A DNA stretch of 64,000 nucleotides from Deltaproteobacteria bacterium (lineage in GTDB: Bacteria > Desulfobacterota > GWC2-55-46): contig JACOUO010000017.1 of the NCBI GenBank assembly GCA_016177845.1, forward strand, positions 62,001 through 126,000. The letters are read 5' to 3'. This document shows, piece by piece, positions 1 through 64,000 of the stretch; position 1 is the stretch's first letter; the number at the start of each line of letters is the position of its first letter. Made by a program: the position numbers and the translations under genes. Below the pieces are notes generated by a model. That model was not told the DNA's origin. It did not search any database and saw only the letters and a list, made by a program, of their open reading frames with translations.

Positions 1-52
1 AACTCAAATCCTTGCTTTTTTTATGAGTTCCTGCAGGAAAGCAGGTTTTGCT

Positions 53-2209
53 TTATTTCGGCTCCAGTCTGCCCTGAATTCCGGCGACTTTTCCAAGCCC
101 TTTGAGGGTGAATGTAATAAATACTATCTTCTCCTCAAGCCTTTCAGTGTATGTCAGTACTGTGCTCCAGCACTGGTGGGTGTACTCCATCCCATAGGTG
201 GTCTCAAGCGAGCGGGCCTCATCAAAAGAGTATCTGTTCAGGTATGTAAGGTCTATCGATTTAATCGTCTTTGCCCTTGCGGATGCCTCAAGGTAGCGTG
301 ACCCGTCCCTTACGAACCTGTATGAAAGGTTCAGGTTGTCCCCCCTTTTGTCATTTGCGATCAGGGATGTGTCATAGCTGTTGAACCAGTGTTTGTATAC
401 ATCGTATTTGCCCTTTGCCGTGGCAGTTACCCAAACAGAGGGCCTGACTATAAGCTCAGCGGAAATCTCGGAGAACGGCCTTCTCTTCTCTTCAGGCGAT
501 GAAAGCTTTTTCGTAGCTTCGTTTATGTTATAGCTCTGGCTTACATCGAGGTATATGTATTCGAAGTACCTCTTTATGCCGTCCTCGATTATTTTAGCTG
601 TCAGTGTTGTATTGAGAGAATAGGTGATGCTGTTGGTTGATCCTATGTTATCCACCCCGTCAAAGCTCGGCAGGTCGGTCTGGACTGCCTCTGGCACATA
701 GGAGTAAGTAACCTTGGGGCGTATCGTATGCTTAAGGGCTTGAAGGCTGTCAAATCCTGTCTCGAGTATTTTTACAAATGTGGTTGTGGCATCTACCTTG
801 AACTCATAAAGATACCTGTCAGCGAACCTGCCGTTGGGGTCGTCTTTCGCAAGGTAAAAAGTTGCCCTTGGGGCAATTGATGGGACGATATCGAAGTACC
901 CGCCCGGATTCAAAGGCAGTGAGAGCCTCGGGTGCACATCAAGCCTCAGGCCGTGAACGCCCTCTTCCCTGACAAAATTTATGAGAGATGATTCGAGCGA
1001 AAGGTAGAAAGGGCTGTTCAGTATTTTTTTATCCGAGCCGGTGAAAGTTACTTCAGGCAATCTCTGCAGCGTTGATTTGTCATTTGCTGAGACGAGATTA
1101 TTAAAAAATCTCCACTGCGCTACAAGGCTGTAGGCAGACCAGCTCTTGCTCAGTGAAATATTGCTCTCAAGGGATTCGAGCGAGCGGTCCTGCGTGTTCT
1201 TGCCAAAGTCTATAAAGTATTCGTCATCGCTTACGAGGTCAAGGTTGACCCTTAGATTGATGTCGTTCCATAATATCTCGTGATGCTTGTACTGAAGTCT
1301 CCACCTGTCATCCGTTGCGGTGGCAGGCCGTGAGAGGTTGTTTACATTGCTCCTGAACTCCCTTACCCGGTCTATGTCCTTTTCCTTGAAGTGATAGATA
1401 TTAAGCTCGCCTGAGCTTTTCCTTGTTCTGATATAACGGTACTCTATCCCTTTTCCGATGCCTCTTGTGGTCTCGACATCGAGGTAGAAAGTCGCGTCGG
1501 TATTTCTTGATATGGCCCAGAAAAATGAATTCTGCAGCACAAAGCCCCTTAGCCTTGAGTAGCCGGGACGGGGCTGAAGGAATCCTGTCTGCCTGTCCCT
1601 CTTTATCGGAACGGAGATGTAAGGGGTATAAAAGACAGGCACGCCTTTGATATTGAAAAAGGCATTGCGGCCTGTGAGAAATTCGCCGACAGTTACCTTT
1701 GCCCTTGAGGCATAGAAGCTCCACGCAGGCTCTTTATCAGGCTCAGGGCAGTCGCAGGTAGTATATGTGACCTTTTCGGTGGTGTAGGTCTCAGGCCCTG
1801 TTTTTTTCAGGATGTCGGCAGTGATGTGGATGTTCTCTTCTTTATAAAATATCCTGCCGTTTACAAGCACGGCGGTCTTGTCTCTGGTGTTGAACTGGAA
1901 GCTCTCGCCTGTTACGGTATTGCCGCCTTCATCTACACCCCTTACATCCCCGTACGCGGTAGCGACGCCGGTAGTCATATCGAGCATGGCTGAGTCTGAA
2001 ATGAGGGTAGTGCCTTCCTGTGTTATTTCGACATTTCCCCTTGCGTAATATGTCTCGGTGGCTTTGTCATATGAAAGGAAGTCAGCGGTGATGTCAACAG
2101 GGGCCTTGCTGCTGAAAAGATTGTCCGCCTCTTCGGAAAAAGCCTGAAAAGGAGAGAGCAGAAGGAGGCAAACAGCTAATATATAAAACCTGAATTTTAG
2201 TTTAGGCAT
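53..2209 (-). CDS. lptD: LPS assembly outer membrane protein LptD
   Basis: LptD is the outer membrane beta-barrel that inserts lipopolysaccharide into the outer leaflet, receiving it from the LptA bridge. The 718-residue product starts with a signal peptide (hydrophobic run at about residues 8-23, cleavage near AFS-EE). An OstA/LptA-like beta-jellyroll follows at about 35-140, and the remaining two thirds has the alternating pattern of a beta-barrel. A CDC pair near the end of the jellyroll and a Cys in a QCW motif near the C-terminus are placed where LptD disulfides form. Length fits the family. It is the last gene of the minus-strand run that begins with trpE, separated from folC by 125 bp holding a hairpin, so it may have its own control. 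It implies a diderm with LPS. Confidence 0.93.
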   Translation of the reverse strand: MPKLKFRFYILAVCLLLLSPFQAFSEEADNLFSSKAPVDITADFLSYDKATETYYARGNVEITQEGTTLISDSAMLDMTTGVATAYGDVRGVDEGGNTVTGESFQFNTRDKTAVLVNGRIFYKEENIHITADILKKTGPETYTTEKVTYTTCDCPEPDKEPAWSFYASRAKVTVGEFLTGRNAFFNIKGVPVFYTPYISVPIKRDRQTGFLQPRPGYSRLRGFVLQNSFFWAISRNTDATFYLDVETTRGIGKGIEYRYIRTRKSSGELNIYHFKEKDIDRVREFRSNVNNLSRPATATDDRWRLQYKHHEILWNDINLRVNLDLVSDDEYFIDFGKNTQDRSLESLESNISLSKSWSAYSLVAQWRFFNNLVSANDKSTLQRLPEVTFTGSDKKILNSPFYLSLESSLINFVREEGVHGLRLDVHPRLSLPLNPGGYFDIVPSIAPRATFYLAKDDPNGRFADRYLYEFKVDATTTFVKILETGFDSLQALKHTIRPKVTYSYVPEAVQTDLPSFDGVDNIGSTNSITYSLNTTLTAKIIEDGIKRYFEYIYLDVSQSYNINEATKKLSSPEEKRRPFSEISAELIVRPSVWVTATAKGKYDVYKHWFNSYDTSLIANDKRGDNLNLSYRFVRDGSRYLEASARAKTIKSIDLTYLNRYSFDEARSLETTYGMEYTHQCWSTVLTYTERLEEKIVFITFTLKGLGKVAGIQGRLEPK

Positions 2210-2223
2210 TAAAAAGCTCTTTT

Positions 2224-2244
2224 AAAAAAGGCTTTGCAGCCCTT
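2224..2244 (-). terminator. Hairpin with U-run in the lptD leader
   Basis: Read on the minus strand, AAGGGCT-GCAA-AGCCTT forms a short stem with one bulge, followed by a run of six T. It lies about 15 nt before the lptD start. It could end the folC transcript or act as an attenuator of lptD. A wider inverted repeat (AAGAGC/GCTCTT, around 2214-2221 and 2283-2292) encloses it. The stem is short, so function is uncertain. Confidence 0.35.
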
Positions 2245-2334
2245 CTACTTACCTTGTTTAATTAGCCTAAAAAATTAGCATACAAGAGCTTTTTTTACAA
2301 GCATTTGAGAGTTGATGGAAAACAGCGCGGGAGA

Positions 2335-3618
2335 TTATATTGTTTTTAATATCTTTGGCAGGCACTGTTTAGCCTCGCCCACAGTAAAGATTGAGCCGGT
2401 GACGCAGACAGCGTCAAGTCTGCCTGCCTCAAGCAGAGCCATTCTACATGCTTTTTTAAGGTTTTTTTCAGCAGTGACCTCACACGGATAATTCTTTAGC
2501 CGTTCACTTAAAAGCTCAAGGGAAGCTGCCCTGTCAGTCTTTGGGCGGGTGATGATGACCCAGTCCGCAAGCGGGGCAAGGCGTTTTATAATGCCGTCTA
2601 TGTCCTTGTCAGCCATAATGCCGAGAACGAGGGTGAGCTTTTTATACTTGAACTCTTTAAGGGCTTGCCTTAATGTGGCCGCGCCTTCAGGGTTGTGCGC
2701 CGAATCGAGGATAAGAAGGGGTTTTTTGTTTATTATCTCAATCCTGCCCGGCCATTCGACCTCATTTAAACCCTGTTTTATAGCTTTATCGCTTATATTG
2801 AAACCTTTATCTCTGAGAATCTCCAAGGCAGCAAGAGCGCACGAAGCGTTTTTAAACTGGTGCCTGCCAGCAAGGTTTGTCTTAAGCTCTCTGAGGTCAG
2901 CGCTGAGCCCTTTGTAGTTGAACCTGTCTTTATGTGGGGAGACCTTGAAGTCTTTTTTGAAAACATAAAGCGGCGCATTTTTTTTATCGGCAATATTTTT
3001 AATCACATCGAGAGCGTCAGTGTTTTCCGCAGCCGTTATCACAGGCGTATTCTTTTTTATTATGCCTGCCTTTTCGTAGGCTATTTTCTCTATCGTATCC
3101 CCAAGGTAATCGGTATGGTCCATGCCGATATTGGTGATGATTGACACAAGCGGGGCAACCGTGTTTGTGGCGTCAAGCCTTCCGCCCATGCCTGTTTCAA
3201 GTATTGCCATATCGACCTTCTTATCCATGAAGTACAGGAAGGCCATGGCTGTGGTGAACTCAAAAAATGTTATCTTGTCAGCAGAGCTTGTCTTTGCGGC
3301 GGCCTCTTTGACGACGGAGGCTAACCTTGAAATATCTTTGTTGGAGATTTCTTTGCCTGAGATGCGTATCCGTTCATTGAACCTTACGAGGTGAGGGGAG
3401 GTGTAGAGCCCGACCTTGAGGCCTGCGCTTTTCAGCACCGAGGCCAGCATGGCTGAGGTTGAGCCTTTGCCGTTTGTTCCGGCTATGTGTATGGATGGAA
3501 AACGGGCCTGCGGGTCTCCGAGGGCTTCAAGGAGTTCTTTTATCCGCTTAAGTCCCGGCTTTATCCCGTGCTTTTGCAGGCCGTAAAGATAGCTGAGGAT
3601 GTCCTTGGAAGAGGGCAT
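2335..3618 (-). CDS. folC: Bifunctional folylpolyglutamate/dihydrofolate synthase
   Basis: FolC joins L-glutamate to dihydropteroate and adds further glutamates to folates, using ATP, in the cytoplasm. The 427-residue protein has the Mur-ligase fold signatures: P-loop AGTNGKGST near residue 47, ETGMGGRLDATN, the NIGMDHTDYLG block, and DSAHNPEGA in the C-terminal ligase domain. Length is normal. It begins right after the accD stop with no gap, so the two are translationally coupled; accD-folC adjacency is common in bacteria. The other folate gene here, folP at 51493, lies far away on the other strand. Confidence 0.95.
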   Translation of the reverse strand: MPSSKDILSYLYGLQKHGIKPGLKRIKELLEALGDPQARFPSIHIAGTNGKGSTSAMLASVLKSAGLKVGLYTSPHLVRFNERIRISGKEISNKDISRLASVVKEAAAKTSSADKITFFEFTTAMAFLYFMDKKVDMAILETGMGGRLDATNTVAPLVSIITNIGMDHTDYLGDTIEKIAYEKAGIIKKNTPVITAAENTDALDVIKNIADKKNAPLYVFKKDFKVSPHKDRFNYKGLSADLRELKTNLAGRHQFKNASCALAALEILRDKGFNISDKAIKQGLNEVEWPGRIEIINKKPLLILDSAHNPEGAATLRQALKEFKYKKLTLVLGIMADKDIDGIIKRLAPLADWVIITRPKTDRAASLELLSERLKNYPCEVTAEKNLKKACRMALLEAGRLDAVCVTGSIFTVGEAKQCLPKILKTI

Positions 3619-4470
3619 TTAGTTCTGCTTTTCGGTAAGCATTGCCAGAAGCCTTGAGAGGGTATCCTTCATAAGCTTTCTTTCGACTATCATGTCTATC
3701 ATGCCGTGCTCTAAAAGGTACTCAGCCCTCTGAAAGCCTTCGGGTAGTTTCTGCCTGATTGTCTCCGCTATGACCCTTGGCCCCGCAAAACCTACAAGCG
3801 CCCTCGGCTCTGCGATTATTATGTCGCCAAGCATGGCAAAGCTTGCGGTGACTCCGCCCATTGTGGGGTCTGTTACGACTGAGATATACGGCAATCCTGC
3901 TTCACGGAGCCTTGCCAGAGCTGCGGATGTCTTTGCCATCTGCATAAGAGATAAAATGGACTCCTGCATCCTTGCTCCGCCTGAAGAGGAGAATACGATT
4001 ACTCCGCACTTATTATCTATGCCGCGCTCTACAGCCCTTGTAATCTTTTCACCGACTACCGAGCCCATGGAGCCGCCCATGAAAGAGAATTCAAATACGG
4101 CAAGCATGGCCTTCTGGCCGTTTATGAGGCCTTCGCCTGAGACCATGGCGTCTTTAAGGCCCGATTCCTTCTGGGACGACTTTATCCTGTCTTTGTATTT
4201 TTTCAGGTCCTTGAAGTCGAGGGCGTCAACAGGCTCTACATTGGCATCGAATTCCTTGAATGTGCCTTCATCGACAAGGATGTTTATGCGCGAGCGCGCT
4301 GATATCCTGAAGTGATAATTGCATTTGGGACAGACATCGAGATTCCTCTCGACCTCTTTTTTATAAATAATTTCCCCGCAGTGGTCGCACTTGACCCAAA
4401 GCCCGAAAGGGACTTTTACGCTTTTGCTTTCTTCGCCGTTGGATAATATATCTTTTTTAAACCAGATCAT
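3619..4470 (-). CDS. accD: Acetyl-CoA carboxylase carboxyltransferase subunit beta
   Basis: AccD with AccA moves the carboxyl group from biotin to acetyl-CoA, giving malonyl-CoA for fatty acid synthesis. The 283-residue protein has the N-terminal zinc ribbon, with Cys28, Cys31, Cys47 and Cys50 spaced CX2C-X15-CX2C, then a crotonase-like carboxyltransferase domain with [11 protein letters not shown] and [11 protein letters not shown], the blocks that form the oxyanion hole. Length is typical. It sits 6 bp after the HD-GYP gene and abuts folC. accA is not in the window. Confidence 0.96.
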
Positions 4471-4476
4471 AGTTCC

Positions 4477-6183
4477 TCACAATTGTTTTGAGCTTTGCGG
4501 ACGCTTGATGGGGGATGCGGCATTCTGCGCCTTGCCGTCAATGTCCCCGTTCCTGAACGCTTTTAAAAAAGCGTTCACCACGCCCTCATCGAACTGCTTG
4601 CCCGCGAACTTCTTAAGCTCGCTTAAGGCTACTGCCGGAGGCAGGCCGTCCCTGTAGGGCCTTGTAGTTGTCATCGCGTCATATGTGTCCGCAACAGCGA
4701 TGATGCGGGCGGTTAACGGTATCTCTTCATTCTTGAAGCCCTGCGGGTAGCCCAACCCGTCAACCCTCTCGTGGTGATAGAGCATGCCCGGCACTATCTC
4801 TTTTAACTGGGGCACATGCTTTAGAATCTCCGCGCCAAGCAGAGGGTGCGTTCTCATGGAGGCGGCTTCATCCGAATCCAGAGGCGCGTTCTTCTGAAGG
4901 ATACTGTCTTTTATCCCGATCTTTCCGATATCGTGAAGGACTGCCGAGAGCTTGAGCACCTCAAGGGCCTCATGGGGCAGGTCCATATATTTTGCTATGG
5001 CAAGGCTGTAGAGCAGCACCCTTTTTGTATGTCCGCCCGTGTACGGGTCTCTCTTTTCGATTGCCTCGGCAAGCGCGCCTGAAGTGGCGTAGAAAGTCTC
5101 CCTTATCTCCTCATAAAGCCGCGCGTTATCAAGGGCTATGGCGACCTGGTTGGAGAAGAGCTGGAAGAGCTGAAGGTCTTCGTCCTTAAAACCTCCCCCG
5201 ATCCTGTTTATTGCCTGAAGCACGCCTATTATGTTGCCCTTTATGCTTACGGGGACGCATATCATGTCCCTTGTTGTGAACTTGCTCTTTCTGTCAATGT
5301 TCGCTTGGAATCTCTTGTCTTTTGTTACATCGTGGATGATGACGGGCTTGCCGTGCTTTGCCACCCAGCCGGCGATGCCTTCTCCGATATTGAGGCGTAT
5401 CTCTTTTAAGGTCTTGCCTTTCTCACCGAGGGCCACTTCGAAGTAGAGCTGGTTCTTCTCCCTGTCGACAAGCAGAAGCGAGCCTGTCTCCGCCCTCATG
5501 AGCTTTGTTATCGCCTCCATTGCCCTGTGCCTGACCACGCTCTGGTCAAGGGTTGAGATGAGGAGGTTTCCGACCTCGTTAAGTATTGAGAACTGCTTTA
5601 CCCTTTCATCCTGTTCGGCAAAGAGCTCAGCCCTCTCCATTATTATTGAGAAATGGTTGGAGATGGAATTAAGTATCTTTACATCGTCTTTGCTGAAAGG
5701 CTGTTTGCCTGATTTATTGATGACCTCGATTACCCCGATGACCTGCTTTTTGTGCAAGAGGGGGGCGGCCATTATATTCTTGTTTGTTTTGGATATCTTT
5801 AAGTCAGCCCAGAGCTTGTCGGTCTTTATATCCGAGCTTATATGGGGTTTGCCTGTGCTGGCTACAAGTCCTGCGATACCCTTGTCAACAGACATCCTGC
5901 GGCCCTTGAGCTTTTTTGAGCCGGGGCCTTTGACTGCCTCGAATACAAGCTCTTTTTTGTCCCGGTCAATAAGGTAAAGGGTGCCGGAATCCGTGGAGGT
6001 AGCCTTGAGGGTAAATTCCATGACGCGGTTCAGCATGGCTGCCCTGGAAGAGCCTTTTACGGCCATTCCGCCTATCTCCCTGTATATCTGAAGCTCGATA
6101 TTCATGACGCCGAGCTTTTTCCTGCACAGGGCGAGATTATTTTTCAGGGCAGGGGTTGATTTTGTTTTTTTGGATTCGGACAT
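4477..6183 (-). CDS. GAF-GAF-HD-GYP domain protein, probable c-di-GMP phosphodiesterase
   Basis: Two tandem GAF sensor domains (about residues 45-185 and 200-340) precede an HD-GYP domain (about 365-535). The catalytic signatures are intact: HDIGKIGIKD, HPLLGAEIL, HHERVDGLGYP and ADTYDAMTTTRPYR. Proteins with the full HD-GYP signature hydrolyse cyclic di-GMP; activity and the GAF ligand are inferred here. There is no transmembrane segment, so it is cytosolic. I start at the ATG at 6183 because GGTGGT lies just upstream; an upstream in-frame TTG at 6213 would overlap trpA by 14 bp. It sits between trpA and accD in the same direction, with only a short gap, so it is probably co-transcribed with the trp genes. 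That is an unusual place for a second-messenger enzyme. Confidence 0.88.
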   Translation of the reverse strand: MSESKKTKSTPALKNNLALCRKKLGVMNIELQIYREIGGMAVKGSSRAAMLNRVMEFTLKATSTDSGTLYLIDRDKKELVFEAVKGPGSKKLKGRRMSVDKGIAGLVASTGKPHISSDIKTDKLWADLKISKTNKNIMAAPLLHKKQVIGVIEVINKSGKQPFSKDDVKILNSISNHFSIIMERAELFAEQDERVKQFSILNEVGNLLISTLDQSVVRHRAMEAITKLMRAETGSLLLVDREKNQLYFEVALGEKGKTLKEIRLNIGEGIAGWVAKHGKPVIIHDVTKDKRFQANIDRKSKFTTRDMICVPVSIKGNIIGVLQAINRIGGGFKDEDLQLFQLFSNQVAIALDNARLYEEIRETFYATSGALAEAIEKRDPYTGGHTKRVLLYSLAIAKYMDLPHEALEVLKLSAVLHDIGKIGIKDSILQKNAPLDSDEAASMRTHPLLGAEILKHVPQLKEIVPGMLYHHERVDGLGYPQGFKNEEIPLTARIIAVADTYDAMTTTRPYRDGLPPAVALSELKKFAGKQFDEGVVNAFLKAFRNGDIDGKAQNAASPIKRPQSSKQL

Positions 6184-6199
6184 CAGACCACCGGATTTT

Positions 6200-7033
6200 T
6201 CAGTTAGAACCAATGCCTTGCTTCAGGCCTGAAACAAAATCTCCTACTTCCTTGAGAAGCCCGTCTGAGGCGGAGTTCTGGGCTATTTTGTTGACTATGG
6301 CGCTTCCGACGATTACGCCGTCAGCATAGGATGCGACCTCTTTTGCCTGCGCCGGGGTAGAGATGCCGAAGCCTACTCCCACGGGCAGGTCAGTGAACTT
6401 TTTAAGCCTCTTTACATATGAGGAGACATCCTTTGAGACCTGTGTCCTTGCGCCTGTCACTCCTGTGACGCTTACGAAGTACAGGAACCCTGATGCCTTG
6501 TCAGCTATCGTCTTCATGCGCCTGTCATCGCTTGTAGGGGTTACCAGGAAGATGAAATCAATCCCTTCCCTGTCAAGCTCGGTTTTCAGCTCATCCGATT
6601 CTTCAGCCGGAAGGTCCACGATGAGCACTCCGTCCGCGCCTGCGGACTTTGCGGCCTTCGCGAACTTCTTAAGCCCGAAGGTGAAAACGGGATTATAATA
6701 ACCAAAGAGCACAATGGGTATTTCGGATTCTTTCCTGACCTCCTTTACAAGCCCAAGCACATCAGGAAGCATCACGCCTTTTTTAACGGCCCTCTCTGAT
6801 GATGCCTGAATGGTAGGCCCGTCAGCTGCAGGGTCTGAGAAGGGGATGCCAAGCTCGATGATATCTGCGCCTGATTTTTCAAGAGTCAATATTATGTCTT
6901 TTGTCGCGGCAAGGTCCGGGTCACCGGCGGTGATAAAGGCCACCAGGGCCTTTTCGCCTCTTGCCTTAAGGTCTTCGAAGAGACCTGAAATCCTTGTCTT
7001 TGGAATGGTCTTCTCTTTTTTCGCGGTCTTCAT
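6200..7033 (-). CDS. trpA: Tryptophan synthase alpha subunit
   Basis: TrpA cleaves indole-3-glycerol phosphate to indole and glyceraldehyde 3-phosphate and channels indole to TrpB. The 277-residue TIM barrel shows ELGIPFSDPAADGPTIQ, carrying the catalytic Glu, then LIVDLPAEE with the catalytic Asp, and the phosphate-binding GVGFGIS. Its N-terminus is about 10-15 residues longer than the Salmonella protein. It is the last trp gene of the cluster. Confidence 0.97.
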   Translation of the reverse strand: MKTAKKEKTIPKTRISGLFEDLKARGEKALVAFITAGDPDLAATKDIILTLEKSGADIIELGIPFSDPAADGPTIQASSERAVKKGVMLPDVLGLVKEVRKESEIPIVLFGYYNPVFTFGLKKFAKAAKSAGADGVLIVDLPAEESDELKTELDREGIDFIFLVTPTSDDRRMKTIADKASGFLYFVSVTGVTGARTQVSKDVSSYVKRLKKFTDLPVGVGFGISTPAQAKEVASYADGVIVGSAIVNKIAQNSASDGLLKEVGDFVSGLKQGIGSN

Positions 7034-7073
7034 CTATCATTCCCTTCCTGTCCTTTTTGAACAGGCCGTATTT

Positions 7074-8267
7074 TTATATTTCAAAGTTGAAGGCTTTTGA
7101 TACTGTGTTCAAGTCCTTGTCGCCCCTGCCTGAGAGGTTCACGATTATAACAGAGTTCTTCTTCATCTTTTTTGCGGCTTTCATGGCGTATGCTATGGCG
7201 TGCGAGCTTTCAAGCGCAGGTATGATGCCCTCTGTAAGGCAAAGCGTCTGGAAGCCTTCGAGCGCCTCTTTGTCGGTAATGGGCGTATAATCGACCCTGC
7301 CTGAATCATGCAGGTAAGCATGCTCAGGGCCCACTCCGGGGTAATCAAGGCCGGCTGATATCGAATGCGTATCGACTATCTGTCCGAACTTGTCCTGTAA
7401 TAGATATGTTTTATTCCCGTGGAGGACGCCGACTGTGCCGCCGTTAATCGAGCATGCGTGCTTTCCTGTCTTTATGCCTTCCCCTGCGGCCTCTACTCCG
7501 ATCATTTTTACTTTTTTGTCATCAAGGAACGGGTAGAAAAGTCCCATTGCGTTGCTGCCGCCGCCCACGCAGGCTATAAGGAGGTCAGGGAGTTTTCCTG
7601 TTTTTTCCTTTATCTGCTTTCTTGCCTCATTGCCTATGACCGACTGAAAATCCCTTACCATCATCGGGTACGGGTGCGGGCCTGCCACAGTGCCTATGAT
7701 ATAGAAAGTATTATAAACATTCGTGACCCAGTCCCTCAGGGCCTCGTTCATTGCGTCTTTAAGTGTTTTACTTCCTGAAGTGACCGGAGTGACCTTCGCG
7801 CCTAAAAGCTTCATCCTGAATACATTGGGGAGCTGCCTTTTGATATCATCCTCTCCCATGTAGACCTCGCACTCAAGGCCGAACATGGCGGCTACGGTTG
7901 CAGTTGCCACACCGTGCTGGCCCGCGCCTGTCTCAGCGATTACCCTCTTTTTGCCCATTCTTTTGGCAAGGAGTATCTGGCCGATGGTATTGTTTATCTT
8001 GTGCGCGCCCGTATGGCACAGGTCTTCCCTTTTAAGATATATCTTTGCGCCGCCTATCTTTTTGGTAAGCCTCTCCGCAAAGTAGAGGGGAGTGGGCCTG
8101 CCCACATATTCCTTCAGGTAATAGCTGAATTCTTTTTTGAACCCCGGGTCATTTCTCCATTTTGCGTAAGCCTCTTCAAGCTCCATTACGGCGGGCATCA
8201 GTGTCTCTGAAATATACCTGCCGCCGTAAATCCCGAAATGTCCAAGTTTGTCCGGCATCTTTTTCAT
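7074..8267 (-). CDS. trpB: Tryptophan synthase beta subunit
   Basis: TrpB is the PLP enzyme that condenses indole with L-serine to L-tryptophan. The 397-residue protein has the PLP lysine in GAHKINNT, the substrate loop ETGAGQHG and the phosphate-binding GGGSNAMG. It is the TrpB1 type, which partners TrpA, as judged by length and the short N-terminus. Its ATG overlaps the trpF stop in an ATGA junction, a sign of translational coupling. A 40-bp gap separates it from trpA. Confidence 0.97.
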
Positions 8268-8875
8268 AATAGTTTTACCTGTTCCATGAACTTTTTGATT
8301 TTGTCAGGGTCTTTTTTCCCGGGCTTAAGTTCAACGCCTGAGCTTACATCAACCGCGTAGGGAGCTACTTTTTTAATCGCCTCGGCAATGTTGTCCGGGT
8401 TGAGCCCGCCTGAGAGTATTATCCTGCCGAGCTTTTTAGCTTCAATCGCTATATCCCAGTTGAATGTCTCGCCCGTGCCTCCGGGAATGCCTTCCCTGTA
8501 TGTATCAAGCAGATATGCCGAGGCATTGTATCTTTTTATTGCCTCGATGTCAGAGCTTTGTTTTATCCTGAACGCCTTTATGACTTTTGAGCCTATCTCA
8601 TTGCAATCTTCAGGCGTTTCGTCCCCGTGCAATTGCGCGAAACCGAGCCCCGCAGCTTCCATGATTGTCCTTACCTTAACAGGGGCTTCGTTCACAAATA
8701 CCCCGACCGTTGTGATAAAAGGGGGCAGTCCTTTGATAATGAGCGCAGCGTCTTCGGGCCTTATGTATCTCGGGCTTTTTTCGTGGAATATGAACCCGAG
8801 GGCATCCGCGCCGCTGTCAACGGCTAACGCGGCGTCGAGCTGATTTGTGATGCCGCAGATCTTGACCTTAAGCAA
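8264..8875 (-). CDS. trpF: Phosphoribosylanthranilate isomerase
   Basis: TrpF converts N-(5-phosphoribosyl)anthranilate to the carboxyphenylamino-deoxyribulose phosphate. The 203-residue barrel begins with KICGIT, which holds the catalytic Cys, followed by [14 protein letters not shown] with the catalytic Asp, and the phosphate-binding DVSSGVE. The start is a TTG 8 bp inside the end of trpC, with CAGGG upstream; no other start would keep the KICGIT strand. It overlaps both neighbours, so it is translationally coupled to trpC and trpB. Confidence 0.95.
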
Positions 8876-9656
8876 AGCCCTGCAACTCCTTTAGCTTCTT
8901 TGCGATATTATCTTCCTTTACCAGAGCCTCTCCGACAAGGAAGGCGCTTACGCCTGCGTCCCTCAGGGCCAGTATGTCCTCAAAGGTGTTTATGCCGCTT
9001 TCGCTCACTATTATTGTCCCTTCAGGGACAAGCGGGGCAAGCTTTATGGTTGTATTTATGTCAGTTTTAAATGTCGTAAGGTCACGGTTATTAATGCCGA
9101 TTATCTTTGCCCCTGCCTCGATTGCTATCTTAAGCTCCGCCTCATTGTGGACTTCGACAAGGGTAGCCATGCCCAAGCTTGTGCTCAGGTCCATAAGGTT
9201 TTTAAGCTGTTCTTTTTCAAGTATGGCAACTATCAGGAGAATGGCATCAGCGCCCGACACCCTTGATTCATATACCTGGTACTCATCGAATATGAAGTCT
9301 TTTCTCAGTACCGGCACCCTTACATTCCTGCCGATTGCCAGAAGGTACTCAAGGCTTCCGAGAAAGAATTTTTCTTCTGTAAGGACTGAGATGGCAGCCG
9401 CGCGGTTTATCTCATAGGTGCGGGCAATCTCAAATGCCATGAAGCTCTGCCTTAGGACGCCTTTTGAAGGCGATGCCCTTTTAACCTCCGCGATGATGCG
9501 GATTGCGTTTGGGCCGCCTTTTGTCGAGACCGCTTCGGTAAAATTCTTTGTGGGTTTTAAAAGGGCGAGTTTTTCCTTGACCCTTTCGATCGAATAATAT
9601 TTTTTGGTGTTATCGACCGCAATCTTTTTTGCCTTTACTATGTCATCGAGTATCAT
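8868..9656 (-). CDS. trpC: Indole-3-glycerol phosphate synthase
   Basis: TrpC closes the indole ring with loss of CO2 and water to form indole-3-glycerol phosphate. The 262-residue barrel carries the family signatures [12 protein letters not shown] (catalytic Lys), [20 protein letters not shown] and VSESGI. It is monofunctional, since trpF is a separate ORF. Its start overlaps the trpD stop by 4 bp. Confidence 0.96.
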
Positions 9657-10663
9657 CTGTTGGTTATCCTTTTTAATTTTTCAAGCCTTTCCAATGCCAT
9701 GCCTGAATCTATTGAGCCGTGGGCAATGGCTATGCCCTCTTCGAGCGTGGAGGCTGCCGCGCCTACGACAATGGCAGCGGCGCTGTTTAATATGACGATA
9801 TCCCTTGCAGGGCCTTTTTTGCCTTTTAGTACGCCTAAAATAATATCGGCGTTCAGGTCAGGGTCTCCGCCCTTTAAATCAGCGGGAGAGCACCTTTCAA
9901 ACCCGTAGTCCTCAGGTTTGATGTGATATGTTCTGATGGAACCGCCTTTAAGTTCCGTGATCTTTGTCTCATCCGTAAGGGTTATTTCATCAAGTCCGTC
10001 CTCGCCCCTTACCACAAATGCGTGAATCGAGCCGAGATTGAAAAGGACCTTGGCAAGCACATCGGTTAGTTCAGGGTCGTAAACGCCTATTATCTGCCTC
10101 TTTGCCCCAGCAGGGTTTGTAAGGGGGCCGAGCACATTGAAAATCGACCTTATGCCTATCTCCCTTCTTACCGGGGCGGCGTACTTCATTGCGCCGTGAA
10201 GGGCAGGAGCGAAAAGAAAGCCCATGTCAGCATCCCTCAGGCACTCTTCAACTCTTGAGACCTCTACTTCTATATTTACTCCGAGCGCCCTTAAGACATC
10301 AGCGCTTCCGCTTTTTGATGAGATTGAACGATTGCCGTGCTTGGCGACTTTAAGTCCCGCGCCTGCCGCTACAAAGGCAACGGCTGTGGAGATATTGAAT
10401 GTCATCGATTCATCGCCGCCTGTGCCGCAGGTGTCGATGAGGTTGTCGAAGGGGGCTTCTACCTTTGTAGCCTTTTCGCGCATTACTCTTGCGGCGCCCG
10501 TTATCTCATCGACTGTTTCGCCTTTTATCCGCAGGGCGGTGATGAATGAGCCTATCTGGGCAGGGCTTGCCTCTCCTGTCATGATCTCGTTCATCACAGC
10601 TATCATCTCATGTTCAGCGAGGTCGGTTCCCTTGACTACTTTGGCGATGGCTTCTTTGATCAT
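9653..10663 (-). CDS. trpD: Anthranilate phosphoribosyltransferase
   Basis: TrpD transfers phosphoribose from PRPP to anthranilate. The 336-residue protein has the diphosphate-binding CGTGGDESMTFNIST, the anthranilate-site KHGNRSISSKSGSAD and the metal site VRGEDGLDE. Length is normal and there is no fused glutamine amidotransferase, which is the separate trpG upstream. It lies 18 bp after trpG. Confidence 0.96.
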   Translation of the reverse strand: MIKEAIAKVVKGTDLAEHEMIAVMNEIMTGEASPAQIGSFITALRIKGETVDEITGAARVMREKATKVEAPFDNLIDTCGTGGDESMTFNISTAVAFVAAGAGLKVAKHGNRSISSKSGSADVLRALGVNIEVEVSRVEECLRDADMGFLFAPALHGAMKYAAPVRREIGIRSIFNVLGPLTNPAGAKRQIIGVYDPELTDVLAKVLFNLGSIHAFVVRGEDGLDEITLTDETKITELKGGSIRTYHIKPEDYGFERCSPADLKGGDPDLNADIILGVLKGKKGPARDIVILNSAAAIVVGAAASTLEEGIAIAHGSIDSGMALERLEKLKRITNR

Positions 10664-10681
10664 ATCTTCCCGCAGGGTATT

Positions 10682-11251
10682 TTATTTGTAGTGTTTGAGA
10701 AAATTATTGAGTATGTCTTTTCCTGCCCTTGTAAGTATTGACTCGGGATGGAACTGAAGCCCCTCTATCGGCAGGGTCTTATGCCTGAGCCCCATTATCT
10801 CATCCATATCAGTCCATGCGCTTATCTCAAAGCAATCCGGCAGGGTCTCTTTTTTGACTATAAGGGAATGATACCTGTTGGCCTCGAACGGGTTTTCTAT
10901 GCCGTCGAAGAGGGTTTTGGTGTCGTGATATACCATTGAGGTCTTGCCGTGCATGAGCCTGCCTGCTTTTACCACATCCCCGCCAAAGGCGTAGCCTATT
11001 GACTGATGCCCGAGGCACACTCCAAGTATGGGGAGCTTTCCTGCGAAATATTTTATGGCCTCTACCGATATCCCGGCCTTGGGCGGGTCGCACGGCCCCG
11101 GTGAGATTACAAGCCTTCTCGGTTTGAGAGACTCTATTTCCTCAATTGTTATCTTATCGTTTCTGTGGACTACGACATTTTCTCCAAGCTCCTGAAAATA
11201 CTGGACAAGGTTGAAAGTAAACGAATCGTAGTTGTCTATCATCAATAACAT
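10682..11251 (-). CDS. trpG: Anthranilate synthase glutamine amidotransferase component
   Basis: This class I amidotransferase hydrolyses glutamine and delivers ammonia to TrpE. The triad is visible as Cys in GVCLGHQS and His in FHPES followed by Glu. I start at the ATG at 11251 ([11 protein letters not shown]), 189 residues, because an in-frame upstream start at 11302 lies inside trpE and adds 17 residues with no family match, while GGAAAG lies about 9 nt before 11251. A 19-bp gap follows trpE. No separate pabA is seen, so it may also serve p-aminobenzoate synthesis; that is inference. Confidence 0.94.
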
Positions 11252-11270
11252 AAAGAACTTCTTTCCAAGC

Positions 11271-12758
11271 TTAGAATAGGAAGCCTTCCATTGCCATGGC
11301 AACGGCCTTTAGCATCCCTTTTGCCTTATTCTCGGTCTCCTCGAATTCTTTTTCAGGAACGGAGTCCGCCACTATCCCTGCGCCTGCCTGCATGTAGATG
11401 CGATTGTCCTTTATCACCATCGTCCTTATGGCGATGCACATATCCATGTTGCCAGAAAAGGCGATATACCCTACAGAGCCGCCGTAAACTTCACGCTTGC
11501 ACGGCTCAAGCTCTTCTATTATCTGCATTGCCCTGACCTTGGGCGCGCCCGTAAGCGTGCCTGCCGGGAAGCAGGACTTCAAGGCGTCAAATGAATCAAG
11601 CCCTTTATCAAGGAGCCCTTTGACATTGGAGACTATGTGCATGACATGGGAATATCTCTCTATCGTCATAAGCTCATCGACCTCAACAGTGCCGGGCCTT
11701 GCCACTCTGCCGATGTCATTTCTTCCAAGGTCAACAAGCATTATATGCTCGGCTATTTCCTTGGGGTCGGCCAGAAGCTCTTTTTCAAGGGCAATGTCTT
11801 CTTCCTCGTCACGGCCTCTTTTCCTTGTGCCTGCGATGGGCTTTACATTCACATCATCGCCTTCGACCCTTACCAGTATCTCAGGGGAAGAGCCTACAAG
11901 CGTTGCCCCGCCAAGCCTCAGGAAGAACATATAAGGAGAAGGATTTACTACCCTTAACGCCCTGTAGATATCAAAAGGCTCGACCTCAAGGGGAGTGGAG
12001 AACCTCTGTGAGATTACAGCCTGAATGATATCGCCTTCGAGGATGTATTGTTTGGTCTTCTCTACGGCGCTTAAAAAGTCTTCTCTTCTGAAGTTGGAAG
12101 ATATCTTAGGGGTGGAGTAAGGAGGCTCCTTCCTTGGGGGGATGGAGTTATTCCGTAAGCTTTGTATAAGGCGGTCTATCTTTGAGATTGCGTTATTGTA
12201 TATATCCTCAAGGCTTTCGCCCTCGCTGATATAGGCATTGGCGAGCACCTTTATTTTGTTCTCAACATTGTCGAATACAAGGAGAGTGTCCGTGAAGATA
12301 AAGAAAATGTCTTCGAGGCCAAGTTCTCTGGGAGAGGTATCGGGCAGTTTTTCAATGTGCCTTATGATGTCATAGCCCATGTAGCCGATTGCTCCGCCTG
12401 AAAACCTCGGCGCGCCTTCGATATCGGCTGATTTGAAATGCGACATGAGATTTTTAAGGGTATCGAGCGGATTGCCCTCAACAACCTTTTTTGAATCACC
12501 TTCGACAATCTCTGCTGTATTGCCCCTGCTTTTGAAGACCATCCTTGGGGATGCGCCAAGAAAACTGTATCTGCCCCACTTTTCTCCGCCTTCAACGCTC
12601 TCAAGGAGAAATGCGTCTTTACCGGTATCTATTTTAAGGAAAGCCGATACCGGGGTGTCCGTATCGGCAAGGATGTCCCTGTAGACAGGCACTATGTTGG
12701 AGGTCTTTGCCTTTTCTTTGAAGGTTTCTAACGAAGGGAAGTAGTTAGGCTTTTTCAT
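11271..12758 (-). CDS. trpE: Anthranilate synthase component I
   Basis: TrpE converts chorismate and ammonia (from TrpG) to anthranilate, the first step of tryptophan synthesis. The 495-residue protein has the chorismate-binding signatures [31 protein letters not shown] and AGAGIVADS. An LLES-like segment near residue 50 is at the place of the tryptophan feedback site. I start at the ATG at 12758; a TTG two codons upstream is also open. Candidate minus-strand promoter pieces are TATAAC at 12799-12804 and TTGATA-N17-TAATCT ending near 12768, the latter nearly leaderless. I see no leader peptide with tandem Trp codons and no T-box in the 65 bp upstream. Confidence 0.96.
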
Positions 12759-12822
12759 AAGCAACTTAGATTAACACAGCGGGGCTGAAATATCAATAGT
12801 TATAAAAAGGGGTATTTTGAAT

Positions 12823-12859
12823 AAAAAAAGGGCTAAATCGAATCGATTTAGCCCTTTTT
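12823..12859 (-). terminator. Rho-independent terminator after the M15-like peptidase gene
   Basis: A perfect 11-bp stem (GGGCTAAATCG at 12830-12840 and its complement at 12844-12854) with a 3-nt loop is followed on the minus strand by seven T. It also has five T on the plus strand. It ends the transcript of the gene at 12889-13506 before the trp operon starts. Confidence 0.9.
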
Positions 12860-12888
12860 GGATGGTTTTTTTGCTTATTGAGGCGCCC

Positions 12889-13506
12889 TTACCAGTGCCT
12901 GAACCTGCCCGAATCAAGGTGTATGAAACCGGACCTCGGGTAGTAGCCGACTCCTCCGAAGTTCATGCTGAGAGCGGTGCGTTTGATCTTCTTGAGTTTC
13001 ACTTCGGGTATGCGTATGTCAATTGCCCTTCCTTCCATATGGAGGCTGTGGCGCGCCACCCTTCTGTTCCTCTTCCTGAGCATCTTGTTATATGCGGGAG
13101 ACCTGTAGCCTGACACTACATGGATGAAGTTGTCCCCGCCGAGTTTCTTGTCTACCGTATTAAGGTACTCGATTACGCGTATGTCAATATCGATCTCTTC
13201 ATCGGTATGATGGCACCTCATGAGGTGATTTATCGCGATAAGGGCCTGCGGGTCATACTCGCCGTCCTGCTTCCTGAATGTCACATCAAGCTTTTCTTTG
13301 GTGAAGGAGTTAAATAACAGGAGCCTTGCTTCAGGCACTTTTATGCCAAGTTCCTCTTTTACATTGAACTTGCTCTTATCCTCAAGGTTTTCCTGCTCGA
13401 TATCCTCTATCAACTCCATCGGATACGCGGGCCTGCCCAATAACAGGAAGGTGCTTACCACCGCAGCCTTAAGGAATGACCTTCTGTTCCATATCAGATT
13501 CTTCAT
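12889..13506 (-). CDS. Tat-exported YcbK/DUF882-family M15-like peptidase
   Basis: The 205-residue protein begins with a twin-arginine signal (RRSFLKA at residues 8-14, then a hydrophobic stretch to about residue 27). The C-terminal part carries SGYRSPAYN and HSLHMEGRAIDIRI, with the His and Asp metal ligands of the peptidase M15 / DUF882 family, and a late His in SGFIHLDSG. Relatives such as YcbK are cell-wall hydrolases or hydrolase-like proteins. Tat export suggests folding or metal loading before transport. The gene stands alone between its terminator and a 178-bp divergent spacer shared with the histidine kinase. The substrate is unknown. Confidence 0.85.
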   Translation of the reverse strand: MKNLIWNRRSFLKAAVVSTFLLLGRPAYPMELIEDIEQENLEDKSKFNVKEELGIKVPEARLLLFNSFTKEKLDVTFRKQDGEYDPQALIAINHLMRCHHTDEEIDIDIRVIEYLNTVDKKLGGDNFIHVVSGYRSPAYNKMLRKRNRRVARHSLHMEGRAIDIRIPEVKLKKIKRTALSMNFGGVGYYPRSGFIHLDSGRFRHW

Positions 13507-13684
13507 TGTACAACCGCCTCAACTTTTTCTACAGGAGCCGTTAAATCTTTCGGGAGCGCGAATATTAGCAAATAAGCCGGCCAAAGTCAACCCCGAAAAG
13601 CGGCTCTCATATATATTGATTAACGGCAGAAAATGAGATATTTTTAATGAATTCATTTCAGTCTCCTTTCTTTTGCGGTCAACT

Positions 13685-15115
13685 ATGCGTAATTTCTTAT
13701 TAAATCTTGATTTGAAGACCAAGCTCCTTCTGATGATGGTCTCGCTCTGTTTTCTCTCCATCGCGTTCCTTCTGTTCCTTTACGCGCAGGCGGAAAAAGA
13801 CCTCATCGAAGAGGTCAGACATAATACAGAGGAGCTCTCAACCGCAATCCAGATAAGCATCGAACAGATATCTCAGTCGGGAGATGAAGCGGGCCTGGAC
13901 AAGCTCAAGGGTCTGATGAACATAAAGAAGAAGGGGATAAAGGAGATATCTGTCGTAAACAATGACCGGGATGTCATAGCAAGCTCAAACCCGCGCCTTA
14001 TCGGAAAAAAGCTCAACCTTAAGGGTGAGAGCATAAAGACTCTCGGCAATGTCACTGAATATACTTCCACGACAGGAGGGCAGAAGAGATATGACATACT
14101 GCTGCCCGTCGTTATAGGCAAAGAGAGGCTTGGCTATATCCACATTGAAACTCAGTTTGATGACTTCACCATAATAGCAAGGACAAACCACACGAAAAGG
14201 CTTTTTGCTACCCTTGCGATATTTACCATAGGCATCCTTGCCTCCGTCTACCTTTCAAAAAAATATACGGAGCCTATTCAAAGTATAGCAGACGCGGCGC
14301 AGAAAGTAGCCGGAGGCGACTTGTCGGTAAAGCTCGATGTCATCGGCCACGATGAAATAGGAAAACTTACGCGGAATTTCAACGACATGGTAACCAAGCT
14401 TTCCGAGAACAGGCAACTTCAGGAAAAGCTCAAGGAAGCCGAGCATATGTCAAAGATAGGCACGCTTGCCTCAGGCATAGCGCATGAAGTAAGAAATCCG
14501 CTCAATCTGATAAACCTGAGCATCGACCACTTAAGGGTCGTGCATATGCCCGCGGAGCCTGACAAGAAGGAAAGCTTCCTTGCAACTATCGCCAATATAA
14601 AATCGGAGATAGAACGGCTTGACGGCATGGTCAGCAATTTCCTGAACTTCGGAAAGCCTCTTAAGCTCAATCTTACCTTGCTGCCCCTTGATTCCATTAT
14701 TCAGGAGACATTGTCGCTTTTGTCCGAAAGCGCTGCCGAGCAGAAGATCGCAGTTGATGTGCGGACCGAGCCTGTTCAGATATTCGCCGACTACAGGCAT
14801 ATCAAAACCTGTTTTTTAAATCTTTTCCTTAACTCCATTCAGGCAATGCCGGAGGGCGGAAGCCTCTCTGTTGAGCTTAAGGTGAGCGAGAGTTTTGCTA
14901 ATGTTAAAATTGCCGATACGGGCTCAGGCATAGATTCCGAGAACCTGCTTAAGATATTCGAGCCGTATTTCACGACAAAAGATATAGGCATAGGGCTTGG
15001 GCTCGCGCTCACAAAGAGAATAATAGAAGAGCACGGCGGAAGCATTATTATCAACAGCGCCGTTGGAAAAGGCACTACCGCGGCAGTGACCCTGCCGGTA
15101 AGCAAGGGGGTATGA
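13685..15115 (+). CDS. Membrane sensor histidine kinase
   Basis: The first gene of a two-component pair. Topology: membrane span at about residues 12-34, a periplasmic domain of some 140 residues, a second span at about 173-192, a HAMP linker, a HisKA domain with His267 in SGIAHEVRNPL, and a HATPase domain with NLFLNSIQAMPEGG, ADTGSGI and a GIGLGLALTKRI lid. All kinase boxes are present. I chose the ATG at 13685; a TTG at 13673 is in frame, and neither has a strong Shine-Dalgarno. The periplasmic domain has no motif I recognise, so the signal is unknown. It overlaps the next gene by 4 bp, which supports a cognate pair. Confidence 0.9.
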   Translation: MRNFLLNLDLKTKLLLMMVSLCFLSIAFLLFLYAQAEKDLIEEVRHNTEELSTAIQISIEQISQSGDEAGLDKLKGLMNIKKKGIKEISVVNNDRDVIASSNPRLIGKKLNLKGESIKTLGNVTEYTSTTGGQKRYDILLPVVIGKERLGYIHIETQFDDFTIIARTNHTKRLFATLAIFTIGILASVYLSKKYTEPIQSIADAAQKVAGGDLSVKLDVIGHDEIGKLTRNFNDMVTKLSENRQLQEKLKEAEHMSKIGTLASGIAHEVRNPLNLINLSIDHLRVVHMPAEPDKKESFLATIANIKSEIERLDGMVSNFLNFGKPLKLNLTLLPLDSIIQETLSLLSESAAEQKIAVDVRTEPVQIFADYRHIKTCFLNLFLNSIQAMPEGGSLSVELKVSESFANVKIADTGSGIDSENLLKIFEPYFTTKDIGIGLGLALTKRIIEEHGGSIIINSAVGKGTTAAVTLPVSKGV

Positions 15116-16500
15116 TGCAAGGCACGATACTCGTCGTTGATGATGAAAAAGGCCAAAGGGAGATACTCAAGGCAATACTTGAGTCGGAAGGCTACAATGT
15201 GGGCACCGCAAGCGGAGGCCAGGAGGCGCTTGAGGCCATACAGAAGAATAATTTCGAGCTTGTGGTCACCGACTTGAAAATGCCGGGCATGGACGGGCAC
15301 GAGCTCCTTAAGCAAATACTCCGGGAGAAGCCAAGCGTAAGCGTCGTAATGATAACGGCTCACGGTACGATAGACTCAGCGGTTGAGGCTATAAGGCAGG
15401 GGGCTTTCGATTACCTTACAAAACCTCTGGACAGGGAGAAGCTGTTAATAGTATCCAAAAAGGCTGTTGAAAAATCCCGTCTCATGAGTGAGAACATGCA
15501 GCTTAAGCAGCAGCTTGAGAAGCAGTTCAGGCCCGAAGGCATCATCGGCACCGACAGCAAGATGAGGGAGATATTCAGGATAATTAAAAAGGTTTCGGGA
15601 AGTTCCGCTACGGTACTCATATACGGAGAGAGCGGCACAGGCAAGGAATTAATCGCAAAGGCGCTTCACTACTCAAGCCTGAGGAGCGCGAACCCGTTTA
15701 TGGCCATAAACTGCGCCGCGATACCTGAGACGCTCCTTGAGACAGAGCTGTTCGGTTATGAGAAAGGCGCGTTTACAGGGGCGTATGCCAGGAATACGGG
15801 CCTGTTCGAGGCCGCTGACAAAGGCACCATATTCCTTGACGAGATAGGCGATATGAACCTGACCCTCCAGTCAAAGCTTTTGAGGGTCCTGCAGGAAAAA
15901 GAGATAAGAAGGGTAGGCGGAAGCTCAAACATAAAAGTGAATGTCAGGATAATAGCCGCCACCAACAAGGACCTCGACATCGTGATAAAAGAGGGCAAGT
16001 TCAGGGAAGACCTGTTCTACAGGCTCAATGTTGTGGCGTTTAAGATACCGCCCTTGCGCGAGCGCAGGAGCGATATACCCGAGCTTGCGGCGTACTTCAT
16101 GAAAAAATATAACGAAGCCCTTGAGAAAAATGTAAAGGGCATCTCGGATGAGGCGATGAACGCTTTTATGAACTATAACTGGCCAGGTAATGTGCGCCAG
16201 CTTGAGGCCGTGATAGAGAGGGCGATACTTTTAAATGAGGGCGATACCATAGAGATGGAGTCGCTGCCCATGGAGATAATGACAAGGCCGATTACTCTGG
16301 GCAAGATGGATTTCGAACTGCCTGAAGGAGGAATTTCTTTTGAGGATTTCGAGAAAGAGATGCTTATAAAGGCAATGGTGAAGTCGAACGGGGTGCTGGG
16401 CAAGGCCGCGCACCTGCTCGGGATGAGCTACAGGACGCTTCAGTACAGGCTCAATAAGTTCGGCATAATCAAGGAATCGTATTCAACTCCAAAGGGATGA
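15112..16500 (+). CDS. Sigma-54-dependent NtrC-family response regulator
   Basis: The 462-residue protein has a receiver domain with phospho-acceptor Asp54 in VVTDLKMPGMDG, a central AAA+ domain with Walker A GESGTGKE near residue 177, the sigma-54 contact loop GAFTGA, and an arginine-finger region, then a Fis-type helix-turn-helix at the C-terminus (LGKAAHLLGMSYRTLQYRL). All sigma-54 activation parts are intact. It overlaps the kinase gene (ATGATG). Targets are unknown; the sigma-54 promoter at 22719, 6 kb downstream, is one candidate by location only. Confidence 0.94.
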   Translation: MMQGTILVVDDEKGQREILKAILESEGYNVGTASGGQEALEAIQKNNFELVVTDLKMPGMDGHELLKQILREKPSVSVVMITAHGTIDSAVEAIRQGAFDYLTKPLDREKLLIVSKKAVEKSRLMSENMQLKQQLEKQFRPEGIIGTDSKMREIFRIIKKVSGSSATVLIYGESGTGKELIAKALHYSSLRSANPFMAINCAAIPETLLETELFGYEKGAFTGAYARNTGLFEAADKGTIFLDEIGDMNLTLQSKLLRVLQEKEIRRVGGSSNIKVNVRIIAATNKDLDIVIKEGKFREDLFYRLNVVAFKIPPLRERRSDIPELAAYFMKKYNEALEKNVKGISDEAMNAFMNYNWPGNVRQLEAVIERAILLNEGDTIEMESLPMEIMTRPITLGKMDFELPEGGISFEDFEKEMLIKAMVKSNGVLGKAAHLLGMSYRTLQYRLNKFGIIKESYSTPKG

Positions 16501-16545
16501 GCAGCAAAAAGGCTTTGGGCAGAAAGAATTTAAATGTTTTTTATC

Positions 16546-16574
16546 TTGACTTAAAATCCTGTTTTTTTTAAAAT
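16546..16574 (+). promoter_or_regulatory. Sigma-70-type promoter for the coiled-coil lipoprotein
   Basis: TTGACT at 16546-16551 and TAAAAT at 16569-16574 are separated by 17 bp. The start would be near 16581, giving a leader of about 100 nt before the lipoprotein ATG, which is preceded by AAGGAG. Confidence 0.6.
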
Positions 16575-16678
16575 TTGCAGCTTCAAGTTATTCTTGAGCA
16601 TCAAATGGGCAGAGGGAAACTTTCCGCTGTCATTTTATCGGTGACATACAAAAATAAAAAAAGAAGGAGAAAGCAGAA

Positions 16679-16954
16679 ATGAGGAAGATCGGTTTTTTAA
16701 GCATGGTTTTCGCAGCATTGCTCTTTGTTTCAGGTTGCGGCCAGCAGCTTAAGCAGGAAAATGAGCAGCTCAAGGGTCAGATTTCAACTCTGACAGAGGA
16801 AAATAACAACCTGAAGAATCAGGTAGCCACAATCCAGAAAGAAAATGACGACATTAAGGCGCAGGTAACAAGCCTTACAGCCGAGCTCGATGCCGCAAAG
16901 AAAGAGCTTGAAGCAGCAAAGGCAAAGCCCGCAAAAGGCAAAAAGAAGAGGTAA
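16679..16954 (+). CDS. Small coiled-coil lipoprotein
   Basis: A 91-residue protein with a lipoprotein signal peptide ending in the lipobox VSGC (Cys at about residue 20). It is then one continuous heptad-rich helix (about 23-80) and a Lys-rich end. The design resembles Braun-type Lpp or a murein-binding spacer, but the sequence is not clearly Lpp; the basic tail could contact peptidoglycan or be linked through a lysine. It has its own promoter, an AAGGAG ribosome site and a strong terminator, so it is a single-gene unit, probably highly expressed. Function is inferred from architecture only. Confidence 0.8.
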   Translation: MRKIGFLSMVFAALLFVSGCGQQLKQENEQLKGQISTLTEENNNLKNQVATIQKENDDIKAQVTSLTAELDAAKKELEAAKAKPAKGKKKR

Positions 16955-16980
16955 TAGTCTCTTTTCAGGTGTTCATCTAA

Positions 16981-17010
16981 GCCCGCCGGAGTATCTCCGG
17001 CGGGCTTTTT
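16981..17010 (+). terminator. Strong rho-independent terminator after the lipoprotein gene
   Basis: GCCCGCCGGAG at 16981-16991 pairs perfectly with 16995-17005 around a TAT loop and is followed by five T. Confidence 0.95.
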
Positions 17011-17118
17011 GCGTTTCATCTGCGCGCCCGGATGCATAAAATTAATTTGTGGTGTATAATAGTTCAAAAATTCTTGATTTTTAAAAGGATTTGCCTCAGA
17101 ACCCTGGCATGGTTTTTC

Positions 17119-17147
17119 TTGACAGGAGGGGTTTGTTTTAATAGAAT
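17119..17147 (+). promoter_or_regulatory. Sigma-70-type promoter of the heme chemoreceptor operon
   Basis: TTGACA at 17119-17124 and TAGAAT at 17142-17147 are spaced by 17 bp. Transcription would start near 17154, leaving a leader of about 177 nt. The rest of 17011-17330 shows no gene. Confidence 0.65.
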
Positions 17148-17330
17148 TCCTTATCCGAAAGTATTATAATTGCTATGGCATAAAGGTTTACCCTCGCGCT
17201 CTATTGTTGCGGACATCGGTAATCTTTACACTTAGCCCATCTCCTGTTGTATTTTGCATTAAGCCTTTCTTCTCCATCCTGTTTTAAAGTTTCTTTGTCT
17301 TACATCCGATCTTCCTTCGGGGTTTTAAGA

Positions 17331-19523
17331 ATGTTACGCCAAGGCTTGAAATCAAAAATCCTTAACCTGACCATAGGGCTGACTCTGCTTGGTTTCGGGG
17401 TACTCGTATTCCTGGTCATCAAGGAAGAGGAAAAGAGCCTTTTGAGGGAGAGGATGAAGGCAAGCGAGCTCATGGCGCAGCCTATCCTCCATACGATTTA
17501 CAAGGACATGCTTGATGAAAGGGCGGACATGCCCCGGTTTCTCATTGACGGTCTTAAGACCATCAAAGGCGTTGAGAGGGTCCAGCTCATCAGGTCAAAC
17601 GGAGTTGAAGAGGCTTTCCAGGATTATAAGACGCTCAACGATGTCAAGGCTGAGTTCGGAGAGATAAAGCCTGAGTGGATAGTTGACCATTCAAACAAGC
17701 TCAACAATGTTGCCCAGGGCATCCACAATCCTGATTTTAAAAAAGCGCTTCAAAGCTTCAATTCAGGTAAGAGGGAAGCCGTATATTATATTGAAAAAGA
17801 AGGGGAGAAGAGCTTTTTCACATATCTTATCCCCATAGTGTCAAAGCCCAAATGCAGCGGCTGCCATGCGCATGAAGAGGCTGCCAGGGGCGCCCTGATG
17901 ATAACTACATCGCTTGATGAGATGTACGGCGTCCTTTCAGGCTCAAGGAATAAGTGGATACTTTACGGAGTGATGACAGCCGCAGGCATGACAATGCTTC
18001 TGGGGCTTCTTGTAAGCGGTGTAATAACGCGCCCCATCGACAGGACCGTCGATATGCTAAAGGCGATAGCCGAGGGCAAGGGAGACCTTACAAAGCGCCT
18101 TGACATAGCATCCGATGACGAGATAGGCATGCTCGGCAAATGGTTCAATAAATTTGTCGAAGGCATGCAGCATATGGTCAAGGAGATATTCGGAATATCC
18201 CGTGAAGTATCTTCCGCGTCAAAGGAGATCGAATCGTCTTCAAGGGAGATAATCGAAGCGGTACAGAAACAGCTGGAAGCGGCTGAGGACACATCAGCCT
18301 CGATAAAAGAGATGGACGCCTCCATAAAGACCGTTGCCGAGGAGGCAGACGCCCTCAACAGCTCATCGATAGAGGTGTCGGACTCTGTTCAGACCATGTC
18401 CGGGTCTGTTGACGAGGTAAAGGTCAACATCGAAAAACTGTTCTACTCGGCCTCTTCTACTACTTCATCCATAAATGAGATGGCGATTTCCATCAATCAG
18501 GTCGCTTCCCATGTCGATGAACTGTTCAAAAAGACCGAAGATGTCGTATCCTCCATCATCGATATCGGCTCAAAGGTAAAAGAGGTGGAGAACTATTCAA
18601 GGGCGCAGGCAGAACTTGCCGAGAAGGTAAGGGAAGACGCCGAAGACCTCGGCATGGCCTCTGTCGTAAAGACAAGGGAAGGCATCGAGAAGGTAAGCTC
18701 TGAGGTCGCCTCAACCGCCCTTGTCATAAATCGCCTCGGCGAAAGGTCAAAGGAGATAGGAAAGATACTTACCGTCATCAATGATATTGCCGATACGACG
18801 CATCTGCTGGCCCTTAACGCGACGATACTTGCGGCGCAGGCAGGAGAGCATGGAAAAGGCTTTGCGGTCGTGGCACGGCAGGTCAAGGACCTTGCAACTA
18901 AAACGACATCCTCTACAAAGGAAATATCAGAACTTATAAAGCAGGTGCAGAGCGAAGTGGCAATAGCGGTAGATTCCATGCAGAGAAGCTCAGAAAAAGT
19001 CGAGGACGGAGTTAGGCTTTCAAGGGACGCGCAGGAAGCTCTGATGAAGATACTTGATTCCACAATGAGCTCGTTTGAGATGGCCAAGATGATAGAGAAG
19101 GCAACTATCGAGCAGACAAAGGGAACAGGTCAGATAACCAATGTCGCGCAGGTCATAAGCCACATGGTCGGAGATATCAAAAACGCCGCAAACGAGCAGT
19201 CAATTGCCGCGAAAGAGATACTTAAGGACACTGTTCAGATGAAGGAATTCATGGAGAGGGTCAAGCTTTCCACAAACGAGCAGTCAAGGGAGAGCAAGCA
19301 TGTCTCAGAGGCCATACTTAAGGTCGTGGATAAGATAAGCAGGGTGGCTCAGGCAACATCGGAACAGATGAAGTTCTCAAAGAGGATAGTATCTGCAGTA
19401 GAAACGGTCAAACAGGCGGCTGAAGACAACGCCGCGCTTGCCGCAAGGCTTGAGAGGACCGTAAAAGAGATGAACAAGCAGGCAGATACGCTTAGAAATA
19501 CAGTCGGAAGCTTCAAGGCGTAA
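17331..19523 (+). CDS. Methyl-accepting chemotaxis protein with a periplasmic heme-c site
   Basis: A 730-residue chemoreceptor. It has a first membrane span (about residues 10-30), a periplasmic sensor (31-205) that ends in a CSGCH motif at 175-179 followed by HEEAARGAL, a second span (about 206-230), a HAMP domain, and a long methyl-accepting signalling helix pair whose tip reads TTHLLALNATILAAQAGEHGKGFAVVA. The sensor resembles the DUF3365/Tll0287 heme-binding PAS-like family, so it should carry covalently bound heme c and sense redox, oxygen or NO; the ligand is inferred. I start at the ATG at 17331: the longer ORF opens with a TTG at 17247 and adds 28 residues with no ribosome site. It is followed after 23 bp by two more c-type heme proteins. 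Confidence 0.9.
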   Translation: MLRQGLKSKILNLTIGLTLLGFGVLVFLVIKEEEKSLLRERMKASELMAQPILHTIYKDMLDERADMPRFLIDGLKTIKGVERVQLIRSNGVEEAFQDYKTLNDVKAEFGEIKPEWIVDHSNKLNNVAQGIHNPDFKKALQSFNSGKREAVYYIEKEGEKSFFTYLIPIVSKPKCSGCHAHEEAARGALMITTSLDEMYGVLSGSRNKWILYGVMTAAGMTMLLGLLVSGVITRPIDRTVDMLKAIAEGKGDLTKRLDIASDDEIGMLGKWFNKFVEGMQHMVKEIFGISREVSSASKEIESSSREIIEAVQKQLEAAEDTSASIKEMDASIKTVAEEADALNSSSIEVSDSVQTMSGSVDEVKVNIEKLFYSASSTTSSINEMAISINQVASHVDELFKKTEDVVSSIIDIGSKVKEVENYSRAQAELAEKVREDAEDLGMASVVKTREGIEKVSSEVASTALVINRLGERSKEIGKILTVINDIADTTHLLALNATILAAQAGEHGKGFAVVARQVKDLATKTTSSTKEISELIKQVQSEVAIAVDSMQRSSEKVEDGVRLSRDAQEALMKILDSTMSSFEMAKMIEKATIEQTKGTGQITNVAQVISHMVGDIKNAANEQSIAAKEILKDTVQMKEFMERVKLSTNEQSRESKHVSEAILKVVDKISRVAQATSEQMKFSKRIVSAVETVKQAAEDNAALAARLERTVKEMNKQADTLRNTVGSFKA

Positions 19524-19546
19524 GAATCCGCAATTTGGAGGTCCCT

Positions 19547-20560
19547 ATGGTTGGGTTTACTTCAGTTTTAATGCTGGTATTGGCTTTCACGCTCGCTTTG
19601 CCGCTTCAAGGTTACGCGAAAGACATAAATTGGTCAAAGATAGATTCTGCCAGGGTAGTTCTTTTTTACCCGGGTGTGACATCGTGGGAGTTCCTGACAA
19701 GCGATGACCACAGGCTTGGCGGCAGGGAGATAAAACAGGGTAAAAAGGACTGCAGGCATTGCCACCTGAGCAAGGAAGGCGAGCTTGATCTCAAGGCAGA
19801 TGAAATAGCCGCGGGAAGCGTCAAGATGAAGAGGTCTCATAACCCGTTTGAGCCTGAGCCGCTGGCCGGGAAAAAAGGCGTGGCGCAGGCTAAATTTCAG
19901 GCTGCTTATGACGACGAGTTCCTGTATCTAAGGGTTGAGTGGGACTCAAAAGGCGGCGGATGGAACAGGAAAAGCCCTAATAACAGCAGCGTTCCTGACA
20001 GGGTCTCGCTGCAGATAAACAAGACTGAATCTACATTTAAGAAATACGGCTGTTTCATTACCTGCCATAACGACCTCAACACTATGCCTTTAAGCCCTCA
20101 GAAGAGGGATGTATCAGCGCACCCTTATTACAAGTCGCTGGACAGGTCGGATGTAAGGCTTTACGCTAATTACGCCAAGGCCTCATGGGATGAGAAGAGG
20201 AATGACAAAGACCTTGAAAAGAAGCTTAAGGAAGGCGGGCGCATAGATTTAAGGGCAGTGGAGTTTGAAGGCGGCTCGGCAAAGGCTTTGGACGGCTGGA
20301 TATTCGATGACAGGATATGGGAAAATAAATCAGCGGACGCAACCGGCCAATGGGCGAGCGGAAAATATTCCGCCGTGTTCAAGGCCAGACTTAAATCAAA
20401 AGACGCTTTCGACATACAGGTCAATGAAGGCGATGTAATATCCGTAGGCATCGCCATCCATGAGGAAAATACCGCAAAGAGGAAACATTATGTCTCATTC
20501 CCTTACGCGATAGGGCTTGGGACAAACGGCGATATAAAGGCTTCCAGGATTTCCAATTGA
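19547..20560 (+). CDS. Periplasmic c-type cytochrome, ethylbenzene-dehydrogenase heme-domain type
   Basis: A 337-residue exported protein: signal peptide at residues 1-24 (cleavage near GYA-KD), CRHCH at 69-73 as a heme-c site, then a domain resembling the heme-binding gamma subunit of ethylbenzene dehydrogenase and related enzymes (EB_dh). Inside this domain GCFITCHND gives a CX3CH spacing rather than CX2CH. The start at 19547 is set by GGAGG five bases upstream; an earlier TTG at 19535 would put that site inside the gene. It lies in an apparent operon between the heme chemoreceptor and the heme beta-barrel. The likely role is periplasmic electron carriage; no catalytic partner is encoded beside it. 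Confidence 0.75.
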   Translation: MVGFTSVLMLVLAFTLALPLQGYAKDINWSKIDSARVVLFYPGVTSWEFLTSDDHRLGGREIKQGKKDCRHCHLSKEGELDLKADEIAAGSVKMKRSHNPFEPEPLAGKKGVAQAKFQAAYDDEFLYLRVEWDSKGGGWNRKSPNNSSVPDRVSLQINKTESTFKKYGCFITCHNDLNTMPLSPQKRDVSAHPYYKSLDRSDVRLYANYAKASWDEKRNDKDLEKKLKEGGRIDLRAVEFEGGSAKALDGWIFDDRIWENKSADATGQWASGKYSAVFKARLKSKDAFDIQVNEGDVISVGIAIHEENTAKRKHYVSFPYAIGLGTNGDIKASRISN

Positions 20561-20598
20561 GACCTTACAAGACCATCTGAAATGGAGCCTTGCCTGAA

Positions 20599-21771
20599 AT
20601 GGGATTCATGTCTGCTTCCTCTTTATGGCGTAAGTCACTGATAAAGTTTTGTTTTTTATTTTTCCTCTGTATCTTTTCCGTGCCTGTAGACGCGCTGGCT
20701 TTTCCTTTCTTTTCGCGCCAGGTCGGAAGGGACTGCACGTATTGCCATACCCTTTTCCCAAAGCTCAATGAGACAGGTAGGACATTCCGGGGCAACGGCT
20801 ACAGGTTTGAGGGTGAAGGCGAATGGAAGGAAGTAAAGGACTGGACAATACTGCCTGCCGCCGTTGAGGTCGAGGTGGAAGGCATCTACAACAGGTTTAA
20901 GTCCTCAGGTGTTCGCTCTGAATCTTCAGATATGAAGATAGAAGAAGTCAATCTTATATCAGGCGGTGCGATAGGTAAGACCGGAAAGGTCTCTGCGCTT
21001 GCCTCGATAATATTCAGCCAGACTGATACAGGGGCCGACACAAGGATAGGCAGGGCTTTCGTGCAGGTCAATGACCTTGACGGGTCTGCGGGTAAAGGGC
21101 TTATCAATCTAAGGGCAGGCCAATGGGATATCGGGCTGCCGTTCTTAAATCCCGTGGGCGTTGTTATTACAAATTCCTATCTTGCTGAAACCGCCATGAA
21201 CATGCTTACCCTTGAGCAGAGGGCAATCGAGGTCAACGGGTCATTCATTGCCGATGAAGGCTCTATGTGGCCCACGCACAGGTACTCGGCAGGCATTGCA
21301 AGGAGCAATGTAAACAGCGACGATAAGCTCAGGGACTATTACGCAACATATTCCGCGACCATAAACGAGGACTACAGCATTGGCGCGATATACAGGGGAG
21401 GGCGGGAGAAGATTGGGGCGCGGGATACCTCCTATAATAAATACGGAGTTGCAGGCGAGGCTGAGGCAGGGCCGTTTATAATAACAGCCGCCTACTTTAA
21501 ATCTGACAGGTCCGGGGCAAATAATCAGTCCGATTACCTCATAGAGGCGCTCTATAAGGCGTTGCCAAAACTGAGCTTTGCTGCCAGGTATGAGCTCCTT
21601 AAGGAAAAGGACAAAAAAGGTGCAAAGTCACAGAGTTTTATGGCAAGATATAATATATTAAGCGATGTTTTTGCGCAGCTTGAGCTAAGGGGCCTCTCAG
21701 ACGATGATCATATAACAGGCACAAATGAAGACGAGCGCAAGGCAAGGCTTTTACTTGTAGCTGTTTTTTAG
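20599..21771 (+). CDS. Outer membrane beta-barrel protein with an N-terminal c-type heme
   Basis: A 390-residue protein: signal peptide to about residue 34 (VDALA), then a short plug with DCTYCH, a CXXCH heme site at residues 46-50 followed by LFPKLNETGRTFRGNGY, then repeated amphipathic beta-strands ending in a C-terminal Phe, as outer membrane barrels do. Such single-chain heme-barrels occur in Nitrospirota and Deltaproteobacteria next to cytochromes; they may pass electrons across the outer membrane, though one heme alone cannot span it. The start is chosen at the ATG at 20599, 11 nt after GGAG; a TTG at 20590 and an ATG at 20608 are alternatives. It follows the cytochrome by 38 bp. Confidence 0.72.
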   Translation: MGFMSASSLWRKSLIKFCFLFFLCIFSVPVDALAFPFFSRQVGRDCTYCHTLFPKLNETGRTFRGNGYRFEGEGEWKEVKDWTILPAAVEVEVEGIYNRFKSSGVRSESSDMKIEEVNLISGGAIGKTGKVSALASIIFSQTDTGADTRIGRAFVQVNDLDGSAGKGLINLRAGQWDIGLPFLNPVGVVITNSYLAETAMNMLTLEQRAIEVNGSFIADEGSMWPTHRYSAGIARSNVNSDDKLRDYYATYSATINEDYSIGAIYRGGREKIGARDTSYNKYGVAGEAEAGPFIITAAYFKSDRSGANNQSDYLIEALYKALPKLSFAARYELLKEKDKKGAKSQSFMARYNILSDVFAQLELRGLSDDDHITGTNEDERKARLLLVAVF

Positions 21772-21865
21772 GGCAAAAGCTGCTTCCTGTACTCAGGCAT
21801 GGCGTGCTTCGTGGATTCTCATCAGTAACCCTGAGTTGCCGATGATATACTGATAACGACAATAT

Positions 21866-22453
21866 ATGGGCATAAGAGAAGACATAGAGATACTGGATGC
21901 AAAGATTGCAAGGCTTAAGGTGGAATACGAACAGTATTTCATGAGGGTGCTTAAGCGCGAACCTTTGCAGTTAAGGGAAGAGATCGACAGGCTCGTAATG
22001 CAGTACAGCAACCAGACCCTCACGAACACCTCACAGAAATTCAAATACAACTCTATCATTGCCAAATATAATTCATATAAGCAATACTGGACCAGGGTCT
22101 TAAGGTCTATCGATGAAGGCACTTATGTCCGCAAGGCCGAGGGCGGCACTGAGAATGCCTCAGCAAAAGAAATCCGGCAGACACAGCCAAAGATAGCCGA
22201 GATGCCGGCGAGGGCAAATAACGGCAGCAGTGACGAGCTTCAGGAGGTGTATAAAAAATATATTGAGGCAAGGAAGGAGTGCCATGAACCCACTGAGGGC
22301 ATTTCTTTCGAAACCCTCGCCAAGACCATCAATGAGACGAAAAAGAAAGTAGAGAGCCTTTATAAGACCACTGATGTCGAATTAAAGGTATTTATCAAGG
22401 ACGGCAAGGCCAAGCTTGCCATCACCCCAAAGAAAACGACTAAATCCGCTTAA
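21866..22453 (+). CDS. Conserved coiled-coil protein of unknown function
   Basis: A 195-residue cytosolic protein without signal peptide or membrane span. Residues 1-85 form a charged helical region with the block NQTLTNTSQKFKYNS followed by NSYKQYWTRVLRSIDEGTY, which resembles the C-terminal domain of Myxococcus MXAN_5187-like proteins (recalled from memory, not searched). Residues 90-125 are a low-complexity linker, and 125-195 form a second domain with NETKKKVESLYK and a Lys-rich end. It follows the heme module by 94 bp in the same direction. I cannot assign a function. Confidence 0.7.
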   Translation: MGIREDIEILDAKIARLKVEYEQYFMRVLKREPLQLREEIDRLVMQYSNQTLTNTSQKFKYNSIIAKYNSYKQYWTRVLRSIDEGTYVRKAEGGTENASAKEIRQTQPKIAEMPARANNGSSDELQEVYKKYIEARKECHEPTEGISFETLAKTINETKKKVESLYKTTDVELKVFIKDGKAKLAITPKKTTKSA

Positions 22454-22553
22454 AAAGATTTTCGCAAGCCTGTCTATATGGCTTTACCACCTCCAAAAAT
22501 ATTTTATAAATCTTTGTCCTAAACTCAATGTAAATGGAACATGACGGTAAGAA

Positions 22554-22569
22554 AGTTCTTTACAGAACT
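22554..22569. promoter_or_regulatory. Dyad upstream of the sigma-54 promoter
   Basis: AGTTCT-TTAC-AGAACT is a perfect 6-bp inverted repeat about 155 bp before the -24 element. Its place fits an upstream activator site for an NtrC-type regulator, but no binding consensus is known to me for this one. Confidence 0.35.
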
Positions 22570-22596
22570 CTGTCCGGCAAGGAATCCTTTGAACTA

Positions 22597-22632
22597 ACAG
22601 GTTTTTTCCTGAGGTAAGTACCTTTCACCTGT
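22597..22632. promoter_or_regulatory. Nested dyad, candidate enhancer site
   Basis: An outer repeat ACAGGT (22597-22602) / ACCTGT (22627-22632) encloses an inner perfect one, AGGTA-AG-TACCT (22612-22623). It is centred about 105 bp before the -24 element, in the usual range for sigma-54 activator binding. It could also be a hairpin ending the upstream gene, but no T-run follows. Confidence 0.4.
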
Positions 22633-22718
22633 CGCTATGTGTTTACATTCTGAAATTCCTGAAAAGTTATTCTGAACAGGTTACTGGAAAAGCTCAATGA
22701 AATTAGGCTGAGTTGTGT

Positions 22719-22735
22719 TTGGCACGGGTGTTGCT
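22719..22735 (+). promoter_or_regulatory. Sigma-54 (-24/-12) promoter of the PEP-CTERM gene
   Basis: TTGGCACGGGTGTTGCT matches the consensus TTGGCACG-N4-TTGCW at every conserved position. The start site would be near 22747, leaving a 230-nt leader before the PEP-CTERM gene. The 22454-22976 gap otherwise holds two dyads and no convincing gene. PEP-CTERM genes of other bacteria are known to be under RpoN and NtrC-type control (PrsK/PrsR systems). Confidence 0.85.
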
Positions 22736-22976
22736 ACATAACTAGGCAACCGGTCGGTTTAAGTTAATAGTATTAGTCCGCTGCCTTGATTAGCGCTGAG
22801 GATAATATGGCAAGGGGTCATGTTTACTCAGACAGGAGGAATCCCTCTGCAGATAAGCACGGTCTTTCGGGGAAAGATATTTTCTCCTGCAATGTTACCT
22901 TAGGAAAATGAATAGTGCTATTCTGGTTCGGAAAAAAGCAGTCAAACCAAAAAACAACTTTAAGGAGGAGTTACCA

Positions 22977-23174
22977 ATGAAAGCACTTTATACTGCATGT
23001 GCCGCCGTAGTATTATCAGCATTTCTTTCAGTCTCAGTCGCTTCAGCCCAGTCACATCAGCCGCCCCAGCACCCGACTCCAAAGCCTACTCACCAGGTTC
23101 CTGAGCCTGCCACAATCCTTCTTGTAGGCGCAGCACTTTCAGCCCTTGGCATCGCAAAGAGGGTAAAGAAATAA
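22977..23174 (+). CDS. Very small PEP-CTERM sorting-signal protein
   Basis: A 65-residue protein. A signal peptide ends near ASA-QS (residue 24), a 16-residue His/Pro/Gln-rich segment follows (25-40), then a canonical PEP-CTERM tail: VPEPAT at 41-46, a hydrophobic stretch to 60, and KRVKK. Exosortase would cleave at the PEP motif, leaving a mature peptide of about 17 residues if signal peptidase also cuts. The start at 22977 is set by AAGGAGGAG six bases upstream; the longer ORF from 22908 adds a non-secretory head. Exosortase itself is not in the window. Regulation is by the sigma-54 promoter at 22719 and transcription ends at 23191-23224. Confidence 0.85.
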   Translation: MKALYTACAAVVLSAFLSVSVASAQSHQPPQHPTPKPTHQVPEPATILLVGAALSALGIAKRVKK

Positions 23175-23190
23175 ATATATTCAGGAATGG

Positions 23191-23224
23191 AAAAGACCTC
23201 AGCGCAAGTGCGCTGAGGTCTTTT
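23191..23224 (+). terminator. Perfect hairpin terminator after the PEP-CTERM gene
   Basis: AAAAGACCTCAGCGC (23191-23205) pairs fully with 23210-23224 around an AAGT loop; the stem itself carries A4 and T4, so it can work on both strands. Confidence 0.9.
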
Positions 23225-23330
23225 GCTATTTCAGGTCAGAAGACGCTTTGCTTTAGCGCTCCGGAACTAAATTTGTATCTCAGAAGAGAGTGCAATAAAA
23301 AAGTTGTACCCTAAAAAGGCCGCAAAATAA

Positions 23331-23361
23331 AAAAGGGCAGGGTTTTTAGCCCTGCCCTTTT
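23331..23361 (-). terminator. Terminator of the ATP synthase operon
   Basis: GGGCAGGG (23335-23342) pairs with CCCTGCCC (23350-23357); the A-run on the left becomes the T-run on the minus strand. It lies 17 bp after the atpC stop and can act on both strands. Confidence 0.88.
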
Positions 23362-23377
23362 GTGTGTTAGATTTTAC

Positions 23378-23788
23378 TTAGCCCCGTTTTTCCTTTACCC
23401 TGAGCTTTGCCTGAGCAAGCTCGTAAGCGTCAGAGGCTGACTGGTAGGCCGCGTCGTCTGTGGTAAGCCCTTTGAGGGCCTCCTCAGCCTTTGCAAGGTC
23501 CCTTCTGGCAGCTTCCGCGTCTATCTCATTTGCCATCTCAGCGCTGTCCACAAGTATTGTGGTCTTATCAGGAAGGACTTCAGCATAGCCTCTGCTGATT
23601 GCCAGCATCCCTGATTCAGAGCCCTTCTTGTAGCTTATCTCGCCCGGCTTAAGGATGGTGAGGAAAGGGGAGTGCCCCGCGAGCACGCCAAATTCGCCTT
23701 CCTGGCCTGTAGCGGTCATCTCTTCGACTTCCTGCGAGAGGAGCTTTCTGTACGGGGTTACTATTTCAAGCAAAAATGTGTCTGCCAT
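23378..23788 (-). CDS. atpC: F1Fo ATP synthase epsilon subunit
   Basis: Epsilon sits in the central stalk and links the c-ring to rotation in F1, with a regulatory C-terminal helical pair. The 136-residue protein shows the beta-sandwich signatures GQEGEFGVLAGHSPFLTILKPG and AISRGYAEVLPDKTTILVDSAE, then an Ala-rich helix hairpin. Length is typical. It is last in the operon, 17 bp after atpD. Confidence 0.96.
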   Translation of the reverse strand: MADTFLLEIVTPYRKLLSQEVEEMTATGQEGEFGVLAGHSPFLTILKPGEISYKKGSESGMLAISRGYAEVLPDKTTILVDSAEMANEIDAEAARRDLAKAEEALKGLTTDDAAYQSASDAYELAQAKLRVKEKRG

Positions 23789-23805
23789 TATGGATACCTT
23801 CTATA

Positions 23806-25257
<1,452 letters not shown>

Positions 25258-25275
25258 TTACCGTCGTTATTCTCG

Positions 25276-26142
25276 TTATCCTTTAAGCGCCTCTGAACCG
25301 CCGATGATCTCCATAAGTTCCTTGGTGATGGCGGCCTGACGGAGCCTGTTGTATGTAAGTGTAAGACCGCTTATCATCTGTGAAGCGTTCTTTGAAGCGG
25401 AGTCCATTGCTGTCATCCTTGAGCCGTGTTCGCTCGCTGATGATTCAAGAAGCGCCCTGAAAGCCTGTACCTCGACATACTTCGGAAGCAGGCTTGAAAG
25501 CACCGCGCCCTCGGTAGGCTCGAATATGAACTCTCCCTGGGTCTCTTCCTTCTCCGACTCTGTCTTGGGAGTGGAGATGGGAAGGAGCTTCTGGACTACA
25601 GCTGTCTGGGTAAGGGCTGATTTGAATTCGCTGTAGATGATATGGACCTCATCAAGCTCGCCGTTGAGGTAAGCGTTGATGACGTCATTGGCTATCTCAA
25701 CAGCCATTGCGTAGCTGGGCCTTGCGTTTCCCACAGGCCTTGCTTTCATTATATTTACCGAACGCCTCTTGAAGTGCTCTGTGCCTCGCTTGCCAACAAG
25801 ATAAAGGCTTACATTTGCGCCGGACTGCTCTCTTACGAACCTTTCGGCAAGTCTGATAAGGGAGGTGTTGAAACCGCCGCAAAGTCCTCTGTCAGAGGTG
25901 ACGAATATGACCCCGATCTTATTTCCGCCGCTGTTTGCGAGCAACGGGTGGCTGTCTGAGGAGGTCTTTGAAGCAAGTGATGAGATAAGGCCGAGCATCT
26001 TTTCGGCATAAGGCCTTGCGGCCACTATTTCATCCTGCGCCCTTTTGAGCTTGGCGGCAGAGACCATTTTCATGGCCTTGGTGATCTGCCTTGTATTTTT
26101 TACGGATTTTATCCTGCGTTTTATATCTTTAAGGCTTGGCAT
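25276..26142 (-). CDS. atpG: F1Fo ATP synthase gamma subunit
   Basis: Gamma is the rotor shaft inside the alpha3-beta3 ring. The 288-residue protein starts with MPSLKDIKRRIKSVKNTRQITKAMKMV and ends with the conserved helix DSASKNASQMISGLTLTYNRLRQ, described here by its first and last blocks; SDRGLCGGFN lies between. Length fits. A 75-bp spacer before it, with a GGGCA/TGCCC inverted repeat, separates it from atpA and may tune translation or mRNA stability. Confidence 0.96.
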   Translation of the reverse strand: MPSLKDIKRRIKSVKNTRQITKAMKMVSAAKLKRAQDEIVAARPYAEKMLGLISSLASKTSSDSHPLLANSGGNKIGVIFVTSDRGLCGGFNTSLIRLAERFVREQSGANVSLYLVGKRGTEHFKRRSVNIMKARPVGNARPSYAMAVEIANDVINAYLNGELDEVHIIYSEFKSALTQTAVVQKLLPISTPKTESEKEETQGEFIFEPTEGAVLSSLLPKYVEVQAFRALLESSASEHGSRMTAMDSASKNASQMISGLTLTYNRLRQAAITKELMEIIGGSEALKG

Positions 26143-26217
26143 TTTTCCAACCGGTTCCTTCCGCCTGTATTTGCGGTCCTTTCTGGGCAGACTTCATCTT
26201 GCCCGGACCAAAAGGCC

Positions 26218-28281
<2,064 letters not shown>

Positions 28282-28282
<1 letters not shown>

Positions 28283-29253
28283 CAGTTAAGCCTCAAATTG
28301 TTAAGATATCCTTTTACGAGCTTCTCCTGATCCTCAGGTTTAAGCTCTTTTCTCAATATTTCCTCGGCCATGCCTACAGCTATCTCGGCCACTTCTCTGC
28401 GAATCTCAAGCCTTGCCTTTTTAATCTCCTGCTCTGCGGCAAGCTTGGCCTGCTCTTTTATCTTAAGTGAAGAGGCCTGCGCCTCCTGCATGATCCTCTG
28501 CTTCTCGGCTTCGCCTTCAAGCCTGAGCTCGTTCTGTATCTCAGCTATACGGCTCTCTAATACATTTAATTTTGCGTTATATTCCGAGGCCTTGCGGTCG
28601 GCAATGTCTTTTGCTTCCTTGGCCTGGTCGATTGCCTGCTTTATATCCGCACTCCTTTTATCAAGCAGCCCTTTTATGGCTTTTGTCCATACAAGGTAAA
28701 CTCCTACAGCAAGTATCACGAAGTTGATTATCTTCCAAGTCGTACCGCTTCCGCCGTGTTCGCCGCCCTCCGGTGCTGCCCCTGCGATTGCGGGCAGAAG
28801 GGGGAGGATGAAGGCAAAGAGCATTACGATAACTTTTCTGTCAAGTATCTTCTCAGCGATATTCTGGGAGAGTGACTTTGATTCGACCTTAAGGCTTGAG
28901 AGCGCTGAGGCCTTGCTTGCCTCAAGCTCTTTTCTCATGGAGGCTATCTCGGCTGCGGCTTCTGTGCGGGCGGCCTCAAGTAAGGCCTTTTCCCTGTCAA
29001 TGCCTTCCTGCCTTATCTTGCTCCTCTCCTCATTGCCTCTTACAGCGGCTTCCTTAAGCCTCTTTTCATAAGCGGCAACACCTTCCACAACTTCCTTTTC
29101 AAGCTCGGCGGCCTTTTTGATGGCGCCGCTGATCTTCTCTTCCCTTTCCTTTAAAATGCGAAGTACCGGGTTGTAGAGGAAACGGTTTAGGATTATAAGG
29201 AGAATGAAAAAGCCTATAATCTGAAATATTAGGGTCTGGTCAATTGCTATCAT
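28282..29253 (-). CDS. atpF: Fused F1Fo ATP synthase b'-b stator subunit
   Basis: One uninterrupted 323-residue ORF holds two b-type stator subunits in tandem. Residues 1-140 are a complete b' subunit: membrane span 6-26, then a long charged helix ending EKILDRK. Residues 141-323 are a complete b subunit: a hydrophobic segment at 141-158 ending AGA-AP, a loop GGEHGGSG, a membrane span at about 174-190, then a long helix. In relatives these are separate genes. Topology closes well if 141-158 spans the membrane outwards; alternatively it is an internal signal peptide with an AGA cleavage site. An internal ATG at 28824 (Met144) has no ribosome site before it. It is first in the operon; atpB and atpE (a and c) are absent here. 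Confidence 0.88.
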
Positions 29254-29586
29254 AATGTCATCCCTGAGGATTTTTATTTTAAATCAACAACTTATAAACT
29301 TGCAGCCTTTTTTATCTGAACAGTCCCGACAGCTTCCAGCCGTAATTTCACACCGGGCGGCTATGCGCCCCTGAGATACATATTCAGTTTTGGGGATTCT
29401 GTAGGCGGAGTTATACATACCTAAAACAGAGTATTGCTATCATACGGGGAACTTGATTGTCAAGGAATTATTTGCTGAAGAAGGGCCGCAAAAATGCGAT
29501 TTTAAAAATTGCCTTATTTTAGAGGTGTTTTGGGAATAGGGGGTTTGCCGGAAATGTATTTGGAAAGAAGGCTGTGGAGGACTTAG
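29254..29586 (-). other. Non-coding leader and promoter region of the ATP synthase operon
   Basis: This gap holds no convincing gene. On the minus strand TTGACA (29458-29463) is a good -35 hexamer, with only a weak -10 (TAGCAA) 18 bp on. The implied leader of about 180 nt contains a GC-rich stretch around 29350-29375 that may fold. Nothing else stands out. Confidence 0.4.
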
Positions 29587-29618
29587 AAAAAACAGGGCCG
29601 CATTCAAACGGCCCTGTT
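29587..29618 (-). terminator. Terminator after the Gly/Thr-rich secreted protein gene
   Basis: AACAGGGCCG (29591-29600) pairs with 29609-29618 around an 8-nt loop; on the minus strand a run of six T follows. Confidence 0.88.
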
Positions 29619-29629
29619 AAGGGGTGAGA

Positions 29630-30169
29630 TTATCTGCCTTGGCCCGGGCTCGGCCCAAGGGGAACTCCCTTGCCTGCGCCGGGCCGCTGGCTTAGGTCAG
29701 TGCCCTGCCTTTGGAATATGCCTTTGTTCTGCTCTATATCGCTTCTTTCCTTACTGAGGTCTGTCCCGCCCTGCTGAGTCGGGCCCTTCCCGATGACAGT
29801 GTCATTGGTTATTGGGCCGGTGGGGCTGTTCGTGCGGCCAAGGCTTCCGTCTATTGTAGTATTGCCGAGACTGCCTGTTATTTCTTTGCCGGGAGTTGTT
29901 ATTTCATTACCGAGTGTCCCTGTTGTAGCATTGCCGTTACCGAAAGCATCGCTGTCCAATGCGTCATTGCCTGTTCCGCGGCCCAGTGTATCATTGCCGA
30001 ATGTGCCTGTAGCATTTGGCATCTCTCCTGTAGTTCCTGGAGTTGTTGTTATTGGGCCGGTTGTCCCGCCCGTTGCGCCGCCTGTACCGCCTCCGCCTGT
30101 CTGGGCAAAAACAGTGACGGATAAAAGAGAGGCCATCAATACGGCCCCTAAGACTTCGGGTATCTTCAT
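29630..30169 (-). CDS. Secreted low-complexity Gly/Thr/Asn-rich protein
   Basis: A 179-residue protein with a clear signal peptide (cleavage near VFA-QT at about 22) and a mature part made almost only of Gly, Thr, Asn, Pro, Ser, Asp and Ile in short imperfect units such as GNDTLGRGTGNDALDSDAFG and TGSLGNTTIDGSLG. There is no Cys and no known domain. It should be disordered or form a simple beta-repeat outside the inner membrane. The signal peptide starts MKIP, as does that of the gene upstream, and the two promoters share a motif. GGAGGAG lies before the ATG. Function unknown; the regulon link suggests an envelope role during metal stress. Confidence 0.72.
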   Translation of the reverse strand: MKIPEVLGAVLMASLLSVTVFAQTGGGGTGGATGGTTGPITTTPGTTGEMPNATGTFGNDTLGRGTGNDALDSDAFGNGNATTGTLGNEITTPGKEITGSLGNTTIDGSLGRTNSPTGPITNDTVIGKGPTQQGGTDLSKERSDIEQNKGIFQRQGTDLSQRPGAGKGVPLGPSPGQGR

Positions 30170-30194
30170 AATAGCTCCTCCTTTTCGAGTAACT

Positions 30195-30215
30195 ACTTCT
30201 GACTATACCAGAAGT
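30195..30215. promoter_or_regulatory. Perfect 7-7-7 dyad over the promoter of the Gly/Thr-rich gene
   Basis: ACTTCTG (30195-30201) and CAGAAGT (30209-30215) flank a 7-bp centre. On the minus strand the core reads TTCTGGTATAGTCAGAA and contains TATAGT, a likely -10, so a bound protein would block transcription. The same pattern occurs at 30621, 36884 and 38294. Confidence 0.6.
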
Positions 30216-30249
30216 TTTTCAGTTGTTCTTCCTGCGGGAGCTTGCCTTT

Positions 30250-30588
30250 TTAGCGGGGCATTATCCTGTAGCGCATCATCATATCCCTGTGCTGGAGCAT
30301 GATTACATTTATGCGGCTGTCGAGGGTCTCAAGCCTCCTTTTCTGCTCAGGCGTGATGTTTGAGTCCTTCATCACGGAGATAAAATCCCTGACAACGCTC
30401 ATGGTGTCTTCCATCAGGCGGCTGTTTTCGTTTATCATTGTCTCGGTCATGAAATCCCTCGGAGTAGCGGGGCCGGGTATCTGTCCGGGCTGGGCCGGCA
30501 TCTGGACAGGGATTACCTCAGCCGCCATTAAAGGGGTTGAGATTAAGAAGGAGAAGGCAAGGGCAGTAAAGATTGCTGGTATTTTCAT
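30250..30588 (-). CDS. Met-rich small periplasmic protein with an LTXXQ-like motif
   Basis: A 112-residue protein with a signal peptide (cleavage near MAA-EV at about 23). The mature 90 residues hold 11 Met, spread along a helical part and clustered as DMMMRYRIM at the end, and an NITPEQKRRL segment that resembles the LTXXQ motif of Spy/CpxP/CnrX-type periplasmic proteins. Met-rich periplasmic helices typically bind Cu(I) or Ag(I). It lies just downstream of the Cus efflux genes but has its own promoter-like motif at 30621, so it is probably a co-regulated periplasmic metal binder or chaperone. The identification rests on composition and context. Confidence 0.68.
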   Translation of the reverse strand: MKIPAIFTALAFSFLISTPLMAAEVIPVQMPAQPGQIPGPATPRDFMTETMINENSRLMEDTMSVVRDFISVMKDSNITPEQKRRLETLDSRINVIMLQHRDMMMRYRIMPR

Positions 30589-30620
30589 GTAAGCGCCTCC
30601 TGAAAATGGATTTCCTGCTT

Positions 30621-30637
30621 ATTTGAATATACCAGAA
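30621..30637. promoter_or_regulatory. Degenerate operator/promoter motif before the Met-rich gene
   Basis: On the minus strand this reads TTCTGGTATATTCAAAT. It shares TTCTGGTATA-K-TCA with the site at 30197-30213 and contains TATATT as a likely -10. The right arm is poorly conserved, so it is weaker than the other three sites. Confidence 0.42.
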
Positions 30638-30666
30638 TTTTTTCGAGGTGAGGGGGCAGGGGATGC

Positions 30667-33600
30667 CTATCCCTGTTTTTTTAGTTCCCTTCCTTTCCAG
30701 ATGGCATATATGGCAGGGAGCACCAGAAGCTCAAGGAGCCCTGAGGTGAACATGCCGCCTACCATCGGTGCCGCTATCTTTTTCATTACATCAGCCCCTG
30801 TGCCAATGCTCCACATGATTGGCAGCAAGCCCGCTATGATGGCTGTGACTGTCATGAGCTTTGGCCTTACCCTTAAAACGGTTCCGTCCATGATGGCTTC
30901 GTGGAGATCGTCCTTTGAGTTCATCCTGCCTTCGGCCTTTCTCGTATTATACGCCTGGTCAAGGTAGATGAGCATGACTATGCCCATCTCGGCATCAAGG
31001 CCCGCAAGGGCGATAAATCCTACAGCCACTCCGATACTTAAGTTGTATCCCAGGAGATACAATATCCACGCCGCGCCTATAAGGGAGAACGGGATTGCCA
31101 AAAGTATTATCAGGCACTCGGTAATGGATTTGAAGTTAAGATACAGGAGCAGGAAGATGATTGCGAGCGTAAGCGGGATAATAAGCTTAAGCTTCTCATA
31201 AGCCCTCTGCATGTATTCATACTGGCCGCTCCATGTTGCGTAGTAGCCTGTCGGGAACTTCACATTCTGCGCTACAGCCGCCTTTGCCTCATTTACATAG
31301 CTCCCCACATCCCTGCCCCTTACATCTACATATATCCATGTTGTGAGAAGGGCATTTTCTGTCCTGATTGTGGGCGGGCCCATCTTGACCCGTATATCGG
31401 CAACCTGCTGCAAAGGTATGTGCTGGCCTGTCATGGTCGGTATCAAAACACGCTCAAGCTTGACTACATCATCACGAAGCTCTCTTTTATACCTGACATT
31501 TACAGGATATCTTTCAAGGCCTTCAACCGTTGTGGTGACATTTTCTCCTCCGATTGCGGACATGATGACATCCTGAATGTCTTCTATCTTAAGCCCATAC
31601 CTTGCGGCCTCTTCCCTTTTTATGTCTATATCGAGATAGTACCCTCCGATTATCCTCTCCGCATAGGCGCTCGCCGTACCGGGTATGTTCTTTACAGCAG
31701 CCTCCACATCAAGGGCGACCTTTTCAAGCTGTTCAAGGTCCTTTCCGAATACCTTTATTCCCACAGGCGTGCGTATGCCAGTTGAGAGCATGTCTATCCT
31801 TGCCTTGATGGGCATTGTCCATGCGTTGGTGACACCGGGCATCTCAAGGGCTCTATTTAGCTCATCGATGAGCTTGTCCGTTGTCATGCCGTCGCGCCAT
31901 TGGTCGCGGGGCTTGAGATTTATTATGGTCTCAAACATCTCAAGTGGCGCCGGGTCCGTTGCGGTAAGCGCGCGCCCTGCCTTGCCGAATACGCTGTCTA
32001 CCTCAGGGAAGTTCTTGATTATCTTATCCTGCGTCTGAAGTATCTCGGCGGTTTTGGTTACTGAGATTCCGGGCAGGGTTACCGGCATGTACATGAGAGT
32101 GCCTTCATCGAGGGCAGGCATGAACTCGCTTCCAAGCCTGCTTAACGGGAAGATTGAAATAACAAGCGCGGCAACCGCGATAAGGATGGTAGCTGTTTTG
32201 AACTTTAAAACCTTTTCTATCGCAGGCCTGTAGAGCCATATCAAAAACCTTGTAATCGGGTTTTTGTGCTCAGGCATGATTTTGCCCCTGATGAAAATGC
32301 CCATTAACACAGGCACAAGCGTAATGGAGAGGAATGCAGAGGCTGCCATCGCAAAGGTCTTTGTATATGCGAGCGGTTTAAAGAGCCTGCCCTCCTGGGC
32401 CTCAAGCGTAAATATGGGCATAAAGGAAACCGTGATAATAAGGAGCGAGAAGAACAGAGGCGGGCCTACTTCCTTTGCGGCGTTCGTGATTATATCCCAA
32501 TGCCCCTTGATGCCCTCATCCCGTTCAAGGTGCTTGTGCGCGTTCTCAATCATGACGATTGCGCCGTCTATCATCGCGCCTATGGCGATAGCTATGCCGC
32601 CTAAGCTCATGATGTTGGCGTTAATGCCCATCTGGTACATTATGATAAAGGAAATTAAAATCGCTACAGGCAGCATTATTATTGCCACAAGCGCGCTTCT
32701 GAAGTGCAGGAGGAAGATTATGCAGACGAGCGAGACTACGATGGATTCCTCAACGAGCTTTTCCTTGAGAGTGTCTATTGCCCTGTGTATGAGGTCGCTT
32801 CTGTCATAGACAGGCCTTATCGTAATGCCGGGCGGCAGCCCTGCCTCAAGCTCTTTAAGTTTTGCCTTTACCCCGTCAATGACAGTCAAGGCGTTCTCGC
32901 CGAAGCGCATTACAACTATTCCGCCCACAGCCTCACCATCGCCGTTGAGTTCAGATAGGCCCCTTCTTTCATCCGGGCCAAATTCGACCCTTGCGACATC
33001 CCTTATTTTAATAGGGGTGCCTGTCCTGTCTACCCTGAGCACGATATTTTCAATGTCGTCAAGGCTCTTGATGTAGCCGAAGCCCCTGACCATGTACTCG
33101 CGCTCAGCCATCTCGATGACCCTGCCGCCGACATCCTTGTTGCTCATCTCTATTGATTTGACGATGTCGTTTATGGAGATGCCGTAGGTGAGAAGCCTGT
33201 TCGGGTCTATGTTGACCTGATACTGCTTTACAAAGCCGCCGATTGATGCGACCTCAGAGACCCCTGGAACCGTAGTAAGCTGATAACGGATATACCAGTC
33301 CTGTATTGAACGGAGCTCGGCTAAACTGTAGCCCTTTCCCTCTACCGTGTATTCGAATACCCAGCCCACGCCCGTGGCATCCGGGCCGAGCGAAGGCGTT
33401 ACGCCTCTGGGTAGTTTGCCTGCGGCAAAGTTCAGGTACTCAAGCACTCTTGAACGGGCCCAGTACATGTCGGTGCCGTCCTCGAATATCACATAGACAA
33501 AAGAGGTGCCGAAAAATGAATAGCCCCTGACGACTTTTGCCTTGGGTACGGCAAGCATCGCTGTTGTAAGCGGGTAGGTTATCTGGTCTTCAACTACCTG

Positions 33601-33774
33601 AGGGGCCTGGCCGGGATAATCCGTATATATGATTACCTGGACATCCGAGAGGTCGGGTATGGCGTCAATAGGCGTCCTGTAAATGGCGAGTATGCCCCAG
33701 CCGATGGCAAAGGCAGTGAACAGGAGAATGATAAATTTATTCTGAACTGAAAGCTCGATAATTCTCTTTAACAT
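30667..33774 (-). CDS. cusA: CusA/CzcA-family heavy-metal efflux RND pump
   Basis: The inner membrane proton-driven pump of a tripartite system. The 1035-residue protein has the HME-RND plan: twelve spans, two large periplasmic loops, the family start FAIGWGILAIYRTPIDAIPDLSDVQV in its first block, GGIAIAIGAMIDGAIVMIEN in TM4 with relay acidic residues, and ARIDMLSTGIRTPVGIK in the second loop. That Met matches one member of the CusA three-Met site; by my recollection of E. coli CusA the other two positions hold Ile and Asn here (TAEILQ, GGENV). Cu/Ag is favoured by the CusB type, but another soft metal is possible. It lies 15 bp after cusB. Confidence 0.9.
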   Translation of the reverse strand: MLKRIIELSVQNKFIILLFTAFAIGWGILAIYRTPIDAIPDLSDVQVIIYTDYPGQAPQVVEDQITYPLTTAMLAVPKAKVVRGYSFFGTSFVYVIFEDGTDMYWARSRVLEYLNFAAGKLPRGVTPSLGPDATGVGWVFEYTVEGKGYSLAELRSIQDWYIRYQLTTVPGVSEVASIGGFVKQYQVNIDPNRLLTYGISINDIVKSIEMSNKDVGGRVIEMAEREYMVRGFGYIKSLDDIENIVLRVDRTGTPIKIRDVARVEFGPDERRGLSELNGDGEAVGGIVVMRFGENALTVIDGVKAKLKELEAGLPPGITIRPVYDRSDLIHRAIDTLKEKLVEESIVVSLVCIIFLLHFRSALVAIIMLPVAILISFIIMYQMGINANIMSLGGIAIAIGAMIDGAIVMIENAHKHLERDEGIKGHWDIITNAAKEVGPPLFFSLLIITVSFMPIFTLEAQEGRLFKPLAYTKTFAMAASAFLSITLVPVLMGIFIRGKIMPEHKNPITRFLIWLYRPAIEKVLKFKTATILIAVAALVISIFPLSRLGSEFMPALDEGTLMYMPVTLPGISVTKTAEILQTQDKIIKNFPEVDSVFGKAGRALTATDPAPLEMFETIINLKPRDQWRDGMTTDKLIDELNRALEMPGVTNAWTMPIKARIDMLSTGIRTPVGIKVFGKDLEQLEKVALDVEAAVKNIPGTASAYAERIIGGYYLDIDIKREEAARYGLKIEDIQDVIMSAIGGENVTTTVEGLERYPVNVRYKRELRDDVVKLERVLIPTMTGQHIPLQQVADIRVKMGPPTIRTENALLTTWIYVDVRGRDVGSYVNEAKAAVAQNVKFPTGYYATWSGQYEYMQRAYEKLKLIIPLTLAIIFLLLYLNFKSITECLIILLAIPFSLIGAAWILYLLGYNLSIGVAVGFIALAGLDAEMGIVMLIYLDQAYNTRKAEGRMNSKDDLHEAIMDGTVLRVRPKLMTVTAIIAGLLPIMWSIGTGADVMKKIAAPMVGGMFTSGLLELLVLPAIYAIWKGRELKKQG

Positions 33775-33789
33775 CTGAAAGGTCCTGCC

Positions 33790-35139
33790 TTAATGCTTAT
33801 GTTGTGAAGGCGGTGCGGGAGCCGGTGTTTCCTTTTTGGCTCCATCGTGCTGCATGCCGCTGATTGCGGTTTTAAGATTGCTTTCGGAATCAACGAGGAA
33901 GTTGGCTGATGTGACTACCCATTCGCCTTCGCTTACCCCTTGAAGTATCTGGAAGTAGTCCTCTCCCTTGGGGCCTGTCTTGACCTCTCTCGGTTCGAAA
34001 GTGCCGTCCCTGTTGTCTATTACCACAAGCTGCCTTGTGCCTGAATCGATAAGCGCGGAATCCGGGACTGCAATGGCATTCTTTGCGATATTCGCGGCTA
34101 TTTCGACATTAAGGTACATTCCGAGCTTGAGCCTGTGGTCTTTGTTGGGCAGAGCGAACCGTACCTTCTCTGTCCTTACCTCTGTGCCTTCCTCAGGCGC
34201 GTACCTGATCGAACCAAGGTGGCTGTAGATATGCTCGATGGTCCCTTTATAAACTTCATTTGGAGAATAGGCAGGGGTTAATGTGGCGGACTGCCCTTCC
34301 CTTATATAAGGCATCTCGTATTCGTATATCTCGCCGTAAACCCATACGCTTGAATGGTCTATTATCTTAAAGAGCGTCTCGCCGGCCTCTATCTTCTGCC
34401 CTTCGACAACCATCTTCTCGGTTACGCTGCCGTAGCCCGGCGACCTGATGGCAAGCGTCCGCGTGGCTGTGCCTGTCTCTTTAAGCCTTTTTATCTGGTC
34501 TTCGGATATGTCCCAGTATTTAAGCCTCTGTTTTGACGCCTCTACAAGGCTCTGCGCGCCTTTCCTGACCTCAGGGTAGGGGCTCATCTTTACCTGTTCA
34601 AGTCCTTTTAACGCAAGCAGGTATTCTTCCTGAGCCGATATAAGCTCAGGGCTGTATATCTCAAGGAGCTTATCTCCCCTTGAGACCATCTGGTCTGTGC
34701 GGTTAACATAGAGCCTCTCCACCCACCCCGTTACCTTGGCGTTCATTATGAAGACCTTGTCCTCGACAGGCTCGACCCTTCCTACCGTTCTTATGATTCG
34801 GCTCAGGTTTTTTCTTTCAACGGGTGCGGATTTTATCCCTATCTTCTGGATCTTTTCCGGGCTTATCTTTACAAGGCCCGGAGTTTGGTCTTTCTCTGTT
34901 TCTGGCGCATCTTCCTCATATACAGGGATATAATCCATGCCCATTTCGTCTTTCATGGGCACAGGTGAGGTGACCTTCGGGTTCATGGGGTTACGGTAGA
35001 AGAGGATATTTTTTTCCTTCTCCGCCTTGCCCGCGAATGAGACCTGCTTTTGCTCCTTATGCATCCAGACATAGACCAGCGTGCCGCCTGCGGCAAGGCC
35101 TATCAGAAGGACCAATAGTATCAACATTATTTTTTTCAT
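33790..35139 (-). CDS. cusB: CusB-type periplasmic adaptor
   Basis: This membrane-fusion protein joins the RND pump to the outer membrane channel and, in Cus systems, hands metal to the pump. The 449-residue protein has an N-terminal membrane anchor, then a heavy-metal-binding segment FYRNPMNPKVTSPVPMKDEM followed by GMDYIPVY, a Met-rich Cu/Ag-type version without Cys, then barrel-sandwich, hairpin and beta-barrel domains (GRVEPVEDKVFIMNAKVTGW, VYGEIYEYEMPYIREGQ) and a His-containing tail. The start at 35139 (MKKIMLILL) is chosen because the longer ORF to 35226 overlaps the upstream gene and lacks a membrane signal. It lies 13 bp after the TolC-family gene. Confidence 0.9.
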   Translation of the reverse strand: MKKIMLILLVLLIGLAAGGTLVYVWMHKEQKQVSFAGKAEKEKNILFYRNPMNPKVTSPVPMKDEMGMDYIPVYEEDAPETEKDQTPGLVKISPEKIQKIGIKSAPVERKNLSRIIRTVGRVEPVEDKVFIMNAKVTGWVERLYVNRTDQMVSRGDKLLEIYSPELISAQEEYLLALKGLEQVKMSPYPEVRKGAQSLVEASKQRLKYWDISEDQIKRLKETGTATRTLAIRSPGYGSVTEKMVVEGQKIEAGETLFKIIDHSSVWVYGEIYEYEMPYIREGQSATLTPAYSPNEVYKGTIEHIYSHLGSIRYAPEEGTEVRTEKVRFALPNKDHRLKLGMYLNVEIAANIAKNAIAVPDSALIDSGTRQLVVIDNRDGTFEPREVKTGPKGEDYFQILQGVSEGEWVVTSANFLVDSESNLKTAISGMQHDGAKKETPAPAPPSQHKH

Positions 35140-35152
35140 TTGATTAACTCTT

Positions 35153-36454
35153 TTATTTGTCTGAAAGCGAAGCGAGCCCGCCATCAGCTGATGTGGCCGA
35201 GATGTCAACTCCGACCGCGCGCTCAAGGGCGGCTACCCTCTTTCGATATTCAAGAAGCGTTCTCAGATAATCGATCCTTGTCTTTTTAAGCTCCCTTTCA
35301 GTATCGAGGAGCATTATGAAATCTATCCTGCCTGTCTGGTAATTCCTTACAGCCGATTCAAAGGAAAGCTCTACCTGAGGCATGAGGCTTGTCTCGTACA
35401 GAGAGCGCATCCTGTCAGAGGCGTCCACCTGCAAGGCAGCCCCTTTTACCTCAAAGGCCTTGTTGTTCTTCTCTGACGCAAGCCTTGATTTGAGGAAGAG
35501 GGCGTTTGCGGTTGCCTCCTGTGTTTGGCTGTTGTATTTACCCCTCCATATCGGGATATTTATCTGGAACATTAAATCGTAGCTGTCAAACCTGCCGTCC
35601 CTCTGTATGGGGGCCACTCCGACCATCAGGTCAGGGTAGTAGTTCTTCTTTGCAAGGTCGACAGAAAGTTCGTTGGCGTGCGCCTCTGCCTCCATCATCC
35701 TGATATCAGGGCTCTGCTTTACTGCGGACTCCACAAGCTCATCCGTATTGAAGCTGACCCTGTCTTTGGGCAGCTCTGCGGAGATACTGACCTGCGAGCC
35801 CTGAGGCCTGCTGATGAGGGATTTAAGCCTTGCCTCGGCTATCTCCTTTTCTGCGTTAAGGCTGATAAGCTCATTTCCAAGCATGGTAAGCTCTACATTT
35901 ATTTTTATTACATCCTGCTGAGAGACCTGTCCTGTTGAGTACCTCAACTGCGCTATCTCGGACATATGCGTTAGTACATCTTTTATCTCTTCGGTCTTTC
36001 TTATTGCCTCATTCAGGTAGGCATATTCGTAGTACGCCTCCTTGACCATGCCTGAGACTTCAATCTCTTTGGCAGCAAGTTCGGAGTTTGCCTGGTGCGC
36101 TTCCTTAAGGGCTATCTTCTCCCGCAGGGACAATTTGCCGGGGAAGGGGAACATCTGGCTGACAGTATACCTTGTAAGCATGGCATTGCCCGGCCCAGTA
36201 TTGAGCGGGCGAGTCCTGTCAAGGTCTTCCATCTCAACCTTTAAAGTGGGGTCGTCAAGATAACCTTCGGCCTTTGCCCTTGCCTGCCTTGCCCTGACTT
36301 TTTCCGAGAATGCCTTAAGCTCAGGGTTATTTGCCTTTGCCTCTTCGATGAGGGATTTTAGCGTCAGTGCCTCCTCTGAAAAAGCCGGAAGCGACGCAAG
36401 CGAGCTAAAGATAAGTATAAGAAGTATGGAAAATATTCCAATGATAGTCCGCAT
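35153..36454 (-). CDS. TolC-family outer membrane efflux channel (CusC-like)
   Basis: A 433-residue protein with a signal peptide (cleavage near AFS-EE, about 27) and the two repeated outer membrane efflux domains typical of TolC channels, rich in long Ala/Glu/Lys helices (EIDV-type heptads) and the NAELKAFSEKVRARQARAKA-type helix start. There is no lipobox, unlike E. coli CusC. It is encoded with cusB and cusA in the order channel-adaptor-pump, so it is the outer membrane part of this pump. It follows the small periplasmic gene by 21 bp. Confidence 0.88.
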   Translation of the reverse strand: MRTIIGIFSILLILIFSSLASLPAFSEEALTLKSLIEEAKANNPELKAFSEKVRARQARAKAEGYLDDPTLKVEMEDLDRTRPLNTGPGNAMLTRYTVSQMFPFPGKLSLREKIALKEAHQANSELAAKEIEVSGMVKEAYYEYAYLNEAIRKTEEIKDVLTHMSEIAQLRYSTGQVSQQDVIKINVELTMLGNELISLNAEKEIAEARLKSLISRPQGSQVSISAELPKDRVSFNTDELVESAVKQSPDIRMMEAEAHANELSVDLAKKNYYPDLMVGVAPIQRDGRFDSYDLMFQINIPIWRGKYNSQTQEATANALFLKSRLASEKNNKAFEVKGAALQVDASDRMRSLYETSLMPQVELSFESAVRNYQTGRIDFIMLLDTERELKKTRIDYLRTLLEYRKRVAALERAVGVDISATSADGGLASLSDK

Positions 36455-36475
36455 CAGGCAAAAGCTCCTCAGTTT

Positions 36476-36871
36476 TTATTTGATATCAACCGCGAAATTG
36501 AACGCGGCCTTTCTCTTTCCTGATTGAACGGATATGTCGAAACTATATCTGCCTTTCTCAGCCATGTCCAGAGTGTTCATGTAGGAGAAAACCTCTCCCA
36601 TTTTCATTCCCATAAGCTCTTTTTGGACCTTTTTCCCTGACGGCGTCGCTATATCCGCCATTACCTTGGCGCCTTTTATCGGGTTGGTAACGCTCTTTGC
36701 CATGTCGTAGAGGTAGAGGTCGACCATGTTCTTTGAGGCATCTATTTTCAGTACTGCCTTGACCCCGTTAGAGGTCTTTATCATGCCTTCTGTCAGGCTT
36801 TGCGAACTCGCTGAGCCTGAGAAAACCGCCATCATCAAAAATATTGCCAGCGAACTTATAAGCGATTTCAT
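36476..36871 (-). CDS. Small periplasmic protein of the efflux operon, FixH/YtkA-like
   Basis: A 131-residue exported protein (signal peptide to about SGSASS, residue 23). The mature domain reads as an all-beta sandwich (VKAVLKIDASKNMVDLYLYD, KGRYSFDISVQSGKRKAAFN) in the style of YtkA/FixH-like domains, with several Met (MKMGEVFSYMNTLDM). It is the first gene of the channel-adaptor-pump unit and directly follows the operator at 36884, so it is regulated with the pump. A role as metal carrier or as a sensor of the periplasm is a guess. Confidence 0.62.
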   Translation of the reverse strand: MKSLISSLAIFLMMAVFSGSASSQSLTEGMIKTSNGVKAVLKIDASKNMVDLYLYDMAKSVTNPIKGAKVMADIATPSGKKVQKELMGMKMGEVFSYMNTLDMAEKGRYSFDISVQSGKRKAAFNFAVDIK

Positions 36872-36883
36872 TGTATTTCTCCT

Positions 36884-36900
36884 TTCTACTATTCGTAGAA
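36884..36900. promoter_or_regulatory. Perfect dyad before the efflux operon, candidate BlaI-type operator
   Basis: TTCTAC-TATTC-GTAGAA is a perfect 6-5-6 inverted repeat lying 13 bp before the first gene of the efflux operon (36871). It has the same 6-5-6 layout as the site in the regulator promoter (TTCGAC-ACTAT-GTAGAA), differing by one arm base. Confidence 0.68.
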
Positions 36901-36918
36901 TCGATAGGCAAAAAATTT

Positions 36919-37836
36919 TTAATGTTTATGGGAGGTTTTGCAGTGCGTCCTGCAATCATCCCCGAGTTTGTTTATATGGGTTGAGCAATGCTCGGTTGAG
37001 CAGTCATTGGCCAATGAAGCGGCTGAGTGCAGAGGCAGTAAGATTGAAGTCATCAGAAGCCCGGCAATGAAAAGGCTGATTGTAATTGCCCTTAAGGCAG
37101 GCCGCTTGAATTTAAGCTCCCTTCCTTCGATAATCCTCCTGACCCTGCCTGATATGCTTCCCCCTTCGATATTGCCTGTGAATGAGGCAGGCGCAAACGA
37201 TGCCCTGTTAAAAGAGGCTACTTTTACAAGCGCCTCTGCAAGGCTTACAGGCTCGCTGATGGCCGCGATTGCGGCGTCATCGGCCTCGCATTCCTTTTTA
37301 AGGAGCATGACCCCTACAAAGTGGCTGATAAGGGGCAGGTAAAAGAACGCGTCTCTCAGGAAATTAAAGAGAAAGAACCGTAAAGGGTCGTAATTCCTCT
37401 TATGATGAAGCTCGTGGGCAAAGACTGAAAGCAGCTCGCTTCTTTCAAGGCTCTTTATAAGCCCTGTTGAAATATAAATTCTGGGCTTGATGAGGCCGTG
37501 AGTAAATGCAGCCTTGCTTAAGTCGTCTTTTATAAGGACTACTGATGAGCCCTTGTCCATAAGGGGCATTGCCTTGATGATGCCGTGAGCCTTAAGCAGG
37601 CCCTTGATGTTTTTAAACGCCGCATAAAGAAGCCCTCCGGCAAGGGCGAAAATGCCGAGCCATACCAGTACGACCTTTAATATCGCGGTATATTCAAGGC
37701 ACCTTACAAAAAGGCTCTGGCATAGGTTCATTACGCCGAAGGTGAGGTTGAAAAGCCCGGGCAGACCATAGGCAGCCCAGCCTAAAGCGGCTGAGGCAAG
37801 GGCGATTATGGTCAGGACAGGCACAAGGACAGGCAT
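36919..37836 (-). CDS. M56 (BlaR1-like) membrane metalloprotease with a Cys/His-rich tail
   Basis: A 305-residue protein of the BlaR1/MecR1 protease family. It has membrane spans near residues 5-25, 52-74, 155-178 and 246-268. The zinc protease site is HELHH at 141-145 with Glu184 in ECEADDAAI as likely third ligand. In BlaR1 a large penicillin-binding sensor domain follows the last span; here only a 35-residue tail follows, with Cys279, His283, Cys284, His287, Cys295, His298, Cys299, His303 and His305. That tail should face the periplasm and looks like a metal-binding site. The gene starts on the last base of the BlaI gene. Inferred role: metal sensing and cleavage of the repressor. Confidence 0.85.
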   Translation of the reverse strand: MPVLVPVLTIIALASAALGWAAYGLPGLFNLTFGVMNLCQSLFVRCLEYTAILKVVLVWLGIFALAGGLLYAAFKNIKGLLKAHGIIKAMPLMDKGSSVVLIKDDLSKAAFTHGLIKPRIYISTGLIKSLERSELLSVFAHELHHKRNYDPLRFFLFNFLRDAFFYLPLISHFVGVMLLKKECEADDAAIAAISEPVSLAEALVKVASFNRASFAPASFTGNIEGGSISGRVRRIIEGRELKFKRPALRAITISLFIAGLLMTSILLPLHSAASLANDCSTEHCSTHINKLGDDCRTHCKTSHKH

Positions 37837-38267
37837 TATCCCCTCTTTCTTTCAATCTCTTTCTTTTTTGATTCTATCAGGGCGGTGAGCTTGTCAAGCT
37901 CCATGGGGTCGTTGTCAGCAAGCGCGTCAACAAAAGAGGCGCACGCCCCGCTTGCGGATATCTCAAAAATGCCTTTGAGTACCTCTTGAGAGACCTCTCT
38001 GGCAAATTCGTCTTTAGTATAGGCGGGCCTGAAAAGATAGACGCTCTCGCCTTTGACCTTCCTGACAATCCCTTTTTTGGCAAGCCTTTCAAGGACAGTA
38101 AGGACGGTTGTCAGGGCAATCTCCCTGTTCCTTTTTATCTCGGCAAATATCTCCTTGCCGCTGGCCTCCTGCTTAAGCCACAGCGCCTCAAGAATGTCCT
38201 GCTCAAGATGCCCGAGCACTTTGCCGTATCCGTCAGTAAATTTGATTACTTTATCCGTATTATCCAC
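37836..38267 (-). CDS. BlaI/MecI/CopY-family transcriptional repressor
   Basis: A winged-helix repressor: LGHLEQDILEALWLKQEASG then TTVLTVLERLAKKGIV with the wing KGESVYLFRPAY, and a C-terminal dimer helix. The C-terminal Cys cluster that senses copper in CopY is absent (a single Cys), so sensing should come from the M56 partner. I start at the GTG at 38267, which has GGAGG five bases before it; an ATG at 38279 is in frame but would leave a leader of only about 2 nt after the promoter at 38288-38316. The operator sits in that promoter, so it probably represses itself. Confidence 0.87.
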   Translation of the reverse strand: MDNTDKVIKFTDGYGKVLGHLEQDILEALWLKQEASGKEIFAEIKRNREIALTTVLTVLERLAKKGIVRKVKGESVYLFRPAYTKDEFAREVSQEVLKGIFEISASGACASFVDALADNDPMELDKLTALIESKKKEIERKRG

Positions 38268-38287
38268 AAAAGCCTCCATCTAACCCT

Positions 38288-38316
38288 ATAATATTCGACA
38301 CTATGTAGAATGTCAA
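38288..38316 (-). promoter_or_regulatory. Sigma-70 promoter of the repressor-protease operon
   Basis: On the minus strand TTGACA (38311-38316) and TATTAT (38288-38293) are separated by exactly 17 bp. Start would be near 38281, 14 nt before the GTG start of the repressor gene. Confidence 0.82.
38294..38310. promoter_or_regulatory. Operator filling the spacer of the repressor promoter
   Basis: TTCGAC-ACTAT-GTAGAA occupies the whole 17-bp spacer between the -35 and -10 boxes, within a longer imperfect dyad (ATTC-n-ACA-N3-TGT-n-GAAT, 38293-38311). A protein bound here would exclude RNA polymerase. ACA-N3-TGT is close to, but one base longer than, the ACA-N2-TGT core of known BlaI and CopY operators. 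Confidence 0.7.
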
Positions 38317-38358
38317 GCGGAATTTAGGAACCGGTAAAAGCCCAGGAGTTTTAATAGC

Positions 38359-38387
38359 TTGCTTAAGCCCTTGTTTTCCTGTAATAT
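38359..38387 (+). promoter_or_regulatory. Sigma-70-type promoter of the tmk operon
   Basis: TTGCTT at 38359-38364 and TAATAT at 38382-38387 with a 17-bp spacer; start near 38394, 30 nt before tmk. It is divergent from the repressor promoter. Confidence 0.5.
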
Positions 38388-38423
38388 TGGAAAAAAATCG
38401 GACTGGCCTCCTCGGAGGGGGAA

Positions 38424-39059
38424 TTGGGCTTTTTTATCACATTCGAAGGCATTGAGGGTTGCGGAAAGACCACTCAGGCCGAGCTTCTCAAAGGCTATCT
38501 GGAGAAAAAAGGGAAAGAGGTCCTTAAATTAAGGGAGCCCGGCGGTACAGCTCTTGGCGAGAAAGTAAGGGCAATACTGCTTAACTCGGAAGCGGAACCG
38601 ATAGACCCATGGGCTGAGCTTTTTTTATATGAGGCATGCAGGGCCCAGATAGTCTCAAATGTCATAAGAAAAGCGCTTGATGCAGGTAAAATAGTTATCT
38701 GCGACAGGTTTACGGACTCAACAACCGCTTATCAGGGCTACGGCAGGGGGCTTGATGTAGGCTCCATTGCCTCTTTAAACGAAATGGCAGCAGGAGGCCT
38801 TAAGCCCGGCCTTACCATCCTTGTTGACTGCGACCCCGAAGTAGGGCTTAAAAGGGCCTGGTCAAGGATAGAAGTGACAAGCGGGGCAAAGGAAGATCGC
38901 TTTGAAAAAGAGGATATCATCTTCCATAAAAAGGTGAGGGAAGGCTTTCTAAAGATAGCCGCTCAGGAGCCACAGAGGGTAAGGGTGGTCAGGGGTGAGG
39001 CTGAAATACCTTCAATTCATAAGGAAATCTGTGATATTATAGAGAAAATGGGATTTTAG
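38424..39059 (+). CDS. tmk: Thymidylate kinase
   Basis: Tmk phosphorylates dTMP to dTDP. The 211-residue protein opens with FEGIEGCGKTTQ (P-loop), then REPGGTALGEKVR (dTMP-binding DR-type site), CDRFTDSTTAYQGYGRG and a lid region RFEKEDIIFH. The start is a TTG directly behind GGAGGGG; no ATG is available before the P-loop. It begins a run that continues with holB 6 bp later, the usual tmk-holB pairing. Confidence 0.95.
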   Translation: MGFFITFEGIEGCGKTTQAELLKGYLEKKGKEVLKLREPGGTALGEKVRAILLNSEAEPIDPWAELFLYEACRAQIVSNVIRKALDAGKIVICDRFTDSTTAYQGYGRGLDVGSIASLNEMAAGGLKPGLTILVDCDPEVGLKRAWSRIEVTSGAKEDRFEKEDIIFHKKVREGFLKIAAQEPQRVRVVRGEAEIPSIHKEICDIIEKMGF

Positions 39060-39065
39060 AGACTG

Positions 39066-40064
39066 ATGTCTTTTTCAAATATATCCGGCCATACAAAAGA
39101 GATAAGCATACTGAGGAACTCTATCCTTGGTAACAGGCTTGCCCATTCGCTCCTTTTTGCGGGGCCTGAGGGCATAGGCAAAAGGCTTGTCGCCCTTGAA
39201 GTGGCAAAGGCGCTCAACTGTCACAGGGGCGGGTCTGATGCCTGCGGACAGTGTGCGGACTGCGAACAGATTGACGCGCAGACGCACCGGAATGTGATTC
39301 AGATATGGCCTATAAATAAGGACGATGAGCCTGACCCGAACGGGCTGATTAAAATAGAGCAGATAAGGGATATCCAGAACTCCATAAAGTTCAGGGTCGA
39401 GAGGGGCAGCAAGGTAGTCATCGTTAACGCGGCTGACAGGATGATGGCAGGGGCCGCAAATGCTTTTTTAAAGACGCTTGAGGAGCCTCCGGCAGGCTCC
39501 ATTATTATTTTAATCTCCTCGCGCTCGGCAGACTTTTTGCCGACAATCCTTTCAAGATGCCAGAGGATAACCTTTCGCCCCCTGCCTGATGAAATCGTAA
39601 GCGGGTATCTGGTCGATAAAAGAGGGATTGCCCCCGAAGACGCGGCCTCTGTGGCGCGCCTCTCAGGAGGCAGCATTTCGCGCGCCATAAAATTCATGGA
39701 TGAAGGCGCGAATGAGAAGAGGAGGGAGATACTCGAACGCCTGACAAGGCTCACCCCAAGGGATACTGACGATGTGCTTAAGTTTGCCGAAGAGCTGTCC
39801 AAAAGGGATGACCTTGATGAGGTGCTTGAGTTCTTAAAGAGCTGGATGAGGGATAGGCTTGTCTCAAATGAAGGGGCAGGCGAGCTTATAGTGAACAGCG
39901 ATATGGGAAGCTACATGGGAAAGGGTTCAAGGGAGTTCAGACACCTTTGGGACTCTTTCATGATGATTGAGAATGCGAAGCGTGGTATTATGCCCCCGCG
40001 GTACGGCAATAAGCAGCTTGCGATGGAGACACTCCTTCTAAGGATTGTCGGATGCGGGATTTGA
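39066..40064 (+). CDS. holB: DNA polymerase III delta-prime subunit
   Basis: Delta-prime is the fixed arm of the clamp loader. The 332-residue protein has FAGPEGIGKRLVALEVA in P-loop position, a zinc module with CGQCADC and an earlier Cys, the sensor-like LLKTLEEPP block (here FLKTLEEPPAGS) and SRCQRITF. The P-loop lacks the standard GKT, which fits delta-prime, a subunit that often does not hydrolyse ATP. Length fits. It follows tmk closely. Confidence 0.92.
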   Translation: MSFSNISGHTKEISILRNSILGNRLAHSLLFAGPEGIGKRLVALEVAKALNCHRGGSDACGQCADCEQIDAQTHRNVIQIWPINKDDEPDPNGLIKIEQIRDIQNSIKFRVERGSKVVIVNAADRMMAGAANAFLKTLEEPPAGSIIILISSRSADFLPTILSRCQRITFRPLPDEIVSGYLVDKRGIAPEDAASVARLSGGSISRAIKFMDEGANEKRREILERLTRLTPRDTDDVLKFAEELSKRDDLDEVLEFLKSWMRDRLVSNEGAGELIVNSDMGSYMGKGSREFRHLWDSFMMIENAKRGIMPPRYGNKQLAMETLLLRIVGCGI

Positions 40065-40099
40065 AGTTGGTTGCAGCATGAAAACAATGAGGTCCATAT

Positions 40100-40987
40100 A
40101 TGGTTAAGGTGGTAGGAGTCAGGTTCAAAAAGGCCTGTAAGGTTTATGATTTCGATAGCAACAATCTTGAATTGAGCCCCGGGGATTCAGTAATAGTCGA
40201 GGTGGAGAGAGGGCTTGGGCTTGGGATAGTAGCATACATCCCCAAAGAGGTGGACCCGGCGACGCTTACAAGGCCTCTTAAAAAAGTAGTGCGCAAGGCG
40301 GATCCGGTTGACCTTGAGAGGAACGGCTTTAATACCGAAAGGGAGAACGAGGCGTTCAGGATATGCAAGGATAAGATAGCGCATTACCATCTCCCCATGA
40401 AGCTTATAAGGGTCGAGTACCTTTTCGACTCAAGCAAGGCGATATTTTATTTCACATCAGAGACAAGGGTTGACTTCAGGGAACTGGTCAAAGACCTTGC
40501 GGCCGGGTTCCATACAAGGATAGAGATGCGTCAGATAGGCGTAAGGGATGAGGCAAAGATGATAGGCGGGCTCGGACCGTGCGGCAGGGAGCTTTGCTGC
40601 GCCGGTTTCCTCTCGGATTTTGAGCCTGTCACAATAAAGATGGCAAAAGAGCAGAACCTTGCGTTAAACCCTGTAAAGATCTCCGGCATCTGCGGAAGGC
40701 TCATGTGCTGCTTAAGCTATGAGCACGACATGTATCAGGGAGAGAAGCACGAGAGGAAGGACAGGGGAGATAAGGGCGACAGGGGCGGCGATAAAGATAA
40801 GGTTGAAAAGAGCAATAATAAGCACGAAGGCGGGTGCGGCGGAGGCTGCGGCGGGGGCGGCAAGCACGGAGGCGGCCACCACCACGGACATCATTCGCAC
40901 GCAAGGAATAAGGGCCAGAATAGCAGCAGTAAGGATACTAACAATACTAATCAGGACAAGGAGAGCGCCCCGCAGGAAGGGGCTTAA
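40100..40987 (+). CDS. PSP1-domain protein, RicT/YaaT-like, with a Cys/His-rich tail
   Basis: The first 210 residues are a PSP1 domain as in Bacillus RicT (YaaT), which with RicA and RicF binds Fe-S clusters and promotes RNA maturation by RNase Y. The conserved Cys blocks GPCGRELCC and GICGRLMCC are both present. After residue 215 comes a charged linker and then a 54-residue tail (242-295) with Cys246, Cys250, eight His among many Gly (256-267), and a polar end. The tail is unusual and looks like a metal store or nickel/zinc-binding run. The gene lies between holB and metG, the same neighbourhood as in many bacteria (tmk-holB-yaaT-metG-tatD). Confidence 0.88.
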   Translation: MVKVVGVRFKKACKVYDFDSNNLELSPGDSVIVEVERGLGLGIVAYIPKEVDPATLTRPLKKVVRKADPVDLERNGFNTERENEAFRICKDKIAHYHLPMKLIRVEYLFDSSKAIFYFTSETRVDFRELVKDLAAGFHTRIEMRQIGVRDEAKMIGGLGPCGRELCCAGFLSDFEPVTIKMAKEQNLALNPVKISGICGRLMCCLSYEHDMYQGEKHERKDRGDKGDRGGDKDKVEKSNNKHEGGCGGGCGGGGKHGGGHHHGHHSHARNKGQNSSSKDTNNTNQDKESAPQEGA

Positions 40988-40993
40988 GGGAGA

Positions 40994-42517
40994 ATGCCTG
41001 ATACTAAAAAGAATTTTTATGTAACTACCCCCATATATTATGTAAACGATGTGCCCCATATCGGACATGCCTATACGACAGTAGCGGCTGACACCATTGC
41101 CCGTTACAAGAGGCTTAAGGGGTGTAATGTATTTTTCCTTACGGGAACGGACGAGCACGGCCAGAAGATGGAGAAGGCCGCAGCAACCGCGGGTGTCCCT
41201 ACAATCGACTTTGTCGATTCCGTAGTGCCGCGCTATAAAGAGCTTTGGGCAAAGCTCAATATCTCAAATGACGATTTTATCCGCACTACGCAGGAGAGGC
41301 ACAAAAACGCCGTAACGCGCCTTTGGGAGACTGTTCAGGCAAAGGGTGATATTTTCCTTGGCGAGTACGAAGACTGGTACTGCGTGCCTTGCGAGAATTT
41401 TTTAACCGAGACGCAGCTTAAGGACGGAAAGTGCCCTGACTGCGGAAGGCCTGTTGAGAAGCTTAAGGAGCAGAGCTATTTCTTCAGGCTCTCAAAATAC
41501 GGCGAGCCCCTTTTAAAGCATATCGAAGCAAATCCTGACTTCATAGAGCCGCAGGGCAAAAGGAACGAGATAGTAAGCTTTCTTAAAGAGGGACTGAGGG
41601 ACTTAAGCGTAAGCAGGACTACATTTTCATGGGGCATACCCGTTCCGGGCGACCCGAAGCATGTCATGTATGTCTGGTTTGACGCGCTCACCAATTATCT
41701 GACCGCTACAGGCTACCCTGAGGGCAATAACGGGTTCTGGCCTGCTGATATACACATAATAGGAAAAGACATACTGAGATTCCACGCCATCTACTGGCCC
41801 GCGTTCCTCATGTCAGCCGGGCTGCCGCTTCCCAAGAAGGTATTTGCCCACGGCTGGTGGACTGTTGACGGCCAGAAGATGAGCAAATCAAAGGGCAATG
41901 TAGTTGACCCGAATCAGGTCGCAGACACCTATGGTGTTGACCAGTTCAGGTATTTCCTTTTGAGGGAAGTGCCCTTTGGAGTTGACGGTGATTTCTCATT
42001 GACCTCTCTTGTCGGCAGGATAAACAGCGAGCTTGCCAATGACTACGGAAACCTGTTGAGCAGGTCTGTCTCGATGATAGATAAGTACAGGGAAGGGATT
42101 GTGCCTGTGCCTGACGAGTCAAAGGACAGGGAAGAGCTTGAAGGCAGGGTGAAGTTCCTCTTCGGTGAGCTGCCTGAGCTTTATTCAAGCAGGATAGAGG
42201 GGCTGAACTTCTACGATGCGTTGTCAAAGGTCTGGGCAGTTATAAGAGAGCTTAACGCCTATGTCGACAAATCCGCGCCGTGGAAGGAAAAGGACGAGGC
42301 TACACTTTCCAATGTGCTCTACAATCTGGCTGAGGGCTTAAGGATACTTTCGATATATATATCCCCTGTAATGCCGCAGACCGCTGAGAAGACAAGGCAG
42401 ACTTTAGGCCTTGATGGAAACATCGAAGGCGCATTTGACGAAGAGACCAGGTGGGGCGGGTTAAAGCCCGGCGTAAAGGTATTAAAGACAACGCCTCTGT
42501 TCCCAAGGATTCAGTAA
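40994..42517 (+). CDS. metG: Methionyl-tRNA synthetase
   Basis: MetG charges tRNA-Met. The 507-residue class I synthetase has HIGH at residues 22-25, the zinc knuckle CVPCENF...CPDCGRP, and KMSKSKGNVVDPN near residue 297. It lacks the C-terminal EMAP-like tRNA-binding domain found in longer MetG forms; that domain may be encoded elsewhere as a separate protein. The gene starts 6 bp after ricT and is followed by a terminator-like hairpin. Confidence 0.96.
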   Translation: MPDTKKNFYVTTPIYYVNDVPHIGHAYTTVAADTIARYKRLKGCNVFFLTGTDEHGQKMEKAAATAGVPTIDFVDSVVPRYKELWAKLNISNDDFIRTTQERHKNAVTRLWETVQAKGDIFLGEYEDWYCVPCENFLTETQLKDGKCPDCGRPVEKLKEQSYFFRLSKYGEPLLKHIEANPDFIEPQGKRNEIVSFLKEGLRDLSVSRTTFSWGIPVPGDPKHVMYVWFDALTNYLTATGYPEGNNGFWPADIHIIGKDILRFHAIYWPAFLMSAGLPLPKKVFAHGWWTVDGQKMSKSKGNVVDPNQVADTYGVDQFRYFLLREVPFGVDGDFSLTSLVGRINSELANDYGNLLSRSVSMIDKYREGIVPVPDESKDREELEGRVKFLFGELPELYSSRIEGLNFYDALSKVWAVIRELNAYVDKSAPWKEKDEATLSNVLYNLAEGLRILSIYISPVMPQTAEKTRQTLGLDGNIEGAFDEETRWGGLKPGVKVLKTTPLFPRIQ

Positions 42518-42537
42518 GAAGTTTTATTTACAATAGG

Positions 42538-42575
42538 CCGTGCGCGTTTTAACGCAGGCGCGGTTTTTTTATTTT
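42538..42575 (+). terminator. Probable terminator after metG
   Basis: An imperfect GC-rich stem (CCGTGC / GCGCGG, with a possible inner GCG/CGC stem around TTTTAA) is followed by seven T at 42564-42570. It lies between metG and the TatD gene and may only reduce read-through. Confidence 0.6.
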
Positions 42576-42593
42576 GACCGGAGTTTGGCAGCA

Positions 42594-44006
42594 ATGGAAA
42601 AGACATATTTCATGGATACTCACGCCCACCTTGACGACCCGAGGTTTGACGGTGACAGGGCTGAGGTAATCCGCAGGGCAAAAGAAGCAGGGCTTAAGAA
42701 TATTATTTCAGTGGGATGCTGGAATATGGAAAAAGGTTTCAAGCCCCTTCTGGAAGTGCTCTCTTATTATGATTTCATATACGCCGGCCTTGGGGTGCAT
42801 CCGCATGACGCGAAAGATGTTGAGGATGATAAGCCCTTTGAAGAGATAAAAAAACTTGCGCTGCAGTCAACTGATGTGGCCCGCTCAAGGGTAGTCGCAA
42901 TCGGCGAGACAGGGCTTGACTACTATTATGACAAGTCACCAAGAGAGACGCAGAAAGAGATTTTCAGAAAGCATATAAGGCTTGCAAGGGAGCTTACTCT
43001 TCCCCTCATCATCCATACAAGGGATGCCGAAGAAGATACCATTGAGGTGCTTAAATCCGAGGGAGTTGGGGAGGCCGGGGGCGTATTTCACTGCTTTTCA
43101 GGCTCAATGAGGCTTGCCGAAGAGGCATTGAAGCTCGGTTTCTATATCTCATTTAGCGGCGTTATAACATTCCCCAACGCAAAGGAACTCAGGGAAGTCG
43201 TAAAGCAAATGCCTGAGGATAAGATACTCATTGAGACAGACTGCCCGTATCTTGCGCCCGTACCTGAAAGGGGCAAGAGGAACGAGCCTGCATTTGTCAT
43301 AAATACCGCAAAAGAAATAGCCAGGCTCAGAGGGCTTACGCTTGACGACATAGGCAGGATTACCACAAGGAACTCTCAGGAGCTTTTTGGCATTAATAAA
43401 GCCCCTGAAAAGGCGCAGATAGCCTACGCAATAAGGAACTCGCTTTACTTGAACCTTACGAACAGGTGCTCGAATTACTGCACATTCTGCGCTAAATTCG
43501 AGTCATATACCGTCAAAGGCCATTACCTTAAACTGAGTGAAGAACCTACTTTCGAGCAGGTGCTTGACGCTATCGGGCCTGAGCCGACCAAGTATGACGA
43601 GATAGTATTCTGCGGTTTCGGCGAGCCTCTCATAAGGCTTGACCTCGTTAAAAAAGTAGGCATGCACCTTAAGAGGATGGGATGCAAAATAAGGATAGAT
43701 ACTGACGGGCTTGCCAACCTTGTGCATGGAAGGAATGTGCTGCCTGAACTGGCATTCGCAGATACCATTTCAGTAAGCCTCAACGCTCCTGATTCAGAGA
43801 CATACCAGAAGCTTATAAAAACCCCGTTCGGCGACAGGTCATATCCTGCGATACTCTACTTCCTCAGGGAAGCAAAGAAGCATATCCAAAAGGTAATGGC
43901 AAGCGTGGTGGCTGTGCCGGGCCTTGACATAGAGGCGTGCCGCAAGGTGGCCGAGGATGACATCGGGGTTGTTTTCAGGGTAAGGGAATATAATAAAGTC
44001 GGCTGA
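42594..44006 (+). CDS. TatD-family hydrolase fused to a radical SAM domain
   Basis: Residues 1-260 are a TatD metal-dependent nuclease: DTHAHLDD with two His ligands, IGETGLDYYYD, HTRDAEED, FHCFSGS and ETDCPYLAP. After a short linker, residues 280-470 form a radical SAM domain with CSNYCTFC (CX3CX2C), an FCGFGEPLIR glycine motif and later SAM-binding blocks. It matches the TatD-linked radical SAM family known as neighbours or fusions in Deltaproteobacteria and relatives. The start at 42594 (MEKTYFMDTHAHL) has GGAG upstream; the longer ORF runs through the terminator. The radical SAM substrate is unknown. It lies in the usual metG-tatD order. Confidence 0.92.
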   Translation: MEKTYFMDTHAHLDDPRFDGDRAEVIRRAKEAGLKNIISVGCWNMEKGFKPLLEVLSYYDFIYAGLGVHPHDAKDVEDDKPFEEIKKLALQSTDVARSRVVAIGETGLDYYYDKSPRETQKEIFRKHIRLARELTLPLIIHTRDAEEDTIEVLKSEGVGEAGGVFHCFSGSMRLAEEALKLGFYISFSGVITFPNAKELREVVKQMPEDKILIETDCPYLAPVPERGKRNEPAFVINTAKEIARLRGLTLDDIGRITTRNSQELFGINKAPEKAQIAYAIRNSLYLNLTNRCSNYCTFCAKFESYTVKGHYLKLSEEPTFEQVLDAIGPEPTKYDEIVFCGFGEPLIRLDLVKKVGMHLKRMGCKIRIDTDGLANLVHGRNVLPELAFADTISVSLNAPDSETYQKLIKTPFGDRSYPAILYFLREAKKHIQKVMASVVAVPGLDIEACRKVAEDDIGVVFRVREYNKVG

Positions 44007-44010
44007 CCGT

Positions 44011-44508
44011 ATGCTATCAAGAAAAGAATACATACTCGCCATAATCCTGGTGCCCCTCTGGATAATCGGGGGAGCTTCGATATTTAAGGGCGAGCTTGCC
44101 GCAGTAAAGATAATACCCGCATTGTTCGGCATGAGCTCTGATGAGAGGGCCGGGCTTTCAGGCCCCTTGTACAACCTTACCCAGAGGCTGAACTCTGTAG
44201 TGCCTGCCACTGACAAGACCACAAAGATATATTTTTTCGTTCCGCCTGAACAAGGCAAGGAAGAGTATTATTCAGGCAAGATAAGCTATTATCTCTGCCC
44301 CCGTAATGTAACCATGATAAAACCCGGGGGAGAGTTTGATTTCAATACCATTAAAAAAGGCGATTATCTCTTAGTGTTCACCCCTGCCTCACTGATGAAT
44401 TCGGGCTTTGAGTCAGACCTCTTAAGCATTATCAGTTCAAGCGCTCTGTATGAGTTTGCCGATGAAAAAGGCAGACAGGCTATCTACAGGGTCGAGAGGG
44501 ATGGCTGA
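44011..44508 (+). CDS. Membrane-anchored protein of unknown function
   Basis: A 165-residue protein with one N-terminal span (about residues 8-28) and a soluble part of roughly 135 residues, probably outside the inner membrane, without known motifs. A block LVFTPASLMNSGFESDLLSI and a late FADEKGRQAIYRVE are all I can point to. Its last base is the first base of the next gene's start (ATGG overlap), so it probably works with that glycosyltransferase-like protein, for example as a membrane partner or as its C-terminal-like soluble domain encoded separately. Confidence 0.66.
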   Translation: MLSRKEYILAIILVPLWIIGGASIFKGELAAVKIIPALFGMSSDERAGLSGPLYNLTQRLNSVVPATDKTTKIYFFVPPEQGKEEYYSGKISYYLCPRNVTMIKPGGEFDFNTIKKGDYLLVFTPASLMNSGFESDLLSIISSSALYEFADEKGRQAIYRVERDG

Positions 44509-45935
44509 TGGGTATCGCAGGCCTTATCTCCGCATTGTTCCTATTTTTCCTGTCGGGATTTCTCATAGTGAAGTTTATTGACAGGAGAGGCGAGCTTGGG
44601 CTTGGTGTGCTGCCAAGGCTTGGGGCAGCCTTTATGCTCGGCTTGGGCGCGGTCTCCCTGCAGATGTTTTTTTATTCCGTTATTTCTATTCGCTTCAGCC
44701 CCTTTGGCATTGCCTTGCCGTGGGTTGCTATTACAATAATCCTGTTTTTGACCCCGCTCGGAAAGGGCTCGCAGAAAACGGAAGCCCTGCCTTCTAAAAG
44801 TGGAATAGGGGCCTTTCAAATAGTCCTTACAGCCCTGATAGCCTTGCAGGTCATCTACGCTTTTATCTATACTTCTCTCATGCCTATAAACGGCTGGGAT
44901 GCGTGGGCGATATGGTTCCTGAAAGCCAAGGCGTTCTTTGTTGATAAGGGAGTTGAGCAATTGTTCTTCGAAAATTACGGCAACTCCCATATTGATTATC
45001 CCCTGATGATACCTCTTTCAGCGGCATGGATTTATACAGCGGTTGGGAGTATAAATGAGTTTGCGGCAAAGGCGTTGTACCCGCTTCAGTACGCCTCCAT
45101 GCTCCTTATCTTCTATTATGTTGTCTCAAGGCTTGCTGACAGGCAGTTCGCAATACTCTTTACCTTTTTACTTTCGCTAACGCCCATTGTCATGGTGCAT
45201 GGCGCAGGCTTTCCCGTAAAGGTAAGCGTCCTTTATATGGGCGACTACACAGGGTATGCTGACCTGCCCCTTGCCATATACTTCCTTGGGGCAGCATCGT
45301 TTTTCTATCTTTATATGCTTGAAGGCAGGATGCCTTTCCTTATCCTTGCTACCCTTTTCTTTGCTGTGGGCGCATGGACAAAGAATGAAGGGCTGACATT
45401 TGCACTTCTCGGCGCAGTTGCCATGCTTGCCTTTATCATCTCGGAGAAAAAGCCTTTAGCAAAGCCGCTCATATTGATAACTGCGGTCTTAATCCTCTTT
45501 ATAGCCCCGTGGTCAATCTATAAAGCGCATTACCATTACACAAGCGAATATGCGGGAAATCTGAGCTTACAGGTGCTTGCGTCAAACTTTAGCAGGCTCG
45601 GCACAATATTCAGCAGTTTTTTAAAATACATGTTTGCTGCGATTGGGCTCTATAATTTTACATGGTGGCTGTTTTTTGCTTCATTGGCTCTCAATGCCCG
45701 TTCCATCTTTACAAAGCCGATGATATTTGTAAATTTCCTGTTGTTCGCCCAGATAGGTATTTACATTTTTGTATATATGATATCGCCTTCTGACATAAAC
45801 TGGCATATCGCCACATCAATTGATAGATTGCTCCTCCATATGGCCCCCCTTGCCATGCTGGTATCGGCGGCAAATATCAATATGTTCCTGAGGAACTTTT
45901 CCGGCAGCAAGGCGGCACAGGTGAGCCCGCAGTAG
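44508..45935 (+). CDS. Polytopic membrane protein, probable GT39-type glycosyltransferase
   Basis: A 475-residue protein with about 10-12 membrane spans. The first large loop, between spans near residues 125-185, reads NGWDAWAIWFLKAK and IDYPLMIPL, the pattern of lipid-phosphate-sugar glycosyltransferases of the PMT/ArnT family (GT39, GT83), where an acidic residue in this loop is catalytic. The Asp in NGWDAW is the natural candidate. Such enzymes use undecaprenyl- or dolichyl-phosphate sugars and act at the periplasmic face. Donor and acceptor are unknown. It forms a two-gene unit with the anchored protein before it. Confidence 0.7.
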   Translation: MGIAGLISALFLFFLSGFLIVKFIDRRGELGLGVLPRLGAAFMLGLGAVSLQMFFYSVISIRFSPFGIALPWVAITIILFLTPLGKGSQKTEALPSKSGIGAFQIVLTALIALQVIYAFIYTSLMPINGWDAWAIWFLKAKAFFVDKGVEQLFFENYGNSHIDYPLMIPLSAAWIYTAVGSINEFAAKALYPLQYASMLLIFYYVVSRLADRQFAILFTFLLSLTPIVMVHGAGFPVKVSVLYMGDYTGYADLPLAIYFLGAASFFYLYMLEGRMPFLILATLFFAVGAWTKNEGLTFALLGAVAMLAFIISEKKPLAKPLILITAVLILFIAPWSIYKAHYHYTSEYAGNLSLQVLASNFSRLGTIFSSFLKYMFAAIGLYNFTWWLFFASLALNARSIFTKPMIFVNFLLFAQIGIYIFVYMISPSDINWHIATSIDRLLLHMAPLAMLVSAANINMFLRNFSGSKAAQVSPQ

Positions 45936-45975
45936 CAAAGGCATGCGAAACCCCCGATAATTCCACATCGTTTCT

Positions 45976-46004
45976 TTGACACTATCGTTCCTTAATGCTA
46001 TCCT
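45976..46004 (+). promoter_or_regulatory. Sigma-70-type promoter of the era-der operon
   Basis: TTGACA at 45976-45981 and TATCCT at 45999-46004, spacing 17 bp. Start would be near 46011, about 85 nt before era. Confidence 0.6.
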
Positions 46005-46094
46005 GAATAATAATTGGCAAATAAGGTTTTTTATTAAATTAGGCGTTTTATGCTGAACTTCGCTTTTTGAGCAGGACGCCGCGGCTGGGAGAAG

Positions 46095-46973
46095 ATGGCT
46101 TTTAAATCAGGTTTCATATCCATAATAGGAAGGCCCAATGTAGGGAAATCAACTCTGCTGAATGCCTTTCTGGGCGAGAAGATATCAATAGTATCTGAGA
46201 AGCCTCAGACTACCAGGAATGTAATAAGGGGGGTTAAAAACCTTCCCGAGAGCCAGATAGTCTTTATCGATACGCCCGGCATACACAAGGGCAAGGGGCT
46301 CCTCAACGAGTTCATGGTAAAAGAGGCGCTTACAGCTATCCATGATGTTGACGGCATACTCTATCTGATAGAGGCTGACAAGCCCAGGTCAGATGATGAC
46401 GCATTTATCATCAAAGGCTTAAAGACAGTAAAATGCCCTGTAATACTGGGTATAAACAAGGTCGATAAGGTCGATAAGAGGAATATACTTCCGATTATCG
46501 AAGAATATTCGAAGATGTTTCCTTTTAAGGAGATAATCCCGATATCGGCTCTCAACGGAGACGGGCTTGACCTGTTGTCAGAGAAGCTCTCGGGGCTCCT
46601 TCCCGAAGGGCCGAAGTACTTCCCTGATGACATAGTTACAGACCAGCCTGAGCGGTTCATAGCGGCTGAGATTGTCAGGGAGAAGATCTTCCGTTTCACA
46701 AAGGAGGAAGTGCCTTATTCGGTCGCCGTGGTCATAGACAAGTTCGAGGAGAAAAAAGACCTCATATCCATCTCGGCCACAATAAATGTTGAGAGAGATT
46801 CCCAGAAGGGTATTATCATAGGCAAGGGCGGAAGCATGCTTAAAAGAATAGGCACTGCCGCGAGGCAGGACCTTGAAAAGCTTCTTGGCTCAAGGGTATT
46901 CCTTGAGCTCTTCGTCCGTGTACAGAAGGAGTGGACAAAAAAGCCGGGCGCCTTAAAGGAGTTCGGCTACTGA
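46095..46973 (+). CDS. era: GTPase Era
   Basis: Era binds the 3' end of 16S rRNA and helps mature the 30S subunit. The 292-residue protein has G1 GRPNVGKST, G3 DTPGIHKG, G4 NKVD and a C-terminal KH domain with GIIIGKGGSMLKRIG. The effector region QTTRNVIRG is intact. Length is standard. It is followed by der after 64 bp. Confidence 0.97.
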   Translation: MAFKSGFISIIGRPNVGKSTLLNAFLGEKISIVSEKPQTTRNVIRGVKNLPESQIVFIDTPGIHKGKGLLNEFMVKEALTAIHDVDGILYLIEADKPRSDDDAFIIKGLKTVKCPVILGINKVDKVDKRNILPIIEEYSKMFPFKEIIPISALNGDGLDLLSEKLSGLLPEGPKYFPDDIVTDQPERFIAAEIVREKIFRFTKEEVPYSVAVVIDKFEEKKDLISISATINVERDSQKGIIIGKGGSMLKRIGTAARQDLEKLLGSRVFLELFVRVQKEWTKKPGALKEFGY

Positions 46974-47037
46974 GTCCTGTTAGAATAATCAGCAAATTAA
47001 TTTAAAAATAAAAGTAAAAAGAAGGTAGCAGTAATAG

Positions 47038-48348
47038 ATGAAGCCAATAGTAGCAATAGTAGGAAGGCCCAATGTCGGAAAATCAACTCTTTTCAACAAG
47101 CTTCTCGGCAGGAAAAAGGCCATAGTCGTTGACGAGCCCGGCGTTACAAGGGATTTGAATTACGCTGACATAGAGGAATTAGGAAGGCCGTTTACAATAA
47201 TAGATACGGGCGGGTTTGAGGTAGAGACCCAAGACGCCATTCTAAAGCAGGTCAGGGACCAGACACGCCTTGCCATCGAGGACGCCGATGTAATTGTTTT
47301 CGTGATGGACGGCAGGGTGGGGCTGACTTCACAGGATATAGAGCTTGTAGAGATGCTCCGCAGGGTCAAAAAGCCGGTTATCTACGCGGCTAATAAGATG
47401 GATACCATAAGGCTTGACGCTGAGCTTGCGGATTTCTACGCGCTCGGTATAGAAGAGATAGTCCCGGTATCAGCCGAGCACGGCAGGGGCGTCAATGAGC
47501 TTATTGATAAGATCATCGAGCATTTGCCCGAGTGGAAGATCGAAGAAGTCGAAGAGGACAGGATAAAGATTGCGATAGTGGGCAGGCCCAATGTCGGCAA
47601 ATCCTCGCTTCTAAATAGGATATTAGGCAAGCCCAGGGCCATTGTCAGCAATGTGGCAGGCACTACCAGAGACCCTGTTGATATGCCGTTTGAACATGAT
47701 GACAGGAAGTACCTTTTCATAGATACAGCAGGCATCAGGAAAAAGAACAAGGTCAGCCTGACTGTTGAGACCTACTGCGTAATGGAGGCCATAAAGTCGA
47801 TAGAGCGGTGCGATGTGGCCATACTGGTAGTCGACGCGCAGGAGGGCATAAAGTCGCAGGACGAAAAGATTGCCGGCCTCATCGAGGACAGGGGCAAGTG
47901 CTGTATAATCATTGTGAACAAATGGGATGCGGTCGAGAAGGACACGCATACGATAGAATATGTAAATGAGATGGTCAGAAGGAGGCTTCCGTTCATTCCC
48001 TTCGCGCCTGTGCTTCTTACCTCAGCCCTTACAGGCCAGAGGGTGCCAAAGGTGCTTGAGACCATAAATGAAGTAGTGGACAAAAGCAGGCAGAGGGTGT
48101 CTACCTCAAGCCTCAATAAGATGATAGAGGAGATGACTTCGCGCTACGGGCCGCCGGTTTACAGGGGAAGGGCAATCAAGTTTTATTACGCTACCCAGAC
48201 CGGAGTGCTGCCCCCGACATTCGTCATATTCGCTAATTTCCCCGAGGGCGTGGCCGATAATTACAAACGCTACATGATAAACGGCCTAAGGGAACTGCTG
48301 GGGCTTGATAATGTCCCAATAAGGGTATACTACAGAAAAAGAGAATAA
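47038..48348 (+). CDS. der: GTPase Der (EngA)
   Basis: Der is a tandem GTPase needed for 50S subunit assembly. The 436-residue protein carries two complete G domains, GRPNVGKST at about residue 8 and GRPNVGKSS at about 181, each with its DTGG/DTAG and NKMD/NKWD motifs, then a KH-like C-terminal domain. Length fits. AGCAGTAATAG before the ATG gives a weak ribosome site, so it may depend on era translation. Confidence 0.97.
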   Translation: MKPIVAIVGRPNVGKSTLFNKLLGRKKAIVVDEPGVTRDLNYADIEELGRPFTIIDTGGFEVETQDAILKQVRDQTRLAIEDADVIVFVMDGRVGLTSQDIELVEMLRRVKKPVIYAANKMDTIRLDAELADFYALGIEEIVPVSAEHGRGVNELIDKIIEHLPEWKIEEVEEDRIKIAIVGRPNVGKSSLLNRILGKPRAIVSNVAGTTRDPVDMPFEHDDRKYLFIDTAGIRKKNKVSLTVETYCVMEAIKSIERCDVAILVVDAQEGIKSQDEKIAGLIEDRGKCCIIIVNKWDAVEKDTHTIEYVNEMVRRRLPFIPFAPVLLTSALTGQRVPKVLETINEVVDKSRQRVSTSSLNKMIEEMTSRYGPPVYRGRAIKFYYATQTGVLPPTFVIFANFPEGVADNYKRYMINGLRELLGLDNVPIRVYYRKRE

Positions 48349-48355
48349 TCCGAAG

Positions 48356-49195
48356 ATGAAAAAAAGGCTTGCGATACTCTGGGACGGCGTAAAGTTATTC
48401 GATAAGAACAGCTGTTTTACAAGCGCCGCTGCAATCTCTTTTTACGCCTTTTTCTCGCTCATCCCCCTGATGATACTTATTACCGCGTCACTGGGGTTTA
48501 TCCTTGGCACCCGGACAGGGATGCTTGACAGGGTGATAGGCATGGTCCAGAAGAGCATCCCGTATTTGGGGGACCTTGTGCTCGATGACCTCACTGACCT
48601 TGCCAGAAGATGGAGAAAGTTCGGCTGGGTGGGCCTGCTGTCCCTCATATCAAGCGCGGAGCTTGTGCTCGGGGCAATGTCTGACGCCTTAAGCGCAGTC
48701 TTTGATACTACAAACAGATTCAACTGGTTCAGGAGGAAGATACTTAATCTTTTGGGCCTTCTGCTCGTCATTTTGACAGCTTTTGTGTCGATTGCCATTA
48801 CTGCCGCCTCGTTGCTATTTAAAAAGCTTCACTTCAAGGTCTTTGGTTTTGACCTTACCTATTTCATATTTGACAGTTTTGCCTTTAAATACATACTTCC
48901 GTTCCTGCTTGTAACTCTGATAGTGGCCCTTGGCTACAAGATAATATCGGGCCCTAACATGAATTTTGAGTACGCCTTTTACGGCAGCATACTTTTTACC
49001 GCCCTTTGGGAGTTGGCAAAAAACCTGTTCGCCTGGTATGTATCGAATTTCCCGAGCTATAATAAGTTTTACGGCTCGCTGGGGACCATTATGATACTTA
49101 TGATTTGGATATTCTACTCGGCCAATATCTTCCTCTTCAGCGCCTCGGTAGCCAAGGCCGCTTATGACAGGAATGTAATGCCTGCCAAGGCATGA
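48356..49195 (+). CDS. YihY/BrkB-family inner membrane protein
   Basis: A 279-residue protein with six predicted spans and the family signatures TSAAAISFYAFFSLIPLMIL near the start and GSLGTIMILMIWIFYSANIF near the end, which lets it be placed firmly. Members were once called ribonuclease BN by error; their true function is not established, with transport suggested. It lies 7 bp after der, so it is in the same transcript. Confidence 0.88.
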   Translation: MKKRLAILWDGVKLFDKNSCFTSAAAISFYAFFSLIPLMILITASLGFILGTRTGMLDRVIGMVQKSIPYLGDLVLDDLTDLARRWRKFGWVGLLSLISSAELVLGAMSDALSAVFDTTNRFNWFRRKILNLLGLLLVILTAFVSIAITAASLLFKKLHFKVFGFDLTYFIFDSFAFKYILPFLLVTLIVALGYKIISGPNMNFEYAFYGSILFTALWELAKNLFAWYVSNFPSYNKFYGSLGTIMILMIWIFYSANIFLFSASVAKAAYDRNVMPAKA

Positions 49196-49335
49196 ATAAA
49201 AATCAGCCTGACGGGTAAAAAAGATGATATTAATCATGGCGAAAGATGGGCTAAAGCCGTATTTTTGTGTAAGATTTTTATTGTAAATTCATTTAATCTA
49301 TGACAGAATAAATTCTAATTATTAAGAGAATGAAC

Positions 49336-49357
49336 TCCCCGCGGCAAGAGCCGGGGA
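49336..49357. repeat. GC-rich hairpin in the yihY-ftsH gap
   Basis: TCCCCG-C-GGC and GCC-GGGGA form a bulged stem around AAGA. It is followed by a CG-rich stretch (49385-49440: GCTCGTTGCTCC, GCGCTCGCTATGC). The block between 49196 and 49461 is coding-free and looks like a dispersed repeat or remnant of a mobile element, but there is no second copy in the window to prove it. Confidence 0.3.
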
Positions 49358-49461
49358 CTTGAGATGTAAGGAAAAAAATATATTCGCTCGTTGCTCCGTA
49401 GCCTGCTGCGGGCGATGCGCTCGCTATGCATTTTCACCTACCCCCACAGAGAGGATGTTAG

Positions 49462-51336
49462 ATGAACCAATTATATAAGAACATAGCCATGTGGCTGATA
49501 ATAATCGCCACTGTCGTGCTCATGTTTAATCTTATAAGCTACAAACAGCCTGCTTCTGAAAAAGTTTCCTTCAGCGACTTCATACAGCAGACAGAGACAG
49601 GCAATGTCTCCGAGGTAACGATTCAGGGCAATGACATAATCGGAAAATATAAGGACGGCAAACAGTTCAAGACTTATGCCCCCCAGTACCCTGACCTTGT
49701 CGGCAAGCTTCGCTCAAGCGGCGTAAAGATAGCGGCTGAACCGATGGTGGAGACCCCGTCATGGGGAACTATCTTCGTCTCCTGGTTCCCGATGATACTT
49801 CTGATCGGAGTATGGATATTTTTCATGCGCCAGATGCAGAGCGGCGGCGGCAAGGCAATGAGCTTTGGCAAATCAAGGGCAAAGCTTCTTACAGAAAACC
49901 AGCACAGGGTCACATTCAAGGATGTGGCAGGCATTGAAGAGGCAAAGGATGAGGTAGAAGAGATTATAGAGTTCCTCAAGGACCCGAAAAAGTTCACGAG
50001 GCTCGGAGGCCGCATCCCCAAGGGAGTCCTCCTGGTAGGCTCACCGGGAACAGGCAAGACCCTCCTTGCCAAGGCGATAGCAGGCGAGGCCGGAGTGCCG
50101 TTCTTTTCAATATCAGGCAGCGATTTTGTCGAGATGTTTGTCGGAGTCGGCGCATCCCGCGTAAGGGACCTTTTTGTGCAGGGCAAGAAAAACGCCCCAT
50201 GCATTATCTTCATAGATGAGATAGACGCTGTAGGAAGGCACAGGGGCGCAGGCCTTGGCGGAGGCCATGACGAGAGGGAACAGACCCTCAACCAGCTTCT
50301 TGTCGAGATGGACGGCTTTGAGAGCAACGAAGGCGTTATCATCATTGCAGCAACAAACCGCCCTGATGTCCTTGACCCGGCCCTTTTAAGGCCCGGCAGG
50401 TTCGACAGGAATGTATTGGTGCCCAAGCCCGATATCAAGGGCAGGGAAGAGATATTAAAGGTGCACGCCTCAAAGTCGCCGCTTGCGGAAGATGTCAACC
50501 TTGAGGTGGTGGCAAGGGGTACGCCCGGTTTCTCAGGCGCGGACCTTTCAAACCTTGTCAATGAAGCTGCCCTCCTTGCGGCAAGAAGGGGCAAGGAAAG
50601 GCTTGAGAAGATAGAGTTCGACGACGCTAAAGACAAGCTCCTTATGGGAAGCGAGAGAAGGAGCATGATAATAAGCGACGCAGAGAAGAGGAATACCGCC
50701 TATCACGAGGCGGGGCATACTCTTGTGGCAAGGCTTATTCCCGGGACAGACCCCATACATAAGGTCTCTATCATCCCGAGGGGCATGGCGCTTGGCCTTA
50801 CGCAGCAGCTTCCGATAGATGAGAGACACACATACAATAAAGAATATCTCCTTAACAACATCTCCGTTCTTATGGGCGGCAGGGCGGCTGAGGAAATAAT
50901 ACTCAAGCACATGACAACGGGCGCGGGCAATGACATTGAGCGCGCTACCGAGCTTGCCAGAAAGATGGTCTGCGAGTGGGGCATGAGCGAGAAGCTCGGT
51001 CCTTTGACATTCGGCAAGAAAGAAGAGCATATATTCCTCGGCAAGGAAATGAGCCAGAGGAGAGACTTCAGCGAAGATACCGCAATCGATATCGACAATG
51101 AGATCAAGGGCCTTGTGATGGATAATTACCACAGGGCAAGAAAGCTTCTTGAGTCCCATATCGGGGCCCTTCACAGGCTTGCGATAGCGCTTCTTGAAAA
51201 AGAGGTGCTTGATACAGTTGAGATTGACAAGCTCATCTTCACCGATGATGAGAGCGGCGGGCCTAAACCCACTGAGTCAACGCCCGAATCCCTTCAGCCT
51301 GAGGATGCCGCAAGACTTGGCGTTGTAGTAAAATAA
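49462..51336 (+). CDS. ftsH: ATP-dependent zinc metalloprotease FtsH
   Basis: FtsH is the membrane AAA+ protease that degrades misfolded membrane proteins and regulators such as LpxC in many bacteria. The 624-residue protein has two spans (about residues 7-24 and 108-127) with a small periplasmic domain, Walker A GSPGTGKT, Walker [10 protein letters not shown], the second region of homology [17 protein letters not shown], and zinc ligands HEAGH near residue 415 plus a later Asp. It has GAGAGG before the ATG and a strong terminator behind it, though folP follows after the gap. Confidence 0.97.
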
Positions 51337-51353
51337 AAAACAATCCTATACGA

Positions 51354-51402
51354 GCCGCGGCTTCCATGTGACATGGTTATGGAGGCTGCGGCCCGCTTTT
51401 TT
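51354..51402 (+). terminator. Terminator after ftsH
   Basis: A 14-bp stem with two G-U pairs (51354-51367 with 51379-51392) is followed, after four bases, by six T. A small hairpin TGCAGG-TTTAAG-CCTGCA at 51413-51430 lies just after it. Confidence 0.78.
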
Positions 51403-51492
51403 AACCAATCCCTGCAGGTTTAAGCCTGCATAAACATATTTAAAAGCCGAACTGATTACGGCTTCAATCCCAGTATTCCGGCGGAGACCCTC

Positions 51493-52698
51493 TTGAGGTT
51501 ACCTGTCAGATTTCTTGAAATAAAATCAATTGAAAAAGCTCGTTCCGAGATGGAACGGATAGGCGTAGACCCTGCCGGCATTGAAATAATGGCCCCCAAG
51601 CAGTTCCATTATAATTTCAAGGTTGAAGGGCTTAGCGCGGCGCAGGCCAATGTGGTCAAACAGGATATGCTCTCAATAGGGGGCGAGGCCGCAGTTGCCA
51701 GAGGTGCGGCATCCTGTACCATAAAAACAACCGATGCCATTATATCAGGCACTTTAAAGCAGTTTAACTCTCTCATCCAGAAGCTTCAGTACCAGTCTTT
51801 CGGCCTGCCCAAGGTGGCACGCTCTCTAAGCGAAGCCCTTGAGAATACTGTAAAGTCCCGCTTCAGCATCAAGACAGCAGGCAGGGAATGGATCATCGGC
51901 GAGAGAACCCTTGTAATGGGAGTATTAAATGTAACGCCTGATTCGTTTTCAGACGGCGGGCTTTTTTTGGACAGGGACAAGGCAGTTGAGCGCGCCCTTG
52001 AGATGGTCGAACAAGGCTCTGACTGGATAGACATCGGAGGCGAGTCCTCAAGGCCGGGCGCAGAGCCTGTTTCAGCCGAGGAAGAGATTAGAAGGGTAGT
52101 GCCTGTTATCGAACTGATAGCCAAAAAGGGCGTAACCGTCTCAATAGATACGACAAAGTCGAAGGTAGCAAGAGCCGCACTGGACGCAGGCGCGGAGATA
52201 GTAAACGATATAAGCGCGATGAGCATGGACAGCGATATGGCCTCAGTGTGCGCTGAGAGTAAATGCCCGGTCATCTTAATGCACATGAGGGGTACGCCAA
52301 AGACCATGCAATCAAATATCAAGTATAACGATTTGATTTCAGAGGTGTATGGTTATCTTTTATCAAGGATTGAATACGCCGAATCTTCTGGCATTGAGGC
52401 GAATAATATAATAATAGACCCCGGCCTTGGATTTGGAAAATCAAGGGAAGGGAATTTTGAGATAATTAAAAGCCTCTCTGAGTTCAAGTCGCTTGGAAAA
52501 CCAATACTCATAGGGGCTTCAAGAAAATCATTCATAGGCAAAACCCTTGGCGCAGACCTTGACGCAAGGGTCACTGGTACTGTAGCGGCATCAGTCATCG
52601 CCATACAAAACGGCGCTGGCATAATCCGCGTCCATGATGTTGTTGAGGCCAGGCTGTCCGCTGACATGGCTGACGCCATACGCCGTAGCGGTCTGTAA
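51493..52698 (+). CDS. folP: Dihydropteroate synthase with an N-terminal extension
   Basis: FolP joins p-aminobenzoate to the pterin diphosphate. The catalytic barrel starts at about residue 133 with GVLNVTPDSFSDGG, followed by DIGGESSRPGA, a DPGLGFGKS block and ASRKSFIG, so it is complete. The 401-residue length comes from about 130 extra N-terminal residues with an alpha/beta look (KSIEKARSEMERIGVDPAGI, then FNSLIQKLQYQSFG), seen in DHPS of some Deltaproteobacteria and Nitrospirota. The role of the extension is not known to me. The start is a TTG with GGAG eight bases before it. Confidence 0.93.
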   Translation: MRLPVRFLEIKSIEKARSEMERIGVDPAGIEIMAPKQFHYNFKVEGLSAAQANVVKQDMLSIGGEAAVARGAASCTIKTTDAIISGTLKQFNSLIQKLQYQSFGLPKVARSLSEALENTVKSRFSIKTAGREWIIGERTLVMGVLNVTPDSFSDGGLFLDRDKAVERALEMVEQGSDWIDIGGESSRPGAEPVSAEEEIRRVVPVIELIAKKGVTVSIDTTKSKVARAALDAGAEIVNDISAMSMDSDMASVCAESKCPVILMHMRGTPKTMQSNIKYNDLISEVYGYLLSRIEYAESSGIEANNIIIDPGLGFGKSREGNFEIIKSLSEFKSLGKPILIGASRKSFIGKTLGADLDARVTGTVAASVIAIQNGAGIIRVHDVVEARLSADMADAIRRSGL

Positions 52699-52712
52699 AG
52701 GGAAGGCAAGCA

Positions 52713-53504
52713 GTGTTTGAGAGTATATTCAGGTTGAATAATCTGGTCACCGTGCTCGATATCCTTATCGTGGCTACCGTCCTTTATTGGTTCATGCTCA
52801 TGTTCAAGGGAACAAGGGCCGAGAGGATGCTCTGGGGCCTTGCGGTGGTCATTATCGTTTATTTCGTATCGCAGAGGGCCGAGCTTTTAACGCTCCACTG
52901 GATACTCAGTAATTTTCTCGGCTCAATCGTTATTTTCATAATAGTAGTATTTCAGCAGGACATAAGAAAGGCGCTTGTGCATGTGGGCAAGCCCTTCAGC
53001 ACCCGTGACATAATGGGCTCCAAAGGCGTTCTCGATGAAATAACAAAGGCAGTTGCCTATATGTCCAAGAACAGGACAGGGGCGCTCATTGCCATGGAGA
53101 GGGCGATAGAGTTAAACGAGTTCCTTGAGGTAGGGGTCAATGTTGACGCAAAGGTATCAAAGGAGCTGCTGCTGTCCATCTTTAATCCGACCTCTCCCAT
53201 GCATGACGGAGCGGTTGTCATAAGGAGCGGCAGGGTATTCAAGGCAGGCTGCATACTGCCCCTTACTGATAAAGAGCTTACCAAGTCAATGGGCACGAGG
53301 CACAGGGCAGCCATAGGGCTTGCGGAAGAGAGCGATGCCGCGATAATAGTAGTATCGGAAGAGACCGGGGAAGTGACCCTTGTGGTAGAGGACGGGCTCT
53401 ATGTAGGGCTTGAGCATGAGAGGCTTTTGACTCATCTTAAGGAGCTTTTCTCAGGCGAAAACGATTTGAAGAAGACTATTTTCCCCTGGAAGGTGGGGGC
53501 GTGA
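52713..53504 (+). CDS. cdaA: Diadenylate cyclase CdaA
   Basis: CdaA makes cyclic di-AMP from two ATP. The 263-residue protein has three N-terminal membrane helices (about residues 10-85) and a DAC domain with MHDGAVVI and GTRHRAAIGL, the DGA and RHR active-site motifs. The start is a GTG with AAGGGAAGG upstream. It is followed by cdaR with a 4-bp overlap, and then glmM, the well-known cdaA-cdaR-glmM unit in which GlmM and CdaR modulate CdaA. In a diderm this cluster is less common than in Firmicutes but known. Confidence 0.95.
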   Translation: MFESIFRLNNLVTVLDILIVATVLYWFMLMFKGTRAERMLWGLAVVIIVYFVSQRAELLTLHWILSNFLGSIVIFIIVVFQQDIRKALVHVGKPFSTRDIMGSKGVLDEITKAVAYMSKNRTGALIAMERAIELNEFLEVGVNVDAKVSKELLLSIFNPTSPMHDGAVVIRSGRVFKAGCILPLTDKELTKSMGTRHRAAIGLAEESDAAIIVVSEETGEVTLVVEDGLYVGLEHERLLTHLKELFSGENDLKKTIFPWKVGA

Positions 53505-54148
53505 AGCGTGTATTATTGACCAATATAAGGCTAAAGCTTCTTTCCCTTGCATTTGCTTCTGCCTTATGGTTTTTTGTTGCCGGGCAGAGCAATACCGAGG
53601 TAGGCTTTATTGTGCCCATAAGCTTTAAAGGCGTGCCGAAAGAGATGATAATGACGAGTACGCCTCCGGGCGAGGTCGAAGTCCGGGTAATGGGGCCGAA
53701 GCTTTTTATAAATAACCTCTCGCCCTCGCAGATAATAGCCGAGCTTGACTTAAGTGACGGCAAAGAGGGTTTGAATACCTATAAGTTAAGCCCAAAGGAC
53801 ATTGTCACGCCTATGGGCGTTGAGGTATTGAGGTTACGGCCCAATTCAGTTGATGTGAAAATGGAACGCCTGATCAAGGTGAACCTGCCCATAAAGGTCA
53901 GGTTGAACGGCAGGCCTGAGAGCGGATTCAGGGTTTCCGGTATTTCGGTGATACCCAAGGCTGTGATAGCGACCGGCCTTAAAAAAGACATCAAAGACTT
54001 GAGTGAGATATACACCAGGCCTGTTGATGTTACAGGGCTCAGATATTCAACGACGATTTCAGCGCCTCTTGATGTGCAGGACTTTGAGTTCAGGTCCATA
54101 AGCACAGACAAGGCAGATGTAAGGATAATCATTAAAAAAGAGAGGTAA
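53501..54148 (+). CDS. cdaR: YbbR-domain regulator CdaR
   Basis: A 215-residue protein with one N-terminal span (about residues 10-30) and two YbbR-like repeats facing the periplasm (VPISFKGVPKEMIMTSTPPG and VKVNLPIKVRLNGRPESGF regions). CdaR binds CdaA and tunes c-di-AMP synthesis. Its start overlaps the cdaA stop (GTGA). Bacillus CdaR has four YbbR repeats, so this is a short form. It is followed by glmM after 6 bp. Confidence 0.88.
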   Translation: MKRVLLTNIRLKLLSLAFASALWFFVAGQSNTEVGFIVPISFKGVPKEMIMTSTPPGEVEVRVMGPKLFINNLSPSQIIAELDLSDGKEGLNTYKLSPKDIVTPMGVEVLRLRPNSVDVKMERLIKVNLPIKVRLNGRPESGFRVSGISVIPKAVIATGLKKDIKDLSEIYTRPVDVTGLRYSTTISAPLDVQDFEFRSISTDKADVRIIIKKER

Positions 54149-54154
54149 GTTTAC

Positions 54155-55513
54155 ATGGTCCGCAAAAAGAGGCTCTTCGGCACTGACGGGGTAAGAGGTG
54201 TCGCTAACATAGAACCGATGACTTCTGAGATGGCGTTGCAGCTTGGCAGGGCAATCGCCTATGTATTCAAGAAAGAGGCCCGCAGGCACAGGATTGTTAT
54301 AGGAAAGGACACGAGGCTTTCCGGCTACATGCTTGAGAGCGCTATGATGGCAGGCATCTGCTCAATGGGCGTTGACGCCCTTATGGTAGGCCCTCTGCCC
54401 ACACCCGGCATAGCGTTCATCACCTCATCCATGAGGGCGGACGCGGGGGTCGTTATCTCAGCCTCCCACAACCCTTATCAGGATAACGGCATAAAGTTCT
54501 TCTCAAGGAACGGGTACAAGCTCCCTGATGATATAGAGTTTCAGATAGAGGACTTCATATTCGAGAACCACGACCCGAGCCACAGGCCAACCGCAAGCGA
54601 AGTGGGAAAGGCTTACAGGGTCGATGACGCGATAGGCAGGTATGTTGTCTTTGCCAAGAACACATTCCCAAAGGAATACACGCTTGACGGCCTGAAGATA
54701 GCCCTTGACTGCGCCAACGGAGCCACTTATAAAGTCGCGCCCGCTGTTTTCTACGAGCTTGGCGCGGAGGTAATCCAGATCGGAGTGAAGCCCAATGGAG
54801 AGAACATCAACCTTGACTGCGGCGCGTTATACCCGGAGCATGTGAGCAAGGCTGTAAAGGAGACCGGCGCGGATATCGGGTTTGCCTTTGACGGCGACGG
54901 CGACCGCTGCATAATGGTCGATGAGAACGGCACTGTGCTTGACGGGGATTTCATCCTTGCCATAAACGCCCTTTCAATGCTCAAGGAAGGCACGCTCAAT
55001 AAAAATACGCTTGTCTCTACCATCATGAGCAACTCAGGCCTTGAAGAGGCCATAGAGAGCGGCGGAGGCCGTGTTGTAAGGACTTCCGTAGGCGACAGGT
55101 ATGTCGTTGAGGAGATGCTTAAGAACGGCTATAACCTTGGCGGAGAGCAGTCAGGCCATGTAATATTTTCAGACCATACCACAACAGGCGACGGTGTCAT
55201 AACCGCGCTTCAGATACTTAAGACAATGGTAAAAGAGGGCAAGCCCCTCTCAGAGCTTTCAAAGGTGATGAGGAGCTATCCGCAGATACTTCTTAATATA
55301 AAAGTAAAAGAGAAGAAAGACCTCTCGACCCTGCCGACCGTGGTGAACGCGCTTAAGGCAATCGAAGAAAAGCTTAAGAACAGGGGCAGGGCGTTTATCC
55401 GTTATTCAGGCACAGAGCCCCTTGCAAGGATTACGATTGAAGGGCAGAAGGAAGATGAGATAACGATGATGGCAAATGAGCTTGCCGAGGTGCTTAAAAA
55501 AGAGATAGGCTGA
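54155..55513 (+). CDS. glmM: Phosphoglucosamine mutase
   Basis: GlmM converts glucosamine 6-phosphate to the 1-phosphate for UDP-GlcNAc synthesis. The 452-residue protein has GTDGVRG at the N-terminus, the phosphoserine loop [15 protein letters not shown], the metal loop FDGDGDRCI, sugar-binding GEQSGH, and the phosphate-binding [11 protein letters not shown]. All four domains are present. It is third in the cdaA operon. Confidence 0.97.
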
Positions 55514-55551
55514 TTGATTAAAAAATAGAAAACACAGGAGTTGTTTCCGAG

Positions 55552-56280
55552 ATGTCGAGACTTTCAGTTAATGTTGACCATGTTGCTACAGTAAGGCAGG
55601 CGCGGCTTGCCTCGGAACCTGACCCGGTCACGGCAGCCGCAATTGCAGAGCTTGCCGGGGCTGACGGGATTACAGTCCATCTCAGGGAAGACAGAAGGCA
55701 CATACAGGACAGGGACTTATATATCCTTAGAAAGACGATAAAGACAAGGCTCAACCTTGAGATGGCCGCAACAAAAGAGATGTTTGACATAGCCCTTGAG
55801 GTCAAGCCTGATATGGTAACCATCGTGCCGGAAAAAAGGCAGGAGCTTACCACTGAGGGCGGCCTTGATGTAAAGACTAACCCTGACCCTCTCAAAAGGT
55901 ATGTACAGGGCCTGAGGGACGCGGGGATTTCGGTAAATCTTTTTGTCGATCCTTCGCCTGACGCGGTCAAGGCATGCCACAGGATAGGCTCTGACGGGCT
56001 TGAGATACATACGGGCCGCTACGCCGAGGCCTTTCAGGATAATGTGAAAGAGGCGGAGCTTAAAAGGATATACGATGCCGCGGTCCTCTCAAAGAGGCTG
56101 GGGCTTAAGACTCATGCGGGCCACGGCCTTGATTATAATAATGTACAGAATGTCGCAGCCATGCAGGAGTTTGACGAATTTGCCATAGGCTACAGCATCA
56201 TCTCAAGGAGCATCTACACGGGCATTGAAAATGCCGTGAGGGAGATGAAGAGGCTCATTGTGGCAAGCCGTTCTAAGTAA
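55552..56280 (+). CDS. pdxJ: Pyridoxine 5'-phosphate synthase
   Basis: PdxJ condenses aminoacetone phosphate and deoxyxylulose 5-phosphate to pyridoxine 5'-phosphate. The 242-residue barrel has NVDHVATVRQAR, ADGITVHLREDRRHI, FVDPS and AGHGLDYNNV. Length fits. A 38-bp gap separates it from glmM, and acpS follows after 2 bp, the usual pdxJ-acpS pairing. Confidence 0.96.
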   Translation: MSRLSVNVDHVATVRQARLASEPDPVTAAAIAELAGADGITVHLREDRRHIQDRDLYILRKTIKTRLNLEMAATKEMFDIALEVKPDMVTIVPEKRQELTTEGGLDVKTNPDPLKRYVQGLRDAGISVNLFVDPSPDAVKACHRIGSDGLEIHTGRYAEAFQDNVKEAELKRIYDAAVLSKRLGLKTHAGHGLDYNNVQNVAAMQEFDEFAIGYSIISRSIYTGIENAVREMKRLIVASRSK

Positions 56281-56282
56281 GA

Positions 56283-56630
56283 ATGATATTCGGGGTAGGC
56301 ATAGATATAGTGGATGTGCGCAGGTTCAAGTCTGCGATGGACAGGAAAGGCCTGTGCGAAAGGCTTTTTACCCCGTCTGAGCTTGAGTACTGCATGGGGC
56401 AGAGGAGCCCTGAGAAACATCTTGCGGCAAGATTCGCCTGCAAGATGAGCTTTTTCAAGGCAATGGGCAGGAGATTCAAATTCAGGGAAGTCGAAGTTAA
56501 GAGGGGCTCATCCGGAAGGCCTGAGATAACAGCCCCTGTCAGCGGATTTAAGTTCAATGTGACCATCACTCACGATAATGGTTTAAGCCTTGCCCATACA
56601 ATTGTGGAGAAGGTAGATGAAATTAGCTGA
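56283..56630 (+). CDS. acpS: Holo-[acyl-carrier-protein] synthase, with an altered active site
   Basis: AcpS moves 4'-phosphopantetheine from CoA to the acyl carrier protein. The 115-residue protein has the start GVGIDIVDVRRF, with metal-ligand Asp8, and the block HLAARFACKMSFFKAMG. In the family this block reads RFAxKEA, where the Glu is the second Mg ligand; here the Glu position holds Met55. The rest of the fold is intact. Either the metal site is rebuilt or the enzyme is weak and another transferase helps. It overlaps the next gene by 14 bp. Confidence 0.88.
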   Translation: MIFGVGIDIVDVRRFKSAMDRKGLCERLFTPSELEYCMGQRSPEKHLAARFACKMSFFKAMGRRFKFREVEVKRGSSGRPEITAPVSGFKFNVTITHDNGLSLAHTIVEKVDEIS

Positions 56631-58173
56631 CGCGCGCACAATACAATCGATGGACAGGGCCGCCGTAGAGGATTACGGCATAAGCGGCCTGCAGCTCATG
56701 GAAAATGCCGGAAGAGGGCTTGCAGAGATAATAAAGCGCGAACTTTCCGGCATACAAAATCCGCAAGTGGCTATTCTTGCGGGAAAAGGCAATAACGGCG
56801 GGGACGGGTTTGTAGCGGCGCGGCACCTTAAAAATTCCGGCATAAGCGCTTATGTGCTGAGTCTTTCTAAAATGGAAGAGATAAAAGGGGATGCCGGTTC
56901 GAATGCCTCATCATGGCATAAGATGGGCGGAGAGATATTCCCGCTCAGTACGAAACAGGACTTAAAGAATTTTGAAAATGAACTGAGGGGTTCCGATATA
57001 ATTGTAGACGCAATCTTCGGCACTGGGCTCAGCTCCAAAGTGCTCGGCATCCATGCCGAGGTTATAAACCACTTAAACAGCCTCAATAAAAAAGTCATCG
57101 CCGTTGATATACCCTCAGGCATTGATGCCACAACAGGCTCAGTGCTCGGTTGTGCAGTAAAGGCATATTTAACTGTTACCATGGCAATGCCTAAGCTCGG
57201 CCTTTATGTATACCCGGGCCGCTCTTACGCAGGCAGGGTCGAGACAGTCGATATAGGCATCCCTTCAAAGCTCCTTGATACCGACCTTAAGTGGAACCTT
57301 ATTACGGAAGATGATTTAAGGAAGATATTAAAGCCCAGAGTGCCTGATTCACACAAGGGCCTCTACGGGCATCTCCTCGTGGTAGCAGGCTCTACAGGCA
57401 TGACAGGGGCAGCCTACATGGCAGGGATTTCCGCGATGAGGGTCGGGGCAGGGCTTACTACCGTAGCTGTGCCGGAGAGCCTCAACCCGATAATGGAAGT
57501 AAAGACAACCGAGGTTATGACAAAGCCTCTGCCGGAGACGGAAAGCAGGACCGTTGGGCTTGTCTCCCTTGAAAAGGTAAAAGAGATAATGGAAGGCAAG
57601 GACGCCCTTGTCATAGGTCCGGGCGTGGGCAATTCCGAAGATATATACAACCTTATAAAAGCTGTCATAAAAGTAGTAAAGACGCCGCTTGTAATCGATG
57701 CGGACGGGCTTAATTCCATTGCAGGGCATCCTGAGATATTCAAGGACCTGGCTACAGAGGTAATCCTCACGCCACATCCCGGAGAGATGGCAAGGCTCCT
57801 TGATGTGAGGACTTCCGATGTGCAGGCGGACAGGGTAGGCTCAGCCACAAGGGTTGCAAAACAGACAGGGGCAACGGTCGTGCTCAAAGGCGCAGGCACC
57901 GTTATAGCAGACCCCAAGGGAAAGATATTTATAAATCCGACTGGAAACCCGGGGCTTGCAACAGGTGGCACAGGCGATATCCTTGCGGGAATGATAGGCG
58001 GGCTTCTGGCGCAGGGCTACTCCGCAATCGAGGCGTCCACTGCAGCAGCTTACATGCACGGCCTTGCCGGGGATGAATTAAAAAATGCGCAGGGCGGCGA
58101 GATAGGGATGATTGCCACAGACCTCCTTGCTTTTATTCCAAAGATCATAAATTCGTTTATATCTTCCCAATGA
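56617..58173 (+). CDS. nnr: Bifunctional NAD(P)H-hydrate epimerase/dehydratase
   Basis: A two-domain repair enzyme for hydrated NAD(P)H. The N-terminal YjeF_N epimerase domain (about 1-210) has GNNGGDGFVAARHL; the C-terminal carbohydrate-kinase-like dehydratase (about 230-518) has GSTGMTGAAYM, VIGPGVG, LTPHPGEMARL and NPGLATGGTGDILAG. Both active sites look complete. It overlaps acpS upstream by 14 bp and tsaE downstream by 4 bp. Confidence 0.95.
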   Translation: MKLADARTIQSMDRAAVEDYGISGLQLMENAGRGLAEIIKRELSGIQNPQVAILAGKGNNGGDGFVAARHLKNSGISAYVLSLSKMEEIKGDAGSNASSWHKMGGEIFPLSTKQDLKNFENELRGSDIIVDAIFGTGLSSKVLGIHAEVINHLNSLNKKVIAVDIPSGIDATTGSVLGCAVKAYLTVTMAMPKLGLYVYPGRSYAGRVETVDIGIPSKLLDTDLKWNLITEDDLRKILKPRVPDSHKGLYGHLLVVAGSTGMTGAAYMAGISAMRVGAGLTTVAVPESLNPIMEVKTTEVMTKPLPETESRTVGLVSLEKVKEIMEGKDALVIGPGVGNSEDIYNLIKAVIKVVKTPLVIDADGLNSIAGHPEIFKDLATEVILTPHPGEMARLLDVRTSDVQADRVGSATRVAKQTGATVVLKGAGTVIADPKGKIFINPTGNPGLATGGTGDILAGMIGGLLAQGYSAIEASTAAAYMHGLAGDELKNAQGGEIGMIATDLLAFIPKIINSFISSQ

Positions 58174-58616
58174 GCATGAAAGAATCCATAGAAGTCTATA
58201 AGACAGAGTCGCCTGAAGAGACCGAAGCCCTTGGGGAGCAGATATCAGAAGAGCTTTCCGAAGGCGATTGCGTCGGGCTCATAGGAGAGCTTGGCAGCGG
58301 CAAGACCCATTTCGTAAGGGGTTTGGCAAAGGGGCTCGGCTCAAAGGGCTTCATAAAAAGCCCGAGCTTTACCATTATAAATATCTATGACGGCGGCAGG
58401 GCGCCTCTTTTCCATATCGACCTCTACAGGATATCGAATATCGAAGAAATTTATGAGGCAGGGTTAGAAGAATATATTTACGGCAAGGGTATTTCTGTAA
58501 TAGAATGGGCAGATAAGCTGCCGTCTTTGCTGAGGGAATGCACGATGATAGTCAGATTTTCCTACAGCGGCGAGACAGGGCGGACGATACATGTAGAGAG
58601 GCCTGCTTCCAATTAG
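58170..58616 (+). CDS. tsaE: tRNA threonylcarbamoyladenosine biosynthesis ATPase TsaE
   Basis: TsaE is the ATPase that resets the TsaB-TsaD complex in t6A tRNA modification. The 148-residue protein has Walker A GELGSGKTHFVRGLAKGLG, SPSFTIIN, HIDLYRI and IEWADKL. It starts on an ATGA overlap with nnr, the common nnr-tsaE order. tsaB and tsaD are not in the window. Confidence 0.95.
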   Translation: MSMKESIEVYKTESPEETEALGEQISEELSEGDCVGLIGELGSGKTHFVRGLAKGLGSKGFIKSPSFTIINIYDGGRAPLFHIDLYRISNIEEIYEAGLEEYIYGKGISVIEWADKLPSLLRECTMIVRFSYSGETGRTIHVERPASN

Positions 58617-58675
58617 AAAATCATTGCAAAGGGTTCCATATTCAAGTTAAAAAGGTCTGTGGGAGGGTTGGATAG

Positions 58676-60070
58676 ATGAAAGAATACGGATTGGTCATTG
58701 TAGGGGCGGGGCCGGGCGGTTATGTAGCTGCTATCAGGGCTGCCCAGATGGGCGCAAAAGTTGCCGTTATCGAGAGAAAAAAGGTCGGCGGCACATGCCT
58801 TAACTGGGGCTGCATCCCTACAAAGGCTTTATATTATTCAGCAAAAACTCTTAAGAGCGCAAGGCACGCGGCTGACTTCGGCGTCAATGTCGGAGATATC
58901 AGCTTTGACCTCTCCAAGGCCATTGACAGGAAAGATGATGTTGTAAAAAAGCTTGTCGGCGGTGTCGAACAGCTCCTGAAGGGAAACGGGGTAGAGGTAT
59001 TAAGAGGGGACGGCTACATAGAAGGGCCGGGGCGCGTCCGCCTGACAAAGGAAGATGGAACAGTAGAGGTCATCGCCGGAAAATCAATAATCATAGCAAC
59101 AGGCTCAGAGCCTGCCATGATACCGGCATTCAATATAGATAAAAAGAATGTTCTGACGACAACCGAGATGCTTCAGTTGAGAAAAGTGCCTGAGAGCCTC
59201 CTTATTATCGGCGGCGGCGTCAACGGGTGCGAATTCGCAAATCTCTTCTCAAGCTTCGGAAGCAGTGTAGTTATAGTCGAGCTCCTTCCCACAATCCTTA
59301 CTACCGAAGACAAGATGGTCTCTAAGGTCATTATGAAGAGCTTCAAGGAGAAGGGCGTTACCATACTTAATGAAGTATCTGTTGAGTCCGTCGTTTCCGA
59401 AGAGAACAGGGTAAAGACAACGCTTAAGGACGGCAGGGAGTTCATAACCGAAAAGGTAATGGTCTCAATCGGCAGGAGCCTTAATTCAACAGGCCTGGGG
59501 CTTGAGGAAGCTGGCATCAAGACAGAGAAGGGCAAGATTCTTGTAAATGAGAAGATGGAGACAAACATCCCCGGCATCTATGCCATAGGGGATGTAACCG
59601 GAAAGATGCTTCTCGCGCATGTGGCCTCGGTGCAGGGCATAATAGCCGCGCAGAACGCGCTCGGCAAGAACGCCTCAATGGACTATTCAGTCGTCCCGGC
59701 AGGCATCTTTACTGATCCTGAGATAGCAAGCGTAGGCATGAGGGAGAAAGACGCGCAGGAGAAGGGCATACCTGTAGCAGTCGGAAGGTTCCCCTATGCC
59801 GCAAGCGGCAAAGCCCTTGGCATGGGAGAGACCGAAGGGTTTGTTCAGATAATCACCGACCCCGGCACTGATAAGGTATTGGGCTGCTCAATAGTCGGCG
59901 CCCACGCTACAGACCTTATTGGCGAGGTAGCCCTTGCCATGAAAACAGGCGCGAAGGTAAAAGACATTACAGAGACGATTCACGCCCACCCCACGCTTCC
60001 TGAGATAGTAATGGAAGCGGCAGAGGATGTGCATGGTCTGGCAATCCATAAGATAGGAAGAAAAAGGTAG
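58676..60070 (+). CDS. lpdA: Dihydrolipoyl dehydrogenase
   Basis: A flavoprotein that reoxidises dihydrolipoyl groups with NAD+. The 464-residue protein has the FAD site VIVGAGPGGYVAAIRA, the redox disulfide GGTCLNWGCIPTKAL, the NAD site IGGGVNGCEFANLF, and the catalytic His-Glu HAHPTLPE at the end. It has a strong ribosome site (GGGAGG). No dehydrogenase complex is encoded nearby, so it may be shared by pyruvate, oxoglutarate or glycine-cleavage complexes. Confidence 0.95.
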   Translation: MKEYGLVIVGAGPGGYVAAIRAAQMGAKVAVIERKKVGGTCLNWGCIPTKALYYSAKTLKSARHAADFGVNVGDISFDLSKAIDRKDDVVKKLVGGVEQLLKGNGVEVLRGDGYIEGPGRVRLTKEDGTVEVIAGKSIIIATGSEPAMIPAFNIDKKNVLTTTEMLQLRKVPESLLIIGGGVNGCEFANLFSSFGSSVVIVELLPTILTTEDKMVSKVIMKSFKEKGVTILNEVSVESVVSEENRVKTTLKDGREFITEKVMVSIGRSLNSTGLGLEEAGIKTEKGKILVNEKMETNIPGIYAIGDVTGKMLLAHVASVQGIIAAQNALGKNASMDYSVVPAGIFTDPEIASVGMREKDAQEKGIPVAVGRFPYAASGKALGMGETEGFVQIITDPGTDKVLGCSIVGAHATDLIGEVALAMKTGAKVKDITETIHAHPTLPEIVMEAAEDVHGLAIHKIGRKR

Positions 60071-60107
60071 TACTTTAGTCCAAGTTTTCAAGTTTCGGAG
60101 GAGATGT

Positions 60108-61346
60108 ATGGCTTTGATCGTTCAAAAGTACGGAGGCACTTCCGTTGGCAATATGGAGCGCATCAAAAATGTGGCAAAGAGGGTTGCCGCGGCTCATAAT
60201 GCAGGCAATAATATTGTAGTAGTCCTCTCAGCCATGTCAGGCGAGACAAATAAGCTTGTCGGGTTTACAAATGAAGCGAGCGAGTTTCCCATAAGCAGGG
60301 AATACGATATGGTCATCTCTACAGGCGAGCAGGTGACAATCGGGCTCCTTGCCCTTGTGCTTAGAGAGATGGGGCTTAAGGCCAAGAGCTTCCTTGGCTC
60401 TCAGGTGCCTATTATCACCGACTCCCAGTTCGGCTCCGCAAGGATAGAGAGCATTGACGGGACAAGACTTCTGGAAGAGTTAAACAGCGGCGGTATCGCC
60501 GTAGTTGCCGGCTTTCAGGGTGTTGACCCGAACGGAAATATAACGACGCTTGGCAGAGGCGGGTCTGATACGACGGCTGTAGCTCTTGCCGCTGCTTTGA
60601 AGGCAGACCTCTGCGAGATATATACGGATGTTGAGGGAGTCTATACGACAGACCCCAATATCTGTCAGGACGCCAGAAAACTTGACAAAGTCTCCTATGA
60701 CGAGATGCTTGAGATGGCGAGCCTTGGGGCAAAGGTGCTCCAGACAAGGTCTGTGGAGTTCGCGAAAAAATACGAAGTCCCTGTAATGGTAAGGTCTTCA
60801 TTCAATGACGCGCAAGGGACATTGGTTTGCAAGGAGGATACAGAGATGGAGAAGGTCGTAGTTTCAGGTATCACATACAATAAAGGCGAGGCAAAGATTT
60901 CCGTCCTCAGGGTCCCTGACAGGCCGGGTATCGCCGCTAAGCTCTTCCGCCCGCTTACCGAAGCAGGCATAAATGTAGATATGATAGTCCAGAACATAAG
61001 CCATGACGCGCACACCGACCTTACCTTTACCGTAACCAATACGGATTTCAAGAGGGCCTTTAAGATCGTGCAGGACATCTCCGGCGAGATAGGCGCAAAG
61101 GATATCGTAGGCGATACGAACATCGCCAAGATTTCCATTGTCGGGGCAGGCATGAGAAGCCACGCAGGGGTAGCCTCAAAGATGTTCGATGTGCTCTCAG
61201 GCGAGGGCATCAACATCCAGATGATATCTACCTCAGAGATAAAGATTTCATGTGTGGTAGACGTAAAATATACCGAGCTTGCCGTAAGGGTATTGCATGA
61301 GGCATTCGGGCTTGGCAAACAGGAAGTAACAGAGGAGATGGTTTAA
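60108..61346 (+). CDS. lysC: Aspartate kinase
   Basis: LysC phosphorylates aspartate, the first step to lysine, threonine and methionine. The 412-residue protein starts VQKYGGTSVGN, continues with GRGGSDTTAVALAA and LCEIYTDVEGVYTTDP, and ends with two ACT domains (about 265-400: LRVPDRPGIAAKLF, VGAGMRSHAGVASKMF) for feedback inhibition. It has GGAGGAG before the ATG. It precedes cimA by 27 bp. Confidence 0.96.
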   Translation: MALIVQKYGGTSVGNMERIKNVAKRVAAAHNAGNNIVVVLSAMSGETNKLVGFTNEASEFPISREYDMVISTGEQVTIGLLALVLREMGLKAKSFLGSQVPIITDSQFGSARIESIDGTRLLEELNSGGIAVVAGFQGVDPNGNITTLGRGGSDTTAVALAAALKADLCEIYTDVEGVYTTDPNICQDARKLDKVSYDEMLEMASLGAKVLQTRSVEFAKKYEVPVMVRSSFNDAQGTLVCKEDTEMEKVVVSGITYNKGEAKISVLRVPDRPGIAAKLFRPLTEAGINVDMIVQNISHDAHTDLTFTVTNTDFKRAFKIVQDISGEIGAKDIVGDTNIAKISIVGAGMRSHAGVASKMFDVLSGEGINIQMISTSEIKISCVVDVKYTELAVRVLHEAFGLGKQEVTEEMV

Positions 61347-61373
61347 ATCTCCTCTTTGGAAGAATAATAAAAG

Positions 61374-62960
61374 ATGGTCAAACTTTACGATACTACATTA
61401 AGGGACGGCACGCAGGCCGAGGATATCTCATTTTCAGTTGAGGACAAGGTAAGGATAGCGCATCGGCTGGATGAGCTTGGAATCCATTACATTGAAGGCG
61501 GCTGGCCCGGCAGTAACCCGAGGGATATAGAATTTTTCAGGGAGATGCAGTCCCAGAAGCTCTCCAATGCCCATATTGTAAGCTTCGGCTCTACAAGAAG
61601 GGCAGGGATAAAGGCAAAGGACGACGCCAATATAAAGGCTCTCCTTGCCTCTAAATCGCCTGCCATAACGATATTCGGCAAGAGCTGGAACCTCCATGTG
61701 ACAAAGGCGCTGAGGATCTCGCTTGAAGAGAACCTTGAGCTTATCTTTGATTCCATCAGCTATCTTAAAAAGAAGGTCGATAAGGTCTTCTATGATGCCG
61801 AGCATTTCTTTGACGGCTATAAGGCAGATCCCGCTTATGCCATGAAAACATTAAAGGCAGCGCAGGAGGCAGGGGCTGACTTCATCGTGCTTTGCGATAC
61901 CAACGGCGGCACTCTCTCATTTGAGATACCTGAGATAATGAGGGATGTGAGAAAGCAGATATCCACTTCCCTTGGAATGCACATGCACAATGATTCAGAG
62001 GGCGCGGTAGCCAATACCCTTGTAGGCGTAAAAGAAGGCGCTACAATGGTGCAGGGCACCATCAACGGCTTTGGCGAGAGGTGCGGAAACGCCAATCTCT
62101 GCTCCATAATCCCTGCATTGAAAATAAAGATGGGGATTGACTGCATTACCGATGAGAGGCTCACAAGACTGCGTAATACCGCAAGGTTCATATATGAGTT
62201 GGCAAATCTGCCCAATTACAAACACCAGCCCTATGTAGGTGAGAGCGCGTTTGCGCACAAGGGCGGCATCCATGTGAGCGCGGTACTTAAAAGCCCGCTT
62301 ACCTATGAGCATATCAGGCCGGAGCTTGTGGGAAACCACCAGAGGGTGCTTGTATCAGACCTCTCAGGCAGGTCTAATATACTCTATAAGGCCCAGGAGT
62401 ACGGTGTAGATGTAAAGAGCAATTCGGAAGTTGTGCAGGATGTTTTGAAAGAGCTTAAGGCCCTTGAGCATCAGGGTTTTCAATACGAAGGCGCGGAGGC
62501 GTCATTTGAGCTTCTGATACAGAAGGCCTTGAAAAAGAAGCAGAGGTACTTCAAGCTCCTTGAGTTCAGGGTCATGGACGAGAAGAAGAAGGAAGATGAA
62601 GCTCCATTCTCAGAGGCTACGATAAAGCTTGAGGTCGGGGGTGTGGTAGAACACACTGCCGCAGAAGGCAACGGGCCGGTAAATGCCCTTGACGCCGCCT
62701 TAAGAAAGGCTCTTGAGAGGTTCTACCCTGCCATAAGCGAAGTAAAACTGCTGGATTTTAAGGTAAGGGTCCTGGCTGGCGTGCAGGGCACTGCCGCAAA
62801 GGTCAGGGTGCTTGTTGAGTCAGGCGACGGGAAGGACAAGTGGGGCACTGTCGGAGTATCTGACAATGTCATAGAGGCAAGCTGGCAGGCAATAGTTGAC
62901 AGCCTTGAGTACAAGCTCTTTAAGGATGGAAGGGATAAAAAGAGAAAGAAGGCCAAATGA
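61374..62960 (+). CDS. cimA: (R)-citramalate synthase
   Basis: CimA condenses pyruvate with acetyl-CoA to citramalate, a threonine-independent route to isoleucine. The 528-residue protein has the DRE-TIM start [15 protein letters not shown], the [12 protein letters not shown] block specific to CimA rather than LeuA, metal-binding [14 protein letters not shown] and [12 protein letters not shown], and a C-terminal LeuA-type regulatory domain. Its pairing with lysC is common in Nitrospirota and Deltaproteobacteria. The stop overlaps the next gene by 4 bp. Confidence 0.95.
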
Positions 62961-63379
62961 ACCCTGAAAAAAGATACGGGGCATATCTGATACTAATCTT
63001 TATTTTCCTCGCTATCTTTTCCTTAAACTCATCCAAAGTATTTTCCTATTCAAATCAGGCAATTCCTCAAAATACAAACGAATTCAATCACACCAACGCA
63101 AACCCTGTCGGGGAGCCGGCAAATCCCGCCCTTAAGGCGGCAAGCTCTCCCTTTCCGGGTTTTCCCATCAACATAAATACCGCAAGCAAAGAAGAACTTA
63201 TGATACTGCCCGGAATCGGGGAGAAGACCGCTGTCAGGATACTTGAAAAAAGGGCGGAAATCGGCTCTTTTACATCGGTTGACCAATTGACAGATGTTAA
63301 GTGGATTGGTAAAGTCAAAGTAGAAAAGCTCCGCGGTCTTGTCACGGCAGGAAAAGCTTCGTCCGTAAAAGGGAAGTAG
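62957..63379 (+). CDS. ComEA-like helix-hairpin-helix DNA-binding protein
   Basis: A 140-residue protein with one N-terminal hydrophobic segment (about residues 8-25), a low-complexity linker rich in Asn, Pro and Ala, and a C-terminal helix-hairpin-helix domain: [20 protein letters not shown], then [19 protein letters not shown]. ComEA-type proteins bind DNA at the outer face of the inner membrane during uptake. No other competence gene is near, so DNA uptake is only a possibility; the ATGA overlap with cimA shows co-translation. Confidence 0.85.
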
Positions 63380-63485
63380 TCCTTTACTCATCTGTTTCAG
63401 TTCTCAAATAATTCCGGATTCATTTTAAAAAGAAAAAATCCATAATTTCAAAATGTTAGACTCTTTTTGCGTGTCAGGAGGCGAG

Positions 63486-63815
63486 ATGCCGGAGGATATC
63501 CTTGAGAAGCTGAGGGCCAAAGAGGAAGAGATGGAGGCCCTTATAAATGATGCCAGGAAAAAGGCGGCTATCATAAGGGAAGGGGCTGCCAAAACTGCAA
63601 AAGAGCTAAAAGCTGATAGAATTAGAGAGATTGAAGAAGAACTTAAGCGGATTTCCTCAATCGCTGAGGTGGAGATGCAAAAAGAAGTCGCACGCATAGA
63701 GGAACAGGCACAGAAAGATGTCGAGGATATCAGAAAAAAGGGCGCTGAGAGGAAAGACAAGGCTGTAAAAGAGGTAATAAAGGCTGTGCTTGAATCAATG
63801 GGAGCGCACAAGTGA
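63486..63815 (+). CDS. V/A-type ATPase peripheral stalk subunit (AhaH/subunit H-like)
   Basis: A 109-residue protein that is one long charged coiled coil (from EDILEKLRAKEEEMEALIND to VKEVIKAVLES), the form of the EG-type stalk subunit of archaeal/V-type ATPases. The start at 63486 is set by AGGAGG four bases upstream; the longer ORF from 63453 puts that site inside the gene. It overlaps the next gene, subunit I, by 4 bp, the usual order at the head of a V/A-type ATPase operon. Confidence 0.85.
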   Translation: MPEDILEKLRAKEEEMEALINDARKKAAIIREGAAKTAKELKADRIREIEEELKRISSIAEVEMQKEVARIEEQAQKDVEDIRKKGAERKDKAVKEVIKAVLESMGAHK

Positions 63816-64000
63816 TAAAAAAGATGACAAAGGTCCAGATAATCGGGCCTAAAGGTTATCTGGATGAGTGCATAAAGGTCCTCCATTCCGCGGCGGTGGT
63901 GCATATAGAAACGCACCCGTCAGCTGAGAGCGAAGAGTTTATCTCAAGGCTTCCCATTGAAAAGGAAAAATTAAAGGAAAAAGAGCTTCTTGACAGGTCA
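63812..64000 (+). CDS. V/A-type ATPase subunit I (a-type), 5' part
   Basis: An open frame cut by the window edge. It starts at the GTG overlapping the stop before it (ATG at 63824 is the alternative) and encodes 63 residues beginning MIKKMTKVQIIGPKGYLDEC and continuing IKVLHSAAVVHIET, the typical start of the V-type subunit I, whose N-terminal arm binds the stalk and whose membrane half carries the ion half-channels. Only the arm is visible. Confidence 0.8.
   Translation, partial: MIKKMTKVQIIGPKGYLDECIKVLHSAAVVHIETHPSAESEEFISRLPIEKEKLKEKELLDRS

Follow-up and report, generated by a model that had tools for sequence, protein, structure and literature searches.

The window, a stretch of 64,000 nucleotides of bacterial DNA, carries three co-directional open reading frames at positions 17,331 to 21,771, encoding a chemoreceptor, an EB_dh-fold cytochrome and a porin with a heme motif; these and all features located below lie on the plus strand. 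The intergenic gaps of ~23 bp (receptor/EB_dh) and 30–48 bp (EB_dh/barrel) agree with the original prediction, which had placed the genes tens of bases apart. Upstream, a terminator scan found an intrinsic terminator-like hairpin with a 13 bp stem (16979..17007) that ends a lipoprotein gene, and a sigma-70-like promoter (TTGACA-17-TAGAAT; 17119..17147) was identified by consensus match only (11/12 matches). A scan of the interval between 17331 and 22453 yielded no plus-strand terminator-like site. Taken together, the short gaps, the upstream terminator, the near-consensus promoter and the lack of an internal terminator-like site make co-transcription plausible, and the three genes likely form one operon. 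The gene that follows (21866..22453) encodes a MXAN_5187 C-terminal-domain protein, follows the block in most family relatives too, and may be a fourth member. Open reading frames, Pfam matches and motifs all bear out the prediction of a receptor with CSGCH (17853..17867), an EB_dh-type cytochrome and a barrel with CTYCH (20734..20748). Since every aligned sensor domain (18/18), linked EB_dh protein (21/21) and aligned barrel (14/14) has the CXXCH, these heme motifs are not due to chance.

The first gene (17331..19523) encodes a methyl-accepting chemotaxis protein of 730 aa for which the reading frame, Pfam matches and homologues indicate a transmembrane helix, a periplasmic heme-c sCache domain, a second transmembrane helix, a HAMP domain and a long signalling hairpin. 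MCPsignal (130 bits) and HAMP (44 bits) both score above their Pfam cut-offs, and CSGCH lies between hydrophobic segments at residues ~10–30 and ~209–230. The sensor part matches PF21563 (Mcp40H-20_sensor) with 30.2 bits against a cut-off of 27 (27.3 bits at full length), and PF11845 with 21.4 bits, which is under the cut-off of 24.1. With a profile of the 18 sensor homologues, two heme-sensor structures from Geobacter are recovered, 3b47 (E 2.8e-5) and 3b42 (E 1.5e-3), and the CXXCH falls within a periplasmic Cache-type domain, the arrangement by which sCache_heme (DUF3365/Tll0287) proteins are recognised. Judged by these comparisons, the receptor is a relative of Geobacter GSU0582 and GSU0935, and because its sensor is homologous to their c-heme domains, heme binding is a well supported prediction. 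The sensor domains of GSU0582 and GSU0935 hold their c-heme covalently and can bind NO as well as CO (PMC3460858). A preprint groups both with Tll0287 as one sCache_heme family, in which a signalling-fused member binds NO tightly and does not bind O2, and a stand-alone member appears redox-like (PMC12889525). The signalling arms of the window receptor span ~32 heptads each, and the hairpin tip, ILAAQAGEHGKGFAVVARQVK, differs from the canonical tip of most other receptors in its own genome; the canonical tip is common among MCPs rather than strictly defining, and variant tips resembling this one are found in other long-armed receptors too. Paralogues of the heme sensor with 45–50% identity, located elsewhere in the window's genome and in two others (G283 and G090), are parts of histidine kinases or a GGDEF/EAL protein, and their loci are without conduits.

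The second gene (19547..20560) encodes a predicted periplasmic c-type cytochrome with a signal peptide, identified from its reading frame, Pfam (EB_dh, 76 bits; cut-off 33), alignment and an AlphaFold2 (AF2) model. The ATG at 19547, located behind GGAGG, is a better start than the possible earlier TTG at 19535. According to the model (mean pLDDT 72), the nearest folds are the EbDH gamma subunit (Z 15.5) and Kuenenia NXR-C (Z 14.4), far above other folds. The protein thus shares fold and Pfam family with these heme b proteins but differs from them in an extra N-terminal CXXCH (CRHCH; 19751..19765), an invariant CX3CH (CFITCH; 20051..20068), a conserved histidine near the position of the lysine ligand, and an operon without a molybdenum-enzyme partner. 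The CX3CH, as GCFITCH, had been overlooked in the first reading. It is a putative second heme site, invariant like the N-terminal CXXCH in 21/21 linked EB_dh proteins, and most distant EB_dh members retain both motifs. M184 and H318 are likewise invariant across the 21 linked proteins, with H318 near the position of the Lys heme-b ligand in what is a partial alignment. The CX3CH region of the model is of low confidence (pLDDT <50 at residues 175–181). From the motifs we infer that the protein carries two hemes; a published discussion of ImcH and CymA homologues considers CX3CH as an atypical heme motif (PMC6295460).

The third gene (20590..21771, with alternative ATG starts at 20599 or 20608) encodes a protein of at most 393 aa, assigned from its reading frame, a profile comparison and an AF2 model. 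Its N-terminal segment contains CTYCH, followed 4 residues later by PKL, and a 16-stranded beta-barrel is predicted from the model and porin matches at 20857..21765. Pfam Porin_4 scores just under its cut-off. The model has 16 strands (pTM 0.65, mean pLDDT 63) and leaves the heme segment unmodelled; 16-strand porins are among its best fold matches. When we compared the barrel profile with 11 Cyc2-type porins, taken from other genomes and the window's own and mostly bearing the exact or nearly exact Cyc2 motif, heme segment and barrel aligned together over 335 columns (probability 99.8%, E 1.5e-27). Nearly full-length matches were also obtained to proteins of Ca. Manganitrophus GAC4 and Nitrospirota OFTM308 with AMPAFARKY...CSSCH. 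Cyc2 is a family of Fe(II) oxidases built as fused cytochrome-porins. With these the barrel shares the signal peptide, a single CXXCH, a PXL 4 residues on (CTYCHTLFPKL), the 16-strand porin and a length above the Cyc2 minimum of 365 aa. The published signature that precedes CXXCH, AXPXFAR[QK][TY] (PMC8406198), is matched only in part: the window barrel reads AFPFFSRQV, with S for A and V for T/Y, and the G242/L111 protein reads AVPAFARRV. The family keeps PXFXR within a signature of its own, PXFXRXXGRDCXXCHXXFPXLNXTGR. On profile and model, the barrel is best termed Cyc2-like, a divergent relative of the Cyc2 fused cytochrome-porins, and we make no claim of Fe(II) oxidation.

Lack of co-occurrence in relatives had been set beforehand as the test by which the proposed gene set could be refuted. 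The set withstood this test: the receptor was found directly upstream of the linked EB_dh subfamily in all 30 testable genomes (28 from the window's class and 2 Nitrospirota). In a 297-genome sample of the phylum, EB_dh orthologues (E <1e-90) occur in 5 genomes and the receptor adjoins in 5/5; in a scan of a species-genome collection, it lies directly upstream of 20/20 close EB_dh loci and of 0/13 more distant ones. Among 63 genomes of the class, 30 contain a close EB_dh gene, and the receptor is present in 28/28 of those whose upstream side was read; left out are G327, with its upstream side unread, and G347, where a contig end cuts the receptor side. Counts over named metagenome-assembled genomes (MAGs) and over numbered genomes are not to be added, because many are the same genomes. 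The third position among the 28 is filled by a Cyc2-like barrel in 19 and an MtrAB conduit in 1, is empty in 5 members of one genus, which retains receptor and EB_dh gene without a barrel, and is lost to a contig end in 3. A Cyc2-like barrel is present in G347 as well. Across relatives the order of the first two genes holds, while another conduit takes the third place in distant lineages and one genus has lost it. Overall, the Cyc2-like barrel occurs in about 20 genomes from several families and in at least four chromosomal settings, with one copy (L110/G321) in a broken reading frame; matches in plasmid records are weak only. The block sits among trp/atp genes in the window's family, and beside secA-like (G302), gyrA/gpsA-like (G333) or recN/nadK-like (G347) genes elsewhere, the gene names being taken from our reading of the sequences. 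Part of the conserved order within the window's family may have come down together with the trp/atp surroundings; plain coincidence of neighbours is ruled out because the linkage persists where the settings differ and in more than one phylum.

Three genomes of more distant lineages, G090, OFTM308 and Ca. Manganitrophus GAC4, have another kind of conduit behind the receptor and EB_dh gene(s): a decaheme cytochrome of the DmsE family (TIGR03508) with a porin of the MtrB/PioB family (TIGR03509), each scoring above its NCBIfam cut-off. In GAC4 the two are in one open frame. Conduits of the MtrAB/MtoAB/PioAB kind thus occupy the third position in the Nitrospirota and G090 loci and not in the window. 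A search for an MtrB-type porin in the window's own genome gave no match, but no positive control responded, so the result carries no weight. In the EB_dh tree, linked proteins form one clade (100/100) separate from EB_dh proteins without a receptor, and the MtrAB-linked proteins fall outside the Cyc2-linked group. The simplest reading of this topology is that an older MtrAB partnership was exchanged for a Cyc2-like porin in the Deltaproteobacteria-labelled clade and that the porin was lost in one genus. An exclusive clade of linked receptors is rejected (AU p 0.014), because the unlinked receptor of G124 falls inside; a clade that includes G124 is not rejected (AU p 0.32), and only on that count is the receptor tree in accord with the history above. 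Since the conduit is swapped, it is conduit function, and not one gene, that is conserved. Its replacement in distant relatives supports a link between sensing and electron transfer across the outer membrane. In OFTM308 the linked receptor belongs to a different signalling class, with shorter arms and a canonical tip, so the heme sensor, and not one output type, travels with the conduit.

The window's genome (3.0 Mb; nearest named relatives are MAGs labelled Deltaproteobacteria) encodes four CheA genes or clusters, one of them near flagellins, two flagellins, about 11 MCPs, four loci of the heme-copper-oxidase type and, in addition to the barrel described here, a Cyc2-type porin whose motif is exact. 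Another of its heme-c receptors, similar in tip and length, adjoins COX1/COX2/SCO/cytochrome b genes; both long-armed heme receptors thus adjoin respiratory modules.

We consider it probable that receptor and cytochrome serve as a sense-and-conduct module for whichever outer-membrane electron conduit is present. The conduit, Cyc2-like here and MtrAB in distant relatives, would move electrons across the outer membrane, and the EB_dh-fold c-type cytochrome would act as its periplasmic partner, delivering electrons to the inner respiratory chain or taking them from it. The periplasmic heme of the receptor may report the state of this pathway, either through a redox change of the heme, brought about by the cytochrome or by the periplasm, or through binding of a small ligand. 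Signals would then pass through HAMP and hairpin to a CheA, and the cell would move to, or settle at, places where its conduit can work. The genes, their homologies and a linkage that survives a change of conduit are established; electron movement among the components, its direction, what the receptor senses and a response by taxis are what we infer. MtrAB-type conduits work in both directions. Inward flow, that is electron uptake, nevertheless appears somewhat more likely by analogy, because of the Cyc2 precedent, Manganitrophus (Manganitrophaceae are reported with Cyc2; PMC9040806) and the oxidases. The original prediction had the cell steering toward an electron acceptor that cytochrome and barrel also handle. 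Conduit replacement speaks for its link between sensing and electron transfer, but since Cyc2 and Manganitrophus point to uptake, the target may be a donor instead. A bolder version, less likely than not, is that the receptor takes the conduit's redox state straight from its dedicated cytochrome by exchanging electrons with it; this would make a portable electron-taxis module that different phyla have coupled to two unrelated conduits, Cyc2-like and MtrAB.

The strongest rival for the output is that the receptor feeds chemosensory control of attachment, pili or cyclic-di-GMP and not swimming, comparable to Esn in electrode colonisation by Geobacter. The atypical tip, the very long arms (~32 heptads), the four CheA clusters and the Esn precedent (PMC5585712) all fit such a role; flagellins with a CheA near them, and the canonical tip and shorter arms of the linked OFTM308 receptor, weigh against it, and we regard it as possible but the lesser prospect. 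For the stimulus, the strongest rival is a sensor of NO (or CO) placed beside an electron pathway: the heme would bind NO from the cell or its neighbours and drive taxis, and cytochrome and barrel would belong to a respiration that NO would poison. The nearest solved structures, GSU0582 and GSU0935, do bind NO and CO (PMC3460858), as the signalling-fused sCache_heme protein binds NO tightly and not O2 (PMC12889525). However, the linked loci contain no recognised gene for producing or detoxifying NO, and the receptor's conserved neighbours are components of electron transfer, two unrelated conduits among them, which leaves NO sensing rather unlikely.

It seems improbable that the three genes are neighbours with unrelated roles, in which case the EB_dh protein would be an orphaned gamma subunit from a molybdenum enzyme and the barrel would be a normal porin. 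EB_dh is named after such subunits, and distant EB_dh proteins in G334 and G341 lie beside what we read as apparent molybdopterin oxidoreductase genes, yet the linked loci read hold no gene for a molybdenum catalytic subunit, and the pairing with a receptor and a heme-bearing conduit is obligate. Less credit still is due to the idea that the order reflects mere shared ancestry of an uninformative neighbourhood. The block does lie between the same trp and atp genes in many family members, but in other families it stands beside secA-like, gyrA/gpsA-like or recN/nadK-like genes, and Nitrospirota keep the receptor and EB_dh pair; the changed chromosomal settings largely refute this explanation.

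Compared with GSU0582 and GSU0935 of Geobacter and DcrA of Desulfovibrio, the window receptor has in common one covalent c-heme periplasmic domain between two transmembrane helices (the window heme being predicted), HAMP and an MCP hairpin. It differs in its longer arms, its unusual tip and its genetic bond to both a periplasmic cytochrome and a conduit in the outer membrane, for which we found no report in those proteins. Mutants tie chemotaxis to extracellular electron transfer in Shewanella congregation (MtrBC/OmcA, CymA and the MCP SO_2240; PMC5789149), and the chemosensory proteins EsnABCD are genetically tied to it in Geobacter (PMC5585712), but in neither case is the receptor described as a heme-c protein encoded with a conduit. 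We found no published description of receptor, EB_dh protein and conduit together in the open-licence literature. The unit is real, conserved and apparently undescribed; its parts are of known kinds, and their combination and the conduit swap are new.

Little is understood of how microbes find extracellular electron donors and acceptors, be they dissolved Fe(II) or Mn(II), minerals or electrodes, and the known links, in Shewanella and Geobacter, are indirect and come from genetics. A chemoreceptor with a heme domain that is encoded and inherited with a conduit offers a direct candidate that can be put to the test, also in Ca. Manganitrophus, an oxidiser of Mn(II), and the module gives a context to uncharacterised Cyc2-like porins and CX3CH EB_dh cytochromes. 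The persistence of the linkage even with an unrelated pore points to a sensor that informs the cell of places where electron trade with its surroundings is possible.

In most relatives, the three-gene module is followed by a gene encoding a protein with an MXAN_5187 C-terminal domain (21866-22453 in the window), and this gene still adjoins the EB_dh gene in relatives that lack the barrel. The window also encodes a small protein (22908-23174) whose C-terminal end is a PEP-CTERM-like sorting signal, VPEPATILLVGAALSALGIAKRVKK.

Irregular reading frames were seen in two relatives. The receptor gene of Ca. Manganitrophus GAC4 is broken across two frames (L115:6203-7971), by either a frameshift or an assembly error, and a single open frame of 1048 aa (L115:9047-12193) joins MtrA- and MtrB-like parts in the same genome. 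At L110:8753-10057, on a contig shared with G321:C169, the frame of the Cyc2-like gene is broken, representing either a pseudogene or an assembly error in this MAG; receptor and EB_dh are intact.

The window's own genome encodes a second heme-c receptor with a CVDCH motif on the minus strand (approximately G000:C18:746118-748307; L205:6118-8307). It scores 73 bits as Tll0287-like, above the cut-off, its long signalling part resembles that of the window receptor, and a cytochrome oxidase cluster (COX2, COX1, SCO1 and a cytochrome b/FlpD fusion) lies upstream. The type of heme sensor domain found in the window receptor is elsewhere joined to histidine kinase or GGDEF/EAL outputs (L130:9481-11841, L132:4588-7137, L133:1380-3371), the histidine kinase version lying close to gyrA/gpsA in several genomes. 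A second Cyc2-type porin of the window's own genome (G000:C23:118051-119352; L002, L059) carries the exact motif AIPAFARQTGMACNSCH and is followed by a putative lipoprotein gene (~310 aa), a pair found again in relatives (L060, L063, L066).

Alignments A4 and A8 show that the CX3CH motif GCFI[TSA]CH (window 20051-20068) is unchanged across the aligned EB_dh cytochromes encoded directly after the heme-c receptor, and that CX3CH is retained by distant EB_dh cytochromes of Methanoperedens, Chloroflexota, Methylomirabilota and others. CX3CH is a possible covalent heme site within the EB_dh fold.

Follow-up and report, generated by a model that had tools for sequence, protein, structure and literature searches.

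The window analysed here, a 64,000-nucleotide stretch of a deltaproteobacterial contig, carries an F1Fo ATP synthase operon in the order b'b, delta, alpha, gamma, beta, epsilon (Table 1). Its first gene, on the minus strand, encodes a complete b' subunit and then a complete b subunit with no stop between them: the frame runs from the ATG at 29253 to the TGA at 28284-28282 through 323 codons with zero internal stops. Two stretches of the protein match Pfam ATP-synt_B (PF00430; E 4e-31, 108 bits against a 28-bit cut-off), and each half taken separately also scores above the cut-off. The original prediction, which was silent on the strand, had placed b' and b in one chain with both halves complete, and it holds on both counts, coordinates included.

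Table 1 Features of the fused atpF'-atpF gene and of the ATP synthase operon that it heads (positions in the window).
Feature	Position	Strand	Description
Fused atpF'-atpF gene	28282..29253	-	323 aa, 36.1 kDa precursor; open frame, two ATP-synt_B matches, fusion kept in 43 order homologues
b' part	28828..29253	-	Residues 1-142; a stalk helix preceded by a membrane span at about 7-25
Joint	28777..28836	-	Residues 140-159 (hydrophobic stretch 141-159), with h-region, Pro154 and AGA site; reads as the Sec signal peptide that once began b
Predicted signal peptidase I cut, Ala159 / Ala160	28776..28777	-	Predicted from small-x-Ala motif
Predicted mature b part	28285..28776	-	Residues 160-323, 164 aa, 18.4 kDa
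Delta subunit	27734..28282	-	OSCP Pfam match
Alpha subunit	26218..27732	-	ORF; named from sequence and operon order
Gamma subunit	25276..26142	-	ORF; named from sequence and operon order
Beta subunit	23806..25227	-	ORF; conserved in relatives
Epsilon subunit	23378..23788	-	ORF; named from sequence and operon order

The fused gene's stop codon and the ATG of delta overlap in TGATG, and the gene for subunit a lies at another place in the genome, outside this operon. There is no further PF00430 match in the window's genome, which is tabulated as 100% complete; both stalk subunits must therefore derive from the fused frame. Around the operon, a secreted ORF rich in Gly and Thr, for which Pfam gives no match (29630-30169, minus strand), lies directly upstream, and 30667-36454 (minus strand) holds an RND heavy-metal-type efflux set comprising an AcrB-family pump, a CusB-type adaptor and an outer-membrane-factor-like protein. 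On the plus strand, 22908-23174 encodes a small secreted protein whose end, PEPATILLVGAALSALGIAKRVKK, is a PEP-CTERM-like sorting tail, and 17247-20560 encodes a methyl-accepting chemotaxis protein and then an ORF containing a heme-type EB_dh (ethylbenzene dehydrogenase) domain.

Each half of the chain has the layout of a peripheral stalk subunit, an N-terminal membrane span and a long stalk helix, as judged from AF2 helices and PDB profile matches. In the profile search, residues 2-137 align with residues 84-219 of the 222 of chloroplast b' (6fkf_p), and residues 173-313 with chloroplast b (6fkf_b). The AF2 model draws b' as one helix (residues 6-131) and the b stalk as another (185-303) that begins inside the b span; residues 131-178 have pLDDT below 50, so that the model leaves the conformation of the joint undecided. 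A fold search of this model against the PDB returned nothing significant (best E 0.08), as is expected for long helices, and is uninformative here. The predicted mature b would begin at Ala160 with APEGGEHGGSGTTWK, its acidic, Gly-rich and presumably periplasmic lead preceding a membrane span at about 172-192 and the stalk helix.

The fusion of b' and b is an order-wide trait. Matches were found in 42 of the 48 genomes of the window's order, and all 43 homologues in them are fused and stop-free, among them one from a single-contig 2.75-Mb genome; a search of these relatives for split genes or an indel at the joint, the comparison that the original prediction had called for, found neither. PF00430 hits above the cut-off are absent from all six order genomes without a match, and so none of these is a split counter-example. 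Across a phylum sample of 297 genomes, the stop-free matches that span the joint came, among the matches listed, only from the window's order. One genome of the order (G034) has two fused b'-b genes, L037 and L038, on contigs C12 and C113; these lie close together in the tree and may reflect either duplication of the operon or a bin that mixes two strains.

This distribution bears directly on the most trivial explanation, that a sequencing or assembly error joined two genes. A one-base change in AGAAAAG would indeed yield a b' ending in RKLS-stop, with a TAATG overlapping Met144. Such an error is nevertheless ruled out by the 43 open fusions, which come from genomes assembled separately and include the single-contig one, and we regard its probability as negligible.

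A separate collection provided 25 fused and 25 split loci, the fused ones nearly all from metagenome-assembled genomes labelled 'Deltaproteobacteria bacterium'. In a tree of 73 homologues, built with the joint columns left out, the fused rows form one clade on a single branch (SH-aLRT 99), which corresponds to one change; read most simply, this tree points to a single origin of the fusion and its retention ever since.

The split relatives of the class suggest where the joint came from. Their b' terminates in RKVA-stop exactly where the fused chains join, and their b has at its start a signal peptide of Sec type, with c-regions such as SQAFA↓AEEGGHEG and SPALA↓AEEGGHES (arrows, predicted cleavage). 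The fused proteins read ...RKVV-(hydrophobic core)-P-x-x-x-x-A↓S/A-E-E-G-G-H, fused AFA↓SSEGGHG corresponding to split QAFA↓AEEGGHEG; the charged n-region of the b signal is missing, and the junction falls at the position of the b' stop. Judged by this alignment, the joint is the Sec signal peptide of split b minus its n-region.

Across the 43 fused rows, the R139 column holds 41 Arg and 2 Lys, P154 is Pro in 38 and Ala in 5, and 39 rows carry a small residue (A, V, G or S) at 157. The A159 column has 41 Ala and 2 Gly, and position 158 varies freely, with Phe, Leu, Ser, Arg and Met among its residues. Most columns neighbouring the conserved positions have an entropy of about 2 bits or more. 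The joints are 16-22 residues long, motif included, and most are free of charged or amide residues; a few have a weak -3 residue (Leu in L008 and L012, Glu in one alignment row). Signal peptidase I substrates keep a -3/-1 pattern with Pro near -6, whereas a structural membrane helix needs none of these. Column conservation and leader homology together indicate the n, h and c regions and the small-x-small site of an internal signal peptide. Behind the joint, the lead of b is acidic, with 105 D/E against 7 K/R summed over the 43 homologues, which is compatible with a periplasmic location.

Could b instead be made separately, from an internal translation start located either at the joint or at a Met immediately ahead of the b span, beside the full-length product? 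In 38 of the 43 fused genes the interval from the signal core to the b span does contain some start codon, often an ATG that precedes Trp173 by two codons and follows Gly codons resembling an SD site. The split relatives, however, show the same pattern of ATG and Gly codons, the window gene itself has no start codon in that interval, several relatives lack the pre-span ATG, and no start position is common to all 43 homologues; in 13 of them there is no ATG, GTG or TTG from 12 codons before R139 to 13 after it. As originally noted, no ribosome site accompanies the internal ATG at 28824 (Met144), whose predicted anti-SD pairing energy is -0.4 kcal/mol against -4.9 kcal/mol at the real start; its column is not conserved (Met in 4 of 43). 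An internal start would, moreover, leave b' unreleased and the conserved signal motif unexplained, and we consider it quite improbable. More improbable still is a ribosomal frameshift at the joint that terminates b' early in part of the products: the window does have a +1 stop overlapping Met144 (GTAATG) behind AAAA, but both this slippery run and the out-of-frame stop are unconserved across the 43 homologues.

We propose that the fused chain is probably a polyprotein precursor, which signal peptidase I would cut after Ala159 to give mature b. On this model, which we infer from sequence in respect of the cuts, their order and the proteases involved, the ancestor would have had adjacent b' and b genes, b with an N-terminal Sec signal peptide, and one deletion would have taken out the signal n-region together with the b' stop and the start codon of b. 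The Arg-Lys at the b' C-terminus would then have become the n-region, placing the hydrophobic core of the signal directly behind the b' stalk. During synthesis, b' would insert N-out; the joint would then enter the Sec translocon as an internal signal, delivering the acidic, Gly-rich lead of b to the periplasm, and after cleavage at Ala159 the b span would anchor mature b N-out.

This cut would leave b' with a hydrophobic tail of 17-20 residues, which would have to go because the b' helix could not otherwise extend along F1 to delta. The tail could be removed by, for example, an RseP-like site-2 protease or FtsH, although both the route and the protease are speculative; the calculated mass of b' is 17.7 kDa with the tail and about 16.0 kDa without it. 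In E. coli, RseP clears remnant signal peptides (PMC10470546). The window's genome has one signal peptidase I gene and several M50 proteases; these enzymes are nearly universal, and their presence is therefore no more than permissive. The end product of the proposed processing would be an ordinary b'/b heterodimer in a fixed 1:1 ratio.

The main competing interpretation is an intact single-chain stator, in which the joint stays in the membrane as a reverse span and b' and b form a single, uncut three-span polypeptide. The open frame is conserved across the order, as this would require, and the charge topology fits, with R139 and K140 inside and the acidic linker outside. The geometry does not: the b' helix is predicted to be unbroken from residue 6 to 131, reaching about 105 residues (about 160 Å) beyond the membrane, and only about 10 residues separate its end from the hydrophobic joint, making a return to the membrane impossible unless b' folds back. 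Nor has any lineage gained a return linker; b' is as long as free b', and a full-length b' without an added linker leaves the uncut chain mismatched to the canonical stalk. The joint, at 16-22 residues, is also broken by Pro and retains the small-x-Ala motif. On the modelled geometry an uncut hairpin stator is thus unlikely, and weighing all the evidence we assign the intact stator a low probability. Scarcely more probable is the broader case in which the chain either stays whole or undergoes a single cut that leaves the b' C-terminus tied to the membrane; if true, it would constitute a stator architecture unlike that of any known F-type enzyme. Of the two roles first suggested for the joint, then, the cleavable internal signal peptide is well supported by motif conservation and leader homology, while the intact reverse span is disfavoured by a short, Pro-broken segment with no return linker.

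The closest known precedent for a cut polyprotein is FbcH of Bradyrhizobium, a polyprotein of cytochrome b and cytochrome c1 in which the signal peptide of the second subunit forms an internal joint that is cut by signal peptidase. In both cases one bioenergetic gene would supply two membrane subunits, cleavage in the window's protein being predicted from sequence. FbcH belongs to another complex, however, and in the window the stalk helix that closes the first product lies far from the membrane; here, unlike in FbcH, the leftover signal should therefore also need removal.

Among ATP synthases, the split atpF'/atpF genes of related deltaproteobacteria, cyanobacteria and chloroplasts encode the same two subunits in the same order and at the same operon place before delta, and the signal peptide of b in the split relatives shares its cleavage region with the fused joint; these are, however, two genes with a stop and a separate start, whereas the window has one open chain from which the signal n-region has been deleted. 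The mycobacterial b-delta fusion (AtpFH, PDB 7jg5 chain d) is likewise a natural fusion of F-type peripheral stalk subunits, but it joins b to delta and is intact in solved enzymes, whereas the window's protein joins b' to b through a cleavable-looking signal. Indeed, OSCP/delta is a separate gene in the window (27734-28282), and the gene is thus no b-delta fusion. A survey of bacterial ATP synthase evolution describes b/b' as an ancient in-locus duplication with b' separate (PMC4154653), delta-b is the sole stalk fusion mentioned in PMC5709465, and our literature search turned up no account of b' and b fused in nature. The components and the device each have precedents; what appears to be new is their combination, fixed throughout an order, in the stator of an ATP synthase.

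Peripheral stalks of the b/b' type require one copy of each subunit. The lineage described here appears to have locked the b':b ratio by making both in one chain, with the signal peptide of b reused as a scissile joint. If this is true, assembly of a core energy enzyme would require signal peptidase and probably a further protease. The fused gene offers a natural test of b'/b assembly in cis, and the b'-b fusion marks out an uncultured bacterial lineage at the rank of order.

Follow-up and report, generated by a model that had tools for sequence, protein, structure and literature searches.

The 64-kb stretch of DNA analysed here (the window), which comes from a little-studied "Deltaproteobacteria" lineage, contains, at positions 36919–38279, a genuine pair of genes for a BlaI repressor and an M56 membrane protease. 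Both are read from the minus strand: a 147-residue BlaI/MecI-family repressor (37836–38279; Pfam PF03965, 79.4 bits, above cut-off, with PDB matches to BlaI/MecI) and a 305-residue BlaR1-like M56 membrane zinc protease (36919–37836; PF05569, 38.8 bits, above cut-off), the blaI stop overlapping the M56 start by one base. A first-pass annotation had called this a BlaR1/BlaI-like pair, which both Pfam assignments bear out, and no second BlaI-M56 pair scores above the Pfam cut-offs anywhere in the 3.0-Mb genome. On the same strand follow genes for a small secreted protein (36476–36871; 131 residues, with the Met motif LMGMKMG and no family match), a CusC-like outer-membrane efflux protein (35153–36454; PF02321, 137.6 bits), a CusB-like periplasmic adaptor (33790–35226, the true start probably near 35139; PF16576, 211.3 bits) and a CusA-type RND metal exporter (30667–33774; TIGR00914 above cut-off, with similarity to CusA). 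The best NCBIfam model of the adaptor is PRK09783 CusB, with a score under its cut-off. The identity of the RND protein is clear by a wide margin, as it scores 1257 bits against E. coli CusA versus 581 bits against the CzcA-like ZneA, in keeping with the earlier description of a Cus-type efflux operon beside the pair. It also retains the three CusA substrate methionines (the Met of YMP, PLEM and RIDM), which we take to be the residues carrying Cu(I)/Ag(I) in CusA. The small secreted protein is conserved at many orthologous loci, and is possibly a CusF-like copper carrier.

When 395 genomes of the phylum were searched, full-length M56 orthologs (33–46% identity) turned up in the same class only; a scan of GTDB genomes added further orthologs from Deltaproteobacteria-named or unclassified bacterial MAGs, with a few distant matches besides. 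The GTDB scan used the closer alignment, as a scan with the single protein matched nothing and the broad alignment was too divergent; in plasmid records the only M56 matches were distant ones from Bacillaceae. The resulting set comprises 40 sequences, the window M56 and 39 non-redundant orthologs; the start of the L069 ortholog and some TTG/GTG starts are uncertain, which does not affect the argument. Efflux genes adjoin the pair in 34 of the 39 orthologous loci, and four of the remaining five end at contig edges, so that the gene order BlaI-M56-(small protein)-OMF-MFP-RND, and with it the linkage to metal efflux genes on which the initial proposal depended, is found in 34 of the 35 loci with sufficient flanks. 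The sole true exception is L035, in which the M56 gene lies far from cus and from any blaI; an adjacent blaI is also absent from L073. The L035 genome (also represented by L151) does carry a blaI at another position, and the promoter region of that gene contains two exact operators in tandem, separated by 28 bp. Outside the ortholog group, six BlaI-M56 pairs from the phylum (L020–L024, L028) have no Cys/His-rich tail of the kind described below.

Three further genes of the window were recorded in passing. A PSP1/YaaT-like protein (40100–40987) bears a Cys/Gly/His-rich C-terminal tail, GGCGGGCGGGGKHGGGHHHGHH, of which L073 has a shorter version; ATP synthase b-type subunits are seemingly fused in one 323-residue frame (28282–29253); and a TatD-type nuclease is fused to a radical-SAM-like domain in a 488-residue frame (42540–44006), the last two being of the same length in relatives.

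The M56 profile matches the BlaR1 structure 8exp (E 2.4e-9), the match stopping at BlaR1 residue 328, ahead of the sensor. An AlphaFold2 model (41 sequences, mean pLDDT 86.6) superposes on BlaR1 with a Z of 11.4 (4.5 Å over 177 residues), above unrelated matches, with model residue 30 onwards aligning with BlaR1 residue 87 onwards. The HELHH zinc motif reported previously was found at residues 141–145 (37402–37416, minus strand), invariant in the 40 sequences, as are H141, E142, H145, D150, E182 and D186 individually. The spacing of H141/H145/D150/E182/D186 is identical to that of H201/H205/D210/E242/D246, the catalytic residues of BlaR1 (PMC9834060). By hydropathy, three membrane segments stand out clearly (about residues 1–28, 42–75 and 246–275), rather than the four spans assigned earlier. 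The protein ends 35 residues past the last of these, and its C-terminus contains no penicillin-binding sensor domain.

In place of the BlaR1 sensor domain is an extracytoplasmic Cys/His tail (residues 273–305; 36922–37020, minus strand), identified by ortholog conservation. Its composition is as first described, with four Cys (279, 284, 295 and 299) and five His (283, 287, 298, 303 and 305) in some 35 residues. On assumed background frequencies, the chance of four Cys in 27 tail residues is about 3e-4, and that of five His likewise about 3e-4; conservation among orthologs is a stronger test than these composition statistics. Here the tail is strongly kept, as the initial proposal required, with C279 and C299 present in 40/40 sequences and C284 and C295 in 39/40, while H287 and H298 are conserved at 0.90 and 0.93, respectively. 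The two similar units proposed for the tail are literally present as CX3HCX2H and CX2HCX3H, but the first relies on H283, conserved at only 0.47, and we rejected the model of equal units for that reason. The conserved core is instead C-x4-C-x2-H...C-x2-H-C, plus a loosely kept His-rich end; the strict form occurs in 31 of the 39 orthologs, most others having four or five Cys with changed spacing, and a few carry altered tails (L045, L048/L078, L049/L050, L071 and L076). AlphaFold2 predicts the tail as a helical hairpin (helices 281–291 and 294–302) with medium confidence (pLDDT about 64–76 for residues 271–300), and a fold search returned no match for the tail itself, the matches obtained barely covering it.

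Two further conserved cysteines, overlooked in the first-pass annotation, lie in an extracellular loop between the first two spans (residues 28–49; 37690–37755, minus strand), which by conservation and model alignment corresponds to the end of the BlaR1 loop EL1. C39 and C46 are conserved at 0.93 and 0.97 among the 40 sequences, and with the four tail residues they make up exactly six conserved Cys columns, all in the loop and tail and none in the protease domain. As the tail comes after the last span, loop and tail should both lie on the periplasmic side, and a shared loop-tail metal site is plausible. In BlaR1, EL1 occupies the active site of the sensor, and its displacement by the beta-lactam is the proposed start of signalling (PMC9834060).

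The partner repressor has a single Cys, C113, conserved at 50%, in agreement with the earlier statement that it lacks the Cys cluster of CopY; its score against the CopY model TIGR02698 is 40.9 bits, below the cut-off of 121.95. S. aureus BlaI is cut at N101|F102, and the P1' Phe of BlaI is almost invariant (PMC9834060). In the alignment to PDB matches, F116 of the window BlaI (37932–37934, minus strand) aligns without gaps to MecI F102 as the predicted P1' residue, within a strongly conserved A-S-F-V-D block in which the Phe is found in 33 of 38 sequences. We predict from this that BlaI would be cleaved at S115|F116.

Alignment of upstream regions brought out a predicted operator, the 17-bp palindrome TTCTAC-N5-GTAGAA, with two matches in the 64-kb window versus 0.11 expected. 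Operator 1 (38294–38310, minus strand; TTCTACATAGTGTCGAA, one mismatch) lies in the blaI promoter and takes up the whole of its 17-bp spacer; the TTGACA (38316–38311) and TATTAT (38293–38288) elements of this promoter, on the minus strand, give an 11/12 promoter match; this arrangement, with at most one mismatch, recurs in 32 of the 39 loci. Operator 2 (36884–36900, minus strand; TTCTACGAATAGTAGAA, exact) sits between the M56 stop and the gene for the small secreted protein, the first of the efflux operon, and its position is kept in 33 of 39 loci, mostly 17–27 bp past the M56 stop. Downstream of operator 2 there is a ribosome-binding site and no -10 box, so operator 2 may act as a roadblock that stops basal transcription of blaI-M56 from running on into the efflux genes.

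Beyond the pair's own locus, the operator leads to copper genes. The 3.0-Mb genome contains four exact sites, each ahead of copper-handling genes: besides the site at cus, one precedes a copper P-type ATPase (944 residues, including HMA and YHS domains; 629.8 bits to the copper-translocating model TIGR01511, whose cut-off is 397) and two precede paralogous small TRASH-like proteins. These paralogs (L099:5603–5989 and L101:5705–6094; CMVND...GCC.GC) are unnamed by NCBIfam. In other genera the operator again precedes copper ATPases (L134, L137, L144), TRASH-like proteins (L134, L141, L142, L146–L148, L152), the small cus-operon protein (L133) and blaI itself (L140, L151), while at three sites (L138, L145, L149) an evident copper gene is absent. 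Among 59 genomes of the class, the exact operator occurs in 40 of the 44 with the M56 protein versus 3 of the 15 without it (Fisher P 6e-7), an association that partly reflects sites at the pair's own locus; the reversed control pattern has no association with M56 presence. A chance origin of the operators was rejected from this association and from the count in the window. With one mismatch allowed, the pattern is not over-represented genome-wide and the control count is higher, so the argument rests on the exact sites and their location; the two one-mismatch sites in L102 and L103 lie inside genes and were taken as chance. The location of operators at copper genes elsewhere in the genome is independent support for a copper switch, and together with the CusA type of the pump it points to Cu(I)/Ag(I) as the sensed metal.

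We consider it probable, from the sequence comparisons assembled here, that the two proteins make up a transmembrane switch for Cu(I)/Ag(I) that follows the BlaR1/BlaI plan. Its components differ in strength: the assignment of repressor, operators and copper regulon is very likely to be right, proteolysis of BlaI by the M56 protein, by homology to BlaR1, is likely, and a sensor role for the thiols of tail and loop, to which the exclusive Cys conservation points, is reasonably probable. At rest, a BlaI dimer would occupy TTCTAC-N5-GTAGAA at its own promoter and at the cus genes, the CopA-type ATPase and the two TRASH-like genes. A rise in periplasmic copper would lead to its binding by the thiolates of C279, C284, C295 and C299, with H287 and H298 assisting and C39 and C46 of the adjacent loop probably sharing in copper binding with the tail. 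Binding would lock or shift the loop and last span and so switch on the cytoplasmic zinc protease, which would cut BlaI near S115|F116, relieving repression and inducing copper export; export would then lower periplasmic copper, and the switch would reset.

The alternatives differ mainly in what is sensed and where. PetP/PetR of Synechocystis sp. PCC 6803, a copper-responsive BlaR-family protease with a BlaI/CopY-family repressor (PMC7896320, PMC10141476, PMC12292863), is a precedent for the copper switch, but copper sensing by PetP may do without a tail of this kind, in which case the sensor here, too, need not be the tail. A copper switch of the PetP kind, with sensing by another route (for example protease domain, repressor or copper chaperone) and the tail as an accessory for structure or metal scavenging, gains from the fact that the mode of copper action on PetP has not been worked out; the medium confidence of the tail in the fold model likewise counts for it and against a sensor tail. 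Against it, the sole conserved Cys of the M56 protein are in the loop and tail, BlaI is without conserved Cys, and distant pairs of Patescibacteria in copper settings also keep a loop Cys and a three-Cys tail, and we regard it as unlikely. The tail could also be disulfide-bonded: the C-x4-C-x10-C-x3-C spacing could give two disulfides in the predicted helical hairpin, in a compartment that is extracytoplasmic, and oxidation, or copper-driven oxidation, would then be the signal in place of stable metal binding. The conserved H287 and H298 and the His-rich end suit metal binding better than such a thiol-redox sensor, and the regulon is one of copper export, not of oxidant repair; we find this reading somewhat less credible again than sensing elsewhere.

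Cys/His sites often bind zinc, and zinc or another divalent metal might be the ligand of the tail. We hold this to be improbable, as the RND protein is of the CusA type, with its Met residues retained, and not of the Czc type, and a copper-type P-ATPase lies under the same operator. M56/BlaI pairs are, finally, widespread, and many have nothing to do with metals, such as those of L020–L024 without Cys/His tails; a generic envelope- or antibiotic-sensing pair beside cus by chance is nonetheless disfavoured already by the linkage in 34 of 35 loci and by the operators at cus and other copper genes, and with a PBP-like sensor also absent its probability is very slight. Three observations do weigh against the copper switch as proposed, namely the altered tails of a few orthologs, the separation of the L035 M56 gene from cus and blaI, and the N5 spacing of the operator where the cop box has N4.

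Pairs of related design in other phyla are leads that have been less fully examined. In Aminicenantes (L081), an independent phylum that adds support to the copper switch, the gene order is different, cusCBA being followed by blaI-M56; the M56 tail has four Cys, and the operator is embedded in the cusC promoter as well as in that of blaI. Six pairs from Patescibacteria (L084, L085, L087–L090) have a three-Cys tail, with a loop Cys in the motif YYCQ in L085, L087, L088 and L090. TACTAC-N5-GTAGTA sites precede blaI or follow the M56 gene in these pairs; their neighbours include P-type ATPases, a multicopper oxidase and cupredoxin-like genes. Separately, the M56 proteins of L091 (Pseudohongiella) and L022 lack a Cys tail but are rich in Cys and His in the first extracellular loop (HCHGDCAPH; HCHGHGDAPVGFCLAH), and are possibly another metal-loop variant. 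A broader proposal, to which we give slightly less than an even chance, is that the six loop and tail Cys together make a single composite site for Cu(I)/Ag(I) in place of the BlaR1 contact between loop and sensor, and that such a metal-thiolate cap is a general design for the control of copper genes across several phyla, including Aminicenantes, Poribacteria and Patescibacteria.

How the signal passes from the outside to the protease inside is still debated for BlaR1-type proteins, whose natural sensor domain is large. The sensor of the M56 protein appears shrunk to roughly 20 residues that include four Cys, and the loop it faces supplies another two; a sensor so small would make the signalling step accessible through single Cys changes and metal titration. 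The copper switch would, if correct, mean that Cus pumps can also be controlled through a protease and a repressor, besides the ways already known, and it would place PetP/PetR within a wider group. According to a survey of copper signalling published in 2023 (PMC10141476), what BlaR does in heterotrophic marine bacteria is still to be elucidated.

The first-pass annotation knew of no described metal-sensing BlaR, which was mistaken, since PetP of Synechocystis is copper-responsive (PMC7896320, PMC10141476). PetP/PetR was the only metal-sensing BlaR that our search of the open-access literature for such a protein beside efflux genes yielded, and neither a BlaR-type protease with a Cys/His cap nor one controlling Cus efflux was found described there; PMC11253441 was set aside as a precedent, as blaR1 appears there only within a list of resistance genes. 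A copper-responsive BlaR/BlaI system is thus already known, while the Cys/His-capped, Cus-controlling form is undescribed in the open-access literature searched. Compared by description rather than by sequence, PetP/PetR likewise places a BlaI-type repressor under a BlaR1-type membrane protease in a copper-linked role, but it controls the exchange of plastocyanin and cytochrome c6 (petE, petJ), whereas the operators here are at cus, copper ATPase and TRASH-like genes. With BlaR1/BlaI and MecR1/MecI of Staphylococcus aureus the pair shares the HEXXH...E and Asp spacing, the extracellular loop ahead of the protease and a repressor partner with a Phe at the predicted P1' position; it differs in having a 35-residue Cys/His tail where BlaR1 and MecR1 have a beta-lactam sensor of about 250 residues, in missing the first BlaR1 span, and in its copper-export regulon and operator spacing. 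CopY of Enterococcus and Streptococcus belongs to the same repressor superfamily and also governs a copper-export regulon, but detects copper directly, by means of a C-terminal Cys motif that the window BlaI does not have, and the cop box, TACANNTGTA, is one base narrower than the TAC-N5-GTA found here. The Cus pump of E. coli is induced by the CusRS two-component system, which senses periplasmic copper and silver and controls cusCFBA; the task given there to a histidine kinase and response regulator would here fall to a protease and a repressor.
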